From contig NZ_LT855386.1 of NCBI RefSeq assembly GCF_900184735.1, forward strand, positions 124,001-188,000: a stretch of DNA of 64,000 nucleotides, in the 5' to 3' direction. This DNA comes from Paucisalibacillus globulus. Its GTDB lineage: Bacteria; Bacillota; Bacilli; Bacillales; Amphibacillaceae. Below the pieces are notes generated by a model, which saw only the letters and a list, made by a program, of their open reading frames with translations, was not told the origin of the DNA and made no database searches. This document shows positions 1-64,000 of this stretch, one piece after another. Made by a program: the position numbers and the translations under genes. Position 1 is the first letter of the stretch. Each line of letters opens with the position of its first letter.

Positions 1-489
1 CACCTATAAATACCATTGTGGTGGGATGCTTTAGCTTTGCCCTATTAATCTTAGGTGAACGCACACTCACATTTGAATCTGATAGATTTACTTTAGAAGC
101 AGCAATTACCTTATTAATAATTTCATGTTCAATTGTTGTAATATCAAGTGAAATCGAACCAGATGGCTTAGGGATAAAGTCTACTGCGCCGTTCGTGATA
201 GCTTTCATTGTATTGATTGTTCCATCCTTGGTCAGACTAGACAACATTACAACGGGTACCGGATGCTGTTCCATAATATGCTCTAAAGCAGTTATGCCAT
301 CCATGATTGGCATTTCGACATCAAGAGTGACTACATCTGGTGATAGCTCTATTATCTTTTTTAACCCATCTACCCCATTCCTTGCTGTTGAAATAACTTG
401 TATTCGGTTATCAGTTTCTAATATATCTGAAATCATCTTGCGCATAAATGCAGAATCATCGATTACAATTACACGAATGGGAGTCATAA
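1..489 (-). CDS. cheB: Chemotaxis protein-glutamate methylesterase CheB (N-terminal part, cut by window edge)
   Basis: Response-regulator methylesterase that removes methyl groups from chemoreceptors when phosphorylated by CheA. Only the first 163 codons are inside the window. They form a receiver domain: acidic pair D10-D11, phospho-acceptor D56 in TLDVEMPIMDG, and the conserved lysine in FIPKPSG. The linker and the esterase domain lie beyond position 1. The ATG lies 2 bp after the ylxH stop, as in the B. subtilis fla/che operon, where cheB follows ylxH. The receiver alone could be another regulator, but operon position makes CheB very likely. Confidence 0.92.
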
Positions 490-491
490 CC

Positions 492-1361
492 TCACCTTCC
501 TCTATTGCCTAAAAGACCTTTTAGTCTTTCCACAAATGTAGAAGATTCCTTTACATTAATGGCTACTTGTCTATCTCGATAGTTTTCAGTTAATTGTTTA
601 ATTGATTTTGCAATATTAGATTTATTATTCTGAATTGCAAAAGGAGCTTGTCGAATTACTGCTGACGTTACAGCCTTATCTTCCGGAAGAATCCCAAGAA
701 ATTTTATATTAACTCCTAAAAACTGTGCAATAAGTTTTTGGAACCGGTTAACTGTCATCAAGCCCTTCTTTACATTGTCAGAACGATTTAACACAACATA
801 TATTGGCATTGTTTTCTTGAAACCAATAATAAATTTTATCATACTATATGCATCAGTTATTGAAGTTGGCTCTGGTGTTGTTATAACAATACATTCATCT
901 GATGCAAGAACAAAATCAATACTTCCGTGTGTAGCTCCAGCACCCATATCAAATATGATATAATCATATTTCTTTATAACTTCATTGTATTGCATTAAGA
1001 AATAATCCATTTTTTGTTGATTAATGGAAAATAATGTAGAGAGTCCTGAGCCACCAGCAATGTAATGTAGGTTATTTGGACCTAGTTCCATAATATCATA
1101 AATAGGTAATTCGTCCTCTAGCATATCAACAATTGTCTTTTTTGCTTGTAAACCTAGCAAGATGTCAACATTACCCATGCCAATATCCAAATCCACTAAC
1201 AGGACTTTTTGCCCTTGATTACAAAGTTCTAATGAAAAGTTAACGGCGATATTTGACTTTCCAACACCACCCTTTCCACTAACAAAAGAAATCGTTTTAG
1301 CTTGTTTTACATTATTTATTTCGAGCTTTCTTCGTAAACTCTCCGCTTGATCAGGAATCAA
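492..1361 (-). CDS. ylxH: MinD-like ATPase YlxH/FlhG, flagellar number regulator
   Basis: ParA/MinD-superfamily ATPase of 289 residues that works with the GTPase FlhF to set the position and number of flagella. A deviant Walker A, KGGVGKS, spans residues 30-36, followed by DLDIGMGNVD (switch I type) and FDMGAGATHG in place of a Walker B/switch II. A short basic N-terminal stretch (about residues 1-22) precedes the ATPase core; in FlhG proteins this end carries the FlhF-activating helix. The start overlaps the flhF end by 11 bp, which suggests translational coupling. Length and position match the B. subtilis gene. Confidence 0.95.
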   Translation of the reverse strand: MIPDQAESLRRKLEINNVKQAKTISFVSGKGGVGKSNIAVNFSLELCNQGQKVLLVDLDIGMGNVDILLGLQAKKTIVDMLEDELPIYDIMELGPNNLHYIAGGSGLSTLFSINQQKMDYFLMQYNEVIKKYDYIIFDMGAGATHGSIDFVLASDECIVITTPEPTSITDAYSMIKFIIGFKKTMPIYVVLNRSDNVKKGLMTVNRFQKLIAQFLGVNIKFLGILPEDKAVTSAVIRQAPFAIQNNKSNIAKSIKQLTENYRDRQVAINVKESSTFVERLKGLLGNRGR

Positions 1362-2475
1362 TTAAATCACCCACTATATAATTACTTATAATTTCTTTTG
1401 ATGGCTCAACTAAATTATCAGGTACCTCTTGACCATTTGTAATATAAGCAATTCCTTTTTGGTGAGCTAGAGGTAGATTGAGTAAACTACCATACTGTCT
1501 AGTTTCATCTACTTTAGTAAATATTAGGGCTTTAATGTTTACATGACGGAAACTGTGATAAATATCGTTAATATCTCTCGGTTTAGCTGTTAAGGAAAGG
1601 ACGAGATAGTTTTCAACATTTTCTGCCTCAACGATATTTTGAGTTAACTCTTTTACATACTGCTCATCTCGATAATTCCTACCTGCAGTATCAACTAGAA
1701 TTAAATCGTATCCCTTTAGCTTCTGTATCGCATTACGATAATCCTCTATTGAGTAGACTACCTCAACAGGGGTGTCTAGTATTTTCGCATAAGTTTTAAG
1801 TTGTTCAATAGCTGCAATTCGGTACGTATCCATTGTAATAAAGGCTACCTTCCGATTTTCTTGTAATATAGACTTTGCTGCAACCTTTGCCAAGGTTGTT
1901 GTTTTTCCCACTCCAGTCGGTCCTACAAAATGAACAACCCTTGCTGTAGGAGAAATTCCTTGAAATGATAGCTCATCTAATTGTGCTTCTATTTCTCTTT
2001 TTACTTCAGTTATAATAACGGAAGAGGTTGGAGATACCTGATTTTCTTCTAGCTTCTTTAATACATTTTCAATAATTGTAGTTGCAATGTCTTCCTCAAT
2101 TTCTTGGTCTAGCAAGTATTGAAAAATGACTTGGAAATCTGGTGCGAATTTAAAACTATTCGCTTGTAATGATTGTTGCTCTAGGATCCGTCGCATATGT
2201 TTCATCTCATTAATAAGTTCAGTCTCCATTTGTCCTTTTTGGTTCTTCTCCATAGCCTGGGGATTCTTTAGGGTATTGGTCATCGACTGCTTCTTTGGAA
2301 CTGGACTTGGATCAAGGGCTGCTACAACTTCTATTTTTCTTTTTTGAAAGAATCCTAAGAAGCCGCCATCTTGAATTTCCTTTGAACTAAGGATAACTGC
2401 GTCAGCTCCTAGTTCTTTACGTATCAGTTTCATAGCCTCTGGCATTGTCGGTGCTGTATATTTTTTTACTTTCAT
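1351..2475 (-). CDS. flhF: Flagellar SRP-type GTPase FlhF
   Basis: GTPase of the Ffh/FtsY/FlhF family that marks the site of flagellar assembly. The N-terminal B domain (to about residue 120, containing a basic, proline-rich stretch) is followed by the N domain and a G domain with P-loop [21 protein letters not shown] and TKVDE motifs. It has 374 residues, close to the family norm. Its ATG overlaps the flhA stop by 4 bp, so it is probably translated by coupling from flhA. Confidence 0.96.
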   Translation of the reverse strand: MKVKKYTAPTMPEAMKLIRKELGADAVILSSKEIQDGGFLGFFQKRKIEVVAALDPSPVPKKQSMTNTLKNPQAMEKNQKGQMETELINEMKHMRRILEQQSLQANSFKFAPDFQVIFQYLLDQEIEEDIATTIIENVLKKLEENQVSPTSSVIITEVKREIEAQLDELSFQGISPTARVVHFVGPTGVGKTTTLAKVAAKSILQENRKVAFITMDTYRIAAIEQLKTYAKILDTPVEVVYSIEDYRNAIQKLKGYDLILVDTAGRNYRDEQYVKELTQNIVEAENVENYLVLSLTAKPRDINDIYHSFRHVNIKALIFTKVDETRQYGSLLNLPLAHQKGIAYITNGQEVPDNLVEPSKEIISNYIVGDLIDS

Positions 2476-4508
2476 GCTACATTCACCACTCCAACACTTT
2501 GTACTTGTACTGTCGGTTCTAATTCGTTATACGATAAGACGATTACTTGAGGTAAGAAGCGATCTAGCAATTGTTTTAAATACATTCGAATTGCTGGTGA
2601 GCACAAGATAATGGCATTTTCTTCTTGAAGTGTTAATTTCTCCACTTCATCGTTAATTGCTTTGATAATCAATTGTTGTGTTTCTGGGTCTAATGCTAAA
2701 TAATTACCGTGCTCTGTTGTTTGTATACTTTCAGCAATTTTCTTCTCTACTTTACCGGAAACTGTAATTACCTTCATCGAATTATCTGGATTAGCATACT
2801 GCTTAGTTAATTGAGAAGAGAGTGCTTGTCTAACATATTCTCCTAGTAGTTCAGGGTCATTTGTTAACTTACTAAAATCGGCTAATGTCTCAAAAATAAT
2901 AGGTAAGTTACGAACAGAGACATTTTCTCGTAATAATTTTGCCAAGACCTTTTGTATATCCCCAATTGCAAGTGGTTCCGGTGTAACCTCTTCCACTAAA
3001 ATTGGATAATTTTCTTTCAAATGGTCGACAAGCTCTTTCGTTTCCTGTCTTCCTAATAGGGTATGCGCATGGCGTTTAATTACCTCTGTAATATGTGTAG
3101 AGACTACAGAAGGTGGGTCAACTACCGTATAACCTGATAATTCGGCTTCATCTTTAAGGTCTTCACTAATCCATTTGGCAGGTAAACCGAATGCTGGTTC
3201 CATCGTATCTATACCTTCAATTAAGTCGTTATCCATATCGGGAGTCATTGCTAAATAATGATCAAGAAGTATCTCACCAGTAGCAACTTCATTACCTTTT
3301 ACTTTTAAACGATACTCATTTGGATTCAATTGGATATTATCCCGAATGCGTACAACTGGAATAACGATACCAAGTTCAATTGCTAATTGCCTACGAATCA
3401 TTATTACACGATCAAGCAAGTCCCCACCCTGTTTAGTATCAACTAAAGGAATAAGGGCATATCCGAATTCAAATTCAATCGGATCCATACTAAGTAAGTT
3501 GATGACATTTTCTTGGGTCTTCATTGCTGTACCTTCCGCTTGTTCTTCTTCTTCCTCAGTCTCCACAATAGGCTGCTTCTGTCTTTGCATCATTAGAAAA
3601 GCACTTCCAGCAAGTACTACAGCAATTGTTGTGGTAAGAAAAAAGTTTATCGGAGTTAAACCTAATAAGAATATTGTACCCGCAGCTATAAATAATAACT
3701 TTGGATATTGTACTAATTGTTGGGCAACATCCGTACCTAAGTTATTACCTGTCGCGGAACTACGTGTTACAACTATCCCAGTAGCTGTTGAGATTAATAA
3801 TGCAGGAATCTGACTCACTAACCCATCACCCACAGTTAATCTCATATACGTGTCAATTGCTTCCCCGAAGGAGAATCCCATTTGAGTCATACCAATAATC
3901 AATCCAAAAATTATGTTAATAAGTACGATAATAATCCCTGCAATCGCATCTCCCTTAACAAATTTACTGGCACCATCCATTGAACCATGAAAATCCGCTT
4001 CATTTTCAACCTTTTTACGTCTATCTTTCGCTTCCTGTTCGGAAATAAGCCCTGCATTTAAATCTGCATCAATACTCATTTGCTTACCAGGCATTGCATC
4101 CAAGGAGAATCTGGCTGCTACTTCTGATACACGTTCAGATCCCTTTGTAATAACTAAAAAGTTAATAATAACTAATATAATGAAAACAACAAATCCAACT
4201 AGTGGATTATCCCCAATTACAAAGGTACCAAATGTATCTACTACTCCCCCTGCATCCGCTTCACTTAAAATGGATCTTGTCGTAGAAACATTAAGTGCAA
4301 GCCTAAACAGTGTTAGTAACAAAAGAAGCGTTGGGAAAACCGAAAATTGTAACGGTTCTTGTGTATTCATGGATACTAAAAGTACAATTAAGGCAAGAAT
4401 TATATTAATCAAAATAAATACACTTAATAGCCATCCTGGTAGTGGGATGACTAACATTACAACAACTAAAATTACGGCAATTAAAACGGATAAATCACGG
4501 GCTTTCAT
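2472..4508 (-). CDS. flhA: Flagellar export gate protein FlhA
   Basis: Inner-membrane core of the flagellar type III export gate, 678 residues. About eight hydrophobic segments fill the first 310 residues, with the conserved FHIPEP-family loop (AARFSLDAMPGKQMSIDADLN) between them. A soluble C-terminal domain that docks chaperone-substrate complexes follows an acidic linker (ETEEEEEQAE). It lies 20 bp downstream of flhB and 4 bp into flhF, as in the canonical operon. Confidence 0.98.
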   Translation of the reverse strand: MKARDLSVLIAVILVVVMLVIPLPGWLLSVFILINIILALIVLLVSMNTQEPLQFSVFPTLLLLLTLFRLALNVSTTRSILSEADAGGVVDTFGTFVIGDNPLVGFVVFIILVIINFLVITKGSERVSEVAARFSLDAMPGKQMSIDADLNAGLISEQEAKDRRKKVENEADFHGSMDGASKFVKGDAIAGIIIVLINIIFGLIIGMTQMGFSFGEAIDTYMRLTVGDGLVSQIPALLISTATGIVVTRSSATGNNLGTDVAQQLVQYPKLLFIAAGTIFLLGLTPINFFLTTTIAVVLAGSAFLMMQRQKQPIVETEEEEEQAEGTAMKTQENVINLLSMDPIEFEFGYALIPLVDTKQGGDLLDRVIMIRRQLAIELGIVIPVVRIRDNIQLNPNEYRLKVKGNEVATGEILLDHYLAMTPDMDNDLIEGIDTMEPAFGLPAKWISEDLKDEAELSGYTVVDPPSVVSTHITEVIKRHAHTLLGRQETKELVDHLKENYPILVEEVTPEPLAIGDIQKVLAKLLRENVSVRNLPIIFETLADFSKLTNDPELLGEYVRQALSSQLTKQYANPDNSMKVITVSGKVEKKIAESIQTTEHGNYLALDPETQQLIIKAINDEVEKLTLQEENAIILCSPAIRMYLKQLLDRFLPQVIVLSYNELEPTVQVQSVGVVNVA

Positions 4509-4528
4509 GGATGTCTCTCCTTACCTGC

Positions 4529-5608
4529 TTAAAGTTTTTTCTCCATTCGATATACATAAGCAAGTACTTCTGCTACTGCTTGATAGAATTCTTCAGGAAT
4601 TGCCTCACCTATTTCTACTGAGGCGTAAAGCGACCTTGCTAATGGTCTGTTTTCCACTGTCACGACATGATTTGCTTTAGCTATTTCTTTTATTTTAAAA
4701 GCAATGTGATCAACACCTTTGGCTATTACATAAGGTGCGCTTGCTTTATTTTCATCATATTTAATGGCAATAGCAAAATGCGTCGGGTTGGTAATAACTA
4801 CATCCGCATTTGGAATCTCACTCATCATACGACGCATTGCTATCTGCCGTTGTTTTTCCTTAATTTTTGATTTAATCAAAGGATCCCCTTCGATATTTTT
4901 ATATTCATCTCTAATATCTTGTTTAGACATACGGATATTTTTTTCAAAGTCAAAGCGTTGGTATGCATAGTCAAAAACTGCAAGTATCAGTAAAGCGATA
5001 GTAGCTGCAATTCCCATAATAAGGGTAACTCTTCCAAAAAAAGAAAGTGCACTTTCTACATTTTTAAAGGCAACCATCATCATTTCGTCTTTATACATCC
5101 AGATGACGAAGAATGTAACCGTTCCAATAATCACAATTTTCAAAAGAGACTTAAGCAACTCCACTAGTGCTCGAATTGAAAAAATACGCTTAGCTCCTTG
5201 GATTGGATCAATTTTCTTCAAATCGAATTTTAAAGGCTCTGTTGTAAATAAAAAACCAATTTGCATTAAATTAGATGCAACTCCTGCAATTATGGCAATC
5301 AACATGACTGGTCCTACGATTTTCGCAAACTGGATAATACTTTCAGTAAAGATTTGAAATACGGAGGTCTCTGTAAGCTCCCAGTTTAGATATTCAGTAA
5401 ATGTATGTTGGAATAATGCAAGCATATTATCCTTCATTAAACCAGCAAATACCGCCATTAAGATAAATACGAACAACAATAGAAATGCGGTATTTACATC
5501 TTGACTTTTGGCTACTCTTCCCTTTTTTCGTTCATCATTTCTTCGTTTAGGGGTTGCTTTTTCTGTTTTTTCACCTGCAAAATATTGTAAATCCAACTTA
5601 AGTTGCAA
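4529..5608 (-). CDS. flhB: Flagellar export switch protein FlhB
   Basis: Export-gate protein that switches substrate specificity from rod/hook to filament proteins. It has four hydrophobic helices between about residues 40 and 215, and a cytoplasmic domain with the autocleavage motif NPTH at residues 274-277. It has 359 residues, as usual. The gene begins 3 bp after fliR. The window also holds a 93-residue FlhB C-terminal-domain homologue (ylqH, 31749..32030) outside the operon. Confidence 0.98.
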   Translation of the reverse strand: MQLKLDLQYFAGEKTEKATPKRRNDERKKGRVAKSQDVNTAFLLLFVFILMAVFAGLMKDNMLALFQHTFTEYLNWELTETSVFQIFTESIIQFAKIVGPVMLIAIIAGVASNLMQIGFLFTTEPLKFDLKKIDPIQGAKRIFSIRALVELLKSLLKIVIIGTVTFFVIWMYKDEMMMVAFKNVESALSFFGRVTLIMGIAATIALLILAVFDYAYQRFDFEKNIRMSKQDIRDEYKNIEGDPLIKSKIKEKQRQIAMRRMMSEIPNADVVITNPTHFAIAIKYDENKASAPYVIAKGVDHIAFKIKEIAKANHVVTVENRPLARSLYASVEIGEAIPEEFYQAVAEVLAYVYRMEKKL

Positions 5609-5611
5609 AAC

Positions 5612-6391
5612 TTAAGCACCCCCAAATAACTTCATAAGTCCTTGCATCCCTGAAAACATCGCTTCAAATAGATTTTTTGCAAGAATGATATATAGACTAA
5701 GAAAGACTAAAATAGCTACAAAACTTACCAATATTTTCAATGGTAATCCGACTACAAATACATTAAGCTGCGGTACTGTTCTCGATATAATTCCTAAAGC
5801 AACATCAACTAAAAATAAGCACCCAACAATAGGTATTGATATTTGGAAAGCTATCAGAAACATATTATTGAACACTTTTATAACAAATTCTGCGATATTA
5901 CCATCATGAAATGGTATAAAGGCATCTAATGGTATAAATGTATAGCTATTAACAATCCCATCTATTAATAAATGATGACCATCAACCGATAATAAAAATA
6001 AGAGTGCAATAATATAAAAGTACTGTCCAGTAAGTGGACTTTGTGCACCAGTCTGCGGATCCATTACATTAGCGATTGCAAAGCCCATTTGGAAATCGAT
6101 AAACCCTCCAGCAACTTGTACGGCAGAAATAATGATATAGCCAATAAGTCCTACTAACACACCAACAAGAAGCTCTTTTATAATCATAAAGAAATACATC
6201 TCATCAATGACAATTGCAGTTGTATCGACTGTATATAGGATAATAAAAGCTAAAAAGACGCTTATCCCAATTCGAAAAGGTAATGGAATGGTACGATAAG
6301 AAAATAAAGGCATCGTAACAAAGAATCCTAATACACGTACCAAAATCAGTAAAAATATTGGTAAACTATTGACATTAATTAACTCTAACAT
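5612..6391 (-). CDS. fliR: Flagellar export gate protein FliR
   Basis: Membrane component of the FliPQR export channel, 259 residues. It is hydrophobic throughout, with about six transmembrane segments and the family stretch GFAIANVMDPQTGAQSPLTG near residue 110. It sits between fliQ (3 bp upstream) and flhB (3 bp downstream), so fliQ-fliR-flhB is almost gap-free. The length and the order match B. subtilis. Confidence 0.97.
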   Translation of the reverse strand: MLELINVNSLPIFLLILVRVLGFFVTMPLFSYRTIPLPFRIGISVFLAFIILYTVDTTAIVIDEMYFFMIIKELLVGVLVGLIGYIIISAVQVAGGFIDFQMGFAIANVMDPQTGAQSPLTGQYFYIIALLFLLSVDGHHLLIDGIVNSYTFIPLDAFIPFHDGNIAEFVIKVFNNMFLIAFQISIPIVGCLFLVDVALGIISRTVPQLNVFVVGLPLKILVSFVAILVFLSLYIILAKNLFEAMFSGMQGLMKLFGGA

Positions 6392-6394
6392 GAT

Positions 6395-6664
6395 TTATCC
6401 TGCAAACCGATTCAAGTTTTGAAATATATCTGCTGTGAATTCTACTATAGTAGAAAGCATCCATGGACCAAAAAATAACACACCAACTAAAACAGCTACA
6501 ATTTTCGGGATAAAAGCAAGGGTTTGTTCCTGAATCTGAGTGGTTGCTTGAAAAATACTTACCAGTAATCCAACTGCAAGGGCCAAGATTAGCAGTGGAC
6601 CCGTAATAAGAAGTACAGTATATATTCCTTTCTCTGCTAAAGCTAGAACAAATTCACTACTCAT
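6395..6664 (-). CDS. fliQ: Flagellar export gate protein FliQ
   Basis: Small subunit of the FliPQR channel: 89 residues with two transmembrane hairpin helices (about residues 15-40 and 50-75) and the conserved ATTQIQEQTL loop. It is preceded by an AAGGAGGGG-type ribosome binding site. It follows fliP by 36 bp. Confidence 0.97.
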   Translation of the reverse strand: MSSEFVLALAEKGIYTVLLITGPLLILALAVGLLVSIFQATTQIQEQTLAFIPKIVAVLVGVLFFGPWMLSTIVEFTADIFQNLNRFAG

Positions 6665-6700
6665 CCTTTTAACCCCTCCTTTAAATTAGCTCATCTTTAG

Positions 6701-7366
6701 TTAGTAACCTGTTAGTAATGAGTGTGTAATTAAATACCAACCATCTACCATGACAAACAGTAATATTTTAAATGGTAAGGAGATCATTACCGGTGGTAAC
6801 ATCATCATCCCCATTGACATTAAGATACTCGCTACTGCCATATCAATAATTAAAAATGGTATAAATATCATAAATCCCATTTGAAAGGCTGTCTTTAATT
6901 CACTGATTGCAAATGCTGGTACTAATGCAGTTAGAGGTATATCCTGAATACTTTCTGGTGTCTCTATTTCTGCATAGCTCAAAAACAATGCTAAATCCTT
7001 TTGCCTAGTGTGTTCAGCCATGAATTCCTTCATTGGTGCACTTGTAAGTTCGTATGCTTCATCTAGCGTAATCTCTTCATTAAATAATGGCTGTAATCCT
7101 TCTTCATAAACCTCACTAAAAGTTGGTGCCATAATAAAGAAAGTTAAAAATAATGCTAGTCCAATTAAGACTTGATTCGGTGGCATTTGCTGTGTTGCAA
7201 GGGAAGTTCTAACAAATGACAAAACAATAATAATTCGTGTAAAACTTGTCATTAATATTAAAATCCCGGGTGCCAATGAAAAAACAGTTAACAGTAATAT
7301 TAGTTTTATGGATGTTGAAACATTGGTAGGATCTGAACTAGAAAACATATCGATAAATTCATTCAT
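6701..7366 (-). CDS. fliP: Flagellar export gate protein FliP
   Basis: Channel-forming subunit of the flagellar export gate, 221 residues, the same length as B. subtilis FliP. Hydrophobic segments lie near residues 20-45, 65-80, 155-175 and 185-215; the central soluble loop includes FMAEHTRQKDL, and the end carries the MMLPPVMISLPFKILLF signature. Its start overlaps the end of fliZ by 8 bp. This form starts at the first hydrophobic segment and has no long cleaved leader, as usual in Firmicutes. Confidence 0.97.
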   Translation of the reverse strand: MNEFIDMFSSSDPTNVSTSIKLILLLTVFSLAPGILILMTSFTRIIIVLSFVRTSLATQQMPPNQVLIGLALFLTFFIMAPTFSEVYEEGLQPLFNEEITLDEAYELTSAPMKEFMAEHTRQKDLALFLSYAEIETPESIQDIPLTALVPAFAISELKTAFQMGFMIFIPFLIIDMAVASILMSMGMMMLPPVMISLPFKILLFVMVDGWYLITHSLLTGY

Positions 7367-8048
7367 GTTTATCTTCCTTCTCGGTATGCTTATTCATTAA
7401 ACTCTTTCTGTTTTGCTTTAACTTTTCTAGTTCGTTCGAAAAAAGATTTTTGAAATCCACACCAGTACCGCTATCCTCTGAATTTGATTTACTTTTGAAT
7501 ATAGAAAGGATATTCTCTGGTTTAAATTCAGGTTGTTCTTGATAGCTCTTCATAATCTCCTCTTTCAAATCCTCATCTTCTAACACCTCAAGAAGTTGAA
7601 CATTTTCTCCTACCCCAACTAGATATAACTTATTACCAACACGAACAATTTGTATAGATTTACTTGGACCAACTGCAATGCCACCAAGATTTTCTAATGC
7701 TCTAACTTTATTAAAAATTTTATTACGTTTATTCAGGAACTTTAGTAATAAATAAATAAGTGCAAGAATCAAGAATAAAGCAAAAACCATTTGTATTAAA
7801 TTAAAAATTAAGGAACTATTATTTAAAGCCTCGTCCTCGGAAGAGCCAGAATTAACCTCTTCAGGAGATAGTATACTGTCATCAGTTTCTGGGCTTTCAT
7901 TACCTTTTTGCTCAGAGTCTTGATCACTATTTTCAAACATGTCTTTCACTGTATCTCCATCAGCTTGAACATATATAGGGGATACTAAGAGGAATAAAAC
8001 AAACCCAATAAGCATCCCCAACAATTTTTTATTACGCAACTTTTTCAC
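7359..8048 (-). CDS. fliZ: Flagellar biosynthetic protein FliZ/FliO
   Basis: FliO-family membrane protein that helps assemble the FliP ring. A GTG start at 8048 is preferred because it lies beyond the cheY stop. A TTG at 8084 in the same frame would lie inside cheY and lacks a ribosome binding site. It has an N-terminal signal peptide ending near VQADGD, an acidic, serine-rich extracytoplasmic stretch, one transmembrane helix (FNLIQMVFALFLILALIYLLL) and a basic, charged cytoplasmic tail. The B. subtilis homologue is called FliZ, although it is unrelated to enterobacterial FliZ. Confidence 0.88.
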   Translation of the reverse strand: MKKLRNKKLLGMLIGFVLFLLVSPIYVQADGDTVKDMFENSDQDSEQKGNESPETDDSILSPEEVNSGSSEDEALNNSSLIFNLIQMVFALFLILALIYLLLKFLNKRNKIFNKVRALENLGGIAVGPSKSIQIVRVGNKLYLVGVGENVQLLEVLEDEDLKEEIMKSYQEQPEFKPENILSIFKSKSNSEDSGTGVDFKNLFSNELEKLKQNRKSLMNKHTEKEDKHE

Positions 8049-8055
8049 TCGTTTC

Positions 8056-8418
8056 TTAATCCAAGGCTTTCTGGATAGCTTCAATTACTCTATCTGCTTG
8101 GAACGGTTTCACAATAAAATCCTTTGCACCAGCTTGAATAGCATCAATAACCATTGCTTGCTGCCCCATCGCAGAACACATAATAACTTTAGCATTTGGA
8201 TTTACTTCTCTAATATTCTTAAGAGCAGAAATTCCATCCATCTCAGGCATCGTTATATCCATTGTTACTAAGTCCGGTGTCAATTCCTTATATAATTCCA
8301 CCGCTTGCATACCATCTTGGGCTTCTCCTACTACTTCAAAACCATTTTTTGTTAAAATATCTTTAATCATCATTCGCATAAAAGCGGCGTCATCTACAAT
8401 TAGAATGCGTTTACTCAT
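8056..8418 (-). CDS. cheY: Chemotaxis response regulator CheY
   Basis: Single-domain response regulator, 120 residues. D9-D10 form the acidic pocket, D54 (TMDITMPEMDG) is the phosphorylation site and K104 (IVKPF) the conserved lysine. Phospho-CheY binds the motor switch (FliM/FliY). It lies between fliY and fliZ exactly as in B. subtilis, with a GGAGG ribosome binding site. Confidence 0.98.
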   Translation of the reverse strand: MSKRILIVDDAAFMRMMIKDILTKNGFEVVGEAQDGMQAVELYKELTPDLVTMDITMPEMDGISALKNIREVNPNAKVIMCSAMGQQAMVIDAIQAGAKDFIVKPFQADRVIEAIQKALD

Positions 8419-8439
8419 GTCAACTTCCTCCTTGTTTGT

Positions 8440-9630
8440 TTATTTCAGCTTCAAAAGTCTATCGGATTGACTAATAATATCTGTCACTCTTACTCCAAAA
8501 TTTTCATCAATAACAACTACTTCACCTTGAGCGATTAATTTCTCATTTACTAAGATATCAACGGGCTCTCCAGCGAGTTTATCTAATTCAATAATAGATC
8601 CTGAAGTTAAATCTAAGATATCTTTAACACTTCGCTTCGTTCTCCCTAGCTCAACCGTAACCTTTAGTGGTATATCAAGTAGCATATCAAGGTTTCTATG
8701 TTGATTAACAATCGGTTCTTGTGGTTCGAAGCTTGAGAACTCCGCCCCTTGTATATTTGTTTTATTAAGGCTAGCTGTATTCCCAACCATTTGCGGTTCA
8801 CTTTGACTTGTAAATTGAGTGTTGCTTAGAACTTGTGACTGCTCCATCATGGTTGCTTCAGGTTGTATGTTTTCTTGGTACATAAATGGTTTCTCCAAAG
8901 GTTCTACTGCTACAGCTGACTCCATTTGACTGCCTTGATTCAAATGTAATAGTTCCTCAACCAATTGTTTTGCAAATTGAACTGGCATCAATTGCATGAT
9001 ATTGGAATCAATTAAATCACCAACTTTTAGTTGGAAGGAAACTTTTACACAAACATCATCAGTAGATTTTTCTGCGCTATCTCCTACTCTTGCCTGTGAA
9101 ATAGACGGTGGTGAAATATCAACTCTCTTTTCAAAGACGGTTGACATACTTGTTGCTGCAGCACCCATCATTTGATTCATTGCTTCTTGAACTGCACTTA
9201 GATGAATCTCATTTAAATCACCGAATGGACCTTGTCCTGTACCACCTAGCATGATATCTGATATTACTGCTGCGTCATCTTTCTTAATGATGAGAACATT
9301 TTTACCAGTAAAGCCTTCTACATAATTAACTTGGATACTTACATGCTCAAATTGAAAGACGTCTTGTTTTTCATTGTTAGAGATTATATCAACTTTAGGA
9401 GTTGTAATTTCCACCTTTTGATTCAGAAGCGTTGAAAGTGTAGTTGCAGAGCTTCCAAATGAAATGTTTCCAATTTCACCTAGTGTATCAATCTCTATCG
9501 TTGTAAGGTAATCACTCATAGTAAGAGTAGCGTTTGTTTGTTCACTTTGATTGCTATCGGAATCCTCATCTGCTCCTATCTTTAATAGAGCATCAATCTC
9601 ATCCTGGGAAAGCATTCCATCACTCATCAT
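8440..9630 (-). CDS. fliY: Flagellar motor switch phosphatase FliY
   Basis: Gram-positive motor-switch component that also dephosphorylates CheY-P, 396 residues. The N-terminal LSQDEIDALL motif is the CheY-P-binding peptide shared with FliM. A CheC/FliM-like middle domain has two EIGNISFGSSAT-type helices. A long, glutamine-rich, low-complexity linker (about residues 230-305) leads to a C-terminal SpoA/FliN domain. Its ATG overlaps the fliM stop (ATGA), and the GGGAGGAG ribosome binding site lies inside fliM. Confidence 0.97.
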   Translation of the reverse strand: MMSDGMLSQDEIDALLKIGADEDSDSNQSEQTNATLTMSDYLTTIEIDTLGEIGNISFGSSATTLSTLLNQKVEITTPKVDIISNNEKQDVFQFEHVSIQVNYVEGFTGKNVLIIKKDDAAVISDIMLGGTGQGPFGDLNEIHLSAVQEAMNQMMGAAATSMSTVFEKRVDISPPSISQARVGDSAEKSTDDVCVKVSFQLKVGDLIDSNIMQLMPVQFAKQLVEELLHLNQGSQMESAVAVEPLEKPFMYQENIQPEATMMEQSQVLSNTQFTSQSEPQMVGNTASLNKTNIQGAEFSSFEPQEPIVNQHRNLDMLLDIPLKVTVELGRTKRSVKDILDLTSGSIIELDKLAGEPVDILVNEKLIAQGEVVVIDENFGVRVTDIISQSDRLLKLK

Positions 9631-10619
9631 TGTTCAACTCCTCCCTTTATTTCTTCCAACACCTGTACAGAAAGTTTATTTTTGTATTTTCCAGGTTGAA
9701 TATGGAATTTAGGTTCATCATTTATCTTTAAAAGTAAAGGTTTCTCTATTGGTTGTTCTAAAGCTATTACGTCATCTGAACGTAAATTTAAAAATTGCTC
9801 AATACTGATGAATGTTTCACCTAGTATTGCCTTTGCATCGACATGTACCTTTTCAATACTTTCCGCTAGCTTTTCAGCTGCCTCTGGGTCACGTTTTTTA
9901 GCAGAGGTTTGCATCCAGTATTGGACAGAAAGTCTTGATATTATAGGTTCTAATACGATATGCGGAATACAAATATTTATCATACCACTCACTTCACCAA
10001 TGGCTGTGTTAAATGACACAACAACAACCGTCTCATTTGGGGAGACCATCTGTAAAAATTGTGGATTGATTTCCATTTCATCTAATTCTGGCTCGATTGA
10101 TATAAGTGAGGACCAGGCCTCTTTCAAGCTGATAGTAGTTTTTTCAAACAGTTGCGAGATTAGAATTGATTCAATCTCGGTTAATTTATCAATTTTATTA
10201 AATGAATCCCCTCTACCACCTAGTATTCGATCAAGCATACCATAGGCGATGTTTGGATTTACTTCCATAATGATTTTCCCGTCTAATGGTGCAACATTAT
10301 AGATATTCAAGACTGTCACTTTAGGTATGGACCTAATGAATTCTTCATATGGAATCTGGTCGACAGATGCAACCGTAATATTTACATACGTTCTAAGTTG
10401 GGAAGAAAATAAGGTAGTTAAGCTCCGCGCAAAATTTTCATGAATTCTACCTATACTTCGAATTTGATCTTTTGAAAACCTTAGAGCACGTTTAAAATCA
10501 TAAACACGAACCCTTTTTTCATTTTCTTCTTTTTTTAATTCTTCTGCATCCATATCTCCAGTTGTTAATGCTGACAAAAGGGCGTCGATTTCATTTTGCG
10601 ATAGAACTTCATCTGCCAA
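9627..10619 (-). CDS. fliM: Flagellar motor switch protein FliM
   Basis: Motor-switch protein of the C ring, 330 residues. The CheY-P-binding peptide VLSQNEIDALLSAL is at residues 4-17; then come the CheC-like middle domain (GRIHENFARSL motif, GGRGDSF loop) and a C-terminal SpoA domain that pairs with FliY. It follows fliL by 33 bp and overlaps fliY by 4 bp. Confidence 0.98.
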   Translation of the reverse strand: MADEVLSQNEIDALLSALTTGDMDAEELKKEENEKRVRVYDFKRALRFSKDQIRSIGRIHENFARSLTTLFSSQLRTYVNITVASVDQIPYEEFIRSIPKVTVLNIYNVAPLDGKIIMEVNPNIAYGMLDRILGGRGDSFNKIDKLTEIESILISQLFEKTTISLKEAWSSLISIEPELDEMEINPQFLQMVSPNETVVVVSFNTAIGEVSGMINICIPHIVLEPIISRLSVQYWMQTSAKKRDPEAAEKLAESIEKVHVDAKAILGETFISIEQFLNLRSDDVIALEQPIEKPLLLKINDEPKFHIQPGKYKNKLSVQVLEEIKGGVEQ

Positions 10620-10652
10620 GATTTACTCACCTCCAAACAGGAGTAATTAAAT

Positions 10653-11072
10653 TTACTGTAAGATTTTACTAATTGTATACACATCGATAATAGAACCCTC
10701 TGTCATCACTTTATTGAGTTCAACTTTTAGGATATCTTCAACATTAGAAAGCCCAGATTTAAAGGCTTCTTCATCCATTGTTGCTAATTCTTTAATTAAA
10801 ATGTTTTTCACTTGAAATTCACGTTTTGCAATCTCTTGTTTTGCGTCTTTGCTATCAGTTACGATTTGGAACTGAATACGAACAAAACTTCCATCACTTA
10901 AATCAGTAGTAATCTCTGGAGTTTGATATGAATATTCGATAATTTCATCAATAGATGGTTCCCCGTTATCATTCTTCTTATCTAAGACATTAAGAATGAT
11001 GACAGCTGCTACAGCACCAATTAAAACGATAATTAATAAAGACAAAAGCGTGATTTTTAAAAATTTATTCAC
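10653..11072 (-). CDS. fliL: Flagellar basal-body-associated protein FliL
   Basis: Single-pass membrane protein at the stator-basal body interface, 139 residues. A GTG start at 11072 ([10 protein letters not shown]) is chosen because an AGGTGGGG ribosome binding site lies 7 bp upstream; a GTG at 11090 would put that site inside the gene. There is one transmembrane helix (about residues 7-28) and an extracytoplasmic stomatin-like domain. The ribosome binding site lies inside the 3' end of swrD, so the genes overlap slightly. Confidence 0.93.
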
Positions 11073-11283
11073 TTGAATTCCCCACCTCACTTAGTGAATG
11101 TACAATCCCTATTCGTTGATAGAAAGAAGTTATGAGTTGAACTACTTCGGTCTCTGGTTCTTTGACAACTACTTTCTTACCATTTAATAGAGTTATAGTA
11201 GTATCTGGGTATGATTGTATTTGCTCAATCATAAATGCGTTTATAGTAAATGAAGCACCGTTTAAACGTGTAAGTTTAATCAT
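11065..11283 (-). CDS. swrD: Swarming motility protein SwrD (FlbD family)
   Basis: Small FlbD-family protein of 72 residues starting MIKLTRLNG. In B. subtilis, SwrD raises flagellar motor torque and is needed for swarming. It is recognised by the family pattern ([17 protein letters not shown]) and its position between flgE and fliL. A 9-bp perfect hairpin separates it from flgE. Confidence 0.92.
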
Positions 11284-11295
11284 AAATGGGAAGAA

Positions 11296-11332
11296 GATGT
11301 CTCAGTGGCATGAGGAATCGCCCTGAGACATC
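11296..11332 (-). other. Intercistronic hairpin between flgE and swrD
   Basis: A perfect 9-bp inverted repeat, GATGTCTCA (11324..11332 and 11296..11304 on the minus strand), is extended by a GGC/GCC pair. It stands immediately after the flgE stop codon. No U-tract follows, so it is unlikely to be an intrinsic terminator; it may stabilise the abundant hook mRNA. The role is inferred. Confidence 0.6.
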
Positions 11333-11346
11333 AACCTACCTCCTTA

Positions 11347-12483
11347 TTATCGTTTTAAGTTTACAAGTTCCTGTAGAATTTCATCTGATGTTGTGATGAT
11401 TCTAGTATTAGCTTGGAATCCACGTTGAGCAGTAATCATTTCAGTAAATTCTTCCGCAAGGTCCACGTTAGACATTTCTAATGCACCACTTACGATAGAA
11501 GCACCTTCTGACTCAGGGATCACTAATCCTGTGTATCCTGCGTTAGTACTATTTAAGAATAAGTTGCTACCTGATTTCTGAAGACCAGCTGGATTTGAAA
11601 AGTTCGCAATTGCAATTTGACCTGCAATTTGTGTATTACCATTTTCATCAACATAGTTTACTATTCCGTTTGTTTGGACACTAAAGCTCTGTGCGTTTGC
11701 AGGAATATTGATAGGACTTGTTAAGTTGTAATTGATATCGGAAATTTCAATTGGTTCAGCTGTAGCATTTTCCCCTCCGAATTCAGTTGGTAATTGTACT
11801 GATACATTATCGTTTACATCCGTCGTAACAACAACTTCGTAAGTCTCATAACCATTCGTCATAGAATATCTCTCGATTCGCTCACCATTAGGTCCAGTTT
11901 CAACGGTAGGAGCTGCTACATTTTCATCCGAGATTCCTTGACCATTAGAATTTACAAGATTAATAGATGTTACACCGTTTACAGTTCCAATGGTTACATA
12001 ATTACCAGTAGAATCCTCTGCTAGAATCCCTGTCCCTTCAACCTTGGCAAATCCCATTAAGTATAAACCCTGTGGATTAACAATATTACCTTGCTCATCT
12101 AGGTAAAAGTTACCCGAGCGAGTATAGGAAACATTCGAATTTTCAAGACTACCTGGTACCAGGTCACTTGCTACTACAAACATACCGTCGCCCTCTAAAG
12201 CAAAGTCTAACGGATTATTAGTAGTCTGACGGAAACCTTGGGTATGAATATTATCAATAGATCCTAATTGTGAACCTAAACCAACCTGTGCTGGGTTAAC
12301 CCCACCACGAGTTGCAGTTGGGCCTTGAGCACCTGATGTCATTTGACTCATCATATCCTGAAAAGTTACTCGGCCTTTCTTAAAGCCAGAAGTATTGACA
12401 TTGGCAATATTATTACCAATAACATCTAATTTTGTTTGGAAGTTTTTCATTCCAGAAATACCTGCATACATTGAACGTAGCAT
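11347..12483 (-). CDS. flgE: Flagellar hook protein FlgE
   Basis: Structural protein of the flagellar hook, 378 residues (the B. subtilis gene was first called flgG). The N-terminal MLRSMYAGISGMKNFQTKLDVIGNNIANVNTSG-type rod/hook signature (seen as MKNFQTKLDVIGNNIANV from residue 12) and the C-terminal EFTEMITAQRGFQANTRIIT coiled-coil signature are both present. Between them is a beta-rich surface domain with many Asn, Thr and Gly residues. It follows the flgD and TIGR02530 genes. Confidence 0.97.
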   Translation of the reverse strand: MLRSMYAGISGMKNFQTKLDVIGNNIANVNTSGFKKGRVTFQDMMSQMTSGAQGPTATRGGVNPAQVGLGSQLGSIDNIHTQGFRQTTNNPLDFALEGDGMFVVASDLVPGSLENSNVSYTRSGNFYLDEQGNIVNPQGLYLMGFAKVEGTGILAEDSTGNYVTIGTVNGVTSINLVNSNGQGISDENVAAPTVETGPNGERIERYSMTNGYETYEVVVTTDVNDNVSVQLPTEFGGENATAEPIEISDINYNLTSPINIPANAQSFSVQTNGIVNYVDENGNTQIAGQIAIANFSNPAGLQKSGSNLFLNSTNAGYTGLVIPESEGASIVSGALEMSNVDLAEEFTEMITAQRGFQANTRIITTSDEILQELVNLKR

Positions 12484-12557
12484 ATTTATTCTCCCCTTTT
12501 TGGTTGTATGTGCTGTATCAGTCAGTCAACAGCTTTGGCCTCCCAATTGGGTCCAGC

Positions 12558-12932
12558 CTATTCGTTAATTAAAATGGTTCCATTAATATTGGTAAAAATT
12601 CTGTTAGAAGCTTCTTCTAGATTCATTGCAGTAACTACCGTGTTGTTTTTTGCACTAACAAGTAACGCTGCATTGTTCATTACTACAAGAGAGTCAATAA
12701 CACCCTTTTGTTTTGCTTCTGATACCTTGTCATTTATAAGTTGCCACTGTTGGTCATTTAAGTGAATGTTTCTTTCTTGTAATCGCTCACTCGCATGCTT
12801 ACTAACCTTTAGTTCCTGCTGCTCTTGTAACATCGTTTTAAAGTCAAGGCTAGTATTTGCAGTCTTTATATTTTGCTTAGTTGGGAACTGTAACGCATGT
12901 TGTCTAGGTACCTGATGGATTCGATGATCCAT
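12558..12932 (-). CDS. TIGR02530-family flagellar operon protein
   Basis: Soluble protein of 124 residues with the pattern of the TIGR02530 flagellar-operon family (SKHASERLQERNIHLNDQQW, VMNNAALLVSAKNNTVVTAM, IFTNINGTILI). Members are encoded between flgD and flgE in several Firmicutes; their role is not established. An ATG at 12932 is chosen because an AAAGGA site lies about 10 bp upstream; a GTG 9 bp further upstream would be too close to that site. As I recall the B. subtilis operon, this gene is not normally annotated there. Confidence 0.85.
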   Translation of the reverse strand: MDHRIHQVPRQHALQFPTKQNIKTANTSLDFKTMLQEQQELKVSKHASERLQERNIHLNDQQWQLINDKVSEAKQKGVIDSLVVMNNAALLVSAKNNTVVTAMNLEEASNRIFTNINGTILINE

Positions 12933-12965
12933 AAATTTCACGTCCTTTTTCAGATACTATTCAGT

Positions 12966-13439
12966 CTAGTTTTGATTGTCATTAGAGTCTTCTTCAGTTT
13001 TCTTTTCACTCGCCCTTGCCTCAAGTATTAAGTCTGCATATACACTGTCTCCATTAGTCAATTCTAGTACCGCATAACCATTACGCTGACTTACCGATAC
13101 TACCTCACTTGAAAGGACTTCTGACAATTCACCAGTCTCTTCATCCATAGTTTGGTAGGATACCGTTTTACCAATCATATGGCTGTACTGAATAATAGGA
13201 TTTAATTGTTGATTACTTACCAAATTATTTATTGCGGTAGACATATTCATTACTTGTTCTAGTGAAGAAAACTGAGCAAGTTGTGAAATAAATTCGCGAT
13301 CTTCCATTGGGTTCGTTGGGTCTTGATGTTGAATTTGGGTCATTAATATTTTTAAAAAATCATCTTTACCTAGTTCATTACTAGGAACTCTTGTTTTAGT
13401 TTGATTTTTTAAGTATAGCGATGGATCAATTGTAGTCAT
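12966..13439 (-). CDS. flgD: Flagellar hook assembly (scaffolding) protein FlgD
   Basis: Hook cap protein on which FlgE polymerises; 157 residues. The conserved N-terminal block LGKDDFLKILMTQIQHQDPTNPMEDREFISQLAQFSSLEQ (read in pieces from about residue 23) is the FlgD signature. The C-terminal part is short, as in Bacillus FlgD, and ends in a charged tail. It lies 8 bp after fliK. Confidence 0.97.
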   Translation of the reverse strand: MTTIDPSLYLKNQTKTRVPSNELGKDDFLKILMTQIQHQDPTNPMEDREFISQLAQFSSLEQVMNMSTAINNLVSNQQLNPIIQYSHMIGKTVSYQTMDEETGELSEVLSSEVVSVSQRNGYAVLELTNGDSVYADLILEARASEKKTEEDSNDNQN

Positions 13440-13447
13440 TATTACAC

Positions 13448-14683
13448 CTACACTTTCACGTTTTGAAGCAATTCATCTAGATGTGCTTCAAAATCACTCT
13501 CATTAGAATTATTTCCTTGTTGATTCGTTTCATCTGATTGACTTTGACTTTGATTTTGGTCTTGGCTATGAAGTGATTGTTCATCACTGTCTTTAGTTTG
13601 ATTCTGAGTTTGACCTGCACCTAAATCCTGTCTCTCAATAACTACTTGTTGGGGTGAAAACATATGCCTTAGCTGGTTGATGTTCGATTCTAGCATTTCT
13701 TTAGCAGCTTGTGAGGTTACCACTATTTTCACCGTCATCTCACCATTAATTTCTGTCAAACGAACCATCATTTCTCCTAAATTATCAGGTCGTAATGCAA
13801 TTGATAATTGGTTTACCCCGTTAGGCATGGATAAGAACTTACTTGTTTTCATTACTTGTTGAAATTGTTCAATCAGCTGACTCTCTACAGCCCCTGGATT
13901 TTGATTTTGATTAACATAAATGACGTATTGTTCTAACTTTGGCATTGGTACATTAGTTTGAATGTTTATATGTTGAACTGATGTTGTACTATCATTTCTA
14001 GACTGATTTTGAAGTGCGTGCTCCATCCACTTGACCACATCCTTAGATGTTACTTCGGATTCACTTTGATAATGTTGCCTAGAAGTTAATTTACTACGAT
14101 TCTGGTAGGATAATAGGATCTCATTCCAAGTTTGATTGACCTTCAGACTCGTCGATTCTACACCTTCTTGAATTTCACTAGCATGAATTAACTTGTTCTC
14201 CAATCCAGTCCACTGCTTTAATAGTTCAAGTATCTTAGGAGCTACTTTTCGAATATCGTCCTGATTGTTTATTTCCGATAGAAGACTTTCAAACTTTGAC
14301 ATAATGTTTGCTAGTTGTTGCTTAATGGCACCAAATGACTCTGCATCTAGCTGCTTAATACCCTGTACTGATTGCAATTCTGCTAAAATTGCGGGATTTA
14401 CCACAACACCATCAGCAAACATTTGTTCCAAATTAGGTTCTAACATCTCTTCACTAGAGGTAAGCTCTGCTAACCTGGTGTCTTCACTAATCCCTGAAAG
14501 TAATTCTAACAATTTGTTTAAATTACCTGAATTAGCTATTAGATCTTCATTTATTCCCATTCCCTGTTGTTGTAGTACTTGTGAAAACGGAATTGATGTC
14601 TCTCCATTTTGCATTTTAACCTTCAAGGAAGTATTTTTATCACCAACTAACGGAGATGGAACAAACATTCCTATCGCATTCAT
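13448..14683 (-). CDS. fliK: Flagellar hook-length control protein FliK
   Basis: Secreted molecular ruler that sets hook length and triggers the FlhB switch; 411 residues. An ATG at 14683 with GGGAGGTG 6 bp upstream is used; a TTG 18 bp upstream would include that site. The divergent N-terminal ruler is followed by a conserved C-terminal domain (LSIALRPDNLGEMMVRLTEI) and a Gln/Ser-rich tail. Sequence conservation is low outside the C-terminal domain, as is typical. Confidence 0.94.
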   Translation of the reverse strand: MNAIGMFVPSPLVGDKNTSLKVKMQNGETSIPFSQVLQQQGMGINEDLIANSGNLNKLLELLSGISEDTRLAELTSSEEMLEPNLEQMFADGVVVNPAILAELQSVQGIKQLDAESFGAIKQQLANIMSKFESLLSEINNQDDIRKVAPKILELLKQWTGLENKLIHASEIQEGVESTSLKVNQTWNEILLSYQNRSKLTSRQHYQSESEVTSKDVVKWMEHALQNQSRNDSTTSVQHINIQTNVPMPKLEQYVIYVNQNQNPGAVESQLIEQFQQVMKTSKFLSMPNGVNQLSIALRPDNLGEMMVRLTEINGEMTVKIVVTSQAAKEMLESNINQLRHMFSPQQVVIERQDLGAGQTQNQTKDSDEQSLHSQDQNQSQSQSDETNQQGNNSNESDFEAHLDELLQNVKV

Positions 14684-14714
14684 TTTTTCACCTCCCTTCA
14701 AATGTTAATTCACT

Positions 14715-15302
14715 CTAATCTGAATCGATAAATCGCTTTGTAATAATCGCTGCCTTTTCTGGATTCATGCTTTCCATAACTAGACCACGATCTTGATTTG
14801 ACATTTCACTTAAAATAAGAAATGCAGCTTCTGTATCAAGTTGCTCTAATATCAATGCAGCTTGCTCATTTTTCATTTTTGTAAATGAGCTCGAAATCTC
14901 TTTAACTGTTTTTTCTGTTTCTTGTTCATCTGGACTTTGTCGAGCTACATTTAAATCTCTTTCAAGCTTTGTAATTTGTTGTTCTAATCTTTCAATTGTT
15001 CCTTCAAGATTTAACTTTTCTTGGCTAAGTTTTTCAATTTCTGTATCTTTTGCATCAATTCTTTCTTGAACACTTTTCTCTTTTTCCAATTCTCTTGCCT
15101 CATCGTCTGTCGTAATAATGGAAGAAAGTACAGGGATATTATTCCCTGTTTTCTTTGCCCAATCTACTACGTCAACTCCAACCACTGCGAACACGATTAT
15201 TGTTAATGTTATTGCAATAATTACCGGAATAACGATGGCAAATAAGAACCATACAAATGGATTCATTTTTTCTTTTTCTTCTATTAATCTTTGTTTTGCC
15301 AT
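14715..15302 (-). CDS. ylxF: MotE-family flagellar protein YlxF
   Basis: Membrane-anchored coiled-coil protein, 195 residues. There is one transmembrane helix near residues 13-40, then a long coiled coil (about 60-130), then a MgtE N-terminal-like domain (AALILEQLDTEAAFLILSEM, ERGL-type repeats seen here as DRGLVMESMNPEKAA). MotE-type proteins chaperone MotC in rhizobia; the Bacillus role is not settled. It lies between fliJ and fliK, as in B. subtilis. Confidence 0.9.
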   Translation of the reverse strand: MAKQRLIEEKEKMNPFVWFLFAIVIPVIIAITLTIIVFAVVGVDVVDWAKKTGNNIPVLSSIITTDDEARELEKEKSVQERIDAKDTEIEKLSQEKLNLEGTIERLEQQITKLERDLNVARQSPDEQETEKTVKEISSSFTKMKNEQAALILEQLDTEAAFLILSEMSNQDRGLVMESMNPEKAAIITKRFIDSD

Positions 15303-15315
15303 TTAAACTCACCTA

Positions 15316-15756
15316 TTATTTGTGACTAAGATATTGTTGAATGGATACTTCATTCATGAAGGACTCTTCTACTTTTTTCACTTTTTCTAGTAGTTCGCTT
15401 GTTCGAAACTCGATAATTTTTTCAAACTTTTTCGTTTCAACATGTGCATCGGATAATACTTGTTGTTTCATTTCCATATTACTTCTCGCATAGCTTACTT
15501 TGCCTTGGAGTTCCGCAACTTTTCTTTCTAATGACTCTATATAAGCAAGTTGATCCTGAATAAAATTCAAATGCATATTTGAAGTAAGTCCTTGTTCATA
15601 AGACGATTCGGCCGCTTCTTTTTTTCGCAGTAAATCGAGAAGTTCGGTAGCAACCTCTTCAAACACATCAACTGATTTACGATAGGCAAGCTGGGCATCC
15701 TGTTTTTCTTTTTCCCGAATATCAAGAATTTTTGTTAAAACTGCAGTCCCTGCCAT
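15316..15756 (-). CDS. fliJ: Flagellar export chaperone FliJ
   Basis: All-helical coiled-coil protein of 146 residues that forms the central stalk of the FliI ATPase ring and escorts chaperones to FlhA. Heptad patterning runs through most of the length, and the gene follows the fliI stop by 2 bp. FliJ sequences are poorly conserved, so the call rests on position, size and coiled-coil character. Confidence 0.93.
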   Translation of the reverse strand: MAGTAVLTKILDIREKEKQDAQLAYRKSVDVFEEVATELLDLLRKKEAAESSYEQGLTSNMHLNFIQDQLAYIESLERKVAELQGKVSYARSNMEMKQQVLSDAHVETKKFEKIIEFRTSELLEKVKKVEESFMNEVSIQQYLSHK

Positions 15757-15758
15757 AA

Positions 15759-17078
15759 TTAACTACCTCCATTAAGTACCCTGTTCAAATGTTCTACTGA
15801 CTCTTCCAGAGTTACTTTTTCGAGAACACTTTGTTTTAGAAAGGTTTGAAGCTTCGGTTGGTAAAGAATTGCCTTATCAATTTCATGATCTGTCCCACGT
15901 TTATAAGCACCGATTTGAATCAAATCTTTATTATCCTCATATTTTGCTAGAAGAGCTCTAGCTTGTTGAGCGGAGTCTAAATGTTCAGTAGTCACGATTT
16001 GATTCATGACCCTACTAATGGACTTCAAGATATTTATTGCTGGATATTGACCTTGCTCTGCAAGTTTTCTATCCATTACAAAGTGTCCATCTAATATTCC
16101 TCGAACGGTATCAGCAATTGGCTCATTCATATCATCTCCGTCCACCAATACCGTGTAAAATGCTGTAATTGCCCCATATTTATTTGTACCAGTACGTTCC
16201 AATAGTTTAGGCAAAATAGAAAAAACAGAAGGGGTGTACCCTTTAGTTGTTGGTGGTTCACCTGTTGCTAGTCCAACTTCTCTTTGAGCCATAGCAACGC
16301 GAGTCACAGAATCCATCATGAGATTAACGTTATAGCCTAAGTCTCGGAAGTACTCAGAAATAGCAGTTGCTGTGTAAGCACCTTTAATCCTCATTAAAGC
16401 AGGTTGATCTGAGGTTGCAACAACAACAATCGATTTCTTTAATCCCTCTTCACCAAGGTCCTTTTCGATAAACTCACGAACTTCTCTTCCGCGCTCACCA
16501 ATTAATGCAATAACATTTATATCAGCTTTACTATTTCTAGCAATCATCCCTAGTAGAGTACTTTTCCCTACACCACTTCCTGCAAACAACCCAATGCGCT
16601 GTCCTCTTCCTACGGTCAACATTGAATCGATTGCTTTTACTCCAACTTGAATCGGTTCGGATATGGTTGGACGTGCCATAGGATTAGGTGGGGATTGTTC
16701 CGTTAAATAATTTGATAATCCTTTTGGCAATTCAGAGCCGTCTAGTGGCCTGCCTAATGAATCAATCACATTACCTATTAAACTTCGACCAACTTTAACA
16801 GTTAAAGGTTTTCCAGTAGATTCTACAAGACAACCTGGTCCGATTTCTGCAACCTCGTTATAAGGCATTAAAATGATATTTTCATTACTAAATCCTACTA
16901 CCTCTGCTAGAACAGGTTGTTTATTTCGGTTTAAAGTTGGATGGATATAGCAAACTTCACCAATATTTGCAGCTGGTCCAATTGACTCAATCATAATCCC
17001 AACAACACGTTGTACTTTCCCATAACGTTTATAGAGATCTACATCTTGGATTGCGGTTAGGTATTTCGATAGTTTCAT
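15759..17078 (-). CDS. fliI: Flagellar export ATPase FliI
   Basis: F1-beta-like ATPase that powers entry of substrates to the export gate; 439 residues. Walker A AGSGVGKS is at residues 166-173; Walker B lies in LMMDSVTR, and GERGREV and the GEPPTTKGYTPSVF loop are typical of the FliI/YscN branch. Its start overlaps the fliH stop (ATGA-type overlap at 17075..17078). Confidence 0.98.
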   Translation of the reverse strand: MKLSKYLTAIQDVDLYKRYGKVQRVVGIMIESIGPAANIGEVCYIHPTLNRNKQPVLAEVVGFSNENIILMPYNEVAEIGPGCLVESTGKPLTVKVGRSLIGNVIDSLGRPLDGSELPKGLSNYLTEQSPPNPMARPTISEPIQVGVKAIDSMLTVGRGQRIGLFAGSGVGKSTLLGMIARNSKADINVIALIGERGREVREFIEKDLGEEGLKKSIVVVATSDQPALMRIKGAYTATAISEYFRDLGYNVNLMMDSVTRVAMAQREVGLATGEPPTTKGYTPSVFSILPKLLERTGTNKYGAITAFYTVLVDGDDMNEPIADTVRGILDGHFVMDRKLAEQGQYPAINILKSISRVMNQIVTTEHLDSAQQARALLAKYEDNKDLIQIGAYKRGTDHEIDKAILYQPKLQTFLKQSVLEKVTLEESVEHLNRVLNGGS

Positions 17079-17815
17079 TCTTTTGACTCCATTACAATTT
17101 CATGTAAAACCTGTTTTATCTGGTTTAATTGCGTATCGATGCTTGCATCAACTTTCCCAAATGGATGTTCTATAACACAGCTTCCTACATCTAATCTTTC
17201 ATTAATAAAAATAGAAAGGGTAGCTTTCGAATCAAGAACTTTTTCAAGTTCATTTTTTTGTGTTAATACATGCTCGTAATTGTCTGGATGTAAGAATATA
17301 GAGAGTTCTCTTTGATCCTTAATACTTAGAATTGCCTCTTTTACAATTGGCAAGAATGATTCAGGTCTATTTTCTAGTTCTAACTTCATTATTCTCTCTG
17401 CAATTTGAATAGCTAAATGCAATATAGTTTCTTCACTTTTATCAATGGTTGATTGATAATCCTTATTAGAAGCAGCTATGATAGTATTTGCTTGTTCAAT
17501 TAGATGTTTGTACTGTTCAAGACTTTCATCTCTACCTTTAGAAAAACCCTCACGAAAACCTTCTTCTTTTGCTTCTTCTACCAATTGATTCCGTTCCTGG
17601 ATCCAATTATCTTTTGCTACTTTTATTTGGTTTTCTGTTTCTTTAAGAAGCGTTTCCTGCTGATTTTTTACAAGTTCAAGCTCTTCCTTTGCCTCTTGTA
17701 TTCTATTTAAATCTTGTTGTAATTGGTTTTCATCATTTTCTTCGTAATCAGCTTTAGGCTGATAAACTGGTTTTAGTTGTATAACCCTTTTGTTTACAGG
17801 TTGAGTATCAGACAA
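17075..17815 (-). CDS. fliH: Flagellar assembly protein FliH
   Basis: Peripheral stalk protein that binds and restrains FliI; about 246 residues. A TTG start at 17815 (LSDTQPVNK) is preferred because GGAGGAG lies 9 bp upstream. That site and the start overlap the last codons of fliG. The N-terminal half is a long coiled coil (about residues 30-125, including a GFREGFSKGRDE motif), and the C-terminal part resembles the V/F-type stator domain. Other in-frame starts further upstream (to 17842) are possible. Confidence 0.92.
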   Translation of the reverse strand: MSDTQPVNKRVIQLKPVYQPKADYEENDENQLQQDLNRIQEAKEELELVKNQQETLLKETENQIKVAKDNWIQERNQLVEEAKEEGFREGFSKGRDESLEQYKHLIEQANTIIAASNKDYQSTIDKSEETILHLAIQIAERIMKLELENRPESFLPIVKEAILSIKDQRELSIFLHPDNYEHVLTQKNELEKVLDSKATLSIFINERLDVGSCVIEHPFGKVDASIDTQLNQIKQVLHEIVMESKE

Positions 17816-18821
17816 TGATATCGTCTCCTCCACCACGAGCAATTACAATCTCACCTATATCCTCAAGTCTTCTTATAATTGCTACTATTCGAGTTTGAGC
17901 TTCCTCTACATCACGAAGTCGAACAGGTCCCATGTATTCCATTTCATCCTTAAACGTTTCGGCCATACGTTGGGACATATTTTTGAAGACAATTTCCTTA
18001 ACTTCATCACTAGAAACTTTAAGTGCTAAGCGCAGATCTTCATTTTCCACTTCACGTATAACACGTTGTATGGCACGATTATCGAGAATCACAATATCCT
18101 CAAATACAAACATCCGCTTCTTAATCTCATCTGCTAGTTCTGGATCTTGTATTTCCAAAGCATCCAGAATAGTTCTCTCTGTGCTTCGGTCAACTCCGTT
18201 TAACACTTCTACAACGGTTTGAATTCCGCCAGTTTGGGTGTAGTCCTCAGCAAATGAAGATGAGATATTTCTCTCTAGTACTTCTTCAACCTGACTAATA
18301 ATCTCAGGTGATGTGGAATCCATCGTAGCGATTCGTTTCGCAATATCTGCTTGTAATTCCTGTGGTAGAGCAGATAAAATTTGTCCTGCTTGCTCCGGAT
18401 CCAAATACGATAATACTAGGGCAATCGTTTGGGGATGCTCGTTTTGTATAAAGTTTAATACCTGCTGCGGATCTGCTTTTCTCGCAAAGTCAAACGGCCT
18501 TACCTGTAATGAGGATGTCAACCGGTTAATGATATTGCTAGCTTCTTGCTCTCCGAATGCTTTTTCTAATACGGTTTTTGCATAACCGATACCACCTTGG
18601 GAGATATAATCTTGTGCAAGAGCTATCTGATGGAATTGTTCAAGTACATCTTCCTTCATGGAAGAATCAACTTTTTTAACAGATGAAATTTCTAAACTAA
18701 GCTTTTCAATTTCTTCCTCTGTTAGGTGCTTATAAACTTGCGCGGAGACATCAGGACCTAGAGAGATTAAGAGAATTGCAGCTTTTTGTTTACCAGTTAA
18801 TTGTGTTTGTTGCCTAGCCAT
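17808..18821 (-). CDS. fliG: Flagellar motor switch protein FliG
   Basis: C-ring protein that transmits torque from the stator; 337 residues. The N-terminal MS-ring-binding domain (GKQKAAILLISLGPDVSAQVYKHL), the middle domain with EHPQTIALVLSYL, and the C-terminal domain with the charged torque helix (VSSDEVKEIVFKNMSQRM) and the GPVRLRDVEEAQ motif are all present. It overlaps the proposed fliH start by 8 bp and follows fliF by 13 bp. Confidence 0.98.
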   Translation of the reverse strand: MARQQTQLTGKQKAAILLISLGPDVSAQVYKHLTEEEIEKLSLEISSVKKVDSSMKEDVLEQFHQIALAQDYISQGGIGYAKTVLEKAFGEQEASNIINRLTSSLQVRPFDFARKADPQQVLNFIQNEHPQTIALVLSYLDPEQAGQILSALPQELQADIAKRIATMDSTSPEIISQVEEVLERNISSSFAEDYTQTGGIQTVVEVLNGVDRSTERTILDALEIQDPELADEIKKRMFVFEDIVILDNRAIQRVIREVENEDLRLALKVSSDEVKEIVFKNMSQRMAETFKDEMEYMGPVRLRDVEEAQTRIVAIIRRLEDIGEIVIARGGGDDIIV

Positions 18822-18834
18822 TATTCAAAACCTC

Positions 18835-20433
18835 CTAATCTTCCCCAATCCAGCCTCGAAGCAGTTTCGCAAATTCTTCTGGTTTGTCTTTTGCCATTTT
18901 TTCTAATTGTTTTCTACGTTGAATTGATTCAGTCTCTTCTGTTACCTCAGGTATACTTTCAATAGATTCAGTAACAAATGCCTCTTGACGAATCTCTTCA
19001 ACTTGATTCTTAGGTTTTCTTACAAACAATAAAATAATCAAGATAATAATTATTACTAGAAGAACTGCACCGACAATATACATCCAAAGTGGAATCTGAA
19101 ATCCAGGTTCTTGGATAGCGGTATTGCTACCACTAAATTCTTGGAAAACAATCGATGTTTTTTCTTCTGGTACTATATCTCCATATCCAGCATCGATAGA
19201 AGTTGTAATAATAGAATTTAAGATAGAAGTAATCCCATCCTCAACAACCATCATATCCTGCTGAGATAAGTATTCTGTATCATCATTAGTCCGACTTTTG
19301 ACATTATCAACCGCTACCTGTATTCCTAGGTCACGAACTTTATAAGGACTTTCTACAATTTCCTTATGGATACGATTAAATTCATTATTTATTGTTTCTT
19401 TGATGTATTCGTAATCACCATTTTGACCTTCTTCTGCACCAGGATAATTCGCTATATCACCATCACCAGTAGCTGGGACACCTCCTGCATTTGCACCCTC
19501 GCCAGAATACGTCTCACGAATTGTTTCAATACTAACTGGTAAACCTTCCATATTCTCTGGGTCTGCCGGTTCAACAATTTCTTCTACTCGATTTTCTTGA
19601 GTGAAGTCGATGTCTGCAGTAACTGAAACGATAACATTGTCCATACCTACCATTGTTCCAAGCATTTGCTGTACTCTTCGCTGAAGATCACGTTCAATAT
19701 CTTTTTTCACAGTCTGTTGATAAGTATAGGCATCCTGAAATCCCGGAGAATTCTGAGAATTCTGGTCATAGTATTCAAAATACTGATTCATAATGGTAAT
19801 ATCTTCTGGTTGAAGATTTGGAACAGCCTTCGACACTAGTTGATACAGAGAATTTATTTGATTACCTTCAAATCGATATCCAGGTGCTGTTTCAATTACG
19901 ATTGACGCGCTTGTAGGTTGAGTCGCCTCATTTACAAAGACCGGCTCCTTGGGCATATTAATCATAACCGTAGCGTCATTAATCCCATCAATACTCTTAA
20001 TTAGGTTCGCAAGTTCAGTTTGCATAGCATCAAGCTTCATGATGTTAAATTCATTATCAGTAATCCCCCATGAAGAGTTTTCACTAAAGAATGAATAATC
20101 AATACTGCCACTGTTTGGAATCCCTAGTCCCGCTAAATCAACTAACAATCCGTCAGCTTGTTCACTAGGAACCATTATAGTTGTTCCGCCCTTATCCAGC
20201 TCAAATGGAATGCCTCTAGTTTCTAGTTCTGTCTTTATTTGGCCAACTTCCTGCAAGGATAAATTATTATATAATGGCACATATTTTGTATTCGTCGTAA
20301 ATAATGAAATGACTGCTACTAAAGCAATAACCGCTACGATCGAACCTATTAATAAACCTTTTTGACTTTTCGACCGTTTGGACCAAAAAGTTCTTGCTGT
20401 TTCCTTTAATTTCATTATTTTTTCGTTATTCAT
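18835..20433 (-). CDS. fliF: Flagellar MS-ring protein FliF
   Basis: Membrane ring protein that founds the basal body; 532 residues from the ATG at 20433. It has an N-terminal transmembrane helix (about residues 25-45), ring-building motifs, a periplasmic-type beta-collar insertion rich in Gly/Glu, a second transmembrane helix (IPLWMYIVGAVLLVIIIILI, about 440-465) and a C-terminal FliG-binding tail. The purine-rich site before this ATG is close to it; a TTG 15 bp upstream is the alternative. Confidence 0.95.
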   Translation of the reverse strand: MNNEKIMKLKETARTFWSKRSKSQKGLLIGSIVAVIALVAVISLFTTNTKYVPLYNNLSLQEVGQIKTELETRGIPFELDKGGTTIMVPSEQADGLLVDLAGLGIPNSGSIDYSFFSENSSWGITDNEFNIMKLDAMQTELANLIKSIDGINDATVMINMPKEPVFVNEATQPTSASIVIETAPGYRFEGNQINSLYQLVSKAVPNLQPEDITIMNQYFEYYDQNSQNSPGFQDAYTYQQTVKKDIERDLQRRVQQMLGTMVGMDNVIVSVTADIDFTQENRVEEIVEPADPENMEGLPVSIETIRETYSGEGANAGGVPATGDGDIANYPGAEEGQNGDYEYIKETINNEFNRIHKEIVESPYKVRDLGIQVAVDNVKSRTNDDTEYLSQQDMMVVEDGITSILNSIITTSIDAGYGDIVPEEKTSIVFQEFSGSNTAIQEPGFQIPLWMYIVGAVLLVIIIILIILLFVRKPKNQVEEIRQEAFVTESIESIPEVTEETESIQRRKQLEKMAKDKPEEFAKLLRGWIGED

Positions 20434-20559
20434 GTACTCCCCCGCCAAATTCCAAACAATATAATAAAAACCTTCATATCACTTTATTAATAATACAGTT
20501 GTAAATTTTATTAATTTTATTAAAACTTTGTAAAAGTTTCCGATATATATGATAGAAGG

Positions 20560-20859
20560 TTATACTTGCATTCTCATTATCTCGTTATAAGCATCAATTG
20601 CTTTACGTTGTACTTCAACAGTCGCCTGTAATGTAATACTAGCCTTCTGTGCCGTTATCATAACATCATGCAAGTCATCAATTTTCCCTAATGCAAGAGC
20701 CTCTGTTTTCTTATCAGATAAGACCTGTAAGTCATTTACATTGCTTATTGCATTTTTAAGCACATTCGCAAAACTTGCTTGTGCTTTTCCTGGTGAAGTC
20801 TTAAGTGTATTTACATCTTTAACTGCACTAGTATTTATTCCATTTATAGCAAGATTCAT
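20560..20859 (-). CDS. fliE: Flagellar hook-basal body protein FliE
   Basis: Adaptor joining the MS ring to the rod, 99 residues. The C-terminal MITAQKASITLQATVEVQRKAIDAYNEIMRMQV pattern (seen in pieces) is the FliE signature. It lies 11 bp after flgC; a 110-bp gap with only AT-rich sequence separates it from fliF. Confidence 0.97.
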   Translation of the reverse strand: MNLAINGINTSAVKDVNTLKTSPGKAQASFANVLKNAISNVNDLQVLSDKKTEALALGKIDDLHDVMITAQKASITLQATVEVQRKAIDAYNEIMRMQV

Positions 20860-20870
20860 TTGTCTACTCC

Positions 20871-21326
20871 TTATTTACCTATTTCTAATGCTTTCATTAA
20901 CATGCTTTTACTAGCATTAATTGCAGTAATATTTGCTTCGTATGACCTTGTTGCACTCATTAGATCTACCATCTCTTTCAGTGGATCTACATTTGGCATT
21001 TGAACATACCCTGCTTCATTTGCATCTGGATGCGAAGGGTTATAGACAAGTTTAAAAGGCTCTTCATCTTCAACAATTTCTGTTACTTTGACACCAGTAG
21101 CTTTATTGTCTGTGGTACTGGTAGCTTTTTGAAGGAATGTTCGAAAACTTTTGTCCGTTGGCTCAATTTGTACCATTTTTCTACGATACGGTTCGTACTC
21201 ACCATTTTCATTCACTGTTGCTCGAGTCGTATTCGCATTAGCAATATTAGATGAAATAACGTCCATGCGTAACCGCTGCGCTGTAAGAGCACTGCTGCTT
21301 GCATTAAATGCATTGAAAATGGACAT
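20871..21326 (-). CDS. flgC: Flagellar basal-body rod protein FlgC
   Basis: Proximal rod protein, 151 residues. The N-terminal rod signature (SSALTAQRLRMDVISSNIANANTTR) and the C-terminal helix (MVDLMSATRSYEANITAINASKSM) are both intact. The ATG is 2 bp after the flgB stop. Confidence 0.98.
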   Translation of the reverse strand: MSIFNAFNASSSALTAQRLRMDVISSNIANANTTRATVNENGEYEPYRRKMVQIEPTDKSFRTFLQKATSTTDNKATGVKVTEIVEDEEPFKLVYNPSHPDANEAGYVQMPNVDPLKEMVDLMSATRSYEANITAINASKSMLMKALEIGK

Positions 21327-21328
21327 CC

Positions 21329-21724
21329 TTACCTTCCTCCTTTAATTACCGTTTGTAAACTATTAAACTTACCATTTATTCGATCTACTAAACTTTGATA
21401 ATAAATTTGGTTCTGTGCTAATTCCGCCATTTCTTTATCAATATCCACATTGTTACCATTATGATTAAATGTTGTATTATTTCTTTGAACTGTTTGATAG
21501 GATAATCGTTGGTCAAGATCAAAAGATAAATGCCTTGGGTGTGTTCTCTTAGCAGCTATTGAACTTGATAACTCATTTTGAAGCACATCCTTAAAAACGA
21601 CATCTTTCGCTTTATAATTAGGAGTATCGACATTAGCAATATTGGAAGCAATCGTCTGATTTTTAATAGAAGAATAATTTAGTGATTGTTGTAAAGTATT
21701 AATCGTTCCACTAAACAGATTCAT
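21329..21724 (-). CDS. flgB: Flagellar basal-body rod protein FlgB
   Basis: Rod protein of 131 residues and first gene of the 30-gene flagellar/chemotaxis operon. The signature QTIASNIANVDTPNYKAKDV is near residues 23-42, with a C-terminal coiled-coil helix. A ribosome binding site AAAGGTGGG precedes the ATG. The promoter region lies in the 404-bp gap upstream. Confidence 0.98.
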   Translation of the reverse strand: MNLFSGTINTLQQSLNYSSIKNQTIASNIANVDTPNYKAKDVVFKDVLQNELSSSIAAKRTHPRHLSFDLDQRLSYQTVQRNNTTFNHNGNNVDIDKEMAELAQNQIYYQSLVDRINGKFNSLQTVIKGGR

Positions 21725-22015
21725 TCAAAACCCACCTTTTTGTAAAAAAATACATTAAAACGGACATAAAAAATAAATTGTATACGAATATTGTAATTTA
21801 TATCTGGGATAAAGTCTATCAAAATTCGACAGAATTCTAATAGTTACGTCAAAACAGGAGCTTAATACTAGGTATATTTTACTATAAAAAGTCGTATTGA
21901 GATTAAGTTGTTTAGAACTTTAGTATTTAAGTAAGTAAATAATTGTAGAAATTTGTAAAAAATGGGTGGTTAAGGATATTCATTATAGTCCATTTTATCT
22001 ACAAAATTCTGTAGA
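21725..22015. other. Gene-free AT-rich control region upstream of flgB
   Basis: The 404-bp gap between flgB and codY holds the two codY-side hairpins (22016..22122), the candidate fla/che promoter, and two inverted repeats: AATTC-4-GAATT (21823..21836) and CTACA-GAATTTT-based repeat TTCTACAGAATTTTGTAGA (21998..22016). No plausible coding sequence was found here. Confidence 0.6.
21790..21818 (-). promoter_or_regulatory. Candidate SigA-type promoter of the fla/che operon
   Basis: On the minus strand, a -35 box TAGACT (21813..21818) and a -10 box TACAAT (21790..21795) are 17 bp apart, about 65 bp upstream of flgB. A perfect inverted repeat, AATTC-4-GAATT (21823..21836), abuts the -35 box. No SigD-type promoter (TAAA...GCCGATAT) is seen in this gap. 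The assignment is by motif only. Confidence 0.5.
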
Positions 22016-22067
22016 AATTAAAAACTAGCATATCCTAAATAACTTTGGGACATGCTAGTTTTTAATT
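22016..22067. terminator. Long-stem terminator-like hairpin downstream of codY
   Basis: A 16-bp perfect stem (22016..22031 with 22052..22067), core AAAAACTAGCAT / ATGCTAGTTTTT, has a 20-base loop. The A-rich and T-rich ends of the stem would give a U-tract in either direction. It is the second of two hairpins that separate codY from the fla/che promoter. Confidence 0.75.
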
Positions 22068-22083
22068 AAATAATATAAAAACG

Positions 22084-22122
22084 AAAAAAAGAATTCATAG
22101 TTTCTCTATGAATTCTTTTTTT
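22084..22122 (-). terminator. Intrinsic terminator of the xerC-hslVU-codY operon
   Basis: A 10-bp perfect stem GAATTCATAG/CTATGAATTC (22091..22100 and 22106..22115) has a 5-base loop and T-runs on both sides. It lies 7 bp after the codY stop codon. Confidence 0.88.
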
Positions 22123-22128
22123 TATTAC

Positions 22129-22908
22129 TTATCTAGAACGTAACTTTTCTAACTCCACTAAAAACTTATCATTTAGAACTTTGATATATGTTCCTTTCAT
22201 ACCTAGTGAACGTGACTCAATTACTCCAGCACTTTCTAACTTTCTTAATGCATTTACGATTACGGATCTTGTAATACCTACACGGTCAGCAATTTTACTA
22301 GCTACAAGTAAACCTTCGTGACCATTAAGTTCTTCAAAGATATGATCGATTGCTTCTAACTCACTGTAAGAAAGAGAACTGATTGCCATTTGAACAACAG
22401 CTTTACTTCTAGCTTCCATTTCGATTTCTTCTGTCTTTTCATGAAGAATTTCCATACCTACAACCGTAGCTCCATATTCAGCTAACAATAAGTCGTCATC
22501 ATTAAATGTCTCTTTCAATCTTCCGATGATCAGCGTTCCTAGGCGTTCTCCCCCACCAATAATAGGAACAATTGTAGTTAAACCACTTTGAAATAAGTCT
22601 TTGTTTTCCACTGGGAAAACTGTGTATTGGCTATTTATGTCTAAATTTGCTGTTGTTTCATGAATATGGAATAAACCTTCTGTGTATTCTTCAGGGAATT
22701 GTCTTTCTTCAAGCATAGATTTCATACGCTCATTCTCAATTTCTTGATTAATTGCATAACCAAGTAGCTTCCCTCTTCTACTTAAAATGAAAACATTTCC
22801 TTTGATAACGTCTGTCAGTGATGCAGCCATATCGTTGAAGTTTACTGATTTACCTGTTGCTTTTTGCAACATTGAGTTGATTTTTCTTGCGCGATTTAAT
22901 AGTTCCAT
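22129..22908 (-). CDS. codY: GTP-sensing pleiotropic transcriptional repressor CodY
   Basis: Global regulator that binds DNA when branched-chain amino acids and GTP are plentiful; 259 residues, the exact family length. The N-terminal GAF-like ligand domain (about residues 1-155) is joined by a long helix to a winged helix-turn-helix domain ([28 protein letters not shown], about 203-230). It is the last gene of the xerC-hslV-hslU-codY operon, 31 bp after hslU, and sits next to the fla/che operon, which CodY represses in B. subtilis. Confidence 0.98.
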
Positions 22909-22939
22909 GTCATGTAATCCTCCATTTTTTTAATTATTA

Positions 22940-24331
22940 TTACAATATGAATTGACTTAAGTCTTTATTTTTAACAATGGTGCTAAGTTTTTGATCGACA
23001 TATTCCGGAGTTATCTCTACCTTCTCCATAGAAACGTCTGGTGCTTCAAATGATAAATCCTCTAATAATTTTTCTAGAATAGTGTGAAGCCTTCTAGCAC
23101 CAATATTATCTGTATCTTGATTTACTTGATAAGCAATTTCCGCAATTCTATTGACAGCTTTGTCAGTAAAAACTACGTTTATACCTTCCGTTTTAAGTAG
23201 AGCTTGATATTGTTTTAAGAGAGCGTTTGATGGTTCATTTAGAATTCGAACAAAGTCATCAACAGAAAGTTTCTCTAACTCTACCCTAATCGGAAATCGC
23301 CCTTGTAATTCCGGTATTAAGTCAGAAGGTTTCGCCATATGAAATGCCCCCGCTGCAATAAATAGCATATGGTCAGTTTTAACAGGTCCGTGTTTGGTTA
23401 CGACAGTAGACCCTTCTACAATCGGTAGGATATCACGTTGCACACCTTCTCGAGATACATTCGGTGAGTTATCATGCTTACCAGCAATTTTATCAATTTC
23501 ATCAATAAAAATAATACCAGATTGTTCTGCCCTAGTTATTGCTTCTTGAGAGACTTCTTCCATATCAACAAGTTTTTGTGCCTCTTGTTGCGTCAGAACT
23601 TTTCTGGCTTCAGACACAGGAAGCTTTCGTTTCTTCTTCTTCTTCGGCATAAATTGGCCTAAAGCATCTTGCATATTCATACCCATTTGTTCCATTCCAG
23701 AACCTTGTAACATATCGAACATTGATGGTGGAATTTCTTCTATCTCGATCGACACCATATGGTCTTCTAGTTCACCCATTGCAAGTTGATGAGCTACCCT
23801 ACTTCGTTTACTCTTAATTTCTTCATCCTTTTCCGAATCATCATTGTCTTGTTGTGTTCCTTGACCTGAAAATAGCATTTCAAAAGGATTAGAAATGGTT
23901 GACTGTTTTTTCACCTGTGGAACTAATAGCTTGACGAGTTTTTTCTCAGCCTCTTCTTTTGCTTTGTCTAATACTTCACTCATTTTTTCTTCTTTTACCA
24001 TGCGCATAGACATTTCCACTAAATCCCGAACCATCGATTCGACATCGCGCCCAACATAGCCAACCTCTGTAAACTTTGTAGCCTCTAGCTTTACAAATGG
24101 TGCACCAACCAACTTCGCTAAGCGTCTAGCTATTTCAGTCTTACCTACCCCAGTTGGCCCAATCATAAGAATATTTTTCGGAACAATCTCATCTTTGAGT
24201 TTTTCATCCAACAAGGATCTACGGTATCTGTTTCTGAGAGCAACAGCAACCGACTTCTTAGCATTTTGCTGACCAATAATGTAGTTATCAAGTTGGTTAA
24301 CAATTTGTCTCGGAGTATAATCTATCCCCAT
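22940..24331 (-). CDS. hslU: ATP-dependent protease ATPase subunit HslU (ClpY)
   Basis: AAA+ unfoldase of the HslUV (CodWX) protease; 463 residues from ATG 24331 (MGIDYTPRQ), which has GAGGAGG 11 bp upstream. The open frame runs further upstream into hslV, but B. subtilis HslU begins at this point. Walker A GPTGVGKT is at residues 58-65; Walker B is IIFIDEIDK; the insertion (I) domain holds charged, Met-rich sequence; the C-terminal end SQFIL matches the tail that activates HslV. Confidence 0.97.
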
Positions 24332-24350
24332 ATTTGCAATGGCCTCCTCA

Positions 24351-24896
24351 TTAATCAAGTACTTCCAATGTAATTTGATCATTTGTAAACACACAGATTT
24401 CTCCAGCAATTTTCATTGCAGCAAGTGCAATTTCTTTTGCTGACATATGTTCTGAATAGTTTACAAGAGCCCTACCTGCACTAAGTGCATAGTTTCCACC
24501 TGAGCCAATTGCTAATATACCATCATCAGGCTCAATTACCTCTCCAGTTCCAGATATGAGCAACATGCTTTCTATATTCATTACAATAAGCATTGCTTCT
24601 AACTTCCGTAGCACTTTATCACTACGCCATTCTTGCGCTAATTCAACTGCAGCTCTAGTTAAGTTACCATTAAACGCCTCGAGTTTACCCTCGAATTTTT
24701 CAAACAGGGTAAATGCATCCGCAACAGAACCAGCAAATCCAGCTAAAACTTGGCCATTATACAATCTTCTAACCTTTTTAGCTTTGTGTTTCATAACAAC
24801 GGAATTCCCCAATGTAACCTGACCATCACCACTCATTGCACATTGTCCGTTATGCTGAACAGCAAATATCGTGGTGGCATGAATTTCATGTGCCAA
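24351..24896 (-). CDS. hslV: ATP-dependent protease proteolytic subunit HslV (ClpQ/CodW)
   Basis: Threonine-type protease subunit of HslUV, about 181 residues. The core motif [12 protein letters not shown] and [14 protein letters not shown] are conserved. The start is uncertain: TTG at 24896 has GAGGTGA 5 bp upstream and is used here; GTG at 24905 would add three residues and put Ser at position 2. In B. subtilis the mature enzyme is reported to use an N-terminal Ser. Here either Ser2 (GTG start) or the internal Thr of ATT would have to serve. Confidence 0.93.
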
Positions 24897-24913
24897 TAAA
24901 CTCACCTCATCCG

Positions 24914-25831
24914 TTATTCCTGACTTCTTTTTGCTCTAGGATGACTATTTAAATAGATGTTTCGTAAATGATCTTTTGTGACATGGGTATAAATCTGAGT
25001 AGAAGATAAGCTTTCATGTCCCAAGAGTTCTTGAACGGTCCTTAAATCAGCACCTTCATTTAACATATGGGTCGCAAAAGTATGCCTTAACTTATGTGGG
25101 TGGATATTAATTGTAAGCGCAGCTTTTTCTACCATTTTATTTAATATCAATCTTATCCCTCGTGTTGTAATTGGGTTACCTCTTGAGTTAAGGAAAACCG
25201 ATTCAGAATTTGATCCGGACCTTTCTAGTAGTTGTTTTCTACCATCATGTATGTATAATTGTAGAGACTTCTCAGCAAAGCTACCAAAAGGTACGTATCT
25301 TTCTTTATTTCCTTTCCCTTTTACAAGGAGTGTACCAATTGAAAAATCAATATCCTTAAGACGTAGGTTTTGACATTCACTTACCCGAATACCAGTGCCA
25401 TATAGTATCTCTAGCAGTGCTAAATTCCGCTGACCCAAAGGGTCCTCAGTATCATTACTTTCAAAAAGTTTTACCATTTCTTCTTCATATAAAAAGCCTG
25501 GAATGGGCTTAGCCGCTTTGGGTAAAGTAATAAGCGAGAAGTTATTAGAATTTATAATTTCTTCCCTCTCTAAAAACTTGAAGAAAGTACGCAAACTAGA
25601 AATCTTTCTTGATACAGACCTTCTTGAGAACTTCTTATCAAAGAGAGTGGTTAGAAACAAACGAATACATTGCAGGTCAACTTCCTGAAAGGTTTGGATT
25701 CCTTCTTGATATAAAAAAGAAAAGAATTCATCCAAGTCATGATTGTAGTATTCAACTGTGTACGGTGAAGCATTTTTTTCTATTTGCAGATATTCTGTGA
25801 AAAGCTTTTGAAACTGTGTGAAATTTTCCAA
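24914..25831 (-). CDS. xerC: Tyrosine recombinase XerC (CodV)
   Basis: Site-specific recombinase that resolves chromosome dimers at dif together with XerD; 305 residues. The N-terminal SAM-like DNA-binding domain (about 1-95) is followed by the catalytic domain with R149, K173, H246, R249, H272 and the nucleophile Y281. The start codon is TTG at 25831, with GAGGTGA 7 bp upstream. It heads the operon with hslV, hslU and codY. Confidence 0.96.
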
Positions 25832-25861
25832 ATACTCACCTCAACCTGACAGCCAACTAAT

Positions 25862-25891
25862 AATATATCACATGTGAATTAGAGATTGCAA
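25862..25891 (-). promoter_or_regulatory. SigA-type promoter of xerC-hslV-hslU-codY
   Basis: Minus-strand -35 TTGCAA (25886..25891) and -10 TATATT (25862..25867) are 18 bp apart, about 30 bp upstream of the xerC TTG. A CodY-box-like 15-mer AATTTTGTTACAATT (25904..25918) lies 12 bp upstream of the -35 box; it differs from the consensus at three positions. Confidence 0.7.
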
Positions 25892-26183
25892 TGAACTTAA
25901 CAAAATTGTAACAAAATTCTGAATTGAGCGCAACACTAAACATTTTCAACCTAAACCTTTTTATCTCAAAGAAATTGCTGTCAAGTAGTTTCTCTTACCA
26001 CTGGATAATTATAGCGATTCACGTATTAATAGTCAACAAAGAACTCTTCATTTTTCGACATTATTCGATACCTACAAATATTTAGAATTAATCACCTATC
26101 TATCATTTTTACCAATTGTTCAAAAATTATAATCTAAAACAATTATAATTCTTTACCCTTTTCAAAAAATGTAAAACATTTTG

Positions 26184-26217
26184 GACTAAAAACAAAAGAC
26201 GCTCAAGGTATGAGCGA
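26184..26217 (-). terminator. Probable terminator of topA
   Basis: On the minus strand, a 6-bp stem CGCTCA-5-TGAGCG is followed by TCTTTTGTTTTT. It starts 6 bp after the topA stop codon. The stem is short, so strength is uncertain. Confidence 0.65.
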
Positions 26218-26222
26218 CTCTG

Positions 26223-28301
26223 TTATCCCTGACTATTCTCTTTATAATCACAGTTTGTACAGACAATTTGTGTATCTTTCTTGTTTTTCTTTTCTACCAA
26301 TAATGAATCACATTTAGGGCATGGTCTAGATATTGGCTTATCCCATGAGACAAAGTCACACTCTGGAAAACGATCACACCCATAGAAAACACGACGTTTC
26401 TTCGACTTACGTTCTACAACATTACCTTCCTTACACTTCGGACATGTAACACCAATCTCTTTCAGGATTGGTTTTGTATTGCGACAATCTGGAAAATTAG
26501 AACAAGCTAAAAATTTACCATAGCGCCCCATCTTGTAAACCATTTCGTGTCCGCAGTTTTCGCAGTCGATACCAGCTGGTTCGTCTTTAATTTCTATTTT
26601 ATCCATTTCCTCCTCAGCCACACTTAAGCGTTCTTGGAATCCATGATAAAAATCATCAATGATATTAACCCACTCTACTTCGCCTTCTTCTATAGCATCT
26701 AGATCATTTTCCATTTTCGCGGTAAATTCAACATCGATAATCTCTGGGAAAAACTCTTTTAATAAATCTACAACAATTGTACCGAGTTCAGACGGTATAA
26801 ATCTCTTATTATCCAATGTCACATATCCACGGCGTTGAATGGTGTCAAGCGTCGGAGCGTAGGTTGATGGTCTACCTATGCCTAACTCCTCCATTGTCTT
26901 AACTAATCTCGCTTCTGTAAAGCGTGGTGGTGGCTGTGTAAAGTGTTGATTAGGATTAATTTCATTGGCATTTACAATCATGCCCTCTTCTAAATTTGGA
27001 AGAAATTTATCGTCCTGCTTTTTATTATCATCAGTACCTTCCACATAAACTTTCATAAATCCTTTAAACTTAACTTTTGAACCCGTCGAACGAAATTCTA
27101 CATTATTATTTTTAAGTGTCACAGTCATGGTATCTAAAATTGCCGATGCCATCTGACTTGCTAAGAAACGTTCCCATATGAGTTTATACAGTCTTAACTG
27201 ATCTCTTGATAACACAGACTTGAGTGAATTCGGTTCTCTTAATACAGAAGTCGGGCGTATTGCCTCATGGGCATCTTGCGCTTTTTCATTTACCTTCTCA
27301 CTTTTATTTATACCTAGGAATTCACTTCCGTACTTATCTTCAATATATCCCTTTGCCTCATCTTTAGCTGTATTAGAGATTCGGGTCGAATCTGTACGCA
27401 TATACGTAATTAGACCAGTAATACCTCCAGCAGATTTACCGAGATCAATACCTTCATATAATTGTTGTGCAATCATCATGGTTTTCCTTGCTCGGAAATT
27501 CAACTTTCTTGCTGCTTCCTGTTGTAAGGAAGATGTGGTAAAAGGCTTCGCAGGGTTACGACGTCTTTCTTTTTTTGTTACTTTATCTATCGTAAACTTT
27601 TTATCTACCAGTTTACTTAATACATCTTTTACTTCTGACTCAGAAGATAACTCCAATTTTTTTCCATCAATTCCGTAAAAGGTACCCTCAAATAATTCTT
27701 TATCCTTTTGAAAGTTTGCTTCTATTGACCAATACTCTTCTGGTTTAAAATTATTAATTTCATTTTCGCGATCAATAATCATTTTAAGGGCTACTGATTG
27801 CACTCGACCAGCACTTAAACCTTTTTTTACTTTTTTCCAAAGTAAAGGACTAATGTTATAACCAACTAATCGGTCGAGTACTCTTCTAGCCTGTTGTGCA
27901 TCTACTAAATCTGTATCAATGGAACGTGGATTTTTAAATGATTCTTTAATTGCATCTTTTGTAATTTCATTAAATACGACTCGACACTTAGAGTTTTCAT
28001 CTACATTTAACGCATGTGCTAAATGCCAAGCAATTGCTTCCCCTTCACGGTCGGGGTCGGCTGCTAGATATATTTTTTTTGCTTTCTTTGCTGATTTCTT
28101 TAAATCCTTTAATATATCACCTTTACCACGAATCGTAATATACTTTAACTTATAACCCTCTTCTACATCAACACCCATTTGACTTTTTGGCAAATCGATA
28201 ACATGTCCCATAGAAGCTTTTACTTTGTATTTTTTCCCTAAATAACGTTCAATCGTTTTCGCTTTTGCAGGTGATTCTACAATTACGAGATAGTCAGCCA
28301 T
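26223..28301 (-). CDS. topA: DNA topoisomerase I
   Basis: Type IA topoisomerase that relaxes negative supercoils; 692 residues. The TOPRIM domain (first about 115 residues, with [13 protein letters not shown]), the catalytic tyrosine Y300 in [11 protein letters not shown], and three C-terminal zinc-ribbon modules (CENCGHEM...[15 protein letters not shown]...[15 protein letters not shown]...CTNCD) are visible. It lies after dprA, as in B. subtilis, but is preceded by two promoter-like sequences and a long leader. Confidence 0.98.
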
Positions 28302-28384
28302 CCTTTTCCTCCTTAACTGAGGTAACGAAAATCTAGTACATTTATCTCCTAAATCATTCGTGTCCTTAAATCACTATACAATTA

Positions 28385-28413
28385 AATGTATGAATAGATA
28401 ATAAAAATGTCAA
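28385..28413 (-). promoter_or_regulatory. Proximal candidate promoter of topA
   Basis: Minus-strand -35 TTGACA (28408..28413) and -10 TACATT (28385..28390) are 17 bp apart, about 85 bp upstream of the topA ATG. The -35 box is perfect; the -10 box matches at four of six positions. Confidence 0.6.
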
Positions 28414-28470
28414 CATTTTCAGATTTTAAATCCGAAATTAATAAGTATTCGTTTTATTAAATCCTCACCT

Positions 28471-28499
28471 ATATTAAATATATACGGTATATTTGTCAA
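28471..28499 (-). promoter_or_regulatory. Distal candidate promoter of topA
   Basis: Minus-strand -35 TTGACA (28494..28499) and -10 TAATAT (28471..28476) are 17 bp apart. It lies 170 bp upstream of the topA ATG and 30 bp inside the gap after the dprA stop. With the proximal promoter it would give a tandem arrangement. Confidence 0.65.
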
Positions 28500-28528
28500 A
28501 CATACGAATAATTTCCAAGAGCAAGTTT

Positions 28529-29428
28529 CTAACATTTATTCCAAAAAATCTGTTGTGTTTCCCAGTCTTTTTGTATATCTTCATAGGTTATGACTACTTT
28601 TGCCCCATCTTGTATTAGTTTCAGACAGCCTTTTGTCTGTGTTACTAATGGTGACCCTGGAACTGCATATACTTCTCTACCTTGGTCTAAAGCCTGGTCT
28701 ACCGTAATCATGGTACCACTTTTCTCCGTTGCCTCTACAACTAATGTCGCAAAGCTTAAGCCACTGATTAATCGATTTCTTTCAGGAAAGTGATATTTTT
28801 TTGGCGGTACATTGGGAGGATATTCAGATATAGCTAATCCTTTTTGTACAATTTGATAGAATAATTTTATGTTTTCTCTTGGATAAATATGGTGAAAGCC
28901 ACTACCTAATACAGCGATTGTTTTACCATTTTCATATAATGCTAATTTATGTGCCAAACTATCAATACCCCTGGCCATACCACTGACAATAACCCAATTT
29001 TCTCTAATTAAAGGAGTTACTACAAATTTAACTTTTTGGTTAGCAGTTTCAGAGGGATTTCTAGTTCCAATTACACTAATCGCGGGGGCACCAAATAATA
29101 AGGAGACATTCCCGGCTGCATATAATACTAATGGTGCATCTTTAATTGTTTTTAACATAGGGGGATAGTTTTCGTCAATGATTGTGATGATATGATAATG
29201 TTTTAAGTCCTTTTGGATGTCTTCTATTATCGTATGGCTATGTAGATCCCTATAAAGCTTTTCTGCCATCTTTTTATTGATAGATAGAAAATTACTGATC
29301 TGAGGGGAAGATAATCCATACAGTTTGGATAAAGAGGGGTCTAATTGAAGTAGTCTTCGAAGTTTATTCCTTGATAGTCCACGGCATCGGTGAAGATGTA
29401 TGAGTCTATCTCTATTATTCTTATGCAA
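28529..29428 (-). CDS. dprA: DNA processing protein DprA (Smf)
   Basis: Rossmann-fold protein that loads RecA on incoming single-stranded DNA during transformation; 299 residues. The core motifs ISVIGTRNPSE, SGMARGIDSLAHKLAL, AVLGSGFHHIYPREN, SEYPPNVPPKKYHFPERNRLISGLS and VVEATEKSGTMITVDQALDQGREVYAVPG match the family. The N-terminal part is helix-hairpin-like; there is no C-terminal winged helix. The start is a TTG at 29428 with AAAGGAAG upstream. Confidence 0.96.
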   Translation of the reverse strand: MHKNNRDRLIHLHRCRGLSRNKLRRLLQLDPSLSKLYGLSSPQISNFLSINKKMAEKLYRDLHSHTIIEDIQKDLKHYHIITIIDENYPPMLKTIKDAPLVLYAAGNVSLLFGAPAISVIGTRNPSETANQKVKFVVTPLIRENWVIVSGMARGIDSLAHKLALYENGKTIAVLGSGFHHIYPRENIKLFYQIVQKGLAISEYPPNVPPKKYHFPERNRLISGLSFATLVVEATEKSGTMITVDQALDQGREVYAVPGSPLVTQTKGCLKLIQDGAKVVITYEDIQKDWETQQIFWNKC

Positions 29429-29446
29429 AAATACACTTCCTTTCTA

Positions 29447-29474
29447 TTAATATAGAAGCCATTCGTTGAGTCAA
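29447..29474 (-). promoter_or_regulatory. Candidate promoter of dprA
   Basis: Minus-strand -35 TTGACT (29469..29474) and -10 TATTAA (29447..29452) are 16 bp apart, about 19 bp upstream of the dprA TTG. No ComK box (AAAA-N5-TTTT pairs) is evident next to it. Confidence 0.5.
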
Positions 29475-29494
29475 TATGACATAAAGACTAAAGT

Positions 29495-29526
29495 TAAGAG
29501 GCTGGGACACTTGTACCAGCCTCTTA
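29495..29526 (-). terminator. Terminator-like hairpin after sucCD
   Basis: An 11-bp perfect stem TAAGAGGCTGG/CCAGCCTCTTA with a 10-base loop begins 13 bp after the sucD stop codon. The tail on the minus strand is only moderately T-rich. Confidence 0.75.
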
Positions 29527-29538
29527 TTAAATTTTGAA

Positions 29539-30441
29539 TTAGTGAGTTTTACACTTTTCAGCTAATCCTTGTTCTTCAAGGACACGAATCATAGTCTCTC
29601 CGATAACTGAAGGTGTTTCTGCAACAGCAATACCGCACTCATTCATAACACGGATTTTTTCTTCTGCTGTTCCTTTACCACCAGAGATAATTGCTCCTGC
29701 ATGACCCATACGTTTGCCTGGAGGTGCAGTAGCTCCACCAATAAATCCTACTACTGGTTTTGTCATATTTGCTTTAACCCATTCAGCCGCTTCCTCTTCT
29801 GCAGTACCACCGATTTCACCAATCATTACAACTGCATAAGTTTCAGGGTCTTCATTAAAGGCTTTTAGAACATCGATAAAGTTTGTGCCGTTAACCGGAT
29901 CTCCACCAATACCTACAGCTGTAGTTTGACCATATCCAGCTTGTGAAAGTTGATGTACAGCCTCATATGTCAATGTTCCAGATCGTGAAACAACTCCGAT
30001 ATGACCTTTAGTATGAATATATCCTGGCATAATTCCAATTTTACACTCATCTGGAGAGATTACTCCTGGACAGTTTGGTCCAATTAAACGTGTTTTCTTA
30101 CCTTCCATATATCGTTTAACTTTTACCATATCCAATACAGGAATATGCTCTGTAATACAGATAACTAAATCTAGTTCTGCATCTACTGCTTCAACAATCG
30201 CATCTGCCGCAAATGGTGCAGGAACATAGATAACAGATGCTGTAGCACCTGTAGTATCAACTGCATCCTTTACAGTATTAAACACGGGTACTCCTTCTAC
30301 TTCTGTACCACCTTTTTTAGGTGTTACTCCGCCAACAATCTTCGTACCATATTCAAGCATTTGTTTTGTATGGAATCTAGCTGTTCCGCCAGTAATCCCT
30401 TGGACAATTACTTTTGTATCTTTATTAACATATACACTCAT
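29539..30441 (-). CDS. sucD: Succinyl-CoA synthetase, alpha subunit
   Basis: TCA-cycle enzyme interconverting succinyl-CoA and succinate with nucleoside triphosphate formation; 300 residues. The CoA-binding Rossmann domain ([17 protein letters not shown]) and the phosphohistidine H247 in [14 protein letters not shown] are present, as is [10 protein letters not shown]. It follows sucC by 49 bp in a two-gene operon. Confidence 0.98.
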
Positions 30442-30490
30442 TTACGTCCGCCCTTTCCAAAATCTAGTCTATTCTATCTACCAAATTTAT

Positions 30491-31657
30491 TTAAGCACCT
30501 TTGACTAAGGATACAATCTTCTCTGCACCATCCGCCATTGAATCTGCAGGAATAATGTTTAATCCAGAATCATTTAAAATTTTCTTCCCTAAATCAACAT
30601 TTGTACCCTCTAAACGAACTACTAGTGGTAGATCTAATCCGACTTCTTTAGTAGCTGCTACTACACCTTCAGCTATTACGTCACATTTCATAATTCCACC
30701 GAAAATGTTAACGAAAATACCTTTTACATTCTTATCGGACAAAATAATTTTAAATGCCTCTGTAACTTTCTCAGCAGTAGCACCGCCCCCAACATCAAGG
30801 AAGTTAGCCGGTTCGCCGCCAGTATGCTTAATGATGTCCATTGTAGACATTGCAAGACCTGCACCATTTACCATACAACCAATGTTTCCGTCTAAAGCTA
30901 CATAGCTAAGGTCAAATTTAGAAGCCTCAATTTCTTTTTCATCTTCTTCATCTAAGTCACGGTACTCTGTTACGTCTTTTTGACGATATAAAGCATTATC
31001 ATCAAAATTTAATTTAGCATCTAATGCTAATACTTCACCATCGCCAGTTGTAACAAGTGGGTTAATTTCAGCAATAGAACAATCTTTTTCTACAAACGCT
31101 TGATATAAGCCCATCATGAATTTAACTGCTTTACTATTTAATTCATCTGGAATATTAATATTAAATGCTAGTCTACGAGCTTGATAAGGTAGTAAACCAA
31201 CAACAGGATCAATTACTTCTTTAAAAATCTTTTCTGGAGTTTCTGCTGCTACTTCTTCAATTTCAGTTCCACCTTCTTCAGATGCCATCAAGACAACACG
31301 AGAAGTGGCACGTTCAAGAACAACCCCTACATAATATTCTTTTTGAATATCGCAGCCCTCTTCAATTAGTAAACGCTTAACTTCTTTGCCCTCTGGACCA
31401 GTTTGATGTGTTACAAGTGTTTTACCAAGAATTTCATTAGCATATGTACGTACTTCATCTAAATTCTTAGCAACTTTTACACCACCAGCTTTACCACGTC
31501 CACCAGCATGAATTTGTGCTTTAACTACAGTTACTGATGTGCCTAATTTCTCAGCTGCCTCTACAGCTTCATCTACTGTATATGCAACATATCCATTAGG
31601 AACCTTTACACCATATTTGCGTAAAATTTCTTTCCCTTGGTACTCATGAATATTCAT
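30491..31657 (-). CDS. sucC: Succinyl-CoA synthetase, beta subunit
   Basis: Nucleotide-binding subunit, 388 residues from the ATG at 31657 ([12 protein letters not shown]), which has GGGAGG 7 bp upstream. An ATP-grasp domain ([16 protein letters not shown]) and a C-terminal CoA-ligase domain ([28 protein letters not shown]) are intact. A longer reading frame to 31681 would include the ribosome binding site and is rejected. Confidence 0.98.
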
Positions 31658-31690
31658 TCTTTGTCCTCCCATCAAAATCACTGCATTTTC

Positions 31691-31719
31691 ATTGTATTAA
31701 AAAACAAATAAATGTACAA
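31691..31719 (-). promoter_or_regulatory. SigA-type promoter of sucCD
   Basis: Minus-strand -35 TTGTAC (31714..31719) and -10 TACAAT (31691..31696) are 17 bp apart, 33 bp upstream of the sucC ATG. Confidence 0.78.
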
Positions 31720-31748
31720 GAAAAGAGAAATTATTTGTCGTAATTTAA

Positions 31749-32030
31749 CTAATATTTATTACTTTGTTCCATTTTCTTGTCTGTTTGGTAGATAAATGCA
31801 AATACCTCTGCAACAGCCTGATACAATTCTTCTGGAATTCTTTCATTTATATCCAGTTCAGAAAGTAATTCAATTAGAGTATTATCTTCTAATATTGGGA
31901 TCTGGTTTTCTTTAGCTTTCTTGATGATTTGATTAGCTACAAGCCCCTTACCTGTTGCACTGACTCGCGGAGCATACGTTTGTTCTTGATCATAGCTTAA
32001 TGCAACAGCTTTCTGTCTTTTTTCACTCAT
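31749..32030 (-). CDS. ylqH: FlhB C-terminal-domain homologue YlqH
   Basis: Orphan 93-residue protein matching the cytoplasmic FlhB domain (ALSYDQEQTYAPRVSATGKGLVANQIIKKAKENQIPILEDNTLIELLSELDINERIPEELYQAVAEVFAFIYQ, read in pieces). It lacks the NPTH autocleavage motif and the membrane part. Its start overlaps ylqG by 4 bp, and the pair lies between rnhB and sucC, as in B. subtilis. FlhB-like fragments can partly replace the FlhB C-terminal domain in some bacteria; its role here is not known. Confidence 0.92.
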   Translation of the reverse strand: MSEKRQKAVALSYDQEQTYAPRVSATGKGLVANQIIKKAKENQIPILEDNTLIELLSELDINERIPEELYQAVAEVFAFIYQTDKKMEQSNKY

Positions 32031-33721
32031 ATTCGTAGGTCAACTCCCTTGGAAGAGGAATACTGGTTATATTTCAAAAATTTATTTTTGGTATGGTTTA
32101 ATTCTTGACTACTTAACGGTTTATGGCTGACATTAGACAAATGATAATTGATATTCTCTAACCCTTCCTTCAACAAAGATTGTAAAGGTCTCATAATATC
32201 TTCTATCGAATTATCATTTAGTATGGTTAATGATATTGACCTTTTTTGCACATGCATATCCACTACTGTCTTTTTGATTGTTGCGAGATCCAGGTAAAAT
32301 ACCACTCTGCAAAAATCAGGGTCTATCTCACCATTATCTTTTTTCTTTCCTTCAAAATCTAATTCTACATCGCTTTCTATCCCTAATTTGCTAGCTGGAA
32401 CGATTAAATTAGCTTGAAGAAATTCACCCGTCTCCTGTATGGATTGCAACTGCATTCCGTTTACAAATTGTAAAAACTTATTGGCTTGATCCTGTACTAA
32501 TCCGTCACTAGTTTGAACTAATGATAGGAGTATTGCCTTTAATGAGTTCGCTGGATTTTTTTCATCATGCAAGATAGACTTTTCATATTGCAAACCAACA
32601 TTTTCCAACATATTTCTTGTCTGTTCAGCAAATGAATCCTTAATTAATTGGTGCGAAAAACGGTCAAGGCTCAATAGTTTATCACTATGAGCTAATACTT
32701 CCAATTCCTGTAATAAGTTTTGTAACTGTTGTGGGTTATTAACGAGATGAGCGCTGTTAATCTGTAAAGGTTGAAGAACATTTTGTTTAACTTCTTTTAC
32801 TAAATTGGCAAAAACTTCTACAGCTAACGGCTTTTTATTCCCAATACTGGATTGTAAATTATCCCCATATATAGTTAGGATTGATAATACATTGTTACGG
32901 ATGGAATCAATTTTAAATAGATTCTGTAACTTATCCACATCTACAAGCGTGTTTACTTCTAATACATTTCCATTTGAAATATTTTTTACCCGATTACTCC
33001 ACTCAGTAAACTGCGAATCATGATCAATTATTTGGATGGATTTCAGCAGATGGAATAATTCCTTATTTTCTGCTATTACAAGTAATTTGGAAAGAAGTTT
33101 ATCTTGGCTAATCACACTATTAAACTTATCATAAATAACTTGTTTATGATTATCCTTTAGTGTTGGGGTGTTTTGGACTGCCTTGTCTAATGCTCCAAGT
33201 CTTTCTGTGAAACTACTTACTAATCTCTCCTGAAGAGATTCGAATATAGAATCTGTAAGTGGAATTCGTTTTGCTATCATCTCAAGTAAAACATTTTGGG
33301 CTTGTCTTTTATCTGGTGTCCCTTCTAATAAAGCTATTGCACGTTGTAATTGGCCCTTATTGAAAGGAATTTTCCTCTCAAGAAGTGTGTTTACAAACAC
33401 ATGATTTACTTTTGTTGATTTAATCCCTAAGTGCGAGAATAGTTCTTGCAGATGGGACTTACTATTGTAAGTCAGAGCATCCCCTAATACTTTTAAATGG
33501 ATCATATTTTCTGTTGACCCAACTTGAAAATGGTATCTTTCTCCAACTGCTAGTGAAGCTTCTAGCTGGGCGATTAATTTATTTGTACCAAGTTGAATGC
33601 TAGCCTTATTATTTGGGTAAAGCTTTAGTATTCTGCCTTGTATAATTTGCCCTTTCCTGAGCATTTGAGGTGTATCTTGCAGTTTCTGCAATTGATTGCC
33701 TAACACTTTTTGAATACTCAA
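32027..33721 (-). CDS. ylqG: YlqG-family protein (FliK-like hook-length-control domain)
   Basis: Large 564-residue protein of unknown function, the B. subtilis YlqG counterpart by position and length. It is rich in Leu, Gln and Asn and lacks transmembrane segments. The C-terminal region (about 435-540) resembles the FliK C-terminal domain (CRVVFYLDLATIKKTVVDMHVQKRSISLTI). With ylqH downstream, the pair is a FliK-FlhB-like couple outside the flagellar operon. A function is not established. Confidence 0.85.
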   Translation of the reverse strand: MSIQKVLGNQLQKLQDTPQMLRKGQIIQGRILKLYPNNKASIQLGTNKLIAQLEASLAVGERYHFQVGSTENMIHLKVLGDALTYNSKSHLQELFSHLGIKSTKVNHVFVNTLLERKIPFNKGQLQRAIALLEGTPDKRQAQNVLLEMIAKRIPLTDSIFESLQERLVSSFTERLGALDKAVQNTPTLKDNHKQVIYDKFNSVISQDKLLSKLLVIAENKELFHLLKSIQIIDHDSQFTEWSNRVKNISNGNVLEVNTLVDVDKLQNLFKIDSIRNNVLSILTIYGDNLQSSIGNKKPLAVEVFANLVKEVKQNVLQPLQINSAHLVNNPQQLQNLLQELEVLAHSDKLLSLDRFSHQLIKDSFAEQTRNMLENVGLQYEKSILHDEKNPANSLKAILLSLVQTSDGLVQDQANKFLQFVNGMQLQSIQETGEFLQANLIVPASKLGIESDVELDFEGKKKDNGEIDPDFCRVVFYLDLATIKKTVVDMHVQKRSISLTILNDNSIEDIMRPLQSLLKEGLENINYHLSNVSHKPLSSQELNHTKNKFLKYNQYSSSKGVDLRI

Positions 33722-33736
33722 CTAGATCACTCACTT

Positions 33737-34504
33737 CTAGATATTCTCTCTAACTGGTGCAAATGATTTGCGGTGATATGGTGAAATTCCATATTCATTT
33801 AATGCTTCCATATGATACTTTGTACCATAACCCATATTTGATTTAAAATCATACATCGGGTACTCTTCATGAATCTTATTCATCAAACGGTCTCGGGTAA
33901 CTTTAGCTAAAATACTAGCTGCTGCAATCGAAATACTCTTTGCATCACCCTTGATAATAGATTCAGAGGTACATGGGAGATTATCTAATCTTACTGCATC
34001 AATTAGTACATGATCAGCTGGCGTATCTAACAGTAGCAATGCCTCTTTCATTGCCAGTTTAGTTGCTTCAAAAATATTTACTCTATCTATTGTCTGATTG
34101 TCTATAACAGATACACTATAGCTAATAGCATTTTCTTTAATATATTCAAAGAACTCATTGCGTTTCGTTTCACTTATCTGTTTGGAATCATTTAAACCTA
34201 TGAGCTTAAAATCTTCTGGTAGAATAACCGCTGCAGCTACCACAGGACCAGCAAGTGGACCTCTTCCAGCTTCGTCTATACCAGCAATCATTTCCTTCCC
34301 TTTTAAACGGCTATTTCGTTCATATGTACACATTTCATAAAAATCTTTTTCAAGCATCTGTCTTTTTTGCTTATCTTTCTCGTACTTTGCAATTAGTTGT
34401 TGTACACCTTTGCGTGTATCATTTTTTAATGTTGCTATTTCTGTTTCTGTAAGTTCTTCTTCAGTAAATAATGTTTTTATTTCTGAAATTGATAGCTTCC
34501 CCAT
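33737..34504 (-). CDS. rnhB: Ribonuclease HII
   Basis: Cleaves the RNA strand of RNA-DNA hybrids and removes misinserted ribonucleotides; 255 residues. The catalytic acidic residues begin with D77-E78 in [19 protein letters not shown]; the later Asp in HVLIDAVRL and the [14 protein letters not shown] block are present. The roughly 70-residue N-terminal extension is usual in Bacillaceae. It is followed by ylqG after 16 bp. A repeat element lies about 100 bp upstream of its start. Confidence 0.97.
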
Positions 34505-34846
34505 GTTTACACCTATCTTTCTTCTTTTTATATCGACACTATCTAGAGATGTATTAGACTGTTTTCTAAAAGATTGTTGTCTTCCCAGTATTTAACAAAG
34601 AGTAGATAGAAACTGCGCGGTAACGTACTATTAACCCTCATAATTAAAAGAGGATAGTGGAACGATTACCGCTCCGGCAGAAGACTCCTGCGGGAATAGC
34701 ACGTGTCCGAAGACAGAGCAGTTCCTATCAAAATAGTATCAAACTGTACTCAAATAGCCTTATCTAATCAAATATGTTGAATGGTTTATGACCAATAATT
34801 GATAAAGTAAAAAAAGAAAAGACATCCATCATTATGACGTATGTCT
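34505..34846. other. 342-bp gap upstream of rnhB with a repeat element
   Basis: It holds an AT-rich rnhB leader, the short repeat copy (34604..34731) and the rbgA terminator (34809..34847). A TCTAAAAGA-GTTGT stretch at 34564..34580 resembles the outer flank of the long copy at 46202. No gene is seen. Confidence 0.7.
34604..34731. repeat. Short copy of the palindromic intergenic repeat (R1)
   Basis: A 128-bp element. The left end GATAGAAACTGCGCGGTA (34605..34622) and the right end GCAGTTCCTATCAA (34718..34731) are near-inverted copies of each other and match the ends of the long copies. The inside retains ACCGCTCCGGCAGAA (34668..34682) and then a block from arm A (34682..34714) in the opposite orientation to that of the long copies. 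Most of both arms is missing. Confidence 0.85.
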
Positions 34847-34847
34847 T
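34809..34847 (-). terminator. Intrinsic terminator of rbgA
   Basis: Minus-strand stem AAGACATACGTCA / TGATGGATGTCTT with two mismatches is followed by TTCTTTTTTT. It begins at the last base of the rbgA stop codon. Confidence 0.8.
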
Positions 34848-35701
34848 CATTGTCCTTCTGTTGGTCTCTCTAAGGTAATATTCCCTAATCGGCCTGTTCT
34901 TAAATCACGGAGTACAAGGTCTGAAACTTTATCTAAGTTAACAGTCCCGCCGCTTTCTAGTGCACCCCTTAATTTCCCAATTTTATTAAATATATCCAGC
35001 ATATCCTCATCATTTGATTCAATTTGATAACGTTCTTCTAATTGAGCAGGATAATAAGCTTTCAAATAATTAATCACATATACTACTATATCTTGTAAGG
35101 AAAGTAATTGATCCTTTATTGTTCCGATTGCAGCCAATCGATAAGCAACTTCTTGGTCCTCAAACTTTGGCCAGAGAATACCAGGTGTATCAAGTAAATC
35201 AAATTCCTTCTTCACCTTAATCCAAAGCTGTTGCTTCGTTACACCAGGGCGATCTCCTACTTTAGCTATTTTCTTATTTGCTAATCGATTAATTAACGTA
35301 GACTTTCCAACATTTGGTATACCAACAATAATTGCTCTTGCTGGCCTAGGTTTTATTCCCTTTTTCAATAGTTTTTCTAGCTTTATTTGTCCTAATTCTT
35401 TAGCTTGCTGAATGACTCGGTTGATATCAGTTTTATCATTTACATTTACCGCAATTGCTGGAATATCGTTTTCTTTATAATATTCTATCCATTCATTTGT
35501 TACCTTTGGATCAGCTAAATCACGCTTCATTAATAATACCATTTTTGATTTATTTTGTAGCACTTGGCGCAACATTGGATTTTGGGACGACAATGGCGCA
35601 CGCGCATCCACTAACTCCATCACAAAATCAACAAGTTTAAGCTTTTCTTCAATTTCTCGTCTCGCTTTTGCCATATGGCCTGGAAACCATTGTATTGTCA
35701 T
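34847..35701 (-). CDS. rbgA: Ribosome biogenesis GTPase RbgA (YlqF)
   Basis: Circularly permuted GTPase needed for late maturation of the 50S subunit; 284 residues. The G4-like motif LMKRDLAD (57-64) precedes the P-loop GIPNVGKST (127-135) and DTPG, the permuted order. The N-terminal WFPGHMAKA motif is the family mark. It lies 5 bp after lepB, as in B. subtilis. Confidence 0.98.
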   Translation of the reverse strand: MTIQWFPGHMAKARREIEEKLKLVDFVMELVDARAPLSSQNPMLRQVLQNKSKMVLLMKRDLADPKVTNEWIEYYKENDIPAIAVNVNDKTDINRVIQQAKELGQIKLEKLLKKGIKPRPARAIIVGIPNVGKSTLINRLANKKIAKVGDRPGVTKQQLWIKVKKEFDLLDTPGILWPKFEDQEVAYRLAAIGTIKDQLLSLQDIVVYVINYLKAYYPAQLEERYQIESNDEDMLDIFNKIGKLRGALESGGTVNLDKVSDLVLRDLRTGRLGNITLERPTEGQ

Positions 35702-35706
35702 ACCGT

Positions 35707-36252
35707 TTACTCTCCTATAAACTCGAATCGGTCAAATGGCCAATAGATAACACTCGCTTTACCAACAATCTGATCAATAGGTATTGGCCCAAGCAACCTG
35801 CTATCAGTTGAATTTGTCCTATTATCACCTAGAACAAAGACATGTCCTTCTGGCACGATTGAATAATTCCCTTTAATTTGTTCTAAAGTAAAATCATTCG
35901 TATATAAATCGATGTTATTATCGGTAAAGAACTTTTCCTCTATAGGCTGACCATTTATGTATAAATTATTATCTTTATATGCAACATGTTCACCGGGTAA
36001 AGCGATGACTCGTTTTATAAAATCCTTTTGATCATTCGCATGAAAAACTACTATATCAAATCTTTCTGGCTCATCAAACCGATACGTAAACTTGTTAACT
36101 ATCATTTGATCGCGATCTTGAAGTGTTGGTTGCATGGAAGGACCATCAACAATTATCGGTGTAAATAGAAAGGTTCTTACTAGAAAGGCTAATCCAAACG
36201 CAATTAAAAGAGCCTTAATCCAATCTAACCATTCACTCTTTCCTTTTGCCAT
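35707..36252 (-). CDS. lepB: Type I signal peptidase
   Basis: Membrane-bound serine protease that removes signal peptides from secreted proteins; 181 residues. One N-terminal transmembrane anchor (about 12-32) precedes the catalytic Ser39 (GPSMQPTL) and general base Lys80 (DFIKRVIALPG); box E GDNRTNSTDSR is intact. It is of the SipS/SipT type. It begins just after the rplS terminator and is followed by rbgA. Confidence 0.97.
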   Translation of the reverse strand: MAKGKSEWLDWIKALLIAFGLAFLVRTFLFTPIIVDGPSMQPTLQDRDQMIVNKFTYRFDEPERFDIVVFHANDQKDFIKRVIALPGEHVAYKDNNLYINGQPIEEKFFTDNNIDLYTNDFTLEQIKGNYSIVPEGHVFVLGDNRTNSTDSRLLGPIPIDQIVGKASVIYWPFDRFEFIGE

Positions 36253-36301
36253 ACTCTAACCTCCGAAACCTACTGAATATATCGTATCCTAATACTTTTA
36301 T

Positions 36302-36340
36302 TATGTAAAAAGGAGCTTGAACAAAGTACCAAGCTCCTTA
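36302..36340 (-). terminator. Intrinsic terminator of rplS
   Basis: A 10-bp perfect stem AAGGAGCTTG/CAAGCTCCTT (36310..36319, 36330..36339) with a 10-base loop is followed on the minus strand by TTTTAC. It lies about 25 bp after the rplS stop. Confidence 0.85.
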
Positions 36341-36366
36341 CAAACAATACATTTCGTTTTACAGTC

Positions 36367-36711
36367 TTATCGACGTTCTTTGATACGTGCTGCTTTTCCG
36401 CGTAGGTTACGAAGATAGTATAATTTCGCACGGCGAACAATACCACGTCGAGTTACTTCGATTTTATCAAGACGAGGAGAATGTACTGGGAAAGTACGTT
36501 CAACACCTACACCGTAAGAAATTTTTCTTACTGTAAATGTCTCGCTGATTCCACCGTTTTGACGTTTAATAACGACACCTTCGAATATCTGAATACGTTC
36601 ACGAGTTCCTTCAACAACTTTAACGTGAACTTTTACAGTATCTCCTGGGCGGAAATCAGGATGATCAGTACGAAGTTGATCTTTTGTGATTTCTTCGATT
36701 AGTTTTTGCAT
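36367..36711 (-). CDS. rplS: 50S ribosomal protein L19
   Basis: Large-subunit protein at the intersubunit interface; 114 residues. Family motifs [46 protein letters not shown] and the basic AKLYYLR...[10 protein letters not shown] end are intact. It is separated from trmD by 231 bp that hold its own promoter and an about 90-nt leader. Confidence 0.99.
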
Positions 36712-36806
36712 CCTGCTTCACTCCTTCCAAACCAATGCTCATAATACAAGATGGTAACAGCGGAACATCGTTTATATGCACTTAATCGTACTTAAGCACA
36801 ATAAAT

Positions 36807-36835
36807 AATATATCATAATTAGTGATAGACTTCAA
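36807..36835 (-). promoter_or_regulatory. SigA-type promoter of rplS with leader
   Basis: Minus-strand -35 TTGAAG (36830..36835) and -10 TATATT (36807..36812) are 17 bp apart. The transcript would have an about 90-nt leader before rplS. B. subtilis and relatives have an L19 autoregulatory leader at this place; I cannot verify the fold here. Confidence 0.75.
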
Positions 36836-36942
36836 CTAGATATTAAAAAATATCATTTAATTCATATGTAGGTTTTTCACTCAAATTGTAACTTACACAC
36901 AATCCGCGATTAGAGTCTGATAACTTTAACCTATGACCTTTG

Positions 36943-37683
36943 TTATTTTACTTCTTTACTTTCTATTTCTTGTAAGAACTTCTTTTCTTCCTCTGTTAAA
37001 GGATAGTTCTCTAGCAAATCTTTTCGGCGTTGGTAAGTTCTTTTCAGTGATTCGTTCTTACGCCAAGATTCAATTTTGGCGTGGTCACCAGATGTTAGAA
37101 CTTCAGGAACCTTTAATCCTCTAAAATCAGCTGGTCTTGTATAGTGAGGATGTTCTAGTAATCCAGTAGAAAATGAATCTTGTGGTGCAGATTCCTCATT
37201 TCCAAGTACATCAGGTAATAGTCTAACAACACTATCAACCACTACCATCGCACCTAGTTCTCCTCCTGTTAATACATAGTCACCAATTGAAATTTCATCT
37301 GTCACAAGATGCTCTCGTATACGTTCATCATAGCCCTCATAATGACCACAAATAAGAATTATATGATCTTCTTTAGCTAATTCCTCTGCTTTTTTCTGTG
37401 TGTACCGCTCCCCTTGCGGACACATTAGGACAACTCGGGGAGTTGAAACTTTATCTCTTGTAATCGATTCGACCGCATCAAATATAGGTTGTGGAGCTAA
37501 TACCATACCAGCTCCTCCCCCATATGGATAATCATCCACTTTTTTATGTTTGTTTTGTGTATATTCTCGGAAATTTATTAAATTGTAATGGAACTTATTC
37601 TTTTCTTGGGCTTTTTTTAAGATAGAAGTATTAAAGACACTTTCAATCATTTCTGGGAATAAGGTTAAGATGTCTATTTGCAT
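36943..37683 (-). CDS. trmD: tRNA (guanine-N1)-methyltransferase TrmD
   Basis: SPOUT methyltransferase making m1G37 in tRNA; 246 residues. The knot motifs [13 protein letters not shown] and [31 protein letters not shown] are intact. Its start overlaps the rimM stop by one base, so the two are coupled. Confidence 0.98.
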
Positions 37684-38198
37684 TACTCAAGCAACCCTTC
37701 CATAGGTTCTATTACAATTCTTTTACCTTCCACATTAATGTCGATTACAACATCTTCAATATAAGGAATTAATATATCTTTACCTTTAGAAGGTTTTACT
37801 ACCCAAACATCATTAGCTCCAGGTGATAATATTTCTTTTACGAACCCTAAAGACTCCCCTTCACCAGTAAATACTTCACACCCGATGATCTCATGATAAT
37901 AATACTCATTCTCTCCAAGCTCTGAAAGTTGTGATTCTGGTATTTTCAAGCTTGATCCCTTAAAATGCTCTACATCATTAATATTATCTAAACCCTTAAA
38001 ATGTACTAAATCAAATCCCTTATGGATTCGGTGACCATCAATAATTAGTTCACTAACTAACTTATCTCCTGTAAAAAGATAAAGAGTGTTCCCAATATCA
38101 AATCGTTCTTCAAAATCACTTACACGAAGAACCTTAACATCTCCACGGATTCCATGTGTATTTATTATTTTTCCAACAGTAAACATTTTTTCTTTCAT
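37683..38198 (-). CDS. rimM: 16S rRNA processing protein RimM
   Basis: Maturation factor for the head of the 30S subunit; 171 residues. The N-terminal RimM domain ([16 protein letters not shown]) and C-terminal PRC-barrel ([13 protein letters not shown]...[21 protein letters not shown]) are present. It lies between ylqD and trmD. Confidence 0.97.
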
Positions 38199-38212
38199 TT
38201 TTTCCTCACCTA

Positions 38213-38602
38213 CTAGTTATCAATCCGAACAACAACCCCATCTTTAATAATGATGGCTGTCTGTTCCATAATCTCATTCCAATGCGTTCCTTCTTTTACC
38301 TCAACAAGAGCCTCAACTTCACTCTCAATAATTTCGCTTCCAATTTCTAGCATTTCCAATTGTTCTATTTTAAACGCTGCTAACTTAATTTTTTCTTTGC
38401 GATTCTTAATTTCTTGTTGGAAACGATCATGTAGTTCTTGTTTGGAAATACTTTTTTTGTTTTGTAATTTTCGTTGTTCAAATAGCAGTTGTTGACACTC
38501 TTGTTCAAGTCGCATTATGTGTTTATTAAATTTTTCTTGTAAAACAGATTTACTTTTTTCAGAAATAACTTGTTTAATAGCAACTTTTTTTATTATTTTC
38601 AT
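38213..38602 (-). CDS. ylqD: YlqD-family protein
   Basis: Small highly charged, mostly helical protein of 129 residues, function unknown. ATG 38602 ([13 protein letters not shown]) with GAGGAA upstream is used; B. subtilis YlqD has nearly the same length. A coiled coil (about 20-80) is followed by a short beta-rich end ([21 protein letters not shown]). It is downstream of the rpsP-khpA terminator and upstream of rimM. Confidence 0.88.
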
Positions 38603-38737
38603 GAATATTCCTCGCTCTCGTTCCTTTCTCAAAATGAGATGGCATTAGTTAAATAACCCACGGTAATTACCGTTTATCTGGGTAGCTCAGAGCATAAATA
38701 TGTTTTACAGCTAATTTAAAAAGCAACTTCTTAAAAT

Positions 38738-38768
38738 GTAGAAAAAGGGAAAGGTTTCCCCTTCCCTT
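38738..38768 (-). terminator. Terminator of rpsP-khpA
   Basis: Minus-strand stem AAGGGAAGG...CCTTTCCCTT with a GGAAA loop region is followed by TTTTTC. It overlaps the end of khpA and lies upstream of ylqD. Confidence 0.65.
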
Positions 38769-38994
38769 ACATGATATCTAAATAGATTCGTTTATTAGCA
38801 TCTGACTTCGCTGCATAAACAACTGTACGAATCGCTTTTGCTATACGTCCATTTTTTCCAATTACCTTACCAACATCTTGTTGATTAACAGTAAGATGGT
38901 ATACAATTTTTGTATCTTCTTCTCTTTCTGTTACAGTGACATCTTCAGGATAATCTACCAATGGTGTTACAATCGATTCAATTAGGGCTTTCAT
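38767..38994 (-). CDS. khpA: KH-domain RNA-binding protein KhpA (YlqC)
   Basis: Single KH-domain protein of 75 residues with the VGKVIGKNGRIAKAIRTVV loop. KhpA proteins bind RNA and act with KhpB in several Firmicutes. It is encoded between rpsP (14 bp upstream) and ylqD, as in B. subtilis (ylqC). Confidence 0.95.
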   Translation of the reverse strand: MKALIESIVTPLVDYPEDVTVTEREEDTKIVYHLTVNQQDVGKVIGKNGRIAKAIRTVVYAAKSDANKRIYLDIM

Positions 38995-39008
38995 GATATC
39001 ACACTACT

Positions 39009-39281
39009 TTACTTATTAGTTTTTTGTTCGTGGAATTTCTTCATGATGCCTTCTTTTGAGAATAAGTTACGTACTGTATCACTTGGCTTAGCGCCTTTTG
39101 TCATCCAATCAAGTGCTTTTGCTTCATCTATTTTAACTTCAACTGGATCAACTACTGGATTATAAGTTCCAATTTGTTCAATAGAACGTCCGTCACGAGG
39201 AGAACGTGAATCTGCTACAACAATACGATAGAAAGGATTTCTTTTAGAACCCATACGTTTTAAACGAATTTTTACTGCCAT
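39009..39281 (-). CDS. rpsP: 30S ribosomal protein S16
   Basis: Small-subunit protein of 90 residues from the ATG at 39281 ([32 protein letters not shown] in pieces). GGAGGTG lies 6 bp upstream; the longer frame would include that site. It has its own promoter. Confidence 0.99.
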
Positions 39282-39318
39282 TACTTGCACCTCCATTATT
39301 TTGTTCTCACAAGAATTG

Positions 39319-39347
39319 ATTTTAACAGAAACTTTTTAGTCTGTAAA
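39319..39347 (-). promoter_or_regulatory. SigA-type promoter of rpsP
   Basis: Minus-strand -35 TTTACA (39342..39347) and -10 TAAAAT (39319..39324) are 17 bp apart, 38 bp upstream of the rpsP ATG. Confidence 0.78.
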
Positions 39348-39390
39348 GTGTTTTTACATTACATCTTAATTATTAAGTTGTTTTAGTTAC

Positions 39391-40740
39391 TTAAAAAGGG
39401 TTGAACGGCATTTTAAAGCCTTTTCCTTTTTTGCCTTTTTGCATGTTAGTCATTTGTTTCATCATTTTTTTCATTTCTTCAAACTGTTTAAGTAAACGGT
39501 TCACTTGAGATACGGAGGTACCTGAACCTTTAGCGATACGTTTTTTGCGATTTGCATTCATAATGCTTGGATCTTGACGTTCTTTTTTAGTCATAGATTG
39601 AATGATAGCTTCTACATGTACAAGCTGCTTCTCATCAAATTGAACGTTCTTTAACCCTTTCATTTTATTCGCACCTGGTATCATTGCCAATAAATCTTCC
39701 AAAGGTCCCATTTTCTTAACTTGGCTCATTTGCTCTAGGAAGTCATCAAAAGTAAAACTTGCATTTCGCATTTTCTCTTCTAAATCTTTCGCTTGCTTTT
39801 CATCAACAGATGCTTGAGCCTTTTCAATTAGTGTTAAAACATCACCCATTCCTAAGATTCGGGATGCCATACGTTCCGGATGAAACGCCTCTAATTGGTC
39901 GAGTTTCTCACCCATACCAGCGAATTTTATCGATTTACCCGTTACTGCTTTAATTGATAGAGCAGCACCTCCACGAGTATCACCGTCAAGCTTCGTTAGA
40001 ACTACACCAGAAATATCTAACTGCTCATTAAAGCTTTCCGCAACATTAACTGCATCTTGTCCTGTCATTGCGTCCACTACAAGGAATATTTCATCTGGAT
40101 TAACGGTTGATTTTATCTGAGCTAATTCATCCATTAGATCAGTGTCAACATGCAGCCTACCTGCAGTATCAATTAGGACATAGTCATAATGTTCTTCTTT
40201 TGCCTTTACTATTGCATTCTTTGCGATATCTACTGGATTAGCTTCCGTCCCCATTGAGAACACTGGCATATTTAATTGAGATCCTAGTGTCTCCAATTGT
40301 TTAATAGCAGCAGGACGATAAACGTCACAAGCAACTAGTAAAGGGGAACGATTATGTTTCTTTCTAAGAAGGTTAGCAAGCTTACCAGTTGTTGTCGTTT
40401 TACCAGCACCTTGTAAACCAACCATCATAATAACGGTGGGAGGTCGATCACTCACCGCAATTTTACTCTGCTCCCCACCCATTAGTTCTGTTAATTCTTC
40501 TTTTACTACCTTTATTACCTGTTGGCCAGGTGTAAGGCTCTCCATTACCTCTTGACCAACTGCTCGTTCTTTTATACGCTTGATTAAATCTTTCACAACT
40601 TTAAAGTTAACATCTGCCTCAAGTAGTGCTAAGCGTATTTCTCGGGTCATTTCTTTTACATCTTGTTCAGATACTTTTCCTTTTCCAGTGATTTTTTTAA
40701 TCGTATTTTGCAGGCGATCAGCTAGTCCCTCAAACGCCAT
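39391..40740 (-). CDS. ffh: Signal recognition particle protein Ffh
   Basis: GTPase subunit of SRP that binds signal sequences and 4.5S/scRNA; 449 residues. The N domain, the G domain (GLQGAGKTTTTGKL, CDVYRPAAIKQL, DTAGRLHVD, TKLDGDTRGGAA) and the Met-rich M domain (MKKMMKQMTNMQKGKKGKG) are visible. It follows ylxM by 13 bp. Confidence 0.99.
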   Translation of the reverse strand: MAFEGLADRLQNTIKKITGKGKVSEQDVKEMTREIRLALLEADVNFKVVKDLIKRIKERAVGQEVMESLTPGQQVIKVVKEELTELMGGEQSKIAVSDRPPTVIMMVGLQGAGKTTTTGKLANLLRKKHNRSPLLVACDVYRPAAIKQLETLGSQLNMPVFSMGTEANPVDIAKNAIVKAKEEHYDYVLIDTAGRLHVDTDLMDELAQIKSTVNPDEIFLVVDAMTGQDAVNVAESFNEQLDISGVVLTKLDGDTRGGAALSIKAVTGKSIKFAGMGEKLDQLEAFHPERMASRILGMGDVLTLIEKAQASVDEKQAKDLEEKMRNASFTFDDFLEQMSQVKKMGPLEDLLAMIPGANKMKGLKNVQFDEKQLVHVEAIIQSMTKKERQDPSIMNANRKKRIAKGSGTSVSQVNRLLKQFEEMKKMMKQMTNMQKGKKGKGFKMPFNPF

Positions 40741-40753
40741 ATAAGGTGTCCCC

Positions 40754-41080
40754 CTAATCTAATTCTTTTAGTTGGTTTATATATGTTTTAAGCTGTTGAT
40801 TTTCCGATTTTGAAATTTCCTCATCAATCTTTTGAATCAATTTCATTCGCTTCTCAAACTTATCATATAAATGTAGTTTCTTTTCATAGGATTCTAACAT
40901 TGTTTCCGTTCGTTTAATATTATCATAAACAGCTTGTCTTGAAACATTGGCTTCTTCTGATATCTCCCCTAAAGAATAATCCTCAAGATAGTACATTTCC
41001 ATGTAATTACGTTGCTTTGGGGTTAATAATGCTTGGTAAAAATCTAATAAATAATTAATTCTAGTCGTTTTATCTAGCAT
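40754..41080 (-). CDS. ylxM: UPF0122 family HTH protein YlxM, SRP-associated
   Basis: Sigma-70-region-4-like helix-turn-helix protein of 108 residues ([41 protein letters not shown]). Its gene almost always precedes ffh, and the streptococcal homologue binds the SRP RNA. It has its own promoter after ftsY. Confidence 0.95.
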
Positions 41081-41118
41081 GTTAACACCCCTTGTTAAGT
41101 GAAAATCCTTTACATTTT

Positions 41119-41147
41119 ATCTTAACGAACGAAATATTGTTTTGCAA
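41119..41147 (-). promoter_or_regulatory. Candidate promoter of ylxM-ffh
   Basis: Minus-strand -35 TTGCAA (41142..41147) and -10 TAAGAT (41119..41124) are 17 bp apart, just after ftsY and 39 bp upstream of ylxM. Confidence 0.6.
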
Positions 41148-41158
41148 GTATTAGTTTC

Positions 41159-42157
41159 CTAATCTTGAATTGGTTCTTCTAACATATCAGCAAATAATCC
41201 ATAAACAAATGCGTTCGCATCGAACTTCTGTAGATCTTCTGCTTTTTCTCCTAAACCAACAAACTTTACAGGTATATTTAATTCATGTCTGATTGCTAAG
41301 ACAATACCACCTTTTGCAGTTCCATCTAACTTTGTTAACACAATTCCAGAGACGTCGGTAGATTCAGAGAAGGTTTTTGCCTGACTAAGGGCATTTTGAC
41401 CTGTTGTTGCATCTAAGACTAGTAAGACTTCATGTGGAGCACCAGGGACTTCTCTTTCAATTACTCGTTTCACCTTTGATAACTCATTCATAAGGTTTAC
41501 TTTATTTTGCAATCTTCCAGCCGTATCACAGAGTAATACATCAACTTCACGGGACTTGGCAGCTTTAATTGCATCAAAGATAACTGCTGCAGGATCACTT
41601 CCAGCATTTTGTTTAATAACTTCAACACCGGCACGTTCACCCCAAACTTCTAATTGTTCGATAGCACCAGCGCGGAACGTATCCCCCGCGGCTAACATAA
41701 CCGACTTCCCTTCTTCTTTCAGTCGGTGTGCTAACTTCCCAATCGAGGTTGTTTTCCCAACACCATTCACACCTACTACTAGGATGATGGTTAATCCATC
41801 TTCTTGTACATTCAATGTTTCGATTTCATCGTCATCATCACCGTAGTAGATCTCAACTAGTTTTTCTGAGATGACTTCTTTCACTTCTTTCGTTTCTTTT
41901 ATCTTGCGTCGTTGCACCTCAAATTTCAGTTCGTCAATTAAGTCCATAACAGTCATCACACCAACATCTGCTGAGATGAGTACTTCCTCTAATTCCTCAA
42001 AGAAGTCTTCATCTACTTTACGGTAACGCGCAATTAAATCATTAATTTTTCCAGAAAAGGATGTTCTTGTCTTTTCCATTCCTTCTTTATATTTAGACGA
42101 TACTTCTTCTTCATTATCTTGTTTAAATTTATTCTTGAGTTTTTGTAAAAAGCTCAT
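41159..42157 (-). CDS. ftsY: SRP receptor GTPase FtsY
   Basis: Membrane-targeting receptor of SRP; 332 residues. A short basic/acidic N-terminal A region (about 1-30) is followed by the NG domain with GVNGVGKTTSIGKL, AGDTFRAGAIEQL, DTAGRLQ and TKLDGTAKGG. It lies 18 bp after smc. Confidence 0.99.
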   Translation of the reverse strand: MSFLQKLKNKFKQDNEEEVSSKYKEGMEKTRTSFSGKINDLIARYRKVDEDFFEELEEVLISADVGVMTVMDLIDELKFEVQRRKIKETKEVKEVISEKLVEIYYGDDDDEIETLNVQEDGLTIILVVGVNGVGKTTSIGKLAHRLKEEGKSVMLAAGDTFRAGAIEQLEVWGERAGVEVIKQNAGSDPAAVIFDAIKAAKSREVDVLLCDTAGRLQNKVNLMNELSKVKRVIEREVPGAPHEVLLVLDATTGQNALSQAKTFSESTDVSGIVLTKLDGTAKGGIVLAIRHELNIPVKFVGLGEKAEDLQKFDANAFVYGLFADMLEEPIQD

Positions 42158-42175
42158 AAACTATGACACACTCCT

Positions 42176-45100
42176 TTAAGATTGAATAAGCTCTTTTGTC
42201 TCTTCCAAGCGGACAGAAACCAGTCGTGATACCCCAGATTCCTGCATAGTTACACCATATAAAACATCTGCCTGTTCCATTGTACCTTGTCGATGGGTAA
42301 TTACTATAAATTGTGTGCCCTCACTATAGTGCTTAACATATTTTGCAAATCTTGCCACATTCGCTTCATCAAGGGCAGCTTCAACCTCATCCAACACGCA
42401 GAATGGAACCGGCCTTACTCGTAATATGGCAAACAACAGGGCAATTGCGGTCAATGCACGCTCTCCACCTGATAGAAGTCCTAAGTTTTGCAACTTCTTA
42501 CCTGGCGGTTGAGCGATTATATCAACCCCTGTATCTAGTAAATTCCCTGGTTCAGTAAGCTTTAACTCAGCATGACCACCACCAAATAATTCTTTAAATA
42601 CAACTGCAAACTCATCTTTAATTTGATGGAACGTAGTACCAAATAAGTGTTGCATTTCTTCATCCATTTCTTTAATAACAGCAAAAAGCGTATCTTTTGC
42701 TTGAACAAGATCATCCCTTTGTTCAGTTAAGAATGTGTACCGTTCAGAGATACGATCGTATTCGTCAATTGCTCCCAGATTCACATTACCTAGACGAGAA
42801 ATACTTGCTTTGATTTCGGCCACTTTACTTTTAGCTTCTTCAATGTTTTCTACTTTTTCATATTCTTGTTTTGCTCGTTCAAATGTAATGGTATATTCTG
42901 TTTGTAATAAAGTTAAACGGTTCTCAAGCTCTACATCAACACGGTTAGCTTTTACTTCTTTTTGTTGAATTCTCTGCATTAGAACTTGATGTTTTTTGTT
43001 CTCTTCTTTCTGTTCTCGTTCTTCATCCTGAATCTTTTGAGTTCGAATTAATCTATCAGATCGAAGCTCTTGAATAGATGTTGTAATATCCTCTTTTTCT
43101 TCGCTCTTCTCAAGAAGTTTTTCATTAATTTCCTCTTCTGTTTCATCAGATAGAGTTAATTCTATAAGCTCCTCTAATTCTTGAACAAACAGCTCATACT
43201 GATTCGTTTGCTCGATTAATCTTTGTCTTAGTGAACTTGTTTTTTCTTGTTGGTTTTTAACCCGCTCTTCTTGCTCCGCAAGCTGAACTTGATACGTATG
43301 GAAGTCCTGTTGAAGTTGATCTTGGTTTTCTTTAAATTCAGTTTCTTGCTTAGAAAGCGTATCTATTTGCTTCTGAAGTTCTTGTAAATTTTGTTCAATA
43401 TCCCTAAGTTCCATTTCCAGTTCTTGATCACGAGTGTTCAGAACGTTATAATCGCGCTCAAATTGTCGCTTATCTTGGTCGTAGACAGATAGGTTCTCTT
43501 GTAAAGATAGTAATTTCAACTCGATTTCTTTATGATGTGACTTAGCATCTTGGAGTTGTAATTGATTTTTAGAAAAGCTAGACTCAAGTTCTTCTAATTT
43601 TAGTTCTAACTCAGTTAGAAGGCTTTTCTCTTTCTGAACTTTTTTCTCAAAACCATGTGCTTTAATAGTATAGTCATCTAGTTTTTCAGTTAACTCTTGT
43701 AAATCCTTCTCCCTCGTAAAAAGGGATTGATTTATCTTCTTTTGAGCCCCACCAGACATGGAACCTCCAGGATTAACCACGTCTCCTTCTAGAGTAACAA
43801 TACGGTATTTACGCATGACTTGTCTTGCAATATCATTTGCATCCTTTAACGTTTTTGCAATGATGACATGCCCCATTAAATGATCAACAGCTTTTTGATA
43901 AGCAGGATCTGTAGACACGAGCTTTCCCGCTACTCCAATGAATCCAGGGTGACCTTCTACCTGATTCAGAATATCTTGGGGAATGAACCTCGGTTGAATT
44001 GACCTTAATGGTAAAAATGTTGCTCGTCCGCTACTAGTTTGCTTCAACCAAGCTATTGCAAGTCTCGCAGCTTCATCGTTTTCCACAACAATATGCTGTG
44101 CTTGCCCACCAAGAACAGTCTCAATAGCAGTAATATAAGATTTAGGAACATCAACTAATTCTATCACCGCACCATGAATAGATGATAACTTACCATTTTC
44201 TCTTGCTTTTAGTACCGACTTAACTCCTTGAAAGAACCCTTGAAAGTCCTCTTTCATTTCTTCCAACATTTCTTTTTTAGACTTCAATTTTTCAATATAT
44301 TGATAGCCCTGATAAAGTTTAGTCTGTGAATCTTGATATTGTTGACGCTTTTGTTCAATAGCTCTCTTTGTTTCTCTGATAGTTACTTCTTTTTCAAAAT
44401 ACTCTTTTTCAACAGATTTCTTTAATTCCTCAGCATCTTGTAATTTATTAGTATAATCTTCACGTAGATTAAGTAGATCCTGGAATTTCTCTGATTGTTT
44501 TCCTTTTTTTGCATTTATTTGTTGTACTTGACCCGAGATAGACTGGCGTTCATTACGTTTAGCTGCTTGTTTATTCAGTAGCTCAATGTATTCTGATTTC
44601 AGGTCCTCTATTTGTTCTGCAATACTATCTTGATCAGTTGTGAGCTTTCTTTTAAGTTCTTCTACTAAACTTTTTGTATGACGTCTTTTTTCGTTCAGCT
44701 CATTTAATTTATTTGTTTCTTCTACGAGCTCCGATTTTATAATAGTAATTCTTTCTTCCGTCTCGTGTTTTTGTATTTCAAGTTTTTCTTTATTTTCCGT
44801 GAAATGTTTCGTCCTCTCGTGGAACACTTGCTTTTTACCCTCATATTGTTCAAGTTGTTGGGTTGTTGTTAATAAGCGTTCCTGCAGAGTATTTATTGTT
44901 TCGTCAATTCTTTCAATCTCCTGACGCTCACTTTCTAAGTATGCTTCTTTTTTTTGTATCAAAGTCTTTAACGCAATCTCATCTGCTTTTTCAGCTTCAA
45001 CCTCTCGTAACAATCCTTGCCATTCATCGTGAAGCAACTCAATTTCGGTAATTAGCAATGAAATTTCTTGATTCTTTAATAGATCTTTATGTTTTAGATA

Positions 45101-45742
45101 TTCTTTAGCCTTTTCGGCTTGTGCCTGTAATGGCTCAAGTTGTGTTTCAATTTCATAAATAATATCTTCGACACGGTTTAAATTCTCTTGTGTTTCGGCT
45201 AACTTATATTCGGCTTTCTTTTTTCGACCTTTATATTTTAAGACACCTGCTGCTTCCTCAAATATTGTACGTCGTTCTTCCGCCTTTGAACTTAATATTT
45301 CTTCAACTTTCCCTTGACTGATGATGGAGAAAGCTTCTTTCCCTAGGCCAGAATCTAGGAATAAATCGACAATATCCTTTAATCGGCAGGATTGTTTATT
45401 AATATAAAATTCACTCTCACCCGAACGATATACTCTTCTTGTTATACTTACTTCGTCATAGTCTAATGGTAGAGCTTGATCATTATTGTCTAGTACTAGT
45501 GTGACTTCAGCGACATTAAGGGCTTTCCTACTATCACTACCTTGGAAAATAATATCTTCCATTTTCGTCCCACGAAGTGATTTTGCTGACTGTTCACCTA
45601 GTACCCAACGAATTGCATCCGTTATATTACTTTTTCCACTTCCATTTGGTCCAACAACTGCTGTTACACCTGGAACAAACTCAACATTAATTCGTTCGGC
45701 AAAAGATTTAAAACCAACACTTTCTAAACGCTTTAAAAACAT
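42176..45742 (-). CDS. smc: Chromosome segregation protein SMC
   Basis: Condensin ATPase that compacts the chromosome with ScpA/ScpB; 1188 residues from the ATG at 45742 (MFLKRLESVGFKSF). AGGAGA lies 7 bp upstream; the ATG 6 bp further up touches that site. Walker A GPNGSGKS is at 31-38, the hinge is near 510-670, two long coiled coils flank it, and the C-terminal head has LLSGGERALTAIALLF and the Walker B VLDEVEAALDEANV. In B. subtilis it directly follows rnc; here DUF1128 and a repeat intervene. Confidence 0.98.
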   Translation of the reverse strand: MFLKRLESVGFKSFAERINVEFVPGVTAVVGPNGSGKSNITDAIRWVLGEQSAKSLRGTKMEDIIFQGSDSRKALNVAEVTLVLDNNDQALPLDYDEVSITRRVYRSGESEFYINKQSCRLKDIVDLFLDSGLGKEAFSIISQGKVEEILSSKAEERRTIFEEAAGVLKYKGRKKKAEYKLAETQENLNRVEDIIYEIETQLEPLQAQAEKAKEYLKHKDLLKNQEISLLITEIELLHDEWQGLLREVEAEKADEIALKTLIQKKEAYLESERQEIERIDETINTLQERLLTTTQQLEQYEGKKQVFHERTKHFTENKEKLEIQKHETEERITIIKSELVEETNKLNELNEKRRHTKSLVEELKRKLTTDQDSIAEQIEDLKSEYIELLNKQAAKRNERQSISGQVQQINAKKGKQSEKFQDLLNLREDYTNKLQDAEELKKSVEKEYFEKEVTIRETKRAIEQKRQQYQDSQTKLYQGYQYIEKLKSKKEMLEEMKEDFQGFFQGVKSVLKARENGKLSSIHGAVIELVDVPKSYITAIETVLGGQAQHIVVENDEAARLAIAWLKQTSSGRATFLPLRSIQPRFIPQDILNQVEGHPGFIGVAGKLVSTDPAYQKAVDHLMGHVIIAKTLKDANDIARQVMRKYRIVTLEGDVVNPGGSMSGGAQKKINQSLFTREKDLQELTEKLDDYTIKAHGFEKKVQKEKSLLTELELKLEELESSFSKNQLQLQDAKSHHKEIELKLLSLQENLSVYDQDKRQFERDYNVLNTRDQELEMELRDIEQNLQELQKQIDTLSKQETEFKENQDQLQQDFHTYQVQLAEQEERVKNQQEKTSSLRQRLIEQTNQYELFVQELEELIELTLSDETEEEINEKLLEKSEEKEDITTSIQELRSDRLIRTQKIQDEEREQKEENKKHQVLMQRIQQKEVKANRVDVELENRLTLLQTEYTITFERAKQEYEKVENIEEAKSKVAEIKASISRLGNVNLGAIDEYDRISERYTFLTEQRDDLVQAKDTLFAVIKEMDEEMQHLFGTTFHQIKDEFAVVFKELFGGGHAELKLTEPGNLLDTGVDIIAQPPGKKLQNLGLLSGGERALTAIALLFAILRVRPVPFCVLDEVEAALDEANVARFAKYVKHYSEGTQFIVITHRQGTMEQADVLYGVTMQESGVSRLVSVRLEETKELIQS

Positions 45743-45841
45743 AGACATTCTCCTACTGGAAACAAATCTCCCATTTCGAAACAGTTCGATTCCATTTTCC
45801 CTTTTTCTCTATACCAATTTTTATTTAAAATAATATATTGA

Positions 45842-45870
45842 TTGGCTTTTTAATGCATTTATTTTATCAT
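45842..45870 (+). promoter_or_regulatory. Weak candidate promoter of the DUF1128 gene
   Basis: -35 TTGGCT (45842..45847) and -10 TATCAT (45865..45870) are 17 bp apart, about 75 bp upstream of the DUF1128 ATG. It lies between the divergent smc and DUF1128 genes. Confidence 0.4.
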
Positions 45871-45946
45871 AAACATGGACACAAAAGAAGAGTAGACAGG
45901 GTATTAGAAGATTTTTATCCCATTTGCTCAGAAAAAGAGGTGCATT

Positions 45947-46171
45947 ATGAATTTAGAGAACCCTACGAAAGAAAATCTAGAAATCATGTTAAATGACTTA
46001 GCAGAACGATTATCAGTAGTAAACCGGGCCATTATGGATGCAGAGGACTACGACCTTTCTAAATATGAAGAAATAAAATTCTTGTATGATATGATTGTCA
46101 AAAAAGGGAGTCTTTCTGTATCAGAAACACAAGCCTTTATCGAAGAACTTCGTAGTGTTAGAAAAAGCTAG
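45947..46171 (+). CDS. DUF1128 / UPF0435 family protein (YfkK-like)
   Basis: Small acidic helical protein of 74 residues. The pattern RLSVVNRAIMDAEDYDLSKYEEIKFLYDMIVKKGSLSVSETQAFIEELRSVRK matches B. subtilis YfkK (UPF0435); its function is unknown. AGAGGTG precedes the ATG. It is one of three plus-strand genes in the window. In B. subtilis, yfkK lies elsewhere, so its place between smc and rnc marks a local rearrangement. Confidence 0.88.
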   Translation: MNLENPTKENLEIMLNDLAERLSVVNRAIMDAEDYDLSKYEEIKFLYDMIVKKGSLSVSETQAFIEELRSVRKS

Positions 46172-46227
46172 AAACCTTACTACTTAATCTGAGGCTAATT
46201 TCTAAAAGACCGTTGCAAAAAACACAC

Positions 46228-46647
46228 TTGATAGAAATTGTGCGGTAGATCCACCATAATTAAAGTGGGATAGTGGTACATACCGCTCCGGCAGAATACT
46301 CCGCTTTCCGCGGGCCCGGCCTCAGCCTCCTCGAGGAAAGTTCGCCTCTGCGGGGTCTTCGGACACGTGCTTTTCCCGCAGGAGTCTCCGTATTCTGCCT
46401 GCGCTAGTTTAAGTATTCTAATTTAAGATAGCAAATAATTTTTGTGTTGGTGTAAAGTGCTTATAATTTCCAATCATTACGAGCGTAGGAAATACACGGA
46501 GACTCCTGCGGGAGGATAGGCATCGGTGAGACCCCGGAAGAGCTTTAGCTCTGAGGAGGCTCACCAGCCGCCCGCGGAAAGCGGAGTGTATTTCAGGAGC
46601 GGGTATGTTGCTCCCAACTAAAAGTCATACCGCGCAGTTTCTATCAA
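46228..46647. repeat. Long palindromic intergenic repeat, copy R2
   Basis: A 420-bp element ending in TTGATAGAAATTGTGCGGTA (46228..46247) and its inverse TACCGCGCAGTTTCTATCAA (46628..46647), 18 of 20 paired. Inside are two GC-rich hairpin arms: A (about 46289..46402, closed by GGCAGAATAC/GTATTCTGCC) and B (about 46489..46594, closed by GAAATACAC/GTGTATTTC), with an AT-rich linker. Both arms contain ACTCCGCTTTCCGCGG and CCCGCAGGAGTCTCCGT in opposite orientation. It aligns in reverse complement with the copy at 56295..56809. Confidence 0.92.
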
Positions 46648-46714
46648 CCGTGCAACAAGAATTTCGTGCTAGTCCCCAATATTAATCTGTGTTGTTTAGT
46701 AGTATTATCAATAA

Positions 46715-46752
46715 AAATAGCATACTAACTCAATTGAGTCAGTATGCTATTT
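46715..46752 (-). terminator. Terminator of rnc (bidirectional)
   Basis: A long stem AAATAGCATACTAACTCAA / TTGAGTCAGTATGCTATTT with one mismatch and almost no loop has T-runs after it on both strands. It could serve rnc and the convergent DUF1128 transcript. Confidence 0.82.
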
Positions 46753-46793
46753 CCTTTTACATCATGCAATTAGCGTACAGCTGTCTATTACTT

Positions 46794-47477
46794 TTAAAAT
46801 TCAAGCTTATCTAAAGCATCTTTTGCAGCTCGCTGTTCCGCTTCTTTTTTTGTTCTCCCTACACCAGAACCTAGTACTTTGCCATTAATAAGTAGTTCAG
46901 CAACAAATTCTTTATTATGTGAAGGGCCTTTTTCATCGACAATTTGATATTCAATTGTCTGATTTTTGTCTTGTTGGACAACTTCTTGCAGTTTACTTTT
47001 ATAATCCATCCCATGCGAAAAAGCACCGGTTTCTATTTGAGGAAATACATGTTTCTCCAGAAAATCTAAAGCTGTATTAAATCCTTGGTCTAGGTATAAT
47101 GCGCCTAGAAAAGCTTCAAATACATCCGCAAGTAATGCAGGACGATTTCTACCACCAGTCATCTCTTCACCTTTACCTAAAAGTATGTGTTCACCAAAAT
47201 TCAAACTTCTAGCAAACACATCTAAAGATGGCTCACAAACGATAGCTGCACGTAGTTTTGTCATTTCCCCTTCTGGCATATCAGGATACTTACGGTACAG
47301 GTGTTGAGATACACCCAATTCCAATACAGCATCTCCTAAAAACTCTAAACGCTCATTATCAGAAGTGCGTCCCTCACGATGCTCATTCACATAAGATGAA
47401 TGGGTAAATGCTTGTTTAATTACTTCAATGTTTCGAAATTTAAGTTCTAGCATTTTCTCTAATTTATCTTGATTCAT
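46794..47477 (-). CDS. rnc: Ribonuclease III
   Basis: Double-strand RNA endonuclease for rRNA and scRNA processing; 227 residues. The catalytic signature [14 protein letters not shown] (about 41-54) and the C-terminal dsRNA-binding domain ([11 protein letters not shown]...[18 protein letters not shown]) are intact. It lies downstream of acpP, as in B. subtilis, but is no longer next to smc. Confidence 0.98.
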
Positions 47478-47507
47478 CTCTTATATGCCACCTCATGTTG
47501 ATATATG

Positions 47508-47536
47508 GAAAAGTCTCGCATCTAGCGAGACTCTCA
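47508..47536 (-). terminator. Hairpin terminator of acpP
   Basis: A 7- to 8-bp perfect stem AGTCTCGC/GCGAGACT with a 5-base loop is followed by TTTTCC on the minus strand. It lies between acpP and rnc. Confidence 0.68.
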
Positions 47537-47546
47537 ATACCCTATA

Positions 47547-47783
47547 TTAGCCCTGTAAATTGTTTATGTAATTTACAGCATCACCAACAGTGTTAATTTT
47601 TTCTGCTTCCTCATCAGCAATTTCCATATCGAATTCATCCTCAAGCTCCATAACTAGCTCAACAACGTCTAAAGAGTCCGCTTCTAAATCATCTTTGAAA
47701 GATGCTTCCATTGTAACTTTAGATTCTTCAACATCAAGCTTATCAACAATAATTTCTTTTACGCGATCAAAAACGTCTGCCAT
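47547..47783 (-). CDS. acpP: Acyl carrier protein
   Basis: Carrier of growing acyl chains in type II fatty-acid synthesis; 78 residues from the ATG at 47783 ([10 protein letters not shown]). Ser37 in [10 protein letters not shown] takes the phosphopantetheine arm. AAAGGGGGTGAAAG lies upstream; the longer frame would include it. It ends the fapR-plsX-fabD-fabG-acpP group. Confidence 0.98.
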
Positions 47784-47824
47784 AACACTTTCACCCCCTT
47801 TCAAAGTTTTATGAGAATAGGATA

Positions 47825-48565
47825 TTACATTACCATACCTCCATCAATATGGATAGTTTGACCTGTAATATAATTTGCATCGTCTGAAGCCAAAAAGCGA
47901 ACAACTTTTGCAACATCTTCTGGCTCTCCTAATTTTGCAAGTGGAATTAAGCTTAACATGCTATCTCGTTGTTCCGTTGTCAATTGATCCGTCATATCGG
48001 TTGAAATAAATCCTGGAGCAATTGCATTAACTAAAATATTACGTGAAGCTAATTCTTTAGCGGTAGTTTTGGTTAACCCAATGACACCCGCTTTAGCAGC
48101 AACATAGTTAGCTTGTCCTGGATTCCCACTAACTCCGACAATCGAAGCAACATTAATAATTCTTCCCGACCGTTGTTTCATCATTTGACGTGTAACGGAT
48201 TTTGTACACATAAATACACCTTTTAGATTCGTATTAATAACTTGGTCAAATTCTGTTTCTTTCATTCTCATCAATAAATTATCACGTGTAATTCCAGCAT
48301 TATTAACTAGAATGTCCACACTTCCAAACGTGTCAACTGTAGCCTTAACCATTTCTTTTACCTGTTGTTCATCGGCAACATCTGCTTGTACTTTAAAAGC
48401 TTTAACGCCTAGTTTCTCAATTTCTTCTACAACAGATTGTGCTTTTGCTTCACTACCAGCATAGTTTACCACAATATTTGCACCGTTTTTAGCTAGTTCT
48501 AAGGCAATTGAACGACCAATGCCTCGAGAGCCACCTGTTACGATTGCGGTTTTACCTGTTAACAT
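47825..48565 (-). CDS. fabG: 3-oxoacyl-[ACP] reductase FabG
   Basis: NADPH-dependent short-chain reductase; 246 residues. The cofactor motif TGGSRGIG (10-17), NNAG, and the catalytic Ser141, Tyr154 and Lys158 (YVAAK) are present, as is the C-terminal [13 protein letters not shown]. Its start overlaps the fabD stop by one base. Confidence 0.98.
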
Positions 48566-49503
48566 TAGGCTTCACTCCTATACCATGTAATAAATTTATT
48601 CATGGATTCTTGATCTTGTACTGTGAATATCGTTGCATTACGATCTATCTTTTTCACTAACCCACTCAAGACTTTACCATTTCCTACTTCAACAAATGCA
48701 TCCACACCGGCTTCCATCATGTTGCGGATTGATTCTTCAAACCGAACTGGAGAATAAAGCTGTTTTAATAATAGATCCTTTATCTCATCTTTATTAGATA
48801 CTGGACCAGCAGTTACATTAGCATAGACCGGAACCTCTGCATCTTTAATCATGACTTCTTCTAAGGATGTAGCAAAGTCATTATTTGCAGCTTTCATCAA
48901 TCGTGAATGAAAAGGTCCACTAACGTTCAATGGAATAACTCGTTTTGCACCTTTTTCCTTTAAAAGTTTACTAGCTTCTTCTACTCCAGAAATTGATCCA
49001 GAAATCACAATTTGTCCCGGACAATTAATGTTTGCAAGATCCACAATCTCATCTGAAATACTTTCTACGACTTCTTGAATTACTTGCTCAGATAATCCTA
49101 GTACAGCAGCCATTGTACCTTGTCCTTTTGGAAATGCATCTTCCATTAATTTTCCACGGGTCGCTACTAATGGCAATGCATCTTCTATGGAGATAGATTT
49201 CGCAGCAACAAGCGCACTATATTCTCCTAAACTATGTCCAATAACCATAGAGGGTTTAACATCTGCATCCTCTAACAACTGAAAAAGGGCAATACTAGAT
49301 AATAATAATGCGGGTTGTGCATTTTCTGTTTCGGTTAGGGTTTCTCCTGGTCCATCAAACATAAGACCTCTTAGGTCTTTACCAATTACCTCATTAGCCT
49401 TTGTATATAATTCTTGAATACTAGGAAAAGCATCGTGAATGCCCTTTCCCATCCCAACAGATTGAGATCCTTGTCCAGGGAACATAAACGCGATCTTTTT
49501 CAT
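48565..49503 (-). CDS. fabD: Malonyl-CoA:ACP transacylase FabD
   Basis: Loads malonate onto ACP; 312 residues. FPGQGSQ (8-14), the nucleophile Ser91 in [10 protein letters not shown] and the catalytic His in GPFHSRLM are present. The start overlaps the plsX stop by one base; plsX-fabD-fabG is a tightly coupled set. Confidence 0.98.
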
Positions 49504-50507
49504 TAGCTTTCCTCCCCACCTTGTTTCAGCGTTTCGACTGTTTCTTTTATCGTCTCTATCATCTTTTGGTCGACCATGTTACAAGTTTGCTTAATCGCAC
49601 TATAGATTGCTCGCCTATTAGAGGAACCATGTGCTTTAATTACTGGAGCAGCAAGGCCGAATAACGCAGCGCCACCATATTCAGAGTAATCTAATTTGTC
49701 TTTCAAACCTTTTAGATCACTCTTAACCAATCCAGCTGCAAGCTTCGTTTTTAAGGAAGCCATAAAAGTTTCTTTTAACATTGAAAATAGTGAAGAAGCT
49801 GTACCTTCAATCGTTTTCAAGGCAATATTACCACTAAAGCCATCAGTTACAACTACATCAGCTACACCATTTAGTAGGTCACGTGCTTCAACGTTTCCAA
49901 CAAAATTAATAGGAGCTTTTTTCATTAAATCAAATGCTTTTTTAGTTAATTCATTTCCTTTTCCATCTTCTGTTCCCACATTCAGTAAACCAATTCTTGG
50001 ATTTTTAATAGAACGTACTTTTTCTGCATAAACCGATCCCATAATAGCATATTGCAATAAGTGATTAGGCTTTGCATCAACGTTTGCACCAACATCTAAC
50101 ATTAAAAATCCTTGACCATCTAATGTTGGAAGGGTCGGACTTAATGCTGGACGGTCAATTCCAGGTATTCTTCCTACAACAAACAGTCCTGCACTCATAA
50201 GTGCACCAGTATTGCCAGCTGAAATACATGCATCTGCACGTCCACTTTTAACTTCTTCAGCCATCTTTACCATAGAAGAATTTTTCTTTCTTCTAACAGC
50301 CCTAACTGGTTCATCATTACCACTGATAACTTCATCTGTATGGATAATTTTAATTCGTTCTTGATTCGTCAAAAATTGTTTTATTTTTTCTTCATCACCA
50401 AAGAGTGTTATTTCTAAGTTATTTATTTCCTTAACTGCATCCATTGCACCTAGAACAATTTCTTTAGGTGCGTGGTCACCACCCATAGCATCAATTGCAA
50501 TCTTCAT
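49503..50507 (-). CDS. plsX: Phosphate acyltransferase PlsX
   Basis: Makes acyl-phosphate from acyl-ACP, the first step of phospholipid synthesis; 334 residues. [30 protein letters not shown] and [15 protein letters not shown] are family marks. It begins 3 bp after fapR and is under the same FapR-controlled promoter. Confidence 0.98.
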
Positions 50508-50510
50508 TTG

Positions 50511-51083
50511 TTATTCTCCTTTTTTCTCTGTTGAACGGTACATATGAAATTCTCCAGAAAAAACTTTTTCACTCTCTACAAAACTATCAACCTGAACTAT
50601 TGTAAGTCCTTTCTCACTCACACCTTGAACAAAAGCTTTAGCAATTACCCGTTCTCCTTGATGTACTTGTCTCTTAAATTGCAAAACAGAAGTAGCAGTT
50701 AACGCTAATTCGTCATTAATTACCGCAACCGCAAGTGAGTTTGCCTGAGCGAAAAGATGATGACCTCTAGCAATATTATTCCTTGTAAAAACATGCTCCC
50801 TATCGATATCCAATATAGAGATGGCACGTTTGTCCAGTTCTAAATCAATAATCTCACCAATTACGTCCTCTAAAGGCAAGGACTTTACTGTTTCATTCCA
50901 TTGATACTTAGCTACAGTCTTAATCCTCTCCCGCAATTCTGGAATAGATAATTCCATACGGTCTAAACGAATGGTTTGAATACTAACACTAAATTTTTTC
51001 GCTAGCTCTTCATCTGTTATAAAAGGAGTTTCTTCAATTGTTTCCCTAAGTTTCTCTTGTCTCTTTACTTTCGGTATCCTCAT
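50511..51083 (-). CDS. fapR: Fatty acid biosynthesis repressor FapR
   Basis: Repressor of the fatty-acid and phospholipid genes, released by malonyl-CoA; 190 residues from ATG 51083. The N-terminal helix-turn-helix ([34 protein letters not shown]) is joined to a hot-dog-fold effector domain ([27 protein letters not shown]). It heads its own operon; an operator-like site overlaps its promoter region. Confidence 0.98.
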
Positions 51084-51127
51084 GAAAGCACCATCCACTT
51101 TATTTATTTTCTATAAATATCCGTTGC

Positions 51128-51146
51128 TACTATGACTTGGTACTAA
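51128..51146 (-). promoter_or_regulatory. FapR operator
   Basis: Minus-strand TTAGTACCAAGTCATAGTA is an imperfect inverted repeat of the TTAGTACC-type FapR site. It begins 5 bp downstream of the -10 box of the fapR promoter, so bound FapR would block transcription start; this implies autoregulation. Confidence 0.8.
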
Positions 51147-51150
51147 TAGT

Positions 51151-51179
51151 AATATATATTACTCATTAAAATATTGCAA
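51151..51179 (-). promoter_or_regulatory. SigA-type promoter of fapR-plsX-fabD-fabG-acpP
   Basis: Minus-strand -35 TTGCAA (51174..51179) and -10 TATATT (51151..51156) are 17 bp apart. It lies directly after the recG stop codon. Confidence 0.78.
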
Positions 51180-51186
51180 GTATGAA

Positions 51187-53220
51187 TTAGTCGAGAATTG
51201 TATCAAACACTCCTTCATTTTCTAATAAAATTCTTAACTGTTTATAATTCGGGTCTTCTTCTAACAAATTAAATTCAATAATTTCTTGTGCATCATCTCT
51301 TGCTGTTTCTAATGCCCGATAATCATGAATCATATCTGCTACTTTAAATTCCGGTAACCCACTTTGCTTTGTACCAAAGAAGTCTCCTGGGCCACGCAAC
51401 TTTAAGTCCTCTTCCGACAGTTTAAATCCATTATTAGTTTCGGTCATAATCCTCATTCTCTCTTTTCCGGTCTCACTCTTAGGATCAGCTATTAAAATAC
51501 AATAACTTTGCTTATCACCACGCCCAACCCTTCCACGTAATTGGTGAAGCTGAGATAATCCGAAACGTTCTGCATCATAGATAACCATTATAGTAGCGTT
51601 AGGAACATTAACACCTACTTCTACTACTGTAGTTGAAACAAGAATGTGAATATTGTTCTCTGCAAATTCTTTCATTACTTCTTCCTTTTCTGTGGAATGA
51701 AGTCTCCCGTGCATTAACCCAATCCGAATCGATGGTGGATAATATGCTTCTAACTGATTGTATAAATCCACTGCATCTTGAATATCAAGTTTCTCCGACT
51801 CTTCAATTAATGGACAAATAATATAGGCTTGCTCTCCTGCTTCCACATGTTTTGCAATAAAGTGCAGTACCCGATCAAAAGTGTTCGCTTTCGTCCAATA
51901 AGTTTCGATTACTTTCCTTCCTGCAGGCATTTCATCAATAACAGAAACATCCATATCACCAAATGCTGTTATAGCTAATGTTCTAGGGATAGGTGTTGCT
52001 GTCATAAATAGGACATCTGGGTGCAATCCTTTACTAGATAATGCTCTTCTTTGGTCCACACCAAATCGATGTTGTTCATCCACGACAACCAAACCTAGAT
52101 CGTCAAAGTGAACATCATCTTGAATTAAAGCATGGGTTCCAACAAGAATATGCACCTGATGATTTTCCACATTTGCCAGTATTTCTTTTCTTTTCTTTCC
52201 TTTAATTGAACCTGTTAGTAATTCAACCTTTGCAAGTGGTCCAAACATTTTGGTTAAGGATTGAAAATGTTGCTCAGCTAAGATTTCTGTTGGCACCATT
52301 AAAGCACCTTGTTTTTTTGCAGTAATAGCAGCATACAAGCTCATCGCAGCAACAGCAGTCTTACCCGAACCAACATCCCCTTGTAACAAACGATTCATTC
52401 GATATGGGGATTTCATATCAGATAATATTTGTTCTAAAGACTTCTTTTGTGCATTTGTCAACTCAAAAGGAAATTGTTCTATAAAGTCACGGAGCTTACC
52501 TGCATCATATTGTTGAGCATTCCCAACACTCGCTTCACGACGCCTTTTTCTAAGTATTTGTATTTTCAACTGGAATAGCAATAATTCTTCATAGGTAAAT
52601 CTTCTCCTGGCATGCTTTAATGCAACCCGATTTTCTGGGAAATGCATCGTTTGCATTGCATCTTTTCGACTAGGAATTTTGTATGCTGTTAACATATCCT
52701 GGGGTAATATTTCTTCAACCTGATTAGCATAATCACGAATAGCCTGTTGTATAGCTTTTTTCAAGCGATAACTCGTGACATCTCCTCTTACGGAATAAAT
52801 CGGTTGAATATCAGTAGATTTTTCTATGGAGCCTTTCTGATAATTGCTAACGGTTATTTGAAGACGATGTGCATCCCATTTTCCTGTCAAGGTAACCACA
52901 TCATCCATATTAATTTGTTTTTTAGCAAAAGCTCTGTTAAACATGACTGCTTTTACAGCAATATTCTCTACCTCAATATTAAACGTTAATCGGGATTTTT
53001 TTCTTCCATAAAAGGAAAGAGAAGGGGTATTTAATACCCTTCCCTCTATCGTAACTTTATCCTCATGAACTAACTCGCTTAGAGGTTGTATCTCGATTAC
53101 ATCATATCTCGAAGGAAAATAGAACAATAAATCTTTGACTGTGACTATATTCAAAGCCATTAATTCTTCCGCAAACTTATCTCCTATTCCCTTAATATCG
53201 ACAACCGAATTATCTAACAT
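51187..53220 (-). CDS. recG: ATP-dependent DNA helicase RecG
   Basis: Branch-migration helicase that rescues stalled forks; 677 residues. The N-terminal wedge/OB domain, Walker A LLQGDVGSGKTAVAAMSL, DEQH box VVVDEQHRFGVDQR, TATPIPRTLAI and the C-terminal HQLRGRVGRGDKQSYC motif are intact. It lies 16 bp after sdaAA; in B. subtilis recG and the sda genes are likewise adjacent. Confidence 0.98.
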   Translation of the reverse strand: MLDNSVVDIKGIGDKFAEELMALNIVTVKDLLFYFPSRYDVIEIQPLSELVHEDKVTIEGRVLNTPSLSFYGRKKSRLTFNIEVENIAVKAVMFNRAFAKKQINMDDVVTLTGKWDAHRLQITVSNYQKGSIEKSTDIQPIYSVRGDVTSYRLKKAIQQAIRDYANQVEEILPQDMLTAYKIPSRKDAMQTMHFPENRVALKHARRRFTYEELLLFQLKIQILRKRRREASVGNAQQYDAGKLRDFIEQFPFELTNAQKKSLEQILSDMKSPYRMNRLLQGDVGSGKTAVAAMSLYAAITAKKQGALMVPTEILAEQHFQSLTKMFGPLAKVELLTGSIKGKKRKEILANVENHQVHILVGTHALIQDDVHFDDLGLVVVDEQHRFGVDQRRALSSKGLHPDVLFMTATPIPRTLAITAFGDMDVSVIDEMPAGRKVIETYWTKANTFDRVLHFIAKHVEAGEQAYIICPLIEESEKLDIQDAVDLYNQLEAYYPPSIRIGLMHGRLHSTEKEEVMKEFAENNIHILVSTTVVEVGVNVPNATIMVIYDAERFGLSQLHQLRGRVGRGDKQSYCILIADPKSETGKERMRIMTETNNGFKLSEEDLKLRGPGDFFGTKQSGLPEFKVADMIHDYRALETARDDAQEIIEFNLLEEDPNYKQLRILLENEGVFDTILD

Positions 53221-53236
53221 ATTTCTTCACTCATTT

Positions 53237-54112
53237 CTAAACTGTCGTACCAAAAATCTTTTCCTTTAACAATCTTCCAGTTGGCGTATCAGCAAGACCA
53301 CCTTCACCTGTCTCACGTAATGAGGATGGCATTTGTTGGCCAATACGATACATTGCACCAATAACTTCATCACAAGGTATACGGCTTGTTACACCTGCCA
53401 ATGCTAAATCTGCAGATACTACTGCTAACGCTGATCCACCTGCATTTCGTTTGACACAAGGTACTTCTACTAAACCTGCAACAGGATCACATACAAGGCC
53501 GAGCATATTTTTCAGTGTCATGGCAAAAGCTTCCGCAGATGCCTGGGGAGTTCCGCCTGCCATCTCTACAATAGCCGCCGAGGCCATTGCTCCTGCCGAA
53601 CCAACTTCAGCTTGACAACCTCCTGCAGCACCTGATATAAACGCATTATTTGCAACAACTAGGCCAAATGCACCAGCAGTGAATAAATACCGAATCATTT
53701 GTTCTCGAGTTGGGTGAAGTTGTTCTTTGACTGCGAACAATGTTCCCGGTACTACACCTGCACTACCAGCGGTTGGTGTTGCACAAATGACCCCCATAGC
53801 TGCATTTACTTCATTCGTACCCATTGCTTTACTAACTGCGTCCAACATCAGGTTACCAGATAAGGGAGTCTTCTCACGCATATAAGTTTGGATCTTTACT
53901 GCATCTCCACCCGTTAAGCCAGTAACAGAGTGTACGCCTTTCAAACTATCTTCAACTGCTTTTTCCATTACTTGAAGATTTCGTTCCATTTCTGCAAAGA
54001 CTTCTTCGCGTGTTTTATTTTTAATGTCCATTTCTTGACGTATCATAACCTCAGAAATTAACAGGTTCTCTTTTTCAGCAATTTCAACTAATTCCGCAAC
54101 AGTACGAAACAT
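53237..54112 (-). CDS. sdaAA: L-serine dehydratase, iron-sulfur alpha subunit
   Basis: Catalytic subunit converting L-serine to pyruvate and ammonia with a 4Fe-4S cluster; 291 residues. Cluster cysteines lie in VICATPTAGSAGVVPG, GAAGGCQAEVGSAGAM and LVCDPVAGLVEVPCVKRN. It follows sdaAB by 14 bp. Confidence 0.97.
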   Translation of the reverse strand: MFRTVAELVEIAEKENLLISEVMIRQEMDIKNKTREEVFAEMERNLQVMEKAVEDSLKGVHSVTGLTGGDAVKIQTYMREKTPLSGNLMLDAVSKAMGTNEVNAAMGVICATPTAGSAGVVPGTLFAVKEQLHPTREQMIRYLFTAGAFGLVVANNAFISGAAGGCQAEVGSAGAMASAAIVEMAGGTPQASAEAFAMTLKNMLGLVCDPVAGLVEVPCVKRNAGGSALAVVSADLALAGVTSRIPCDEVIGAMYRIGQQMPSSLRETGEGGLADTPTGRLLKEKIFGTTV

Positions 54113-54126
54113 GGTTATTCTCCCCT

Positions 54127-54789
54127 CTAGCTAACAATTTTAGCAATTTGAATAATATGGTCAGCCTCTTTTAATTCTAGTAGAATATTATCTTCAACAT
54201 TTTGATCTGTTTCAATTACCATTAAAGCTTCTTTTCCAACATCTTTTCTATTAACTTCCATGTGTCCGATATTAATCTCATGCTTTGCTAATATCTTGGT
54301 AACAGAAGCAATAGCTCCGAAACGATCGTTATGCATGATAAGAATTGCCGGGTGATTACCTGATAACCTTAATTGAAACCCATTTAATTCCGTTATTTCA
54401 ACTTTACCTCCACCAATGGAGATACCGACAATTTCAAGCTTATCATCATCATCCCCAATAATGAGCCGAACTGTATTGGGATGATCCGTTTTAGCACTGT
54501 CTTCAATAAAAACAATTTCGAGACCTTTATCTTTAGCTATATCCAATGCTTTACTCATACGTGTATCTTCAGTTGCAAATCCTAACAGGCCTCCAGCCAA
54601 TGCAAAATCTGTACCATGTCCTTGATATGTTTTAGCAAAAGAACCATATAAATGAATCTTTGCCCATTTTGGTTGTCTTCCAAATAAATTTCGTGCTGCA
54701 AGACCAATTCGTGCTGCTCCTGCAGTATGGGAACTAGAAGGTCCAACCATCACTGGACCAATAATATCGAAAACGGAATTGTATTTCAT
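54127..54789 (-). CDS. sdaAB: L-serine dehydratase, beta subunit
   Basis: Small subunit of the two-part serine dehydratase; 220 residues. The PSSSHTAGAARIG substrate motif (17-29) and a C-terminal ACT domain (AILIMHNDRFGAIASVTKILAKHEINIGHMEVNRK in pieces) are present. It is the first gene of sdaAB-sdaAA-recG, divergent from the permease. Confidence 0.97.
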   Translation of the reverse strand: MKYNSVFDIIGPVMVGPSSSHTAGAARIGLAARNLFGRQPKWAKIHLYGSFAKTYQGHGTDFALAGGLLGFATEDTRMSKALDIAKDKGLEIVFIEDSAKTDHPNTVRLIIGDDDDKLEIVGISIGGGKVEITELNGFQLRLSGNHPAILIMHNDRFGAIASVTKILAKHEINIGHMEVNRKDVGKEALMVIETDQNVEDNILLELKEADHIIQIAKIVS

Positions 54790-54829
54790 TTTGACACCGC
54801 CTTGTCATATACTTAAATTTTGACGCCTA

Positions 54830-54858
54830 TTGTAAATTATAACAAAAACTACTATAAT
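54830..54858 (+). promoter_or_regulatory. SigA-type promoter of the NCS2 permease
   Basis: -35 TTGTAA (54830..54835) and a perfect -10 TATAAT (54853..54858) are 17 bp apart. An about 80-nt leader precedes the ATG. I do not see the conserved core of a purine riboswitch in it. Confidence 0.72.
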
Positions 54859-54946
54859 AATCATTTGTGGATTATAGATTTTTAGATTTATATTGATTAT
54901 GTATATAATCGGGTGGGAGAGGGAAAAGAAAACACAGGAGAAATCT

Positions 54947-56215
54947 ATGCCTTTATTTTCTAAAGACATGAATGTATCATACAAAAATGAAATCATTGCA
55001 GGTATTATAGGATATCTCACAACAGTCTATATCGTTGTAGTCAATGGATCTATTTTAAGTGAAGCTGGTATTACAGTAGAATCTGGTATGATGGCTACTA
55101 TTTTAGCAAGTTTTGTTGGAACTCTTATTATGGGGATTTTCGGTAAATTACCATTAATTTTAATTCCAGGCATGGGAATTAATGCATTATTTGCATATTC
55201 CATTGTACAGGGAAATGGCCTAAGCTTTCAGGAAGGTCTTGCTGTTGTACTAGTAGCTTCTATACTGTTCCTAATTACCGCATTCACTAAACTGGGACTA
55301 CTTCTAAAAGAAGCTATCCCCGATTCTCTAAAACACGCAATTAGTGTAGGTTTAGGATTTTTCTTAATTTTAATCGGATTAGAAAAAAGCGGTTTAATTG
55401 CAAGTGGAGAAAATACAATCATTGCAATAGGAGACTTCAGTTCGCCAGTTATTATAGTGAGCTTAATGACCCTTTTTATTGCGATATTTTTATTTGTGAA
55501 GAATGTTCCGGCTAACTTCCTAATTACGATGCTGATTGGAACGGTACTTGCCTATCTTTTTGGCATTATAGAAAATGGTACCCAAGTAAATAATTTCTCA
55601 AGTGATTTAATTTTCATACCGGCTTTTACAGCAATAGATCAATTGTCGTTTTGGCTAGCAGTATTTCCACTGGCAATGATCCTGATCTTTGAGAACATGG
55701 GATTGTTAAATGGTCAATTAGCAATGTTAGGAAACGAAAAATCCTATAATAATGGCTATAAAACAACCGCAATCTCATCCTTGACATGTGCATTTCTTGG
55801 TACATCACCAACAGTTTCAGCGGCAGAAAATGCAGCGGTTATTGCTTCAAAAGGAAAAACTGGACTTGCTGCTATCATTGCAGGCCTATTGTTCCTTGGG
55901 ACTATATTTGTGATTCCTTGGATTACCATGATTCCAAATGTAGCAATAAGCCCTATCTTAATTATAGTCGGCTTTCTAATGGTACAAAACATCCGGCATA
56001 TTCCATTAGATAATATCTCAGAAGCTATACCTGCATTCTTAATTATCGTGATGATTCCATTTACTTATAGCATTGCTGATGGTATGGCATTTGGGTTTAT
56101 TGCTTATCCAATTGTGAAGCTTGCATTAGGTAAACAGAAAGAATTGTCTGTAGCTATAGTCATTATCTCTTTATTATTCATTTGTGATTTTGCTTTGAAA
56201 ATTGCAGGTGTCTAA
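54947..56215 (+). CDS. NCS2-family purine permease (AzgA/PbuG type)
   Basis: Membrane transporter of about 422 residues with some 12 hydrophobic segments. PGMGINALFAYSIV, GLGFFLILIGLEKSG and GTSPTVSAAENAAVIASKGKTGLAAI match the hypoxanthine/guanine/adenine branch of NCS2. ATG 54947 with AGGAGA 5 bp upstream is used. It is one of the plus-strand genes inserted between sdaAB and yloV relative to B. subtilis. The exact substrate cannot be told. Confidence 0.9.
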   Translation: MPLFSKDMNVSYKNEIIAGIIGYLTTVYIVVVNGSILSEAGITVESGMMATILASFVGTLIMGIFGKLPLILIPGMGINALFAYSIVQGNGLSFQEGLAVVLVASILFLITAFTKLGLLLKEAIPDSLKHAISVGLGFFLILIGLEKSGLIASGENTIIAIGDFSSPVIIVSLMTLFIAIFLFVKNVPANFLITMLIGTVLAYLFGIIENGTQVNNFSSDLIFIPAFTAIDQLSFWLAVFPLAMILIFENMGLLNGQLAMLGNEKSYNNGYKTTAISSLTCAFLGTSPTVSAAENAAVIASKGKTGLAAIIAGLLFLGTIFVIPWITMIPNVAISPILIIVGFLMVQNIRHIPLDNISEAIPAFLIIVMIPFTYSIADGMAFGFIAYPIVKLALGKQKELSVAIVIISLLFICDFALKIAGV

Positions 56216-56222
56216 TAGAACT

Positions 56223-56257
56223 AAAAGATTCGCCTTCTGTGAGGCGAATCTTTTTTT
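56223..56257 (+). terminator. Intrinsic terminator of the NCS2 permease gene
   Basis: An 11-bp stem AAAGATTCGCC/GGCGAATCTTT with an 8-base loop is followed by a run of seven T. It begins 7 bp after the stop codon. Confidence 0.92.
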
Positions 56258-56294
56258 AGTAGTACTAATTAGTACGTACAGTTTGTTACTATTT

Positions 56295-56809
56295 ATAAGA
56301 AACTGTGCGGCTAATAGTTGTGGTTGGGAGCAACATACCCGCTACAGAAATACACTCCGCTTTCCGCTGGCGGCTGGTGAGCCTCCTCAGAGCTAAAGCT
56401 CTTGCGGGGTCTCACCGATGCCTATCATCCCGCAGGACAATGGTTTTCGGTGGGGCGAGTAATCGCAGTCCCAAGGAACGCTACGAAAGCGATACATCGC
56501 ACGCAGAAAAAGTGATTTTATTTTTCAAGGAGTCTCCGTGTATTTCCTTCGCTAGTTTGAGTGAAAAAAGATTAACAATTAAAACCAACACAATCATTAT
56601 TTGCTATCTTAAAGTAGGAAACCTAAACCAGCGCAGGCAGAATACGTAGACTCCTGCGGGAATAGCACGTGTCCGAAGACCCCGCAGAGGTGGTTTTTCC
56701 TCGAGGAGGCTGAGGCCGGGCCCGCGGAAAGCGGAGTATTCTGCCGGAGCGGTAACATACCACTTTCATCTATAATAGAAATGACAATCGTTACCGCACA
56801 GTTTCTAAC
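56295..56809. repeat. Long palindromic intergenic repeat, copy R3 (reverse orientation to R2)
   Basis: A 515-bp element. The left end AAGAAACTGTGCGG and right end CCGCACAGTTTCT are inverted copies of each other and match the ends of R2. Arm B (about 56347..56549) and arm A (about 56634..56745) appear in the order expected for the reverse complement of R2. Arm B is interrupted by about 94 bp flanked by AGGA (56434..56437 and 56528..56531). The linker also aligns with R2. Confidence 0.92.
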
Positions 56810-56848
56810 ACACTATTTGTAGATTAAACTAATCGGTATATCAACAAT

Positions 56849-57496
56849 TTATTCTTGGGAATTTTCCTCTTCCCATACCTGATTTAAAACTTGAGAAAAT
56901 ACTTCTACCGGTTGCGCACCAGATACAGCATATTTGTTCACAAACACAAAGAACGGAACACCTTGTACACCGACAGTTCGTGCTTCTGATATATCTTGTG
57001 TTACTTTATCGCTATAGGCTTCAGATTGTAAGATACTTTTTACTTCCACACCATCAAGTCCAACTTCTTCTGCCAAATTAACAATCGTATCTGAATCGCT
57101 TAGTATTTCACCTTCTGTAAAATGGGCCAAGTAGAAGCGATTAAAGAATTCATTTCCTAAGCCTTTTTCTTTTGCATATTGAAAAACGCGGTGTGAGTCA
57201 TTTGTACTAGCAAGCTTGGCTGTATTGTAATTAATATCTAAGCCAGAATCTTTCGCCATATCGACAACTTGATTTAGCATTGTATTAGCCTGTTCCAATG
57301 GTATTCCTTTCATTTCTGAGAAGGTTTGTGCATAGCCCTGATTAGGAACATATTTTGCATCTGGCATTAGTAAGAAGCTCTTATATTCCACTTCTACTTC
57401 ACTTCTGTGTTCAAAGTTTTCTAATGCTTTTTTCAGATGAGATTCCCCTATAAAGCAGAATGGACATACAAAATCTGACCATATCGTTATTTTCAT
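56849..57496 (-). CDS. DsbA-family oxidoreductase (FrnE/YwbO-like)
   Basis: Thioredoxin-fold protein of 215 residues with CPFC at 11-14 (WSDFVCPFCFIGE) and the cis-Pro loop GVQGVPFFVFVNKYAVSGAQ. No signal peptide is seen, so it is probably cytoplasmic. It resembles the FrnE-type DsbA branch (B. subtilis YwbO). Its ATG overlaps the stop of the 61-residue gene upstream, so the two are coupled. Its substrate is unknown. Confidence 0.92.
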   Translation of the reverse strand: MKITIWSDFVCPFCFIGESHLKKALENFEHRSEVEVEYKSFLLMPDAKYVPNQGYAQTFSEMKGIPLEQANTMLNQVVDMAKDSGLDINYNTAKLASTNDSHRVFQYAKEKGLGNEFFNRFYLAHFTEGEILSDSDTIVNLAEEVGLDGVEVKSILQSEAYSDKVTQDISEARTVGVQGVPFFVFVNKYAVSGAQPVEVFSQVLNQVWEEENSQE

Positions 57497-57681
57497 TATT
57501 TTCCCTCTTTCTTTTTTTCAATTGGTCCACAAATTCCAGTATTAATATCACATACAAATCCTGCGGAAGTGTCTATATCTAAACTTTTAATTTTTCTTAT
57601 CCCATTCATTCCTTTTGATGCTACCTTAGAATTCTTTTGATCTGAAGATTGCATAGAGTTGGATTCTTCATCTCTTAACAT
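57496..57681 (-). CDS. Small hypothetical protein with a CxxxxxxC pair, coupled to the DsbA-type gene
   Basis: 61 residues, no recognised family. A polar N-terminal half is followed by Lys/Ile stretch and C44-D-I-N-T-G-I-C51-G-P, then a basic tail. A strong GGGAGGAGG site lies 8 bp upstream of the ATG, and its stop overlaps the start of the DsbA-type gene. This makes it a real gene and a likely partner or substrate of that enzyme. No transmembrane segment is present. Confidence 0.78.
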   Translation of the reverse strand: MLRDEESNSMQSSDQKNSKVASKGMNGIRKIKSLDIDTSAGFVCDINTGICGPIEKKKEGK

Positions 57682-57711
57682 TGCTAATTCCTCCTCCCTT
57701 GATTATGTATG

Positions 57712-57717
57712 ATTATA
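57712..57717 (-). promoter_or_regulatory. Candidate -10 box upstream of the small protein gene
   Basis: A perfect TATAAT on the minus strand lies about 30 bp upstream of the 61-residue gene. The -35 region at the right distance (TAGATT) is weak, so it may need an activator or another sigma factor. Confidence 0.45.
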
Positions 57718-57785
57718 AAGGAATACTCTACTACAATCTAATAATTGGACTGTGAAATTAGCATAATTAGGCTTGTTCAAAGAAA

Positions 57786-57821
57786 TAAAAAAGCCAAATC
57801 TAAGAGATTTGACTTTTTTTC
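57786..57821 (-). terminator. Intrinsic terminator of yloU-yloV
   Basis: Minus-strand stem AGTCAAATCTCTTAGATTTGGCT with a short loop is followed by TTTTTT; T/A runs flank it on both sides. It starts 14 bp after the yloV stop. Confidence 0.82.
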
Positions 57822-57834
57822 CAGACAACAAATA

Positions 57835-59496
57835 TTATTCTACAGAGAAAATATAGGAATAAATCGGTTGGTTGCCATTATGAACTTCAATTTCTATATC
57901 TTCGTAGTTCTCTTCTACATAGCTTACTAAGCTATTCACTTCTTCTTCTGTAACATCTTCACCAAATAGGATAGTTAAGATTTCATCATCTTCTGTGATT
58001 AACTCCTGGAAAAGCTGTTTTACAGCCTCAAATCGCTCCTTATGAGTTGTCACAATCTTACCATCAGCTATACCCATGAAGTTTCCATTTTCAATAGAGA
58101 TTCCGTCAATTTGTGTATCTCTAACTGCATAAGTAATTTGCCCAGTTTTAACAAATGAGCTAGCTTCAGTCATATTATTCTTGTTCGTTTCCAACGATTC
58201 CTCTGGATGAAACACTAAAAGAGCACTTATCCCTTGTGGAATAGTTTTAGTAGCTATTACTGCAACATTTCCTTCAGCCAACTCTTGTGCCTGTTCAGCC
58301 GCCATCACAATGTTTTTGTTATTAGGAAGAACGATCACATTCTTGGCATTTGCTTTGTTAATAGCTTCTGTAATATCCTGTGTACTTGGATTCATAGTTT
58401 GTCCGCCTTCGATTACAACTGTTGCACCTAAGCTTTCAAATAATGTTTTAAGACCAGAACCCATTGCAACTGTTACAATACCAAACTCGGCTTTTTCTTT
58501 AGGTGTTTCATGTTGGGCTTTTTCTCCGACGATAGCTGTATGTTGTTCACGCATGTTTTCAATTTTCATATTGATTAAGCTACCATGTCGTTGACCAATT
58601 GTTAATACATTACCAGGATATTCAGTATGAACATGTACTTTCACAACGTCTTCATCAGACACAACTAGTAACGAATCACCATGTTCACTTAATTCATTTC
58701 TGAAATCTGTTTCATCAAACGGATTTTCCTTTAATTTGTCATCTTCAAATTTAACCATGAACTCAGTACAATATCCAAATTCAATATCTGATGTATCCAT
58801 AAAATCTTGGGCAGATTTATGGTGCTCAGCATTTATCATATTATCCATTTCAACCGTATCTATATCTTCTGGAAGTTCCTCACCTTTTAAAGCAGCTAAG
58901 AATCCCTCGTATACAGTAACAAGACCCTGTCCGCCGGAATCAACCACACCTACCTCTTTCAAGACAGGTAATAAATCCGGTGTCCGTTTCAAGGATGCTT
59001 TTGCTTCTTGTAGGACTTTTTCCAACATAACAATAATATCATCTTCTGTCTTAGCTATTTCAACAGCTCTTTTCGCTGCATCTTTAGCTACAGTTAGAAT
59101 CGTTCCTTCAACAGGCTTCATAACTGCTTTATAAGCGGTTTGCACACCTGTATCAAAAGCAATAGCCAAATCATCGGTTGTTAATGAAGCTTTCTTCTCC
59201 ATCCCTTTTGCAAAACCTCTAAAGATCTGAGATAGGATAACTCCAGAATTTCCACGCGCACCCATTAGTAGACCCTTAGAGAAAGCAGCTGCTACCTCTG
59301 AGATATTTTCTGATTTGTTCTTCTTAACTTCATTTGCACCTGAAGTCATGGATAAATTCATATTAGTTCCAGTATCACCATCTGGCACTGGAAATACATT
59401 GAGTGCATCTATTTTCTTGGCATTATTTGTTAAATGGTGAGCTCCCGTTAATACCATTTGTGAAAAAGTGATGCCATCTAGCTTTTGTACTGCCAC
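57835..59496 (-). CDS. fakA: Fatty acid kinase subunit FakA / YloV (DhaL + DegV-like domains)
   Basis: DhaL-type kinase that phosphorylates fatty acids carried by FakB proteins; 553 residues, the same as B. subtilis YloV. A GTG start at 59496 with GGGAGG 7 bp upstream is used. The N-terminal DhaL domain has NVFPVPDGDTGTNM and GARGNSGVILSQIFRGF; a middle domain and a C-terminal DegV-like domain follow (ENGNFMGIADGKIV, DDEILTILFGEDVTEEE). It follows yloU. Confidence 0.94.
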   Translation of the reverse strand: MAVQKLDGITFSQMVLTGAHHLTNNAKKIDALNVFPVPDGDTGTNMNLSMTSGANEVKKNKSENISEVAAAFSKGLLMGARGNSGVILSQIFRGFAKGMEKKASLTTDDLAIAFDTGVQTAYKAVMKPVEGTILTVAKDAAKRAVEIAKTEDDIIVMLEKVLQEAKASLKRTPDLLPVLKEVGVVDSGGQGLVTVYEGFLAALKGEELPEDIDTVEMDNMINAEHHKSAQDFMDTSDIEFGYCTEFMVKFEDDKLKENPFDETDFRNELSEHGDSLLVVSDEDVVKVHVHTEYPGNVLTIGQRHGSLINMKIENMREQHTAIVGEKAQHETPKEKAEFGIVTVAMGSGLKTLFESLGATVVIEGGQTMNPSTQDITEAINKANAKNVIVLPNNKNIVMAAEQAQELAEGNVAVIATKTIPQGISALLVFHPEESLETNKNNMTEASSFVKTGQITYAVRDTQIDGISIENGNFMGIADGKIVTTHKERFEAVKQLFQELITEDDEILTILFGEDVTEEEVNSLVSYVEENYEDIEIEVHNGNQPIYSYIFSVE

Positions 59497-59528
59497 AATA
59501 TTTCCTCCCTTTAAACAGGCGTGCAAAA

Positions 59529-59891
59529 TTAATCTTTTGCAACACGTACTCCTTGTATGTAAATATTCACGGAATCAATTTCAAGCCCTAATGTTTTACT
59601 TAGTGTATATTTGACTTGAGATTGTACATTATTAGCTACTTCGGAAATCTTTGTACCATAACTAACTATAATATACATATCGATATGTAAAGAATTCTCT
59701 TCTTGTCTTACAACTATTCCCCTGGAATAATTTTCTTTACGCAGAATTTCTGCTATACCGTCTCTGATTTGACTTTTAGATGCCATCCCAACAATTCCAT
59801 AACACTCAACTGCTGCACCACCTGCAATTGTTGCAATAACTTCATTAGTTATAGTTACGTGACCATCTTTTGTATTCAATTCAATGGACAT
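59529..59891 (-). CDS. yloU: Asp23/Gls24 family envelope stress protein YloU
   Basis: Cytoplasmic Asp23-family protein, 120 residues (GHVTITNEVIATIAGGAAVECYGIVGMAS, LHIDMYIIVSYGTKISEVANNVQSQVKYTL). The B. subtilis counterpart is encoded at the same place before yloV; Asp23 proteins associate with the cell membrane through partners and respond to cell-wall stress. Confidence 0.95.
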   Translation of the reverse strand: MSIELNTKDGHVTITNEVIATIAGGAAVECYGIVGMASKSQIRDGIAEILRKENYSRGIVVRQEENSLHIDMYIIVSYGTKISEVANNVQSQVKYTLSKTLGLEIDSVNIYIQGVRVAKD

Positions 59892-60099
59892 GATTATCCT
59901 CCTTTAAAGTTCTTCATCTTAAGGATATTTTACTACAAATCACTTGCATTTGCACTTAACACTCTTTGGGTTATCTTTTCTTTTTCATGTAATAATTATG
60001 ATGTATAATCCTATAATGTCATGTGTTACAAAGATTTTGCCTCTTATAACAATGAACGATTCCACTCATTCTGTCAAGTGATAATTCTTTGCATACTTA

Positions 60100-60128
60100 T
60101 TGCAATCTATCTCTATCTGTGGTAAATT
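60100..60128 (+). promoter_or_regulatory. Candidate promoter of rpmB
   Basis: -35 TTGCAA (60100..60105) and -10 TAAATT (60123..60128) are 17 bp apart, 44 bp upstream of the rpmB ATG. Confidence 0.6.
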
Positions 60129-60172
60129 GTATAAGTATTAATTTGACTTATGTTAGAGTAGGAGGGATTAAC

Positions 60173-60361
60173 ATGGCAAGAAAATGTGTTATTACTGGAC
60201 GTAAGACTAGCACTGGAAACCAACGCTCTCACGCTATGAATTCCAACAGACGTAATTGGAAAGCTAATGTACAAAAAGTTCGTATTATGGTAGACGGAAA
60301 ACCTAAACGTGTTTACGTATCTGCACGCGCACTTAAATCAGGTAAAGTGGAACGCGTATAA
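60173..60361 (+). CDS. rpmB: 50S ribosomal protein L28
   Basis: Ribosomal protein of 62 residues ([29 protein letters not shown] in pieces, ending [13 protein letters not shown]). GGAGGG precedes the ATG at 60173; a longer frame from 60089 would include it. Only two of the usual L28 zinc-type cysteines could be asked for; here there is just Cys5, so this is the zinc-independent (C-minus) form. It is transcribed against its neighbours, as in B. subtilis. Confidence 0.98.
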
Positions 60362-60402
60362 TATATACCTTATCATTTTACTGTATTACATTAGTTATTA
60401 GC

Positions 60403-60438
60403 TAAAAGCACCCATATTAAACCATGGGTGCTTTTTTC
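60403..60438 (+). terminator. Intrinsic terminator of rpmB
   Basis: A stem AAAAGCACCCAT/ATGGGTGCTTTT with an 8- to 10-base loop is followed by TTTT. It begins about 42 bp after the rpmB stop. Confidence 0.88.
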
Positions 60439-60521
60439 TATTTGTGTGAGTTATTTCAACCGGTAACCAAATTAAATGTGATCAGCTTGTATACATTCTA
60501 ATGAGTCCATACAACCCGTAC

Positions 60522-60558
60522 AAAAAAAGTGCTTCTGCCAATAAATGACAAAAGCAAA
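60522..60558 (-). terminator. Probable terminator of spoVM
   Basis: Minus-strand stem GCTTTTGTC/GGCAGAAGC with two mismatches is followed by ACTTTTTTT. It begins 10 bp after the spoVM stop. Confidence 0.6.
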
Positions 60559-60564
60559 GTGAAA

Positions 60565-60648
60565 TTACTTATCTTTCTTAAAAATCCCGATCACTACACG
60601 AACAAATCCTCCAAGTACTCTAGGGAGCTTAATAGTATAAAATTTCAT
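60565..60648 (-). CDS. spoVM: Stage V sporulation protein SpoVM
   Basis: 27-residue amphipathic peptide (MKFYTIKLPRVLGG then FVRVVIGIFKKDK) that recognises the convex forespore membrane and anchors SpoIVA for coat assembly. The N-terminal MKFYTIKLP, including Pro9, is identical to the B. subtilis peptide, which is 26 residues long. GGAGGAGGG lies 8 bp upstream of the ATG. It sits between thiN and rpmB, as in B. subtilis. It is shorter than usual gene-finder cut-offs and shows that the organism forms endospores. Confidence 0.96.
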   Translation of the reverse strand: MKFYTIKLPRVLGGFVRVVIGIFKKDK

Positions 60649-60699
60649 AAGTTCGCCCTCCTCCATTTACAAACACGTATACATGAATCGTATTAATTT

Positions 60700-61344
60700 T
60701 TATCCACGACTCCTTACAACTAATACTATGCCTTTATTAAATGAAAAAGTACCATTATTTGATATTAGCTTGTTTGAAATAGAAAGAGTTGAACTCATTT
60801 TAATTGTTGCATTTGTTAATGGATAGTAAAACCCAGTAAGTGTTAAACCACTAACTTGTTTCGTCATGGGAATAAAAGAAACAGTAGGAAAATGCTCATT
60901 GTGTCTAATATGATGTTCCCCAGGATGATAGAGAACTAGCTCGTTAAAACGGTCTATAATCACTCCAGATACGTTAAACTTTAAAACCTGCTCTAATAAT
61001 TGAATATTAATTAATGTATGATCCAGTCTACCACCAGTTACACCAAAAAAGTTTATCTTAGATGGTTTTAGGGATAGTGCCCGTTGTAGAGCAAGTTCTA
61101 AATCCGTAAAGTCCTTCTCAATCCCAAATTGTTCAAAGCTCTCAGTATGATCCTTTATGATTTCTACCTGTTCATCAGTAACCGAATCAAAGTCCCCTAT
61201 AGCATAGTCTAGTGGTATCTTCTGCTCAATAACGAAAAGAGCCCCTTTATCAGCTCCTATCCAAATATCTATTGTTTCACGATATAAGGATAAATCAGGA
61301 ATTAGATCTTTAGGGCCATTTCCAACTATTCCGATTGCTACCAT
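60700..61344 (-). CDS. thiN: Thiamine pyrophosphokinase
   Basis: Converts thiamine to thiamine pyrophosphate with ATP; 214 residues. WIGADKGALF, AIGDFDSVTDEQ, EKDFTDLELAL and VTGGRLDHTL motifs are the TPK family marks. It follows rpe by 10 bp and precedes spoVM. Confidence 0.96.
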   Translation of the reverse strand: MVAIGIVGNGPKDLIPDLSLYRETIDIWIGADKGALFVIEQKIPLDYAIGDFDSVTDEQVEIIKDHTESFEQFGIEKDFTDLELALQRALSLKPSKINFFGVTGGRLDHTLINIQLLEQVLKFNVSGVIIDRFNELVLYHPGEHHIRHNEHFPTVSFIPMTKQVSGLTLTGFYYPLTNATIKMSSTLSISNKLISNNGTFSFNKGIVLVVRSRG

Positions 61345-61354
61345 TTAGTTCTAC

Positions 61355-62011
61355 CTATTGTCTAGCAGCTTGTCTTATTTCAAGAATAGCTTGCTCTCTA
61401 TCCGTTTTATTAAAGACTGCACTACCTGCTACTAAGACATCTACTCCAGCATCCACACATGCTTTTGCAGTTTCAATATTTACTCCACCATCTACCTCAA
61501 GTTCGAAAGATAGCCCTCGTTCTCTTCTCCACTCAGCAACTTGTTTCATTTTTTCTAATGTCTGAGGGATAAATGATTGTCCACCAAAACCAGGATTGAC
61601 TGTCATAATTAGTACTAAATCAACCTCACTCAAACAATCACGTATCATTTCTACAGGCGTCCCTGGGTTCAATGCAACACCTGCTTTTACACCGTTAGCC
61701 TTAATTAGCTGAAGTGTTCTATGCAAGTGAACGCTTGCCTCTTGATGCACTGTAATGATGTCTGCACCAGCCTTTGCAAATTCTGGTATATATTGATCAG
61801 GATTATCGATCATAAGGTGAACATCTAATGGAAGTGTTGTTACGGGTTTTATTGCATCCACAATCAAGGGACCAATTGTAATATTTGGAACAAAATTACC
61901 ATCCATTACATCTACATGGATATAATCAGCTCCACCTATTTCGACATCTTTAATTTCTTCCCCCAGCCTTGCAAAATCAGCTGATAATATGGAAGGTGCT
62001 ATTTTAACCAT
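61355..62011 (-). CDS. rpe: Ribulose-phosphate 3-epimerase
   Basis: Pentose-phosphate pathway TIM-barrel enzyme, 218 residues from ATG 62011 (MVKIAPSILSADFARL). GAGGTATTAAG precedes it; a longer open frame into rsgA is rejected. Metal-binding HVDVMDGNFVPN, DVHLMI and VNPGFGGQSF are present, with the catalytic Asp in LEVDGGV. It lies 1 bp after rsgA. Confidence 0.98.
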   Translation of the reverse strand: MVKIAPSILSADFARLGEEIKDVEIGGADYIHVDVMDGNFVPNITIGPLIVDAIKPVTTLPLDVHLMIDNPDQYIPEFAKAGADIITVHQEASVHLHRTLQLIKANGVKAGVALNPGTPVEMIRDCLSEVDLVLIMTVNPGFGGQSFIPQTLEKMKQVAEWRRERGLSFELEVDGGVNIETAKACVDAGVDVLVAGSAVFNKTDREQAILEIRQAARQ

Positions 62012-62012
62012 C

Positions 62013-62894
62013 TTAATACCTCGGCTTTCTAGATTGTATTTCTTCCAAAAAACTAATGTAATGCTCATAACGGTATTTTGGAAGTTCTCCATTTTCTGCT
62101 GCACTTTTAACAGCACATTTAGGCTCTTTAGAATGTAAGCATCCTCTAAATTTACAGTGTTCCTTTAATTCTCTTATCTCTGGAAAACAATCCATTAATT
62201 CCACAGATTCAATTTCAGTGAAATCTAATGCACTAAATCCAGGAGTATCAGCTACAAGTCCATCATTTACTTCTATTAATTCAACATGTCTAGTTGTATG
62301 TTTTCCTCGTCCTAGACTCTTGGATATATCCGCCGTTTTTATTAAAGCATCTGGACTAATCGTATTTATAAAGGAGGATTTACCAACTCCTGATTGTCCA
62401 GCAATAACAGTTACTTGATCCTTTAGGTACCCTTTTATACGATCCATATCTTGTGGCTCTTTTGAGGAAAAAAGCTCAACTTGGTAGCCAATGGACATAT
62501 AGTCAGCCTGATATTTTTTTAGAGATTCTAATTGATTCTCAGTCAGTAAATCCGTTTTAGAAATAAAAATAATAGGTGTAATTCCTTTTGCTTCAATTAG
62601 CACCAAAAAACGATCCAGTAACGTGGTACTAAAATCTGGCATAATCGCCGAACTCACAATGATAGCCTGTGTAATATTAGCAATGGGAGGACGAATTAAT
62701 TCATTCGTCCTTGGTTTTATTTCCGTAATATAGCCCTCTTTTTCCTCACGTATATCAAATGACACGAAGTCACCAACTAATGGAGTAATATTCTTTTTAC
62801 GAAATACACCTCTACCTTTACACTGATATAAATCATCCGTTGTTTGAACATAGTAAAATCCACTTAAAGCTTTTACAATTCTGCCCTCCGGCAT
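62013..62894 (-). CDS. rsgA: Ribosome small-subunit GTPase RsgA (CpgA/YloQ)
   Basis: Circularly permuted GTPase for 30S maturation; 293 residues. An N-terminal OB fold (to about 65), G4-type ISKTD (111-115), P-loop GQSGVGKSS (166-174), DTPGFS and a zinc-binding HCKFRGCLHSKEPKC end are visible. It follows prkC without a gap. In B. subtilis, CpgA is a PrkC substrate, consistent with their pairing. Confidence 0.98.
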   Translation of the reverse strand: MPEGRIVKALSGFYYVQTTDDLYQCKGRGVFRKKNITPLVGDFVSFDIREEKEGYITEIKPRTNELIRPPIANITQAIIVSSAIMPDFSTTLLDRFLVLIEAKGITPIIFISKTDLLTENQLESLKKYQADYMSIGYQVELFSSKEPQDMDRIKGYLKDQVTVIAGQSGVGKSSFINTISPDALIKTADISKSLGRGKHTTRHVELIEVNDGLVADTPGFSALDFTEIESVELMDCFPEIRELKEHCKFRGCLHSKEPKCAVKSAAENGELPKYRYEHYISFLEEIQSRKPRY

Positions 62895-64000
62895 TTATTC
62901 ACCTTCTTCATATGGAATAGTTTTATCAACTAGGATCTCCCCGTCACGCATGACTTTATAACGTCCTTCTGATCCCTGTTCAATTCTTAACTTTATGGTT
63001 ATTGTTTCATCTTTTGTTATTTCATATTGTTCAGCTACCACGGAAAAATCTTTATTATCATAGTCTTGAATATAAATGTTAATGATCTGAGGAGGAAGAT
63101 TTTCATCTTGATTTCCTTGTTCATTGCCATTTCCATCCCCACTACCGTCACCATTTTCATCTCCGTTATCAGGATTAGGTTCATCATCCAGTGTATATTT
63201 AACATCAAATTCAATTGTGTAGTTATTTACTGGTAATGTTTCTGGTCCGATTGATATATATACATCAACCGTATCCCCTTCATTTAATTCCGTATTGGCG
63301 GCTGGGTCTTGACGTATAACGATGCCTTCCTGAACCGTTTCTGAATGTTCTTTAATTGCATGCATCTTTAACCCTAATGATTCTAAGTGTTTTTTCGCAG
63401 CCTCTTCCGTATACCCATTTAAATTATCTAATTCAATTGGTTCTTTACCTTTACTTACTTCGAAAATTACATTTGTGTCTTCAGGGATAACTTCCTCCCC
63501 TGCTTTTGGTTGCACTTGTTTTAAGATTTCTCCTGCAGGCTTATCCGAAAATTTCTCATAGATAACAATGTTGTCAGAGGAGTATCCTTTTTCAATTAAT
63601 AAGCGTCGAATATCCCCAATCTGCCTGCCTTCATAATCAGCAAATTCTATCTTTTCTTTTCCAGAACTAACGTATACTGTTACGGTTTGTCCTTCTTTAA
63701 TAGTTCCGTTTGGGTTAGGATCAGTTTTAACTACTTTCCCTTCTTCAATTTCTTCTGAAGGTATGTCATCGCCACGTTCCACCTCTAAGCCTAGCGCTTC
63801 TAATTCATCGACTGCATCATTATATTCATAATTAATAACATCCGGAATGGTGACATCTTTTGGCTTTGTGAGTCCAGGAATAACAAAAATTAAAACTAGG
63901 GCTAAAGACAATAACCCAAACAGAATTATGGCTGTTATAAGCCATTTTTTCTTTTTATTTTTATTTTTATTTTTCGTTTTGTTTTTCTTTTTACTTTTCT
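62895..64000 (-). CDS. prkC: Serine/threonine protein kinase PrkC, C-terminal part (cut by window edge)
   Basis: The window holds about 368 codons of the C-terminal half. A lysine/asparagine-rich juxtamembrane stretch (63943..64000) is followed by a transmembrane helix (ITAIILFGLLSLALVLIFVI) and three PASTA-type repeats of about 68 residues (VTIPDVINYEYNDAVDEL, IEFADYEGRQIGDIRRLL, IELDNLNGYTEEAAKKHL). A Gly/Asn/Asp-rich linker (about 63125..63190) leads to a last beta-rich domain. The kinase domain would lie beyond 64000. PASTA repeats sense muropeptides, which triggers germination in B. subtilis. Confidence 0.95.
   Translation of the reverse strand, partial: KSKKKNKTKNKNKNKKKKWLITAIILFGLLSLALVLIFVIPGLTKPKDVTIPDVINYEYNDAVDELEALGLEVERGDDIPSEEIEEGKVVKTDPNPNGTIKEGQTVTVYVSSGKEKIEFADYEGRQIGDIRRLLIEKGYSSDNIVIYEKFSDKPAGEILKQVQPKAGEEVIPEDTNVIFEVSKGKEPIELDNLNGYTEEAAKKHLESLGLKMHAIKEHSETVQEGIVIRQDPAANTELNEGDTVDVYISIGPETLPVNNYTIEFDVKYTLDDEPNPDNGDENGDGSGDGNGNEQGNQDENLPPQIINIYIQDYDNKDFSVVAEQYEITKDETITIKLRIEQGSEGRYKVMRDGEILVDKTIPYEEGE

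What the first reader, a model, noticed from the sequence alone, without database searches (positions are those of the whole stretch)
46228..46647. 420-bp repeat with terminal inverted repeats and two paralogous palindromic arms between DUF1128 and rnc
Seen directly: the ends TTGATAGAAATTGTGCGGTA and TACCGCGCAGTTTCTATCAA pair at 18 of 20 positions. Inside are two large GC-rich hairpin arms that share ACTCCGCTTTCCGCGG and CCCGCAGGAGTCTCCGT but point in opposite directions, so the whole unit is a palindrome of palindromes. No coding capacity is apparent. This resembles a non-autonomous (MITE- or REP-like) mobile element or a structured RNA. Inference: it moved by an enzyme encoded elsewhere in the genome.
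Basis: partly seen in the sequence, partly recalled or inferred. Interest (0 to 1): 0.72.

Follow-up and report, generated by a model that had tools for sequence, protein, structure and literature searches.

The report
Miniature transposon carrying two conserved hairpins
The 420-bp palindrome is the inside of a non-coding jumping element about 490 bp long, with at least 60 copies or remnants in this genome, whose ends match IS1595-type transposons of related bacteria, and it carries two copies of a hairpin that is scattered through most of this bacterial family and whose function is unknown.

Summary
In detail: the ends pair at 18/20 and the two GC-rich arms are paralogous and inverted. The unit is dispersed; 60 loci were examined in this genome, a lower bound.

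The given coordinates miss the true ends, GGCTGTTTTC on both sides. In the 14 of 60 loci with both ends recognisable, the flanks carry an 8-bp target duplication (5.29/8 against 3.19 for mismatched pairs, 0 of 200,000 permutations). The window copy has an exact octamer, TTAATCTG. smc-DUF1128-rnc is syntenic in 11 of 11 genus genomes; the element is absent from that gap in 9.

Three IS1595 transposons of related genomes share the A end, with a similar B end and perfect 8-bp duplications. It is an IS1595-derived MITE.

Unexplained is the arm, a directional ~127-nt hairpin with covarying stems, in 131 of 159 family genomes, better conserved than the inner repeats beside it, without an Rfam match.

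The parts
46184..46191 (.). left copy of the 8-bp target-site duplication TTAATCTG
   Evidence: exact match to 46682-46689; 124 of 100000 shuffles of the two 25-bp flanks give such a pair within 6 bp of each junction (this tolerance was chosen after seeing the repeat)
46193..46227 (+). outer A end of the transposon (degenerate GGCTGTTTTCTAAAAGATTGTTG...)
   Evidence: aligned to the A-end consensus, score 32 against at most 23 in 30 shuffles
46228..46249 (+). inner inverted repeat, left (consensus TTGATAGAAACTGTGCGGTAAC)
46277..46407 (-). L arm: structured hairpin, paralogue of the R arm, read on the - strand
   Evidence: covariance model R1, 91.4 bits
46408..46479 (.). AT-rich spacer between the arms
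   Evidence: sequence; 73% mean column consensus against 95-96% for the arms
46480..46608 (+). R arm: structured hairpin
   Evidence: covariance model R1, 136.7 bits (this arm is also one of the 28 sequences of the model); RNA fold z -4.2
46626..46647 (-). inner inverted repeat, right
46648..46681 (-). outer B end of the transposon, strongly degenerate in this copy (last base 46675, 46677 or 46681 depending on the alignment)
   Evidence: not above shuffles on its own
46682..46689 (.). right copy of the 8-bp target-site duplication TTAATCTG
56264..56855 (-). second copy in the window (L040), with an extra hairpin module inserted in one arm; right edge approximate
34557..34759 (+). third copy in the window, a 203-bp internal-deletion derivative keeping both outer ends
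   Evidence: A-end match; sequence; flanking octamers match at 4 of 8

Best explanation
The feature is a non-autonomous miniature transposon (MITE) of the IS1595 family. Its outer ends, A (GGCTGTTTTCTAAAAGATTGTTGTTTTT...) and B (GGCTGTTTTCGTACAGTTTGTTGC...), resemble the two ends of IS1595-family transposons in related genomes, A almost exactly. A transposase supplied in trans cut and joined at these ends and duplicated 8 bp of AT-rich target (shown: ends, duplication, partner type with such ends; inferred: the act itself). The inside is cargo: a 22-bp inner inverted repeat enclosing two diverging copies of a structured hairpin. The cargo occurs in either orientation relative to the outer ends, and in one locus is replaced by an unrelated interior, so the inner repeats behave as recombination boundaries (flips shown; mechanism inferred, probably template switching or recombination between the repeats). 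No transposase of this type was found in this genome, so the copies are most likely fossils of an old burst. The hairpin arms are older and more widespread than this transposon and were probably picked up by it.
For: Dispersed copies sharing arms and inner repeats. 8-bp duplication in the 14 of 60 loci with both ends recognisable, highest excess at length 8 of the lengths 2-12 tested, 0 of 200,000 permutations. The same kind of test on up to 11 elements of another family (GAGGCTGGGACA) gave nothing beyond its 54 trials (lowest 0.028). Exact octamer at the window copy. Orthologous gap of about 58-166 bp without this element in 9 of 11 genus genomes. IS1595 transposons L189 (= L170), L209, L210: their A ends match the MITE A end at 27, 26 and 28 of 28, with perfect 8-bp duplications ATAATTAA, TTAATGAA, AAATCAAT; transposases of 335-336 aa, 89.6-94.6% identical. 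Family by NF033547 at 3.4e-63 and PF12762 at 2.7e-18 for L170. Flips: 17 normal, 7 flipped of 24 loci with a usable A end.
Against: No IS1595 transposase in the own genome, nor in G005 and G010, which hold many copies. The B end is the weak half: it matches the IS right ends at 24, 24 and 21 of 28 but the left ends at 22, 21 and 22, so for L210 it is no closer to the right end, and at the window copy it is not above shuffles. The drop of similarity outside GGCTGTTTTC is partly built in, because copies were chosen by a query ending there; the duplication and the IS ends are the independent support. The duplications are degenerate in the 14 copies (3 to 7 of 8). Two of the 24 flip calls (L099, L105) rest on weak arm matches. 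L170, read in full, contains neither the inner repeats nor the arms, so how the cargo got between these ends is not shown.
Confidence: 0.92

Rival explanations
1. The arms, or the two-arm core, are the real unit: a family-wide structured element (RNA or cruciform/ssDNA) recognised by a host or helper protein, with the IS1595 ends as only one of several vehicles.
For: 131 of 159 family genomes match the arm; 11 of 11 genus genomes match the model, the own genome at 140 places, a lower bound. 12 of 37 pairs have two-sided changes, a count reached by 0 of 500 shuffles and by no slid version. All 14 non-overlapping close arm pairs among the 49 loci have the same diverging arrangement, 6 of them in other genera, so the two-arm layout is older than this genus. 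In the 40-locus alignment the arms stand at 95-96% mean column consensus against 83-84% for the inner repeats and 73% for the spacer; in 14 copies arms average 93-94% identity to consensus against 87% (A) and 83% (B) for the outer ends. In other members of the genus single arms sit inside a different element, GAGGCTGGGACA...TGTCCCAGCCTC.
Against: No Rfam match at gathering threshold. No orientation bias relative to flanking ORFs: 13 '<<', 12 '>>', 9 '><', 8 '<>', 3 with one side missing and 1 inside an ORF, of 46 contexts in other genomes (mechanical ORFs). No linked protein was found. The covariation counts sequences, not independent events, and the structure was derived from the same alignment; one of the five measures, pair types, was reached by 12 of 500 shuffles. 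It complements the MITE reading more than it replaces it.
Confidence: 0.4
2. REP/BIME-type repeat moved by a RAYT (Y1, HUH) transposase.
For: GC-rich paired palindromes; RAYT-like genes exist in most of the genus.
Against: In 26 loci with Y1 matches an arm was seen in one only, about 1.1 kb from an IS200/IS605-like gene. G009 gave 40 arms but no Y1 match. The 8-bp duplication does not fit a Y1 mechanism (the mechanistic point is recalled).
Confidence: 0.03
3. A giant bidirectional transcription terminator of the convergent DUF1128-rnc pair, kept for that function.
For: It lies between convergent genes; one search classed 10 of 40 own loci as convergent.
Against: As I read the sequences, most species without the element have a short hairpin in the same gap, and the own genome still has one on the rnc side at 46715-46752 (no terminator scan was run). 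One search classed 24 of 40 copies as tandem, 5 as divergent and 1 unresolved; it ignores short genes and misclassed the window locus itself, so these counts are rough.
Confidence: 0.05
4. An ISL3-family MITE.
For: ISL3 elements also have GG ends and 8-bp duplications (recalled).
Against: No ISL3 match in the own genome, and no end match in the 17 loci fetched with ISL3 matches (several are cut by contig ends), whereas IS1595 loci have these ends.
Confidence: 0.01

Closest known systems
IS1595-family insertion sequences (here L170/L189, L209, L210)
   Same: A end nearly identical (26-28 of 28), B end similar (21-24 of 28), 8-bp duplications. [quoted passage not shown] L170 has that domain.
   Different: The window element has no transposase gene and carries inner repeats and hairpin arms that L170 lacks.
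Bacterial MITEs such as bcr1, RUP, NEMIS, ERIC, EFAR
   Same: Non-coding, terminal inverted repeats, multicopy (list from a passage of PMC3733652, which gives 70-300 bp as the size).
   Different: About 490 bp; IS1595 ends; two directional hairpins that exist widely outside this MITE; cargo flips relative to the ends.
Stem-loop repeat families such as Bhal-1 of Bacillus halodurans (PMC2267715)
   Same: Stem-loop repeat in a Bacillaceae genome; 74 bp, 36 copies (table passages).
REP/BIME elements with RAYT transposases
   Same: Dispersed GC-rich palindromes, in inverted pairs (general features recalled).
   Different: No linked RAYT gene seen; 8-bp duplication of the host element.

Membership tests
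IS1595-derived MITE | termini match those of an autonomous IS1595 element | tested here: met
   A end 26-28 of 28; B end 21-24 of 28 to the right end but 21-22 to the left, so B is weak
IS1595-derived MITE | 8-bp target-site duplication | tested here: met
   14 of 60 loci usable; 0 of 200,000 permutations; exact octamer at window copy
IS1595-derived MITE | no transposase gene inside | tested here: met
   largest ORFs inside are 44 and 48 aa
IS1595-derived MITE | dispersed copies and empty orthologous sites | tested here: met
   60 loci; absent from the rnc gap in 9 of 11 genomes
IS1595-derived MITE | autonomous partner in the same genome | tested here: not met
   0 matches in G000 with PF12762 and with the L170 transposase; not strictly defining for an old MITE, intact partners exist in related genomes
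IS1595-derived MITE | trans-mobilisation by the transposase | not testable with these tools
   needs a transposition assay
REP/BIME | linked RAYT (Y1) transposase gene | tested here: not met
REP/BIME | GTAG or CGTC tag at the palindrome foot | not tested
   not examined systematically; the arm foot is mostly AGCG in the alignment
structured non-coding RNA | covarying base pairs | tested here: met
   12 of 37 pairs with two-sided changes, 98.9% of cells paired; also compatible with a DNA palindrome
structured non-coding RNA | known Rfam family | tested here: not met
structured non-coding RNA | fixed orientation relative to genes | tested here: not met
   13 against 12 in tandem contexts of other genomes (mechanical ORFs)
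structured non-coding RNA | transcription | not testable with these tools
   no expression data

The most novel reading that the evidence does not exclude
The diverging two-arm core is an independent, ancient nucleic-acid element of this Bacillaceae lineage, kept by selection for its hairpin shape (as cruciform/ssDNA or RNA) and bound by an unidentified protein. It rides on unrelated repeats (IS1595 ends here, the GAGGCTGGGACA element in sister species), which would explain why the arms change less than the sequences that carry them.
Probability: 0.35. Interest if true: 0.7.

Novelty: new variant of a known kind. Interest (0 to 1): 0.48.

Why it matters
A tool-less reading of sequence found a real transposon family, and its autonomous partner type could be named from sequence alone. 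Beyond that, the arm is a high-copy structured repeat in most sampled genomes of a bacterial family, with no Rfam match and no description in the papers I could search. Arms, inner repeats and outer ends sit in the same copies, which gives an internal control: the arms are more alike between copies than the repeats and ends next to them. That makes selection on the hairpin, or gene conversion between copies, directly testable.

Tried and rejected
Rejected as partner: ISL3 transposases and Y1/RAYT transposases. Rfam gave nothing for the element: no match at gathering threshold; two sub-threshold matches at E 0.065 and 0.5 to unrelated families are taken as chance. Phage records: no match. Plasmid records: six partial matches, within the arms. 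Phylum sample: 4 of 398 genomes match the arm, the own genome included, the other three in the same order or class, with only 2 candidates scored per genome.

The GAGGCTGGGACA element showed no convincing target duplication (10-11 elements, 54 trials, lowest 0.028). Arms of other genera mostly show no clear flanking inverted repeat within 130 bp; the clear ones are of the GAGGCTGGGACA type (35 loci). In one search the outer-end columns (50-56%) are no better than columns further out (54-57%), because that alignment mixes A and B ends; I do not use them as a measure of decay. The sense strand of the arm folds somewhat better (-53.9 against -48.0 kcal/mol), not decisive. Two-sided changes outnumber one-sided ones (33 against 11 cells), which could mean DNA-level palindrome correction, but the events are not independent.

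The first IS1595 searches undercounted: one search found matches in 2 of 11 genus genomes, one search missed one of them (G003), and the transposase itself found intact or partial matches in 6 of 11; the own genome had none in any of the three.

Literature: ten searches (listings with starts of abstracts) gave no description of this element or arm. Only passages were read, of PMC2267715, PMC3733652 and PMC8101967. The library lacks most subscription papers, so absence from print is not established.

Full report
OBSERVATION. The described features are present: the 20-bp ends pair at 18 of 20, the two shared words occur in both arms in opposite orientation, and the two ORFs of 40 aa or more inside are 44 and 48 aa. 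The unit folds far better than shuffles on both strands. A covariance model made from 28 R-type arms (the window's own R arm and 27 from other genomes) recognises both window arms, on opposite strands.

COPIES. A search of the window's own assembly (3.92 Mb, 23 contigs) gave 116 matching pieces at E <= 0.001, from 40 scored of 174 candidates. I examined 40 loci from that search (30 returned by it, 10 fetched) and 20 further loci found with the end sequence. Of the 60, 49 hold two arm pieces, 4 three or four, 5 one and 2 none; of the first 40, 32 keep both inner repeats and 8 one. The window holds three copies: the reported one, a second at about 56264-56855 on the minus strand, and a 203-bp deletion derivative at 34557-34759. 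Some copies carry extra modules of 51-90 nt at fixed places in the arms, bounded by CTTT/CTTG or AGGA/AGGA or their complements. Among named public genomes an exact inner repeat was found in seven stretches of two, Paucisalibacillus globulus DSM 18846 and Paucisalibacillus sp. EB02.

TRUE ENDS AND TARGET DUPLICATION. Aligning flanks showed two longer outer ends beyond the inner repeat: A, and a shorter B. Similarity stops at GGCTGTTTTC, with AT-rich noise beyond (partly built in, since the query ended there). In the 14 of 60 loci where both ends passed the thresholds, the octamers outside agree at 5.29 of 8, against 3.19 for mismatched pairs; lengths 2-12 were tested and the excess is greatest at 8 (7, 9, 10 and 12 also fall below 0.05 in 5,000 permutations); 0 of 200,000 permutations reach the value at 8. 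The other 46 loci were dropped because no pair of ends passed. A related test on 10-11 elements of a different family found nothing beyond its 54 trials. The window copy lies in an exact octamer repeat, TTAATCTG, 1 bp outside the left GG and 4 bp outside the right CCCC; 124 of 100,000 shuffles do as well.

EMPTY SITE. smc, DUF1128 and rnc are syntenic in 11 of 11 genus genomes. The DUF1128-rnc gap is about 628 bp here, 453 bp in G010 with a truncated copy, and 58-166 bp in the other nine, which lack this element. In one of those nine, G004, the gap holds what I read as an arm-less relative of the GAGGCTGGGACA element. The element therefore probably entered in the shared ancestry of G000 and G010, unless it inserted twice.

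THE PARTNER. Following places that matched mainly the A end led to L170 in G006: a 1,880-bp transposon with A and B ends and a perfect duplication ATAATTAA. Its 335-aa protein is an IS1595-family transposase (NF033547, 3.4e-63; PF12762, 2.7e-18), with a helix-turn-helix passenger gene. In the family search 15 of 159 genomes had a PF12762 match (an undercount, since it missed G003). Among the loci fetched, two more elements with open transposase frames (L209, L210) have such a pair of ends and perfect duplications TTAATGAA and AAATCAAT; the three transposases are 89.6-94.6% identical. The MITE A end matches theirs at 26-28 of 28; the B end is less decisive. Other IS1595 elements there have different ends, such as GGCTCTGTTA. 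The literature passage read agrees that IS1595 members usually make 8-bp duplications (PMC8101967). No match was found in the own genome with the domain or with the L170 protein, while 6 of 11 genus genomes have an intact or partial match.

CARGO BEHAVIOUR. Relative to the A end, the L-to-R cargo is in one orientation in 17 and the other in 7 of 24 loci with a usable A end (two calls weak). L102 has the ends and inner repeats but an unrelated GC-rich repetitive interior. I infer that the inner repeats act as recombination boundaries.

THE ARMS. The R-type arm is a directional hairpin of about 127 nt: the model scores the opposite strand of the same arm at 23.6 bits against 136.7. On 28 arms from the genus and other genera, 98.9% of cells are paired and 12 of 37 pairs have two-sided changes; 0 of 500 shuffles and no slid structure reach these two values, while one further measure was reached by 12 of 500. 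It matches in 131 of 159 family genomes and 42 of 46 genera, but in 4 of 398 phylum genomes. Model counts in the genus run from 5 to 140 per genome, at most 150 candidates being scored. Among 49 loci from other genomes, 14 held two separate arms close together, all 14 in the same diverging layout; 6 of these lie in other genera. In the 40-locus alignment the arms stand at 95-96% mean column consensus, inner repeats 83-84%, spacer 73%, links 66-69%. In the 14 copies with both ends, A averages 87% and B 83% identity to consensus against 93-94% for arms, although these copies were chosen for good ends. Part of the spacer and link diversity may be older than the insertions. No orientation bias relative to neighbouring ORFs was seen. 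What the arm does is not known.

VERDICT. A new IS1595-derived MITE family, confidently assigned, carrying an older structured repeat as cargo. The MITE is ordinary in kind; the arm is the part worth follow-up.

Noticed in passing
L170:2945-4824 (G006): IS1595 transposon carrying two passenger genes, a helix-turn-helix regulator and a 133-aa protein without Pfam or NCBIfam match.
   Followed up: partly
L045, L047, L048, L050, L055-L057, L060, L065, L117, L178: A second repeat family, GAGGCTGGGACA...TGTCCCAGCCTC, mostly 232-240 bp (L178: 355), in several cases seen with a single arm at its centre; terminator-like ends, no convincing target duplication.
   Followed up: partly
L102:2055-2370: Copy with the same outer ends and inner repeats but an unrelated interior of GC-rich tandem repeats.
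   Followed up: no
L026, L027, L029-L037, L039, L040: Extra modules inserted at fixed places in the arms, bounded by 4-bp repeats CTTT/CTTG and AGGA/AGGA or their complements.
   Followed up: no
L121-L127, L130-L135, L137, L138, L142: RAYT-like Y1 transposase genes in most genus genomes, with no arms within about 1.5 kb.
   Followed up: partly
window 36732-36771: Ribosomal protein L19 leader (Rfam RF00556) on the minus strand.
   Followed up: no
L198 (G004), DUF1128-rnc gap: What I read as an arm-less relative of the GAGGCTGGGACA element, which may show that element before the arm came in or after its loss.
   Followed up: no
G001, G004, G007, G009: Partial matches to the IS1595 transposase, 42-49% identical, possibly remnants of other IS1595 elements.
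   Followed up: no
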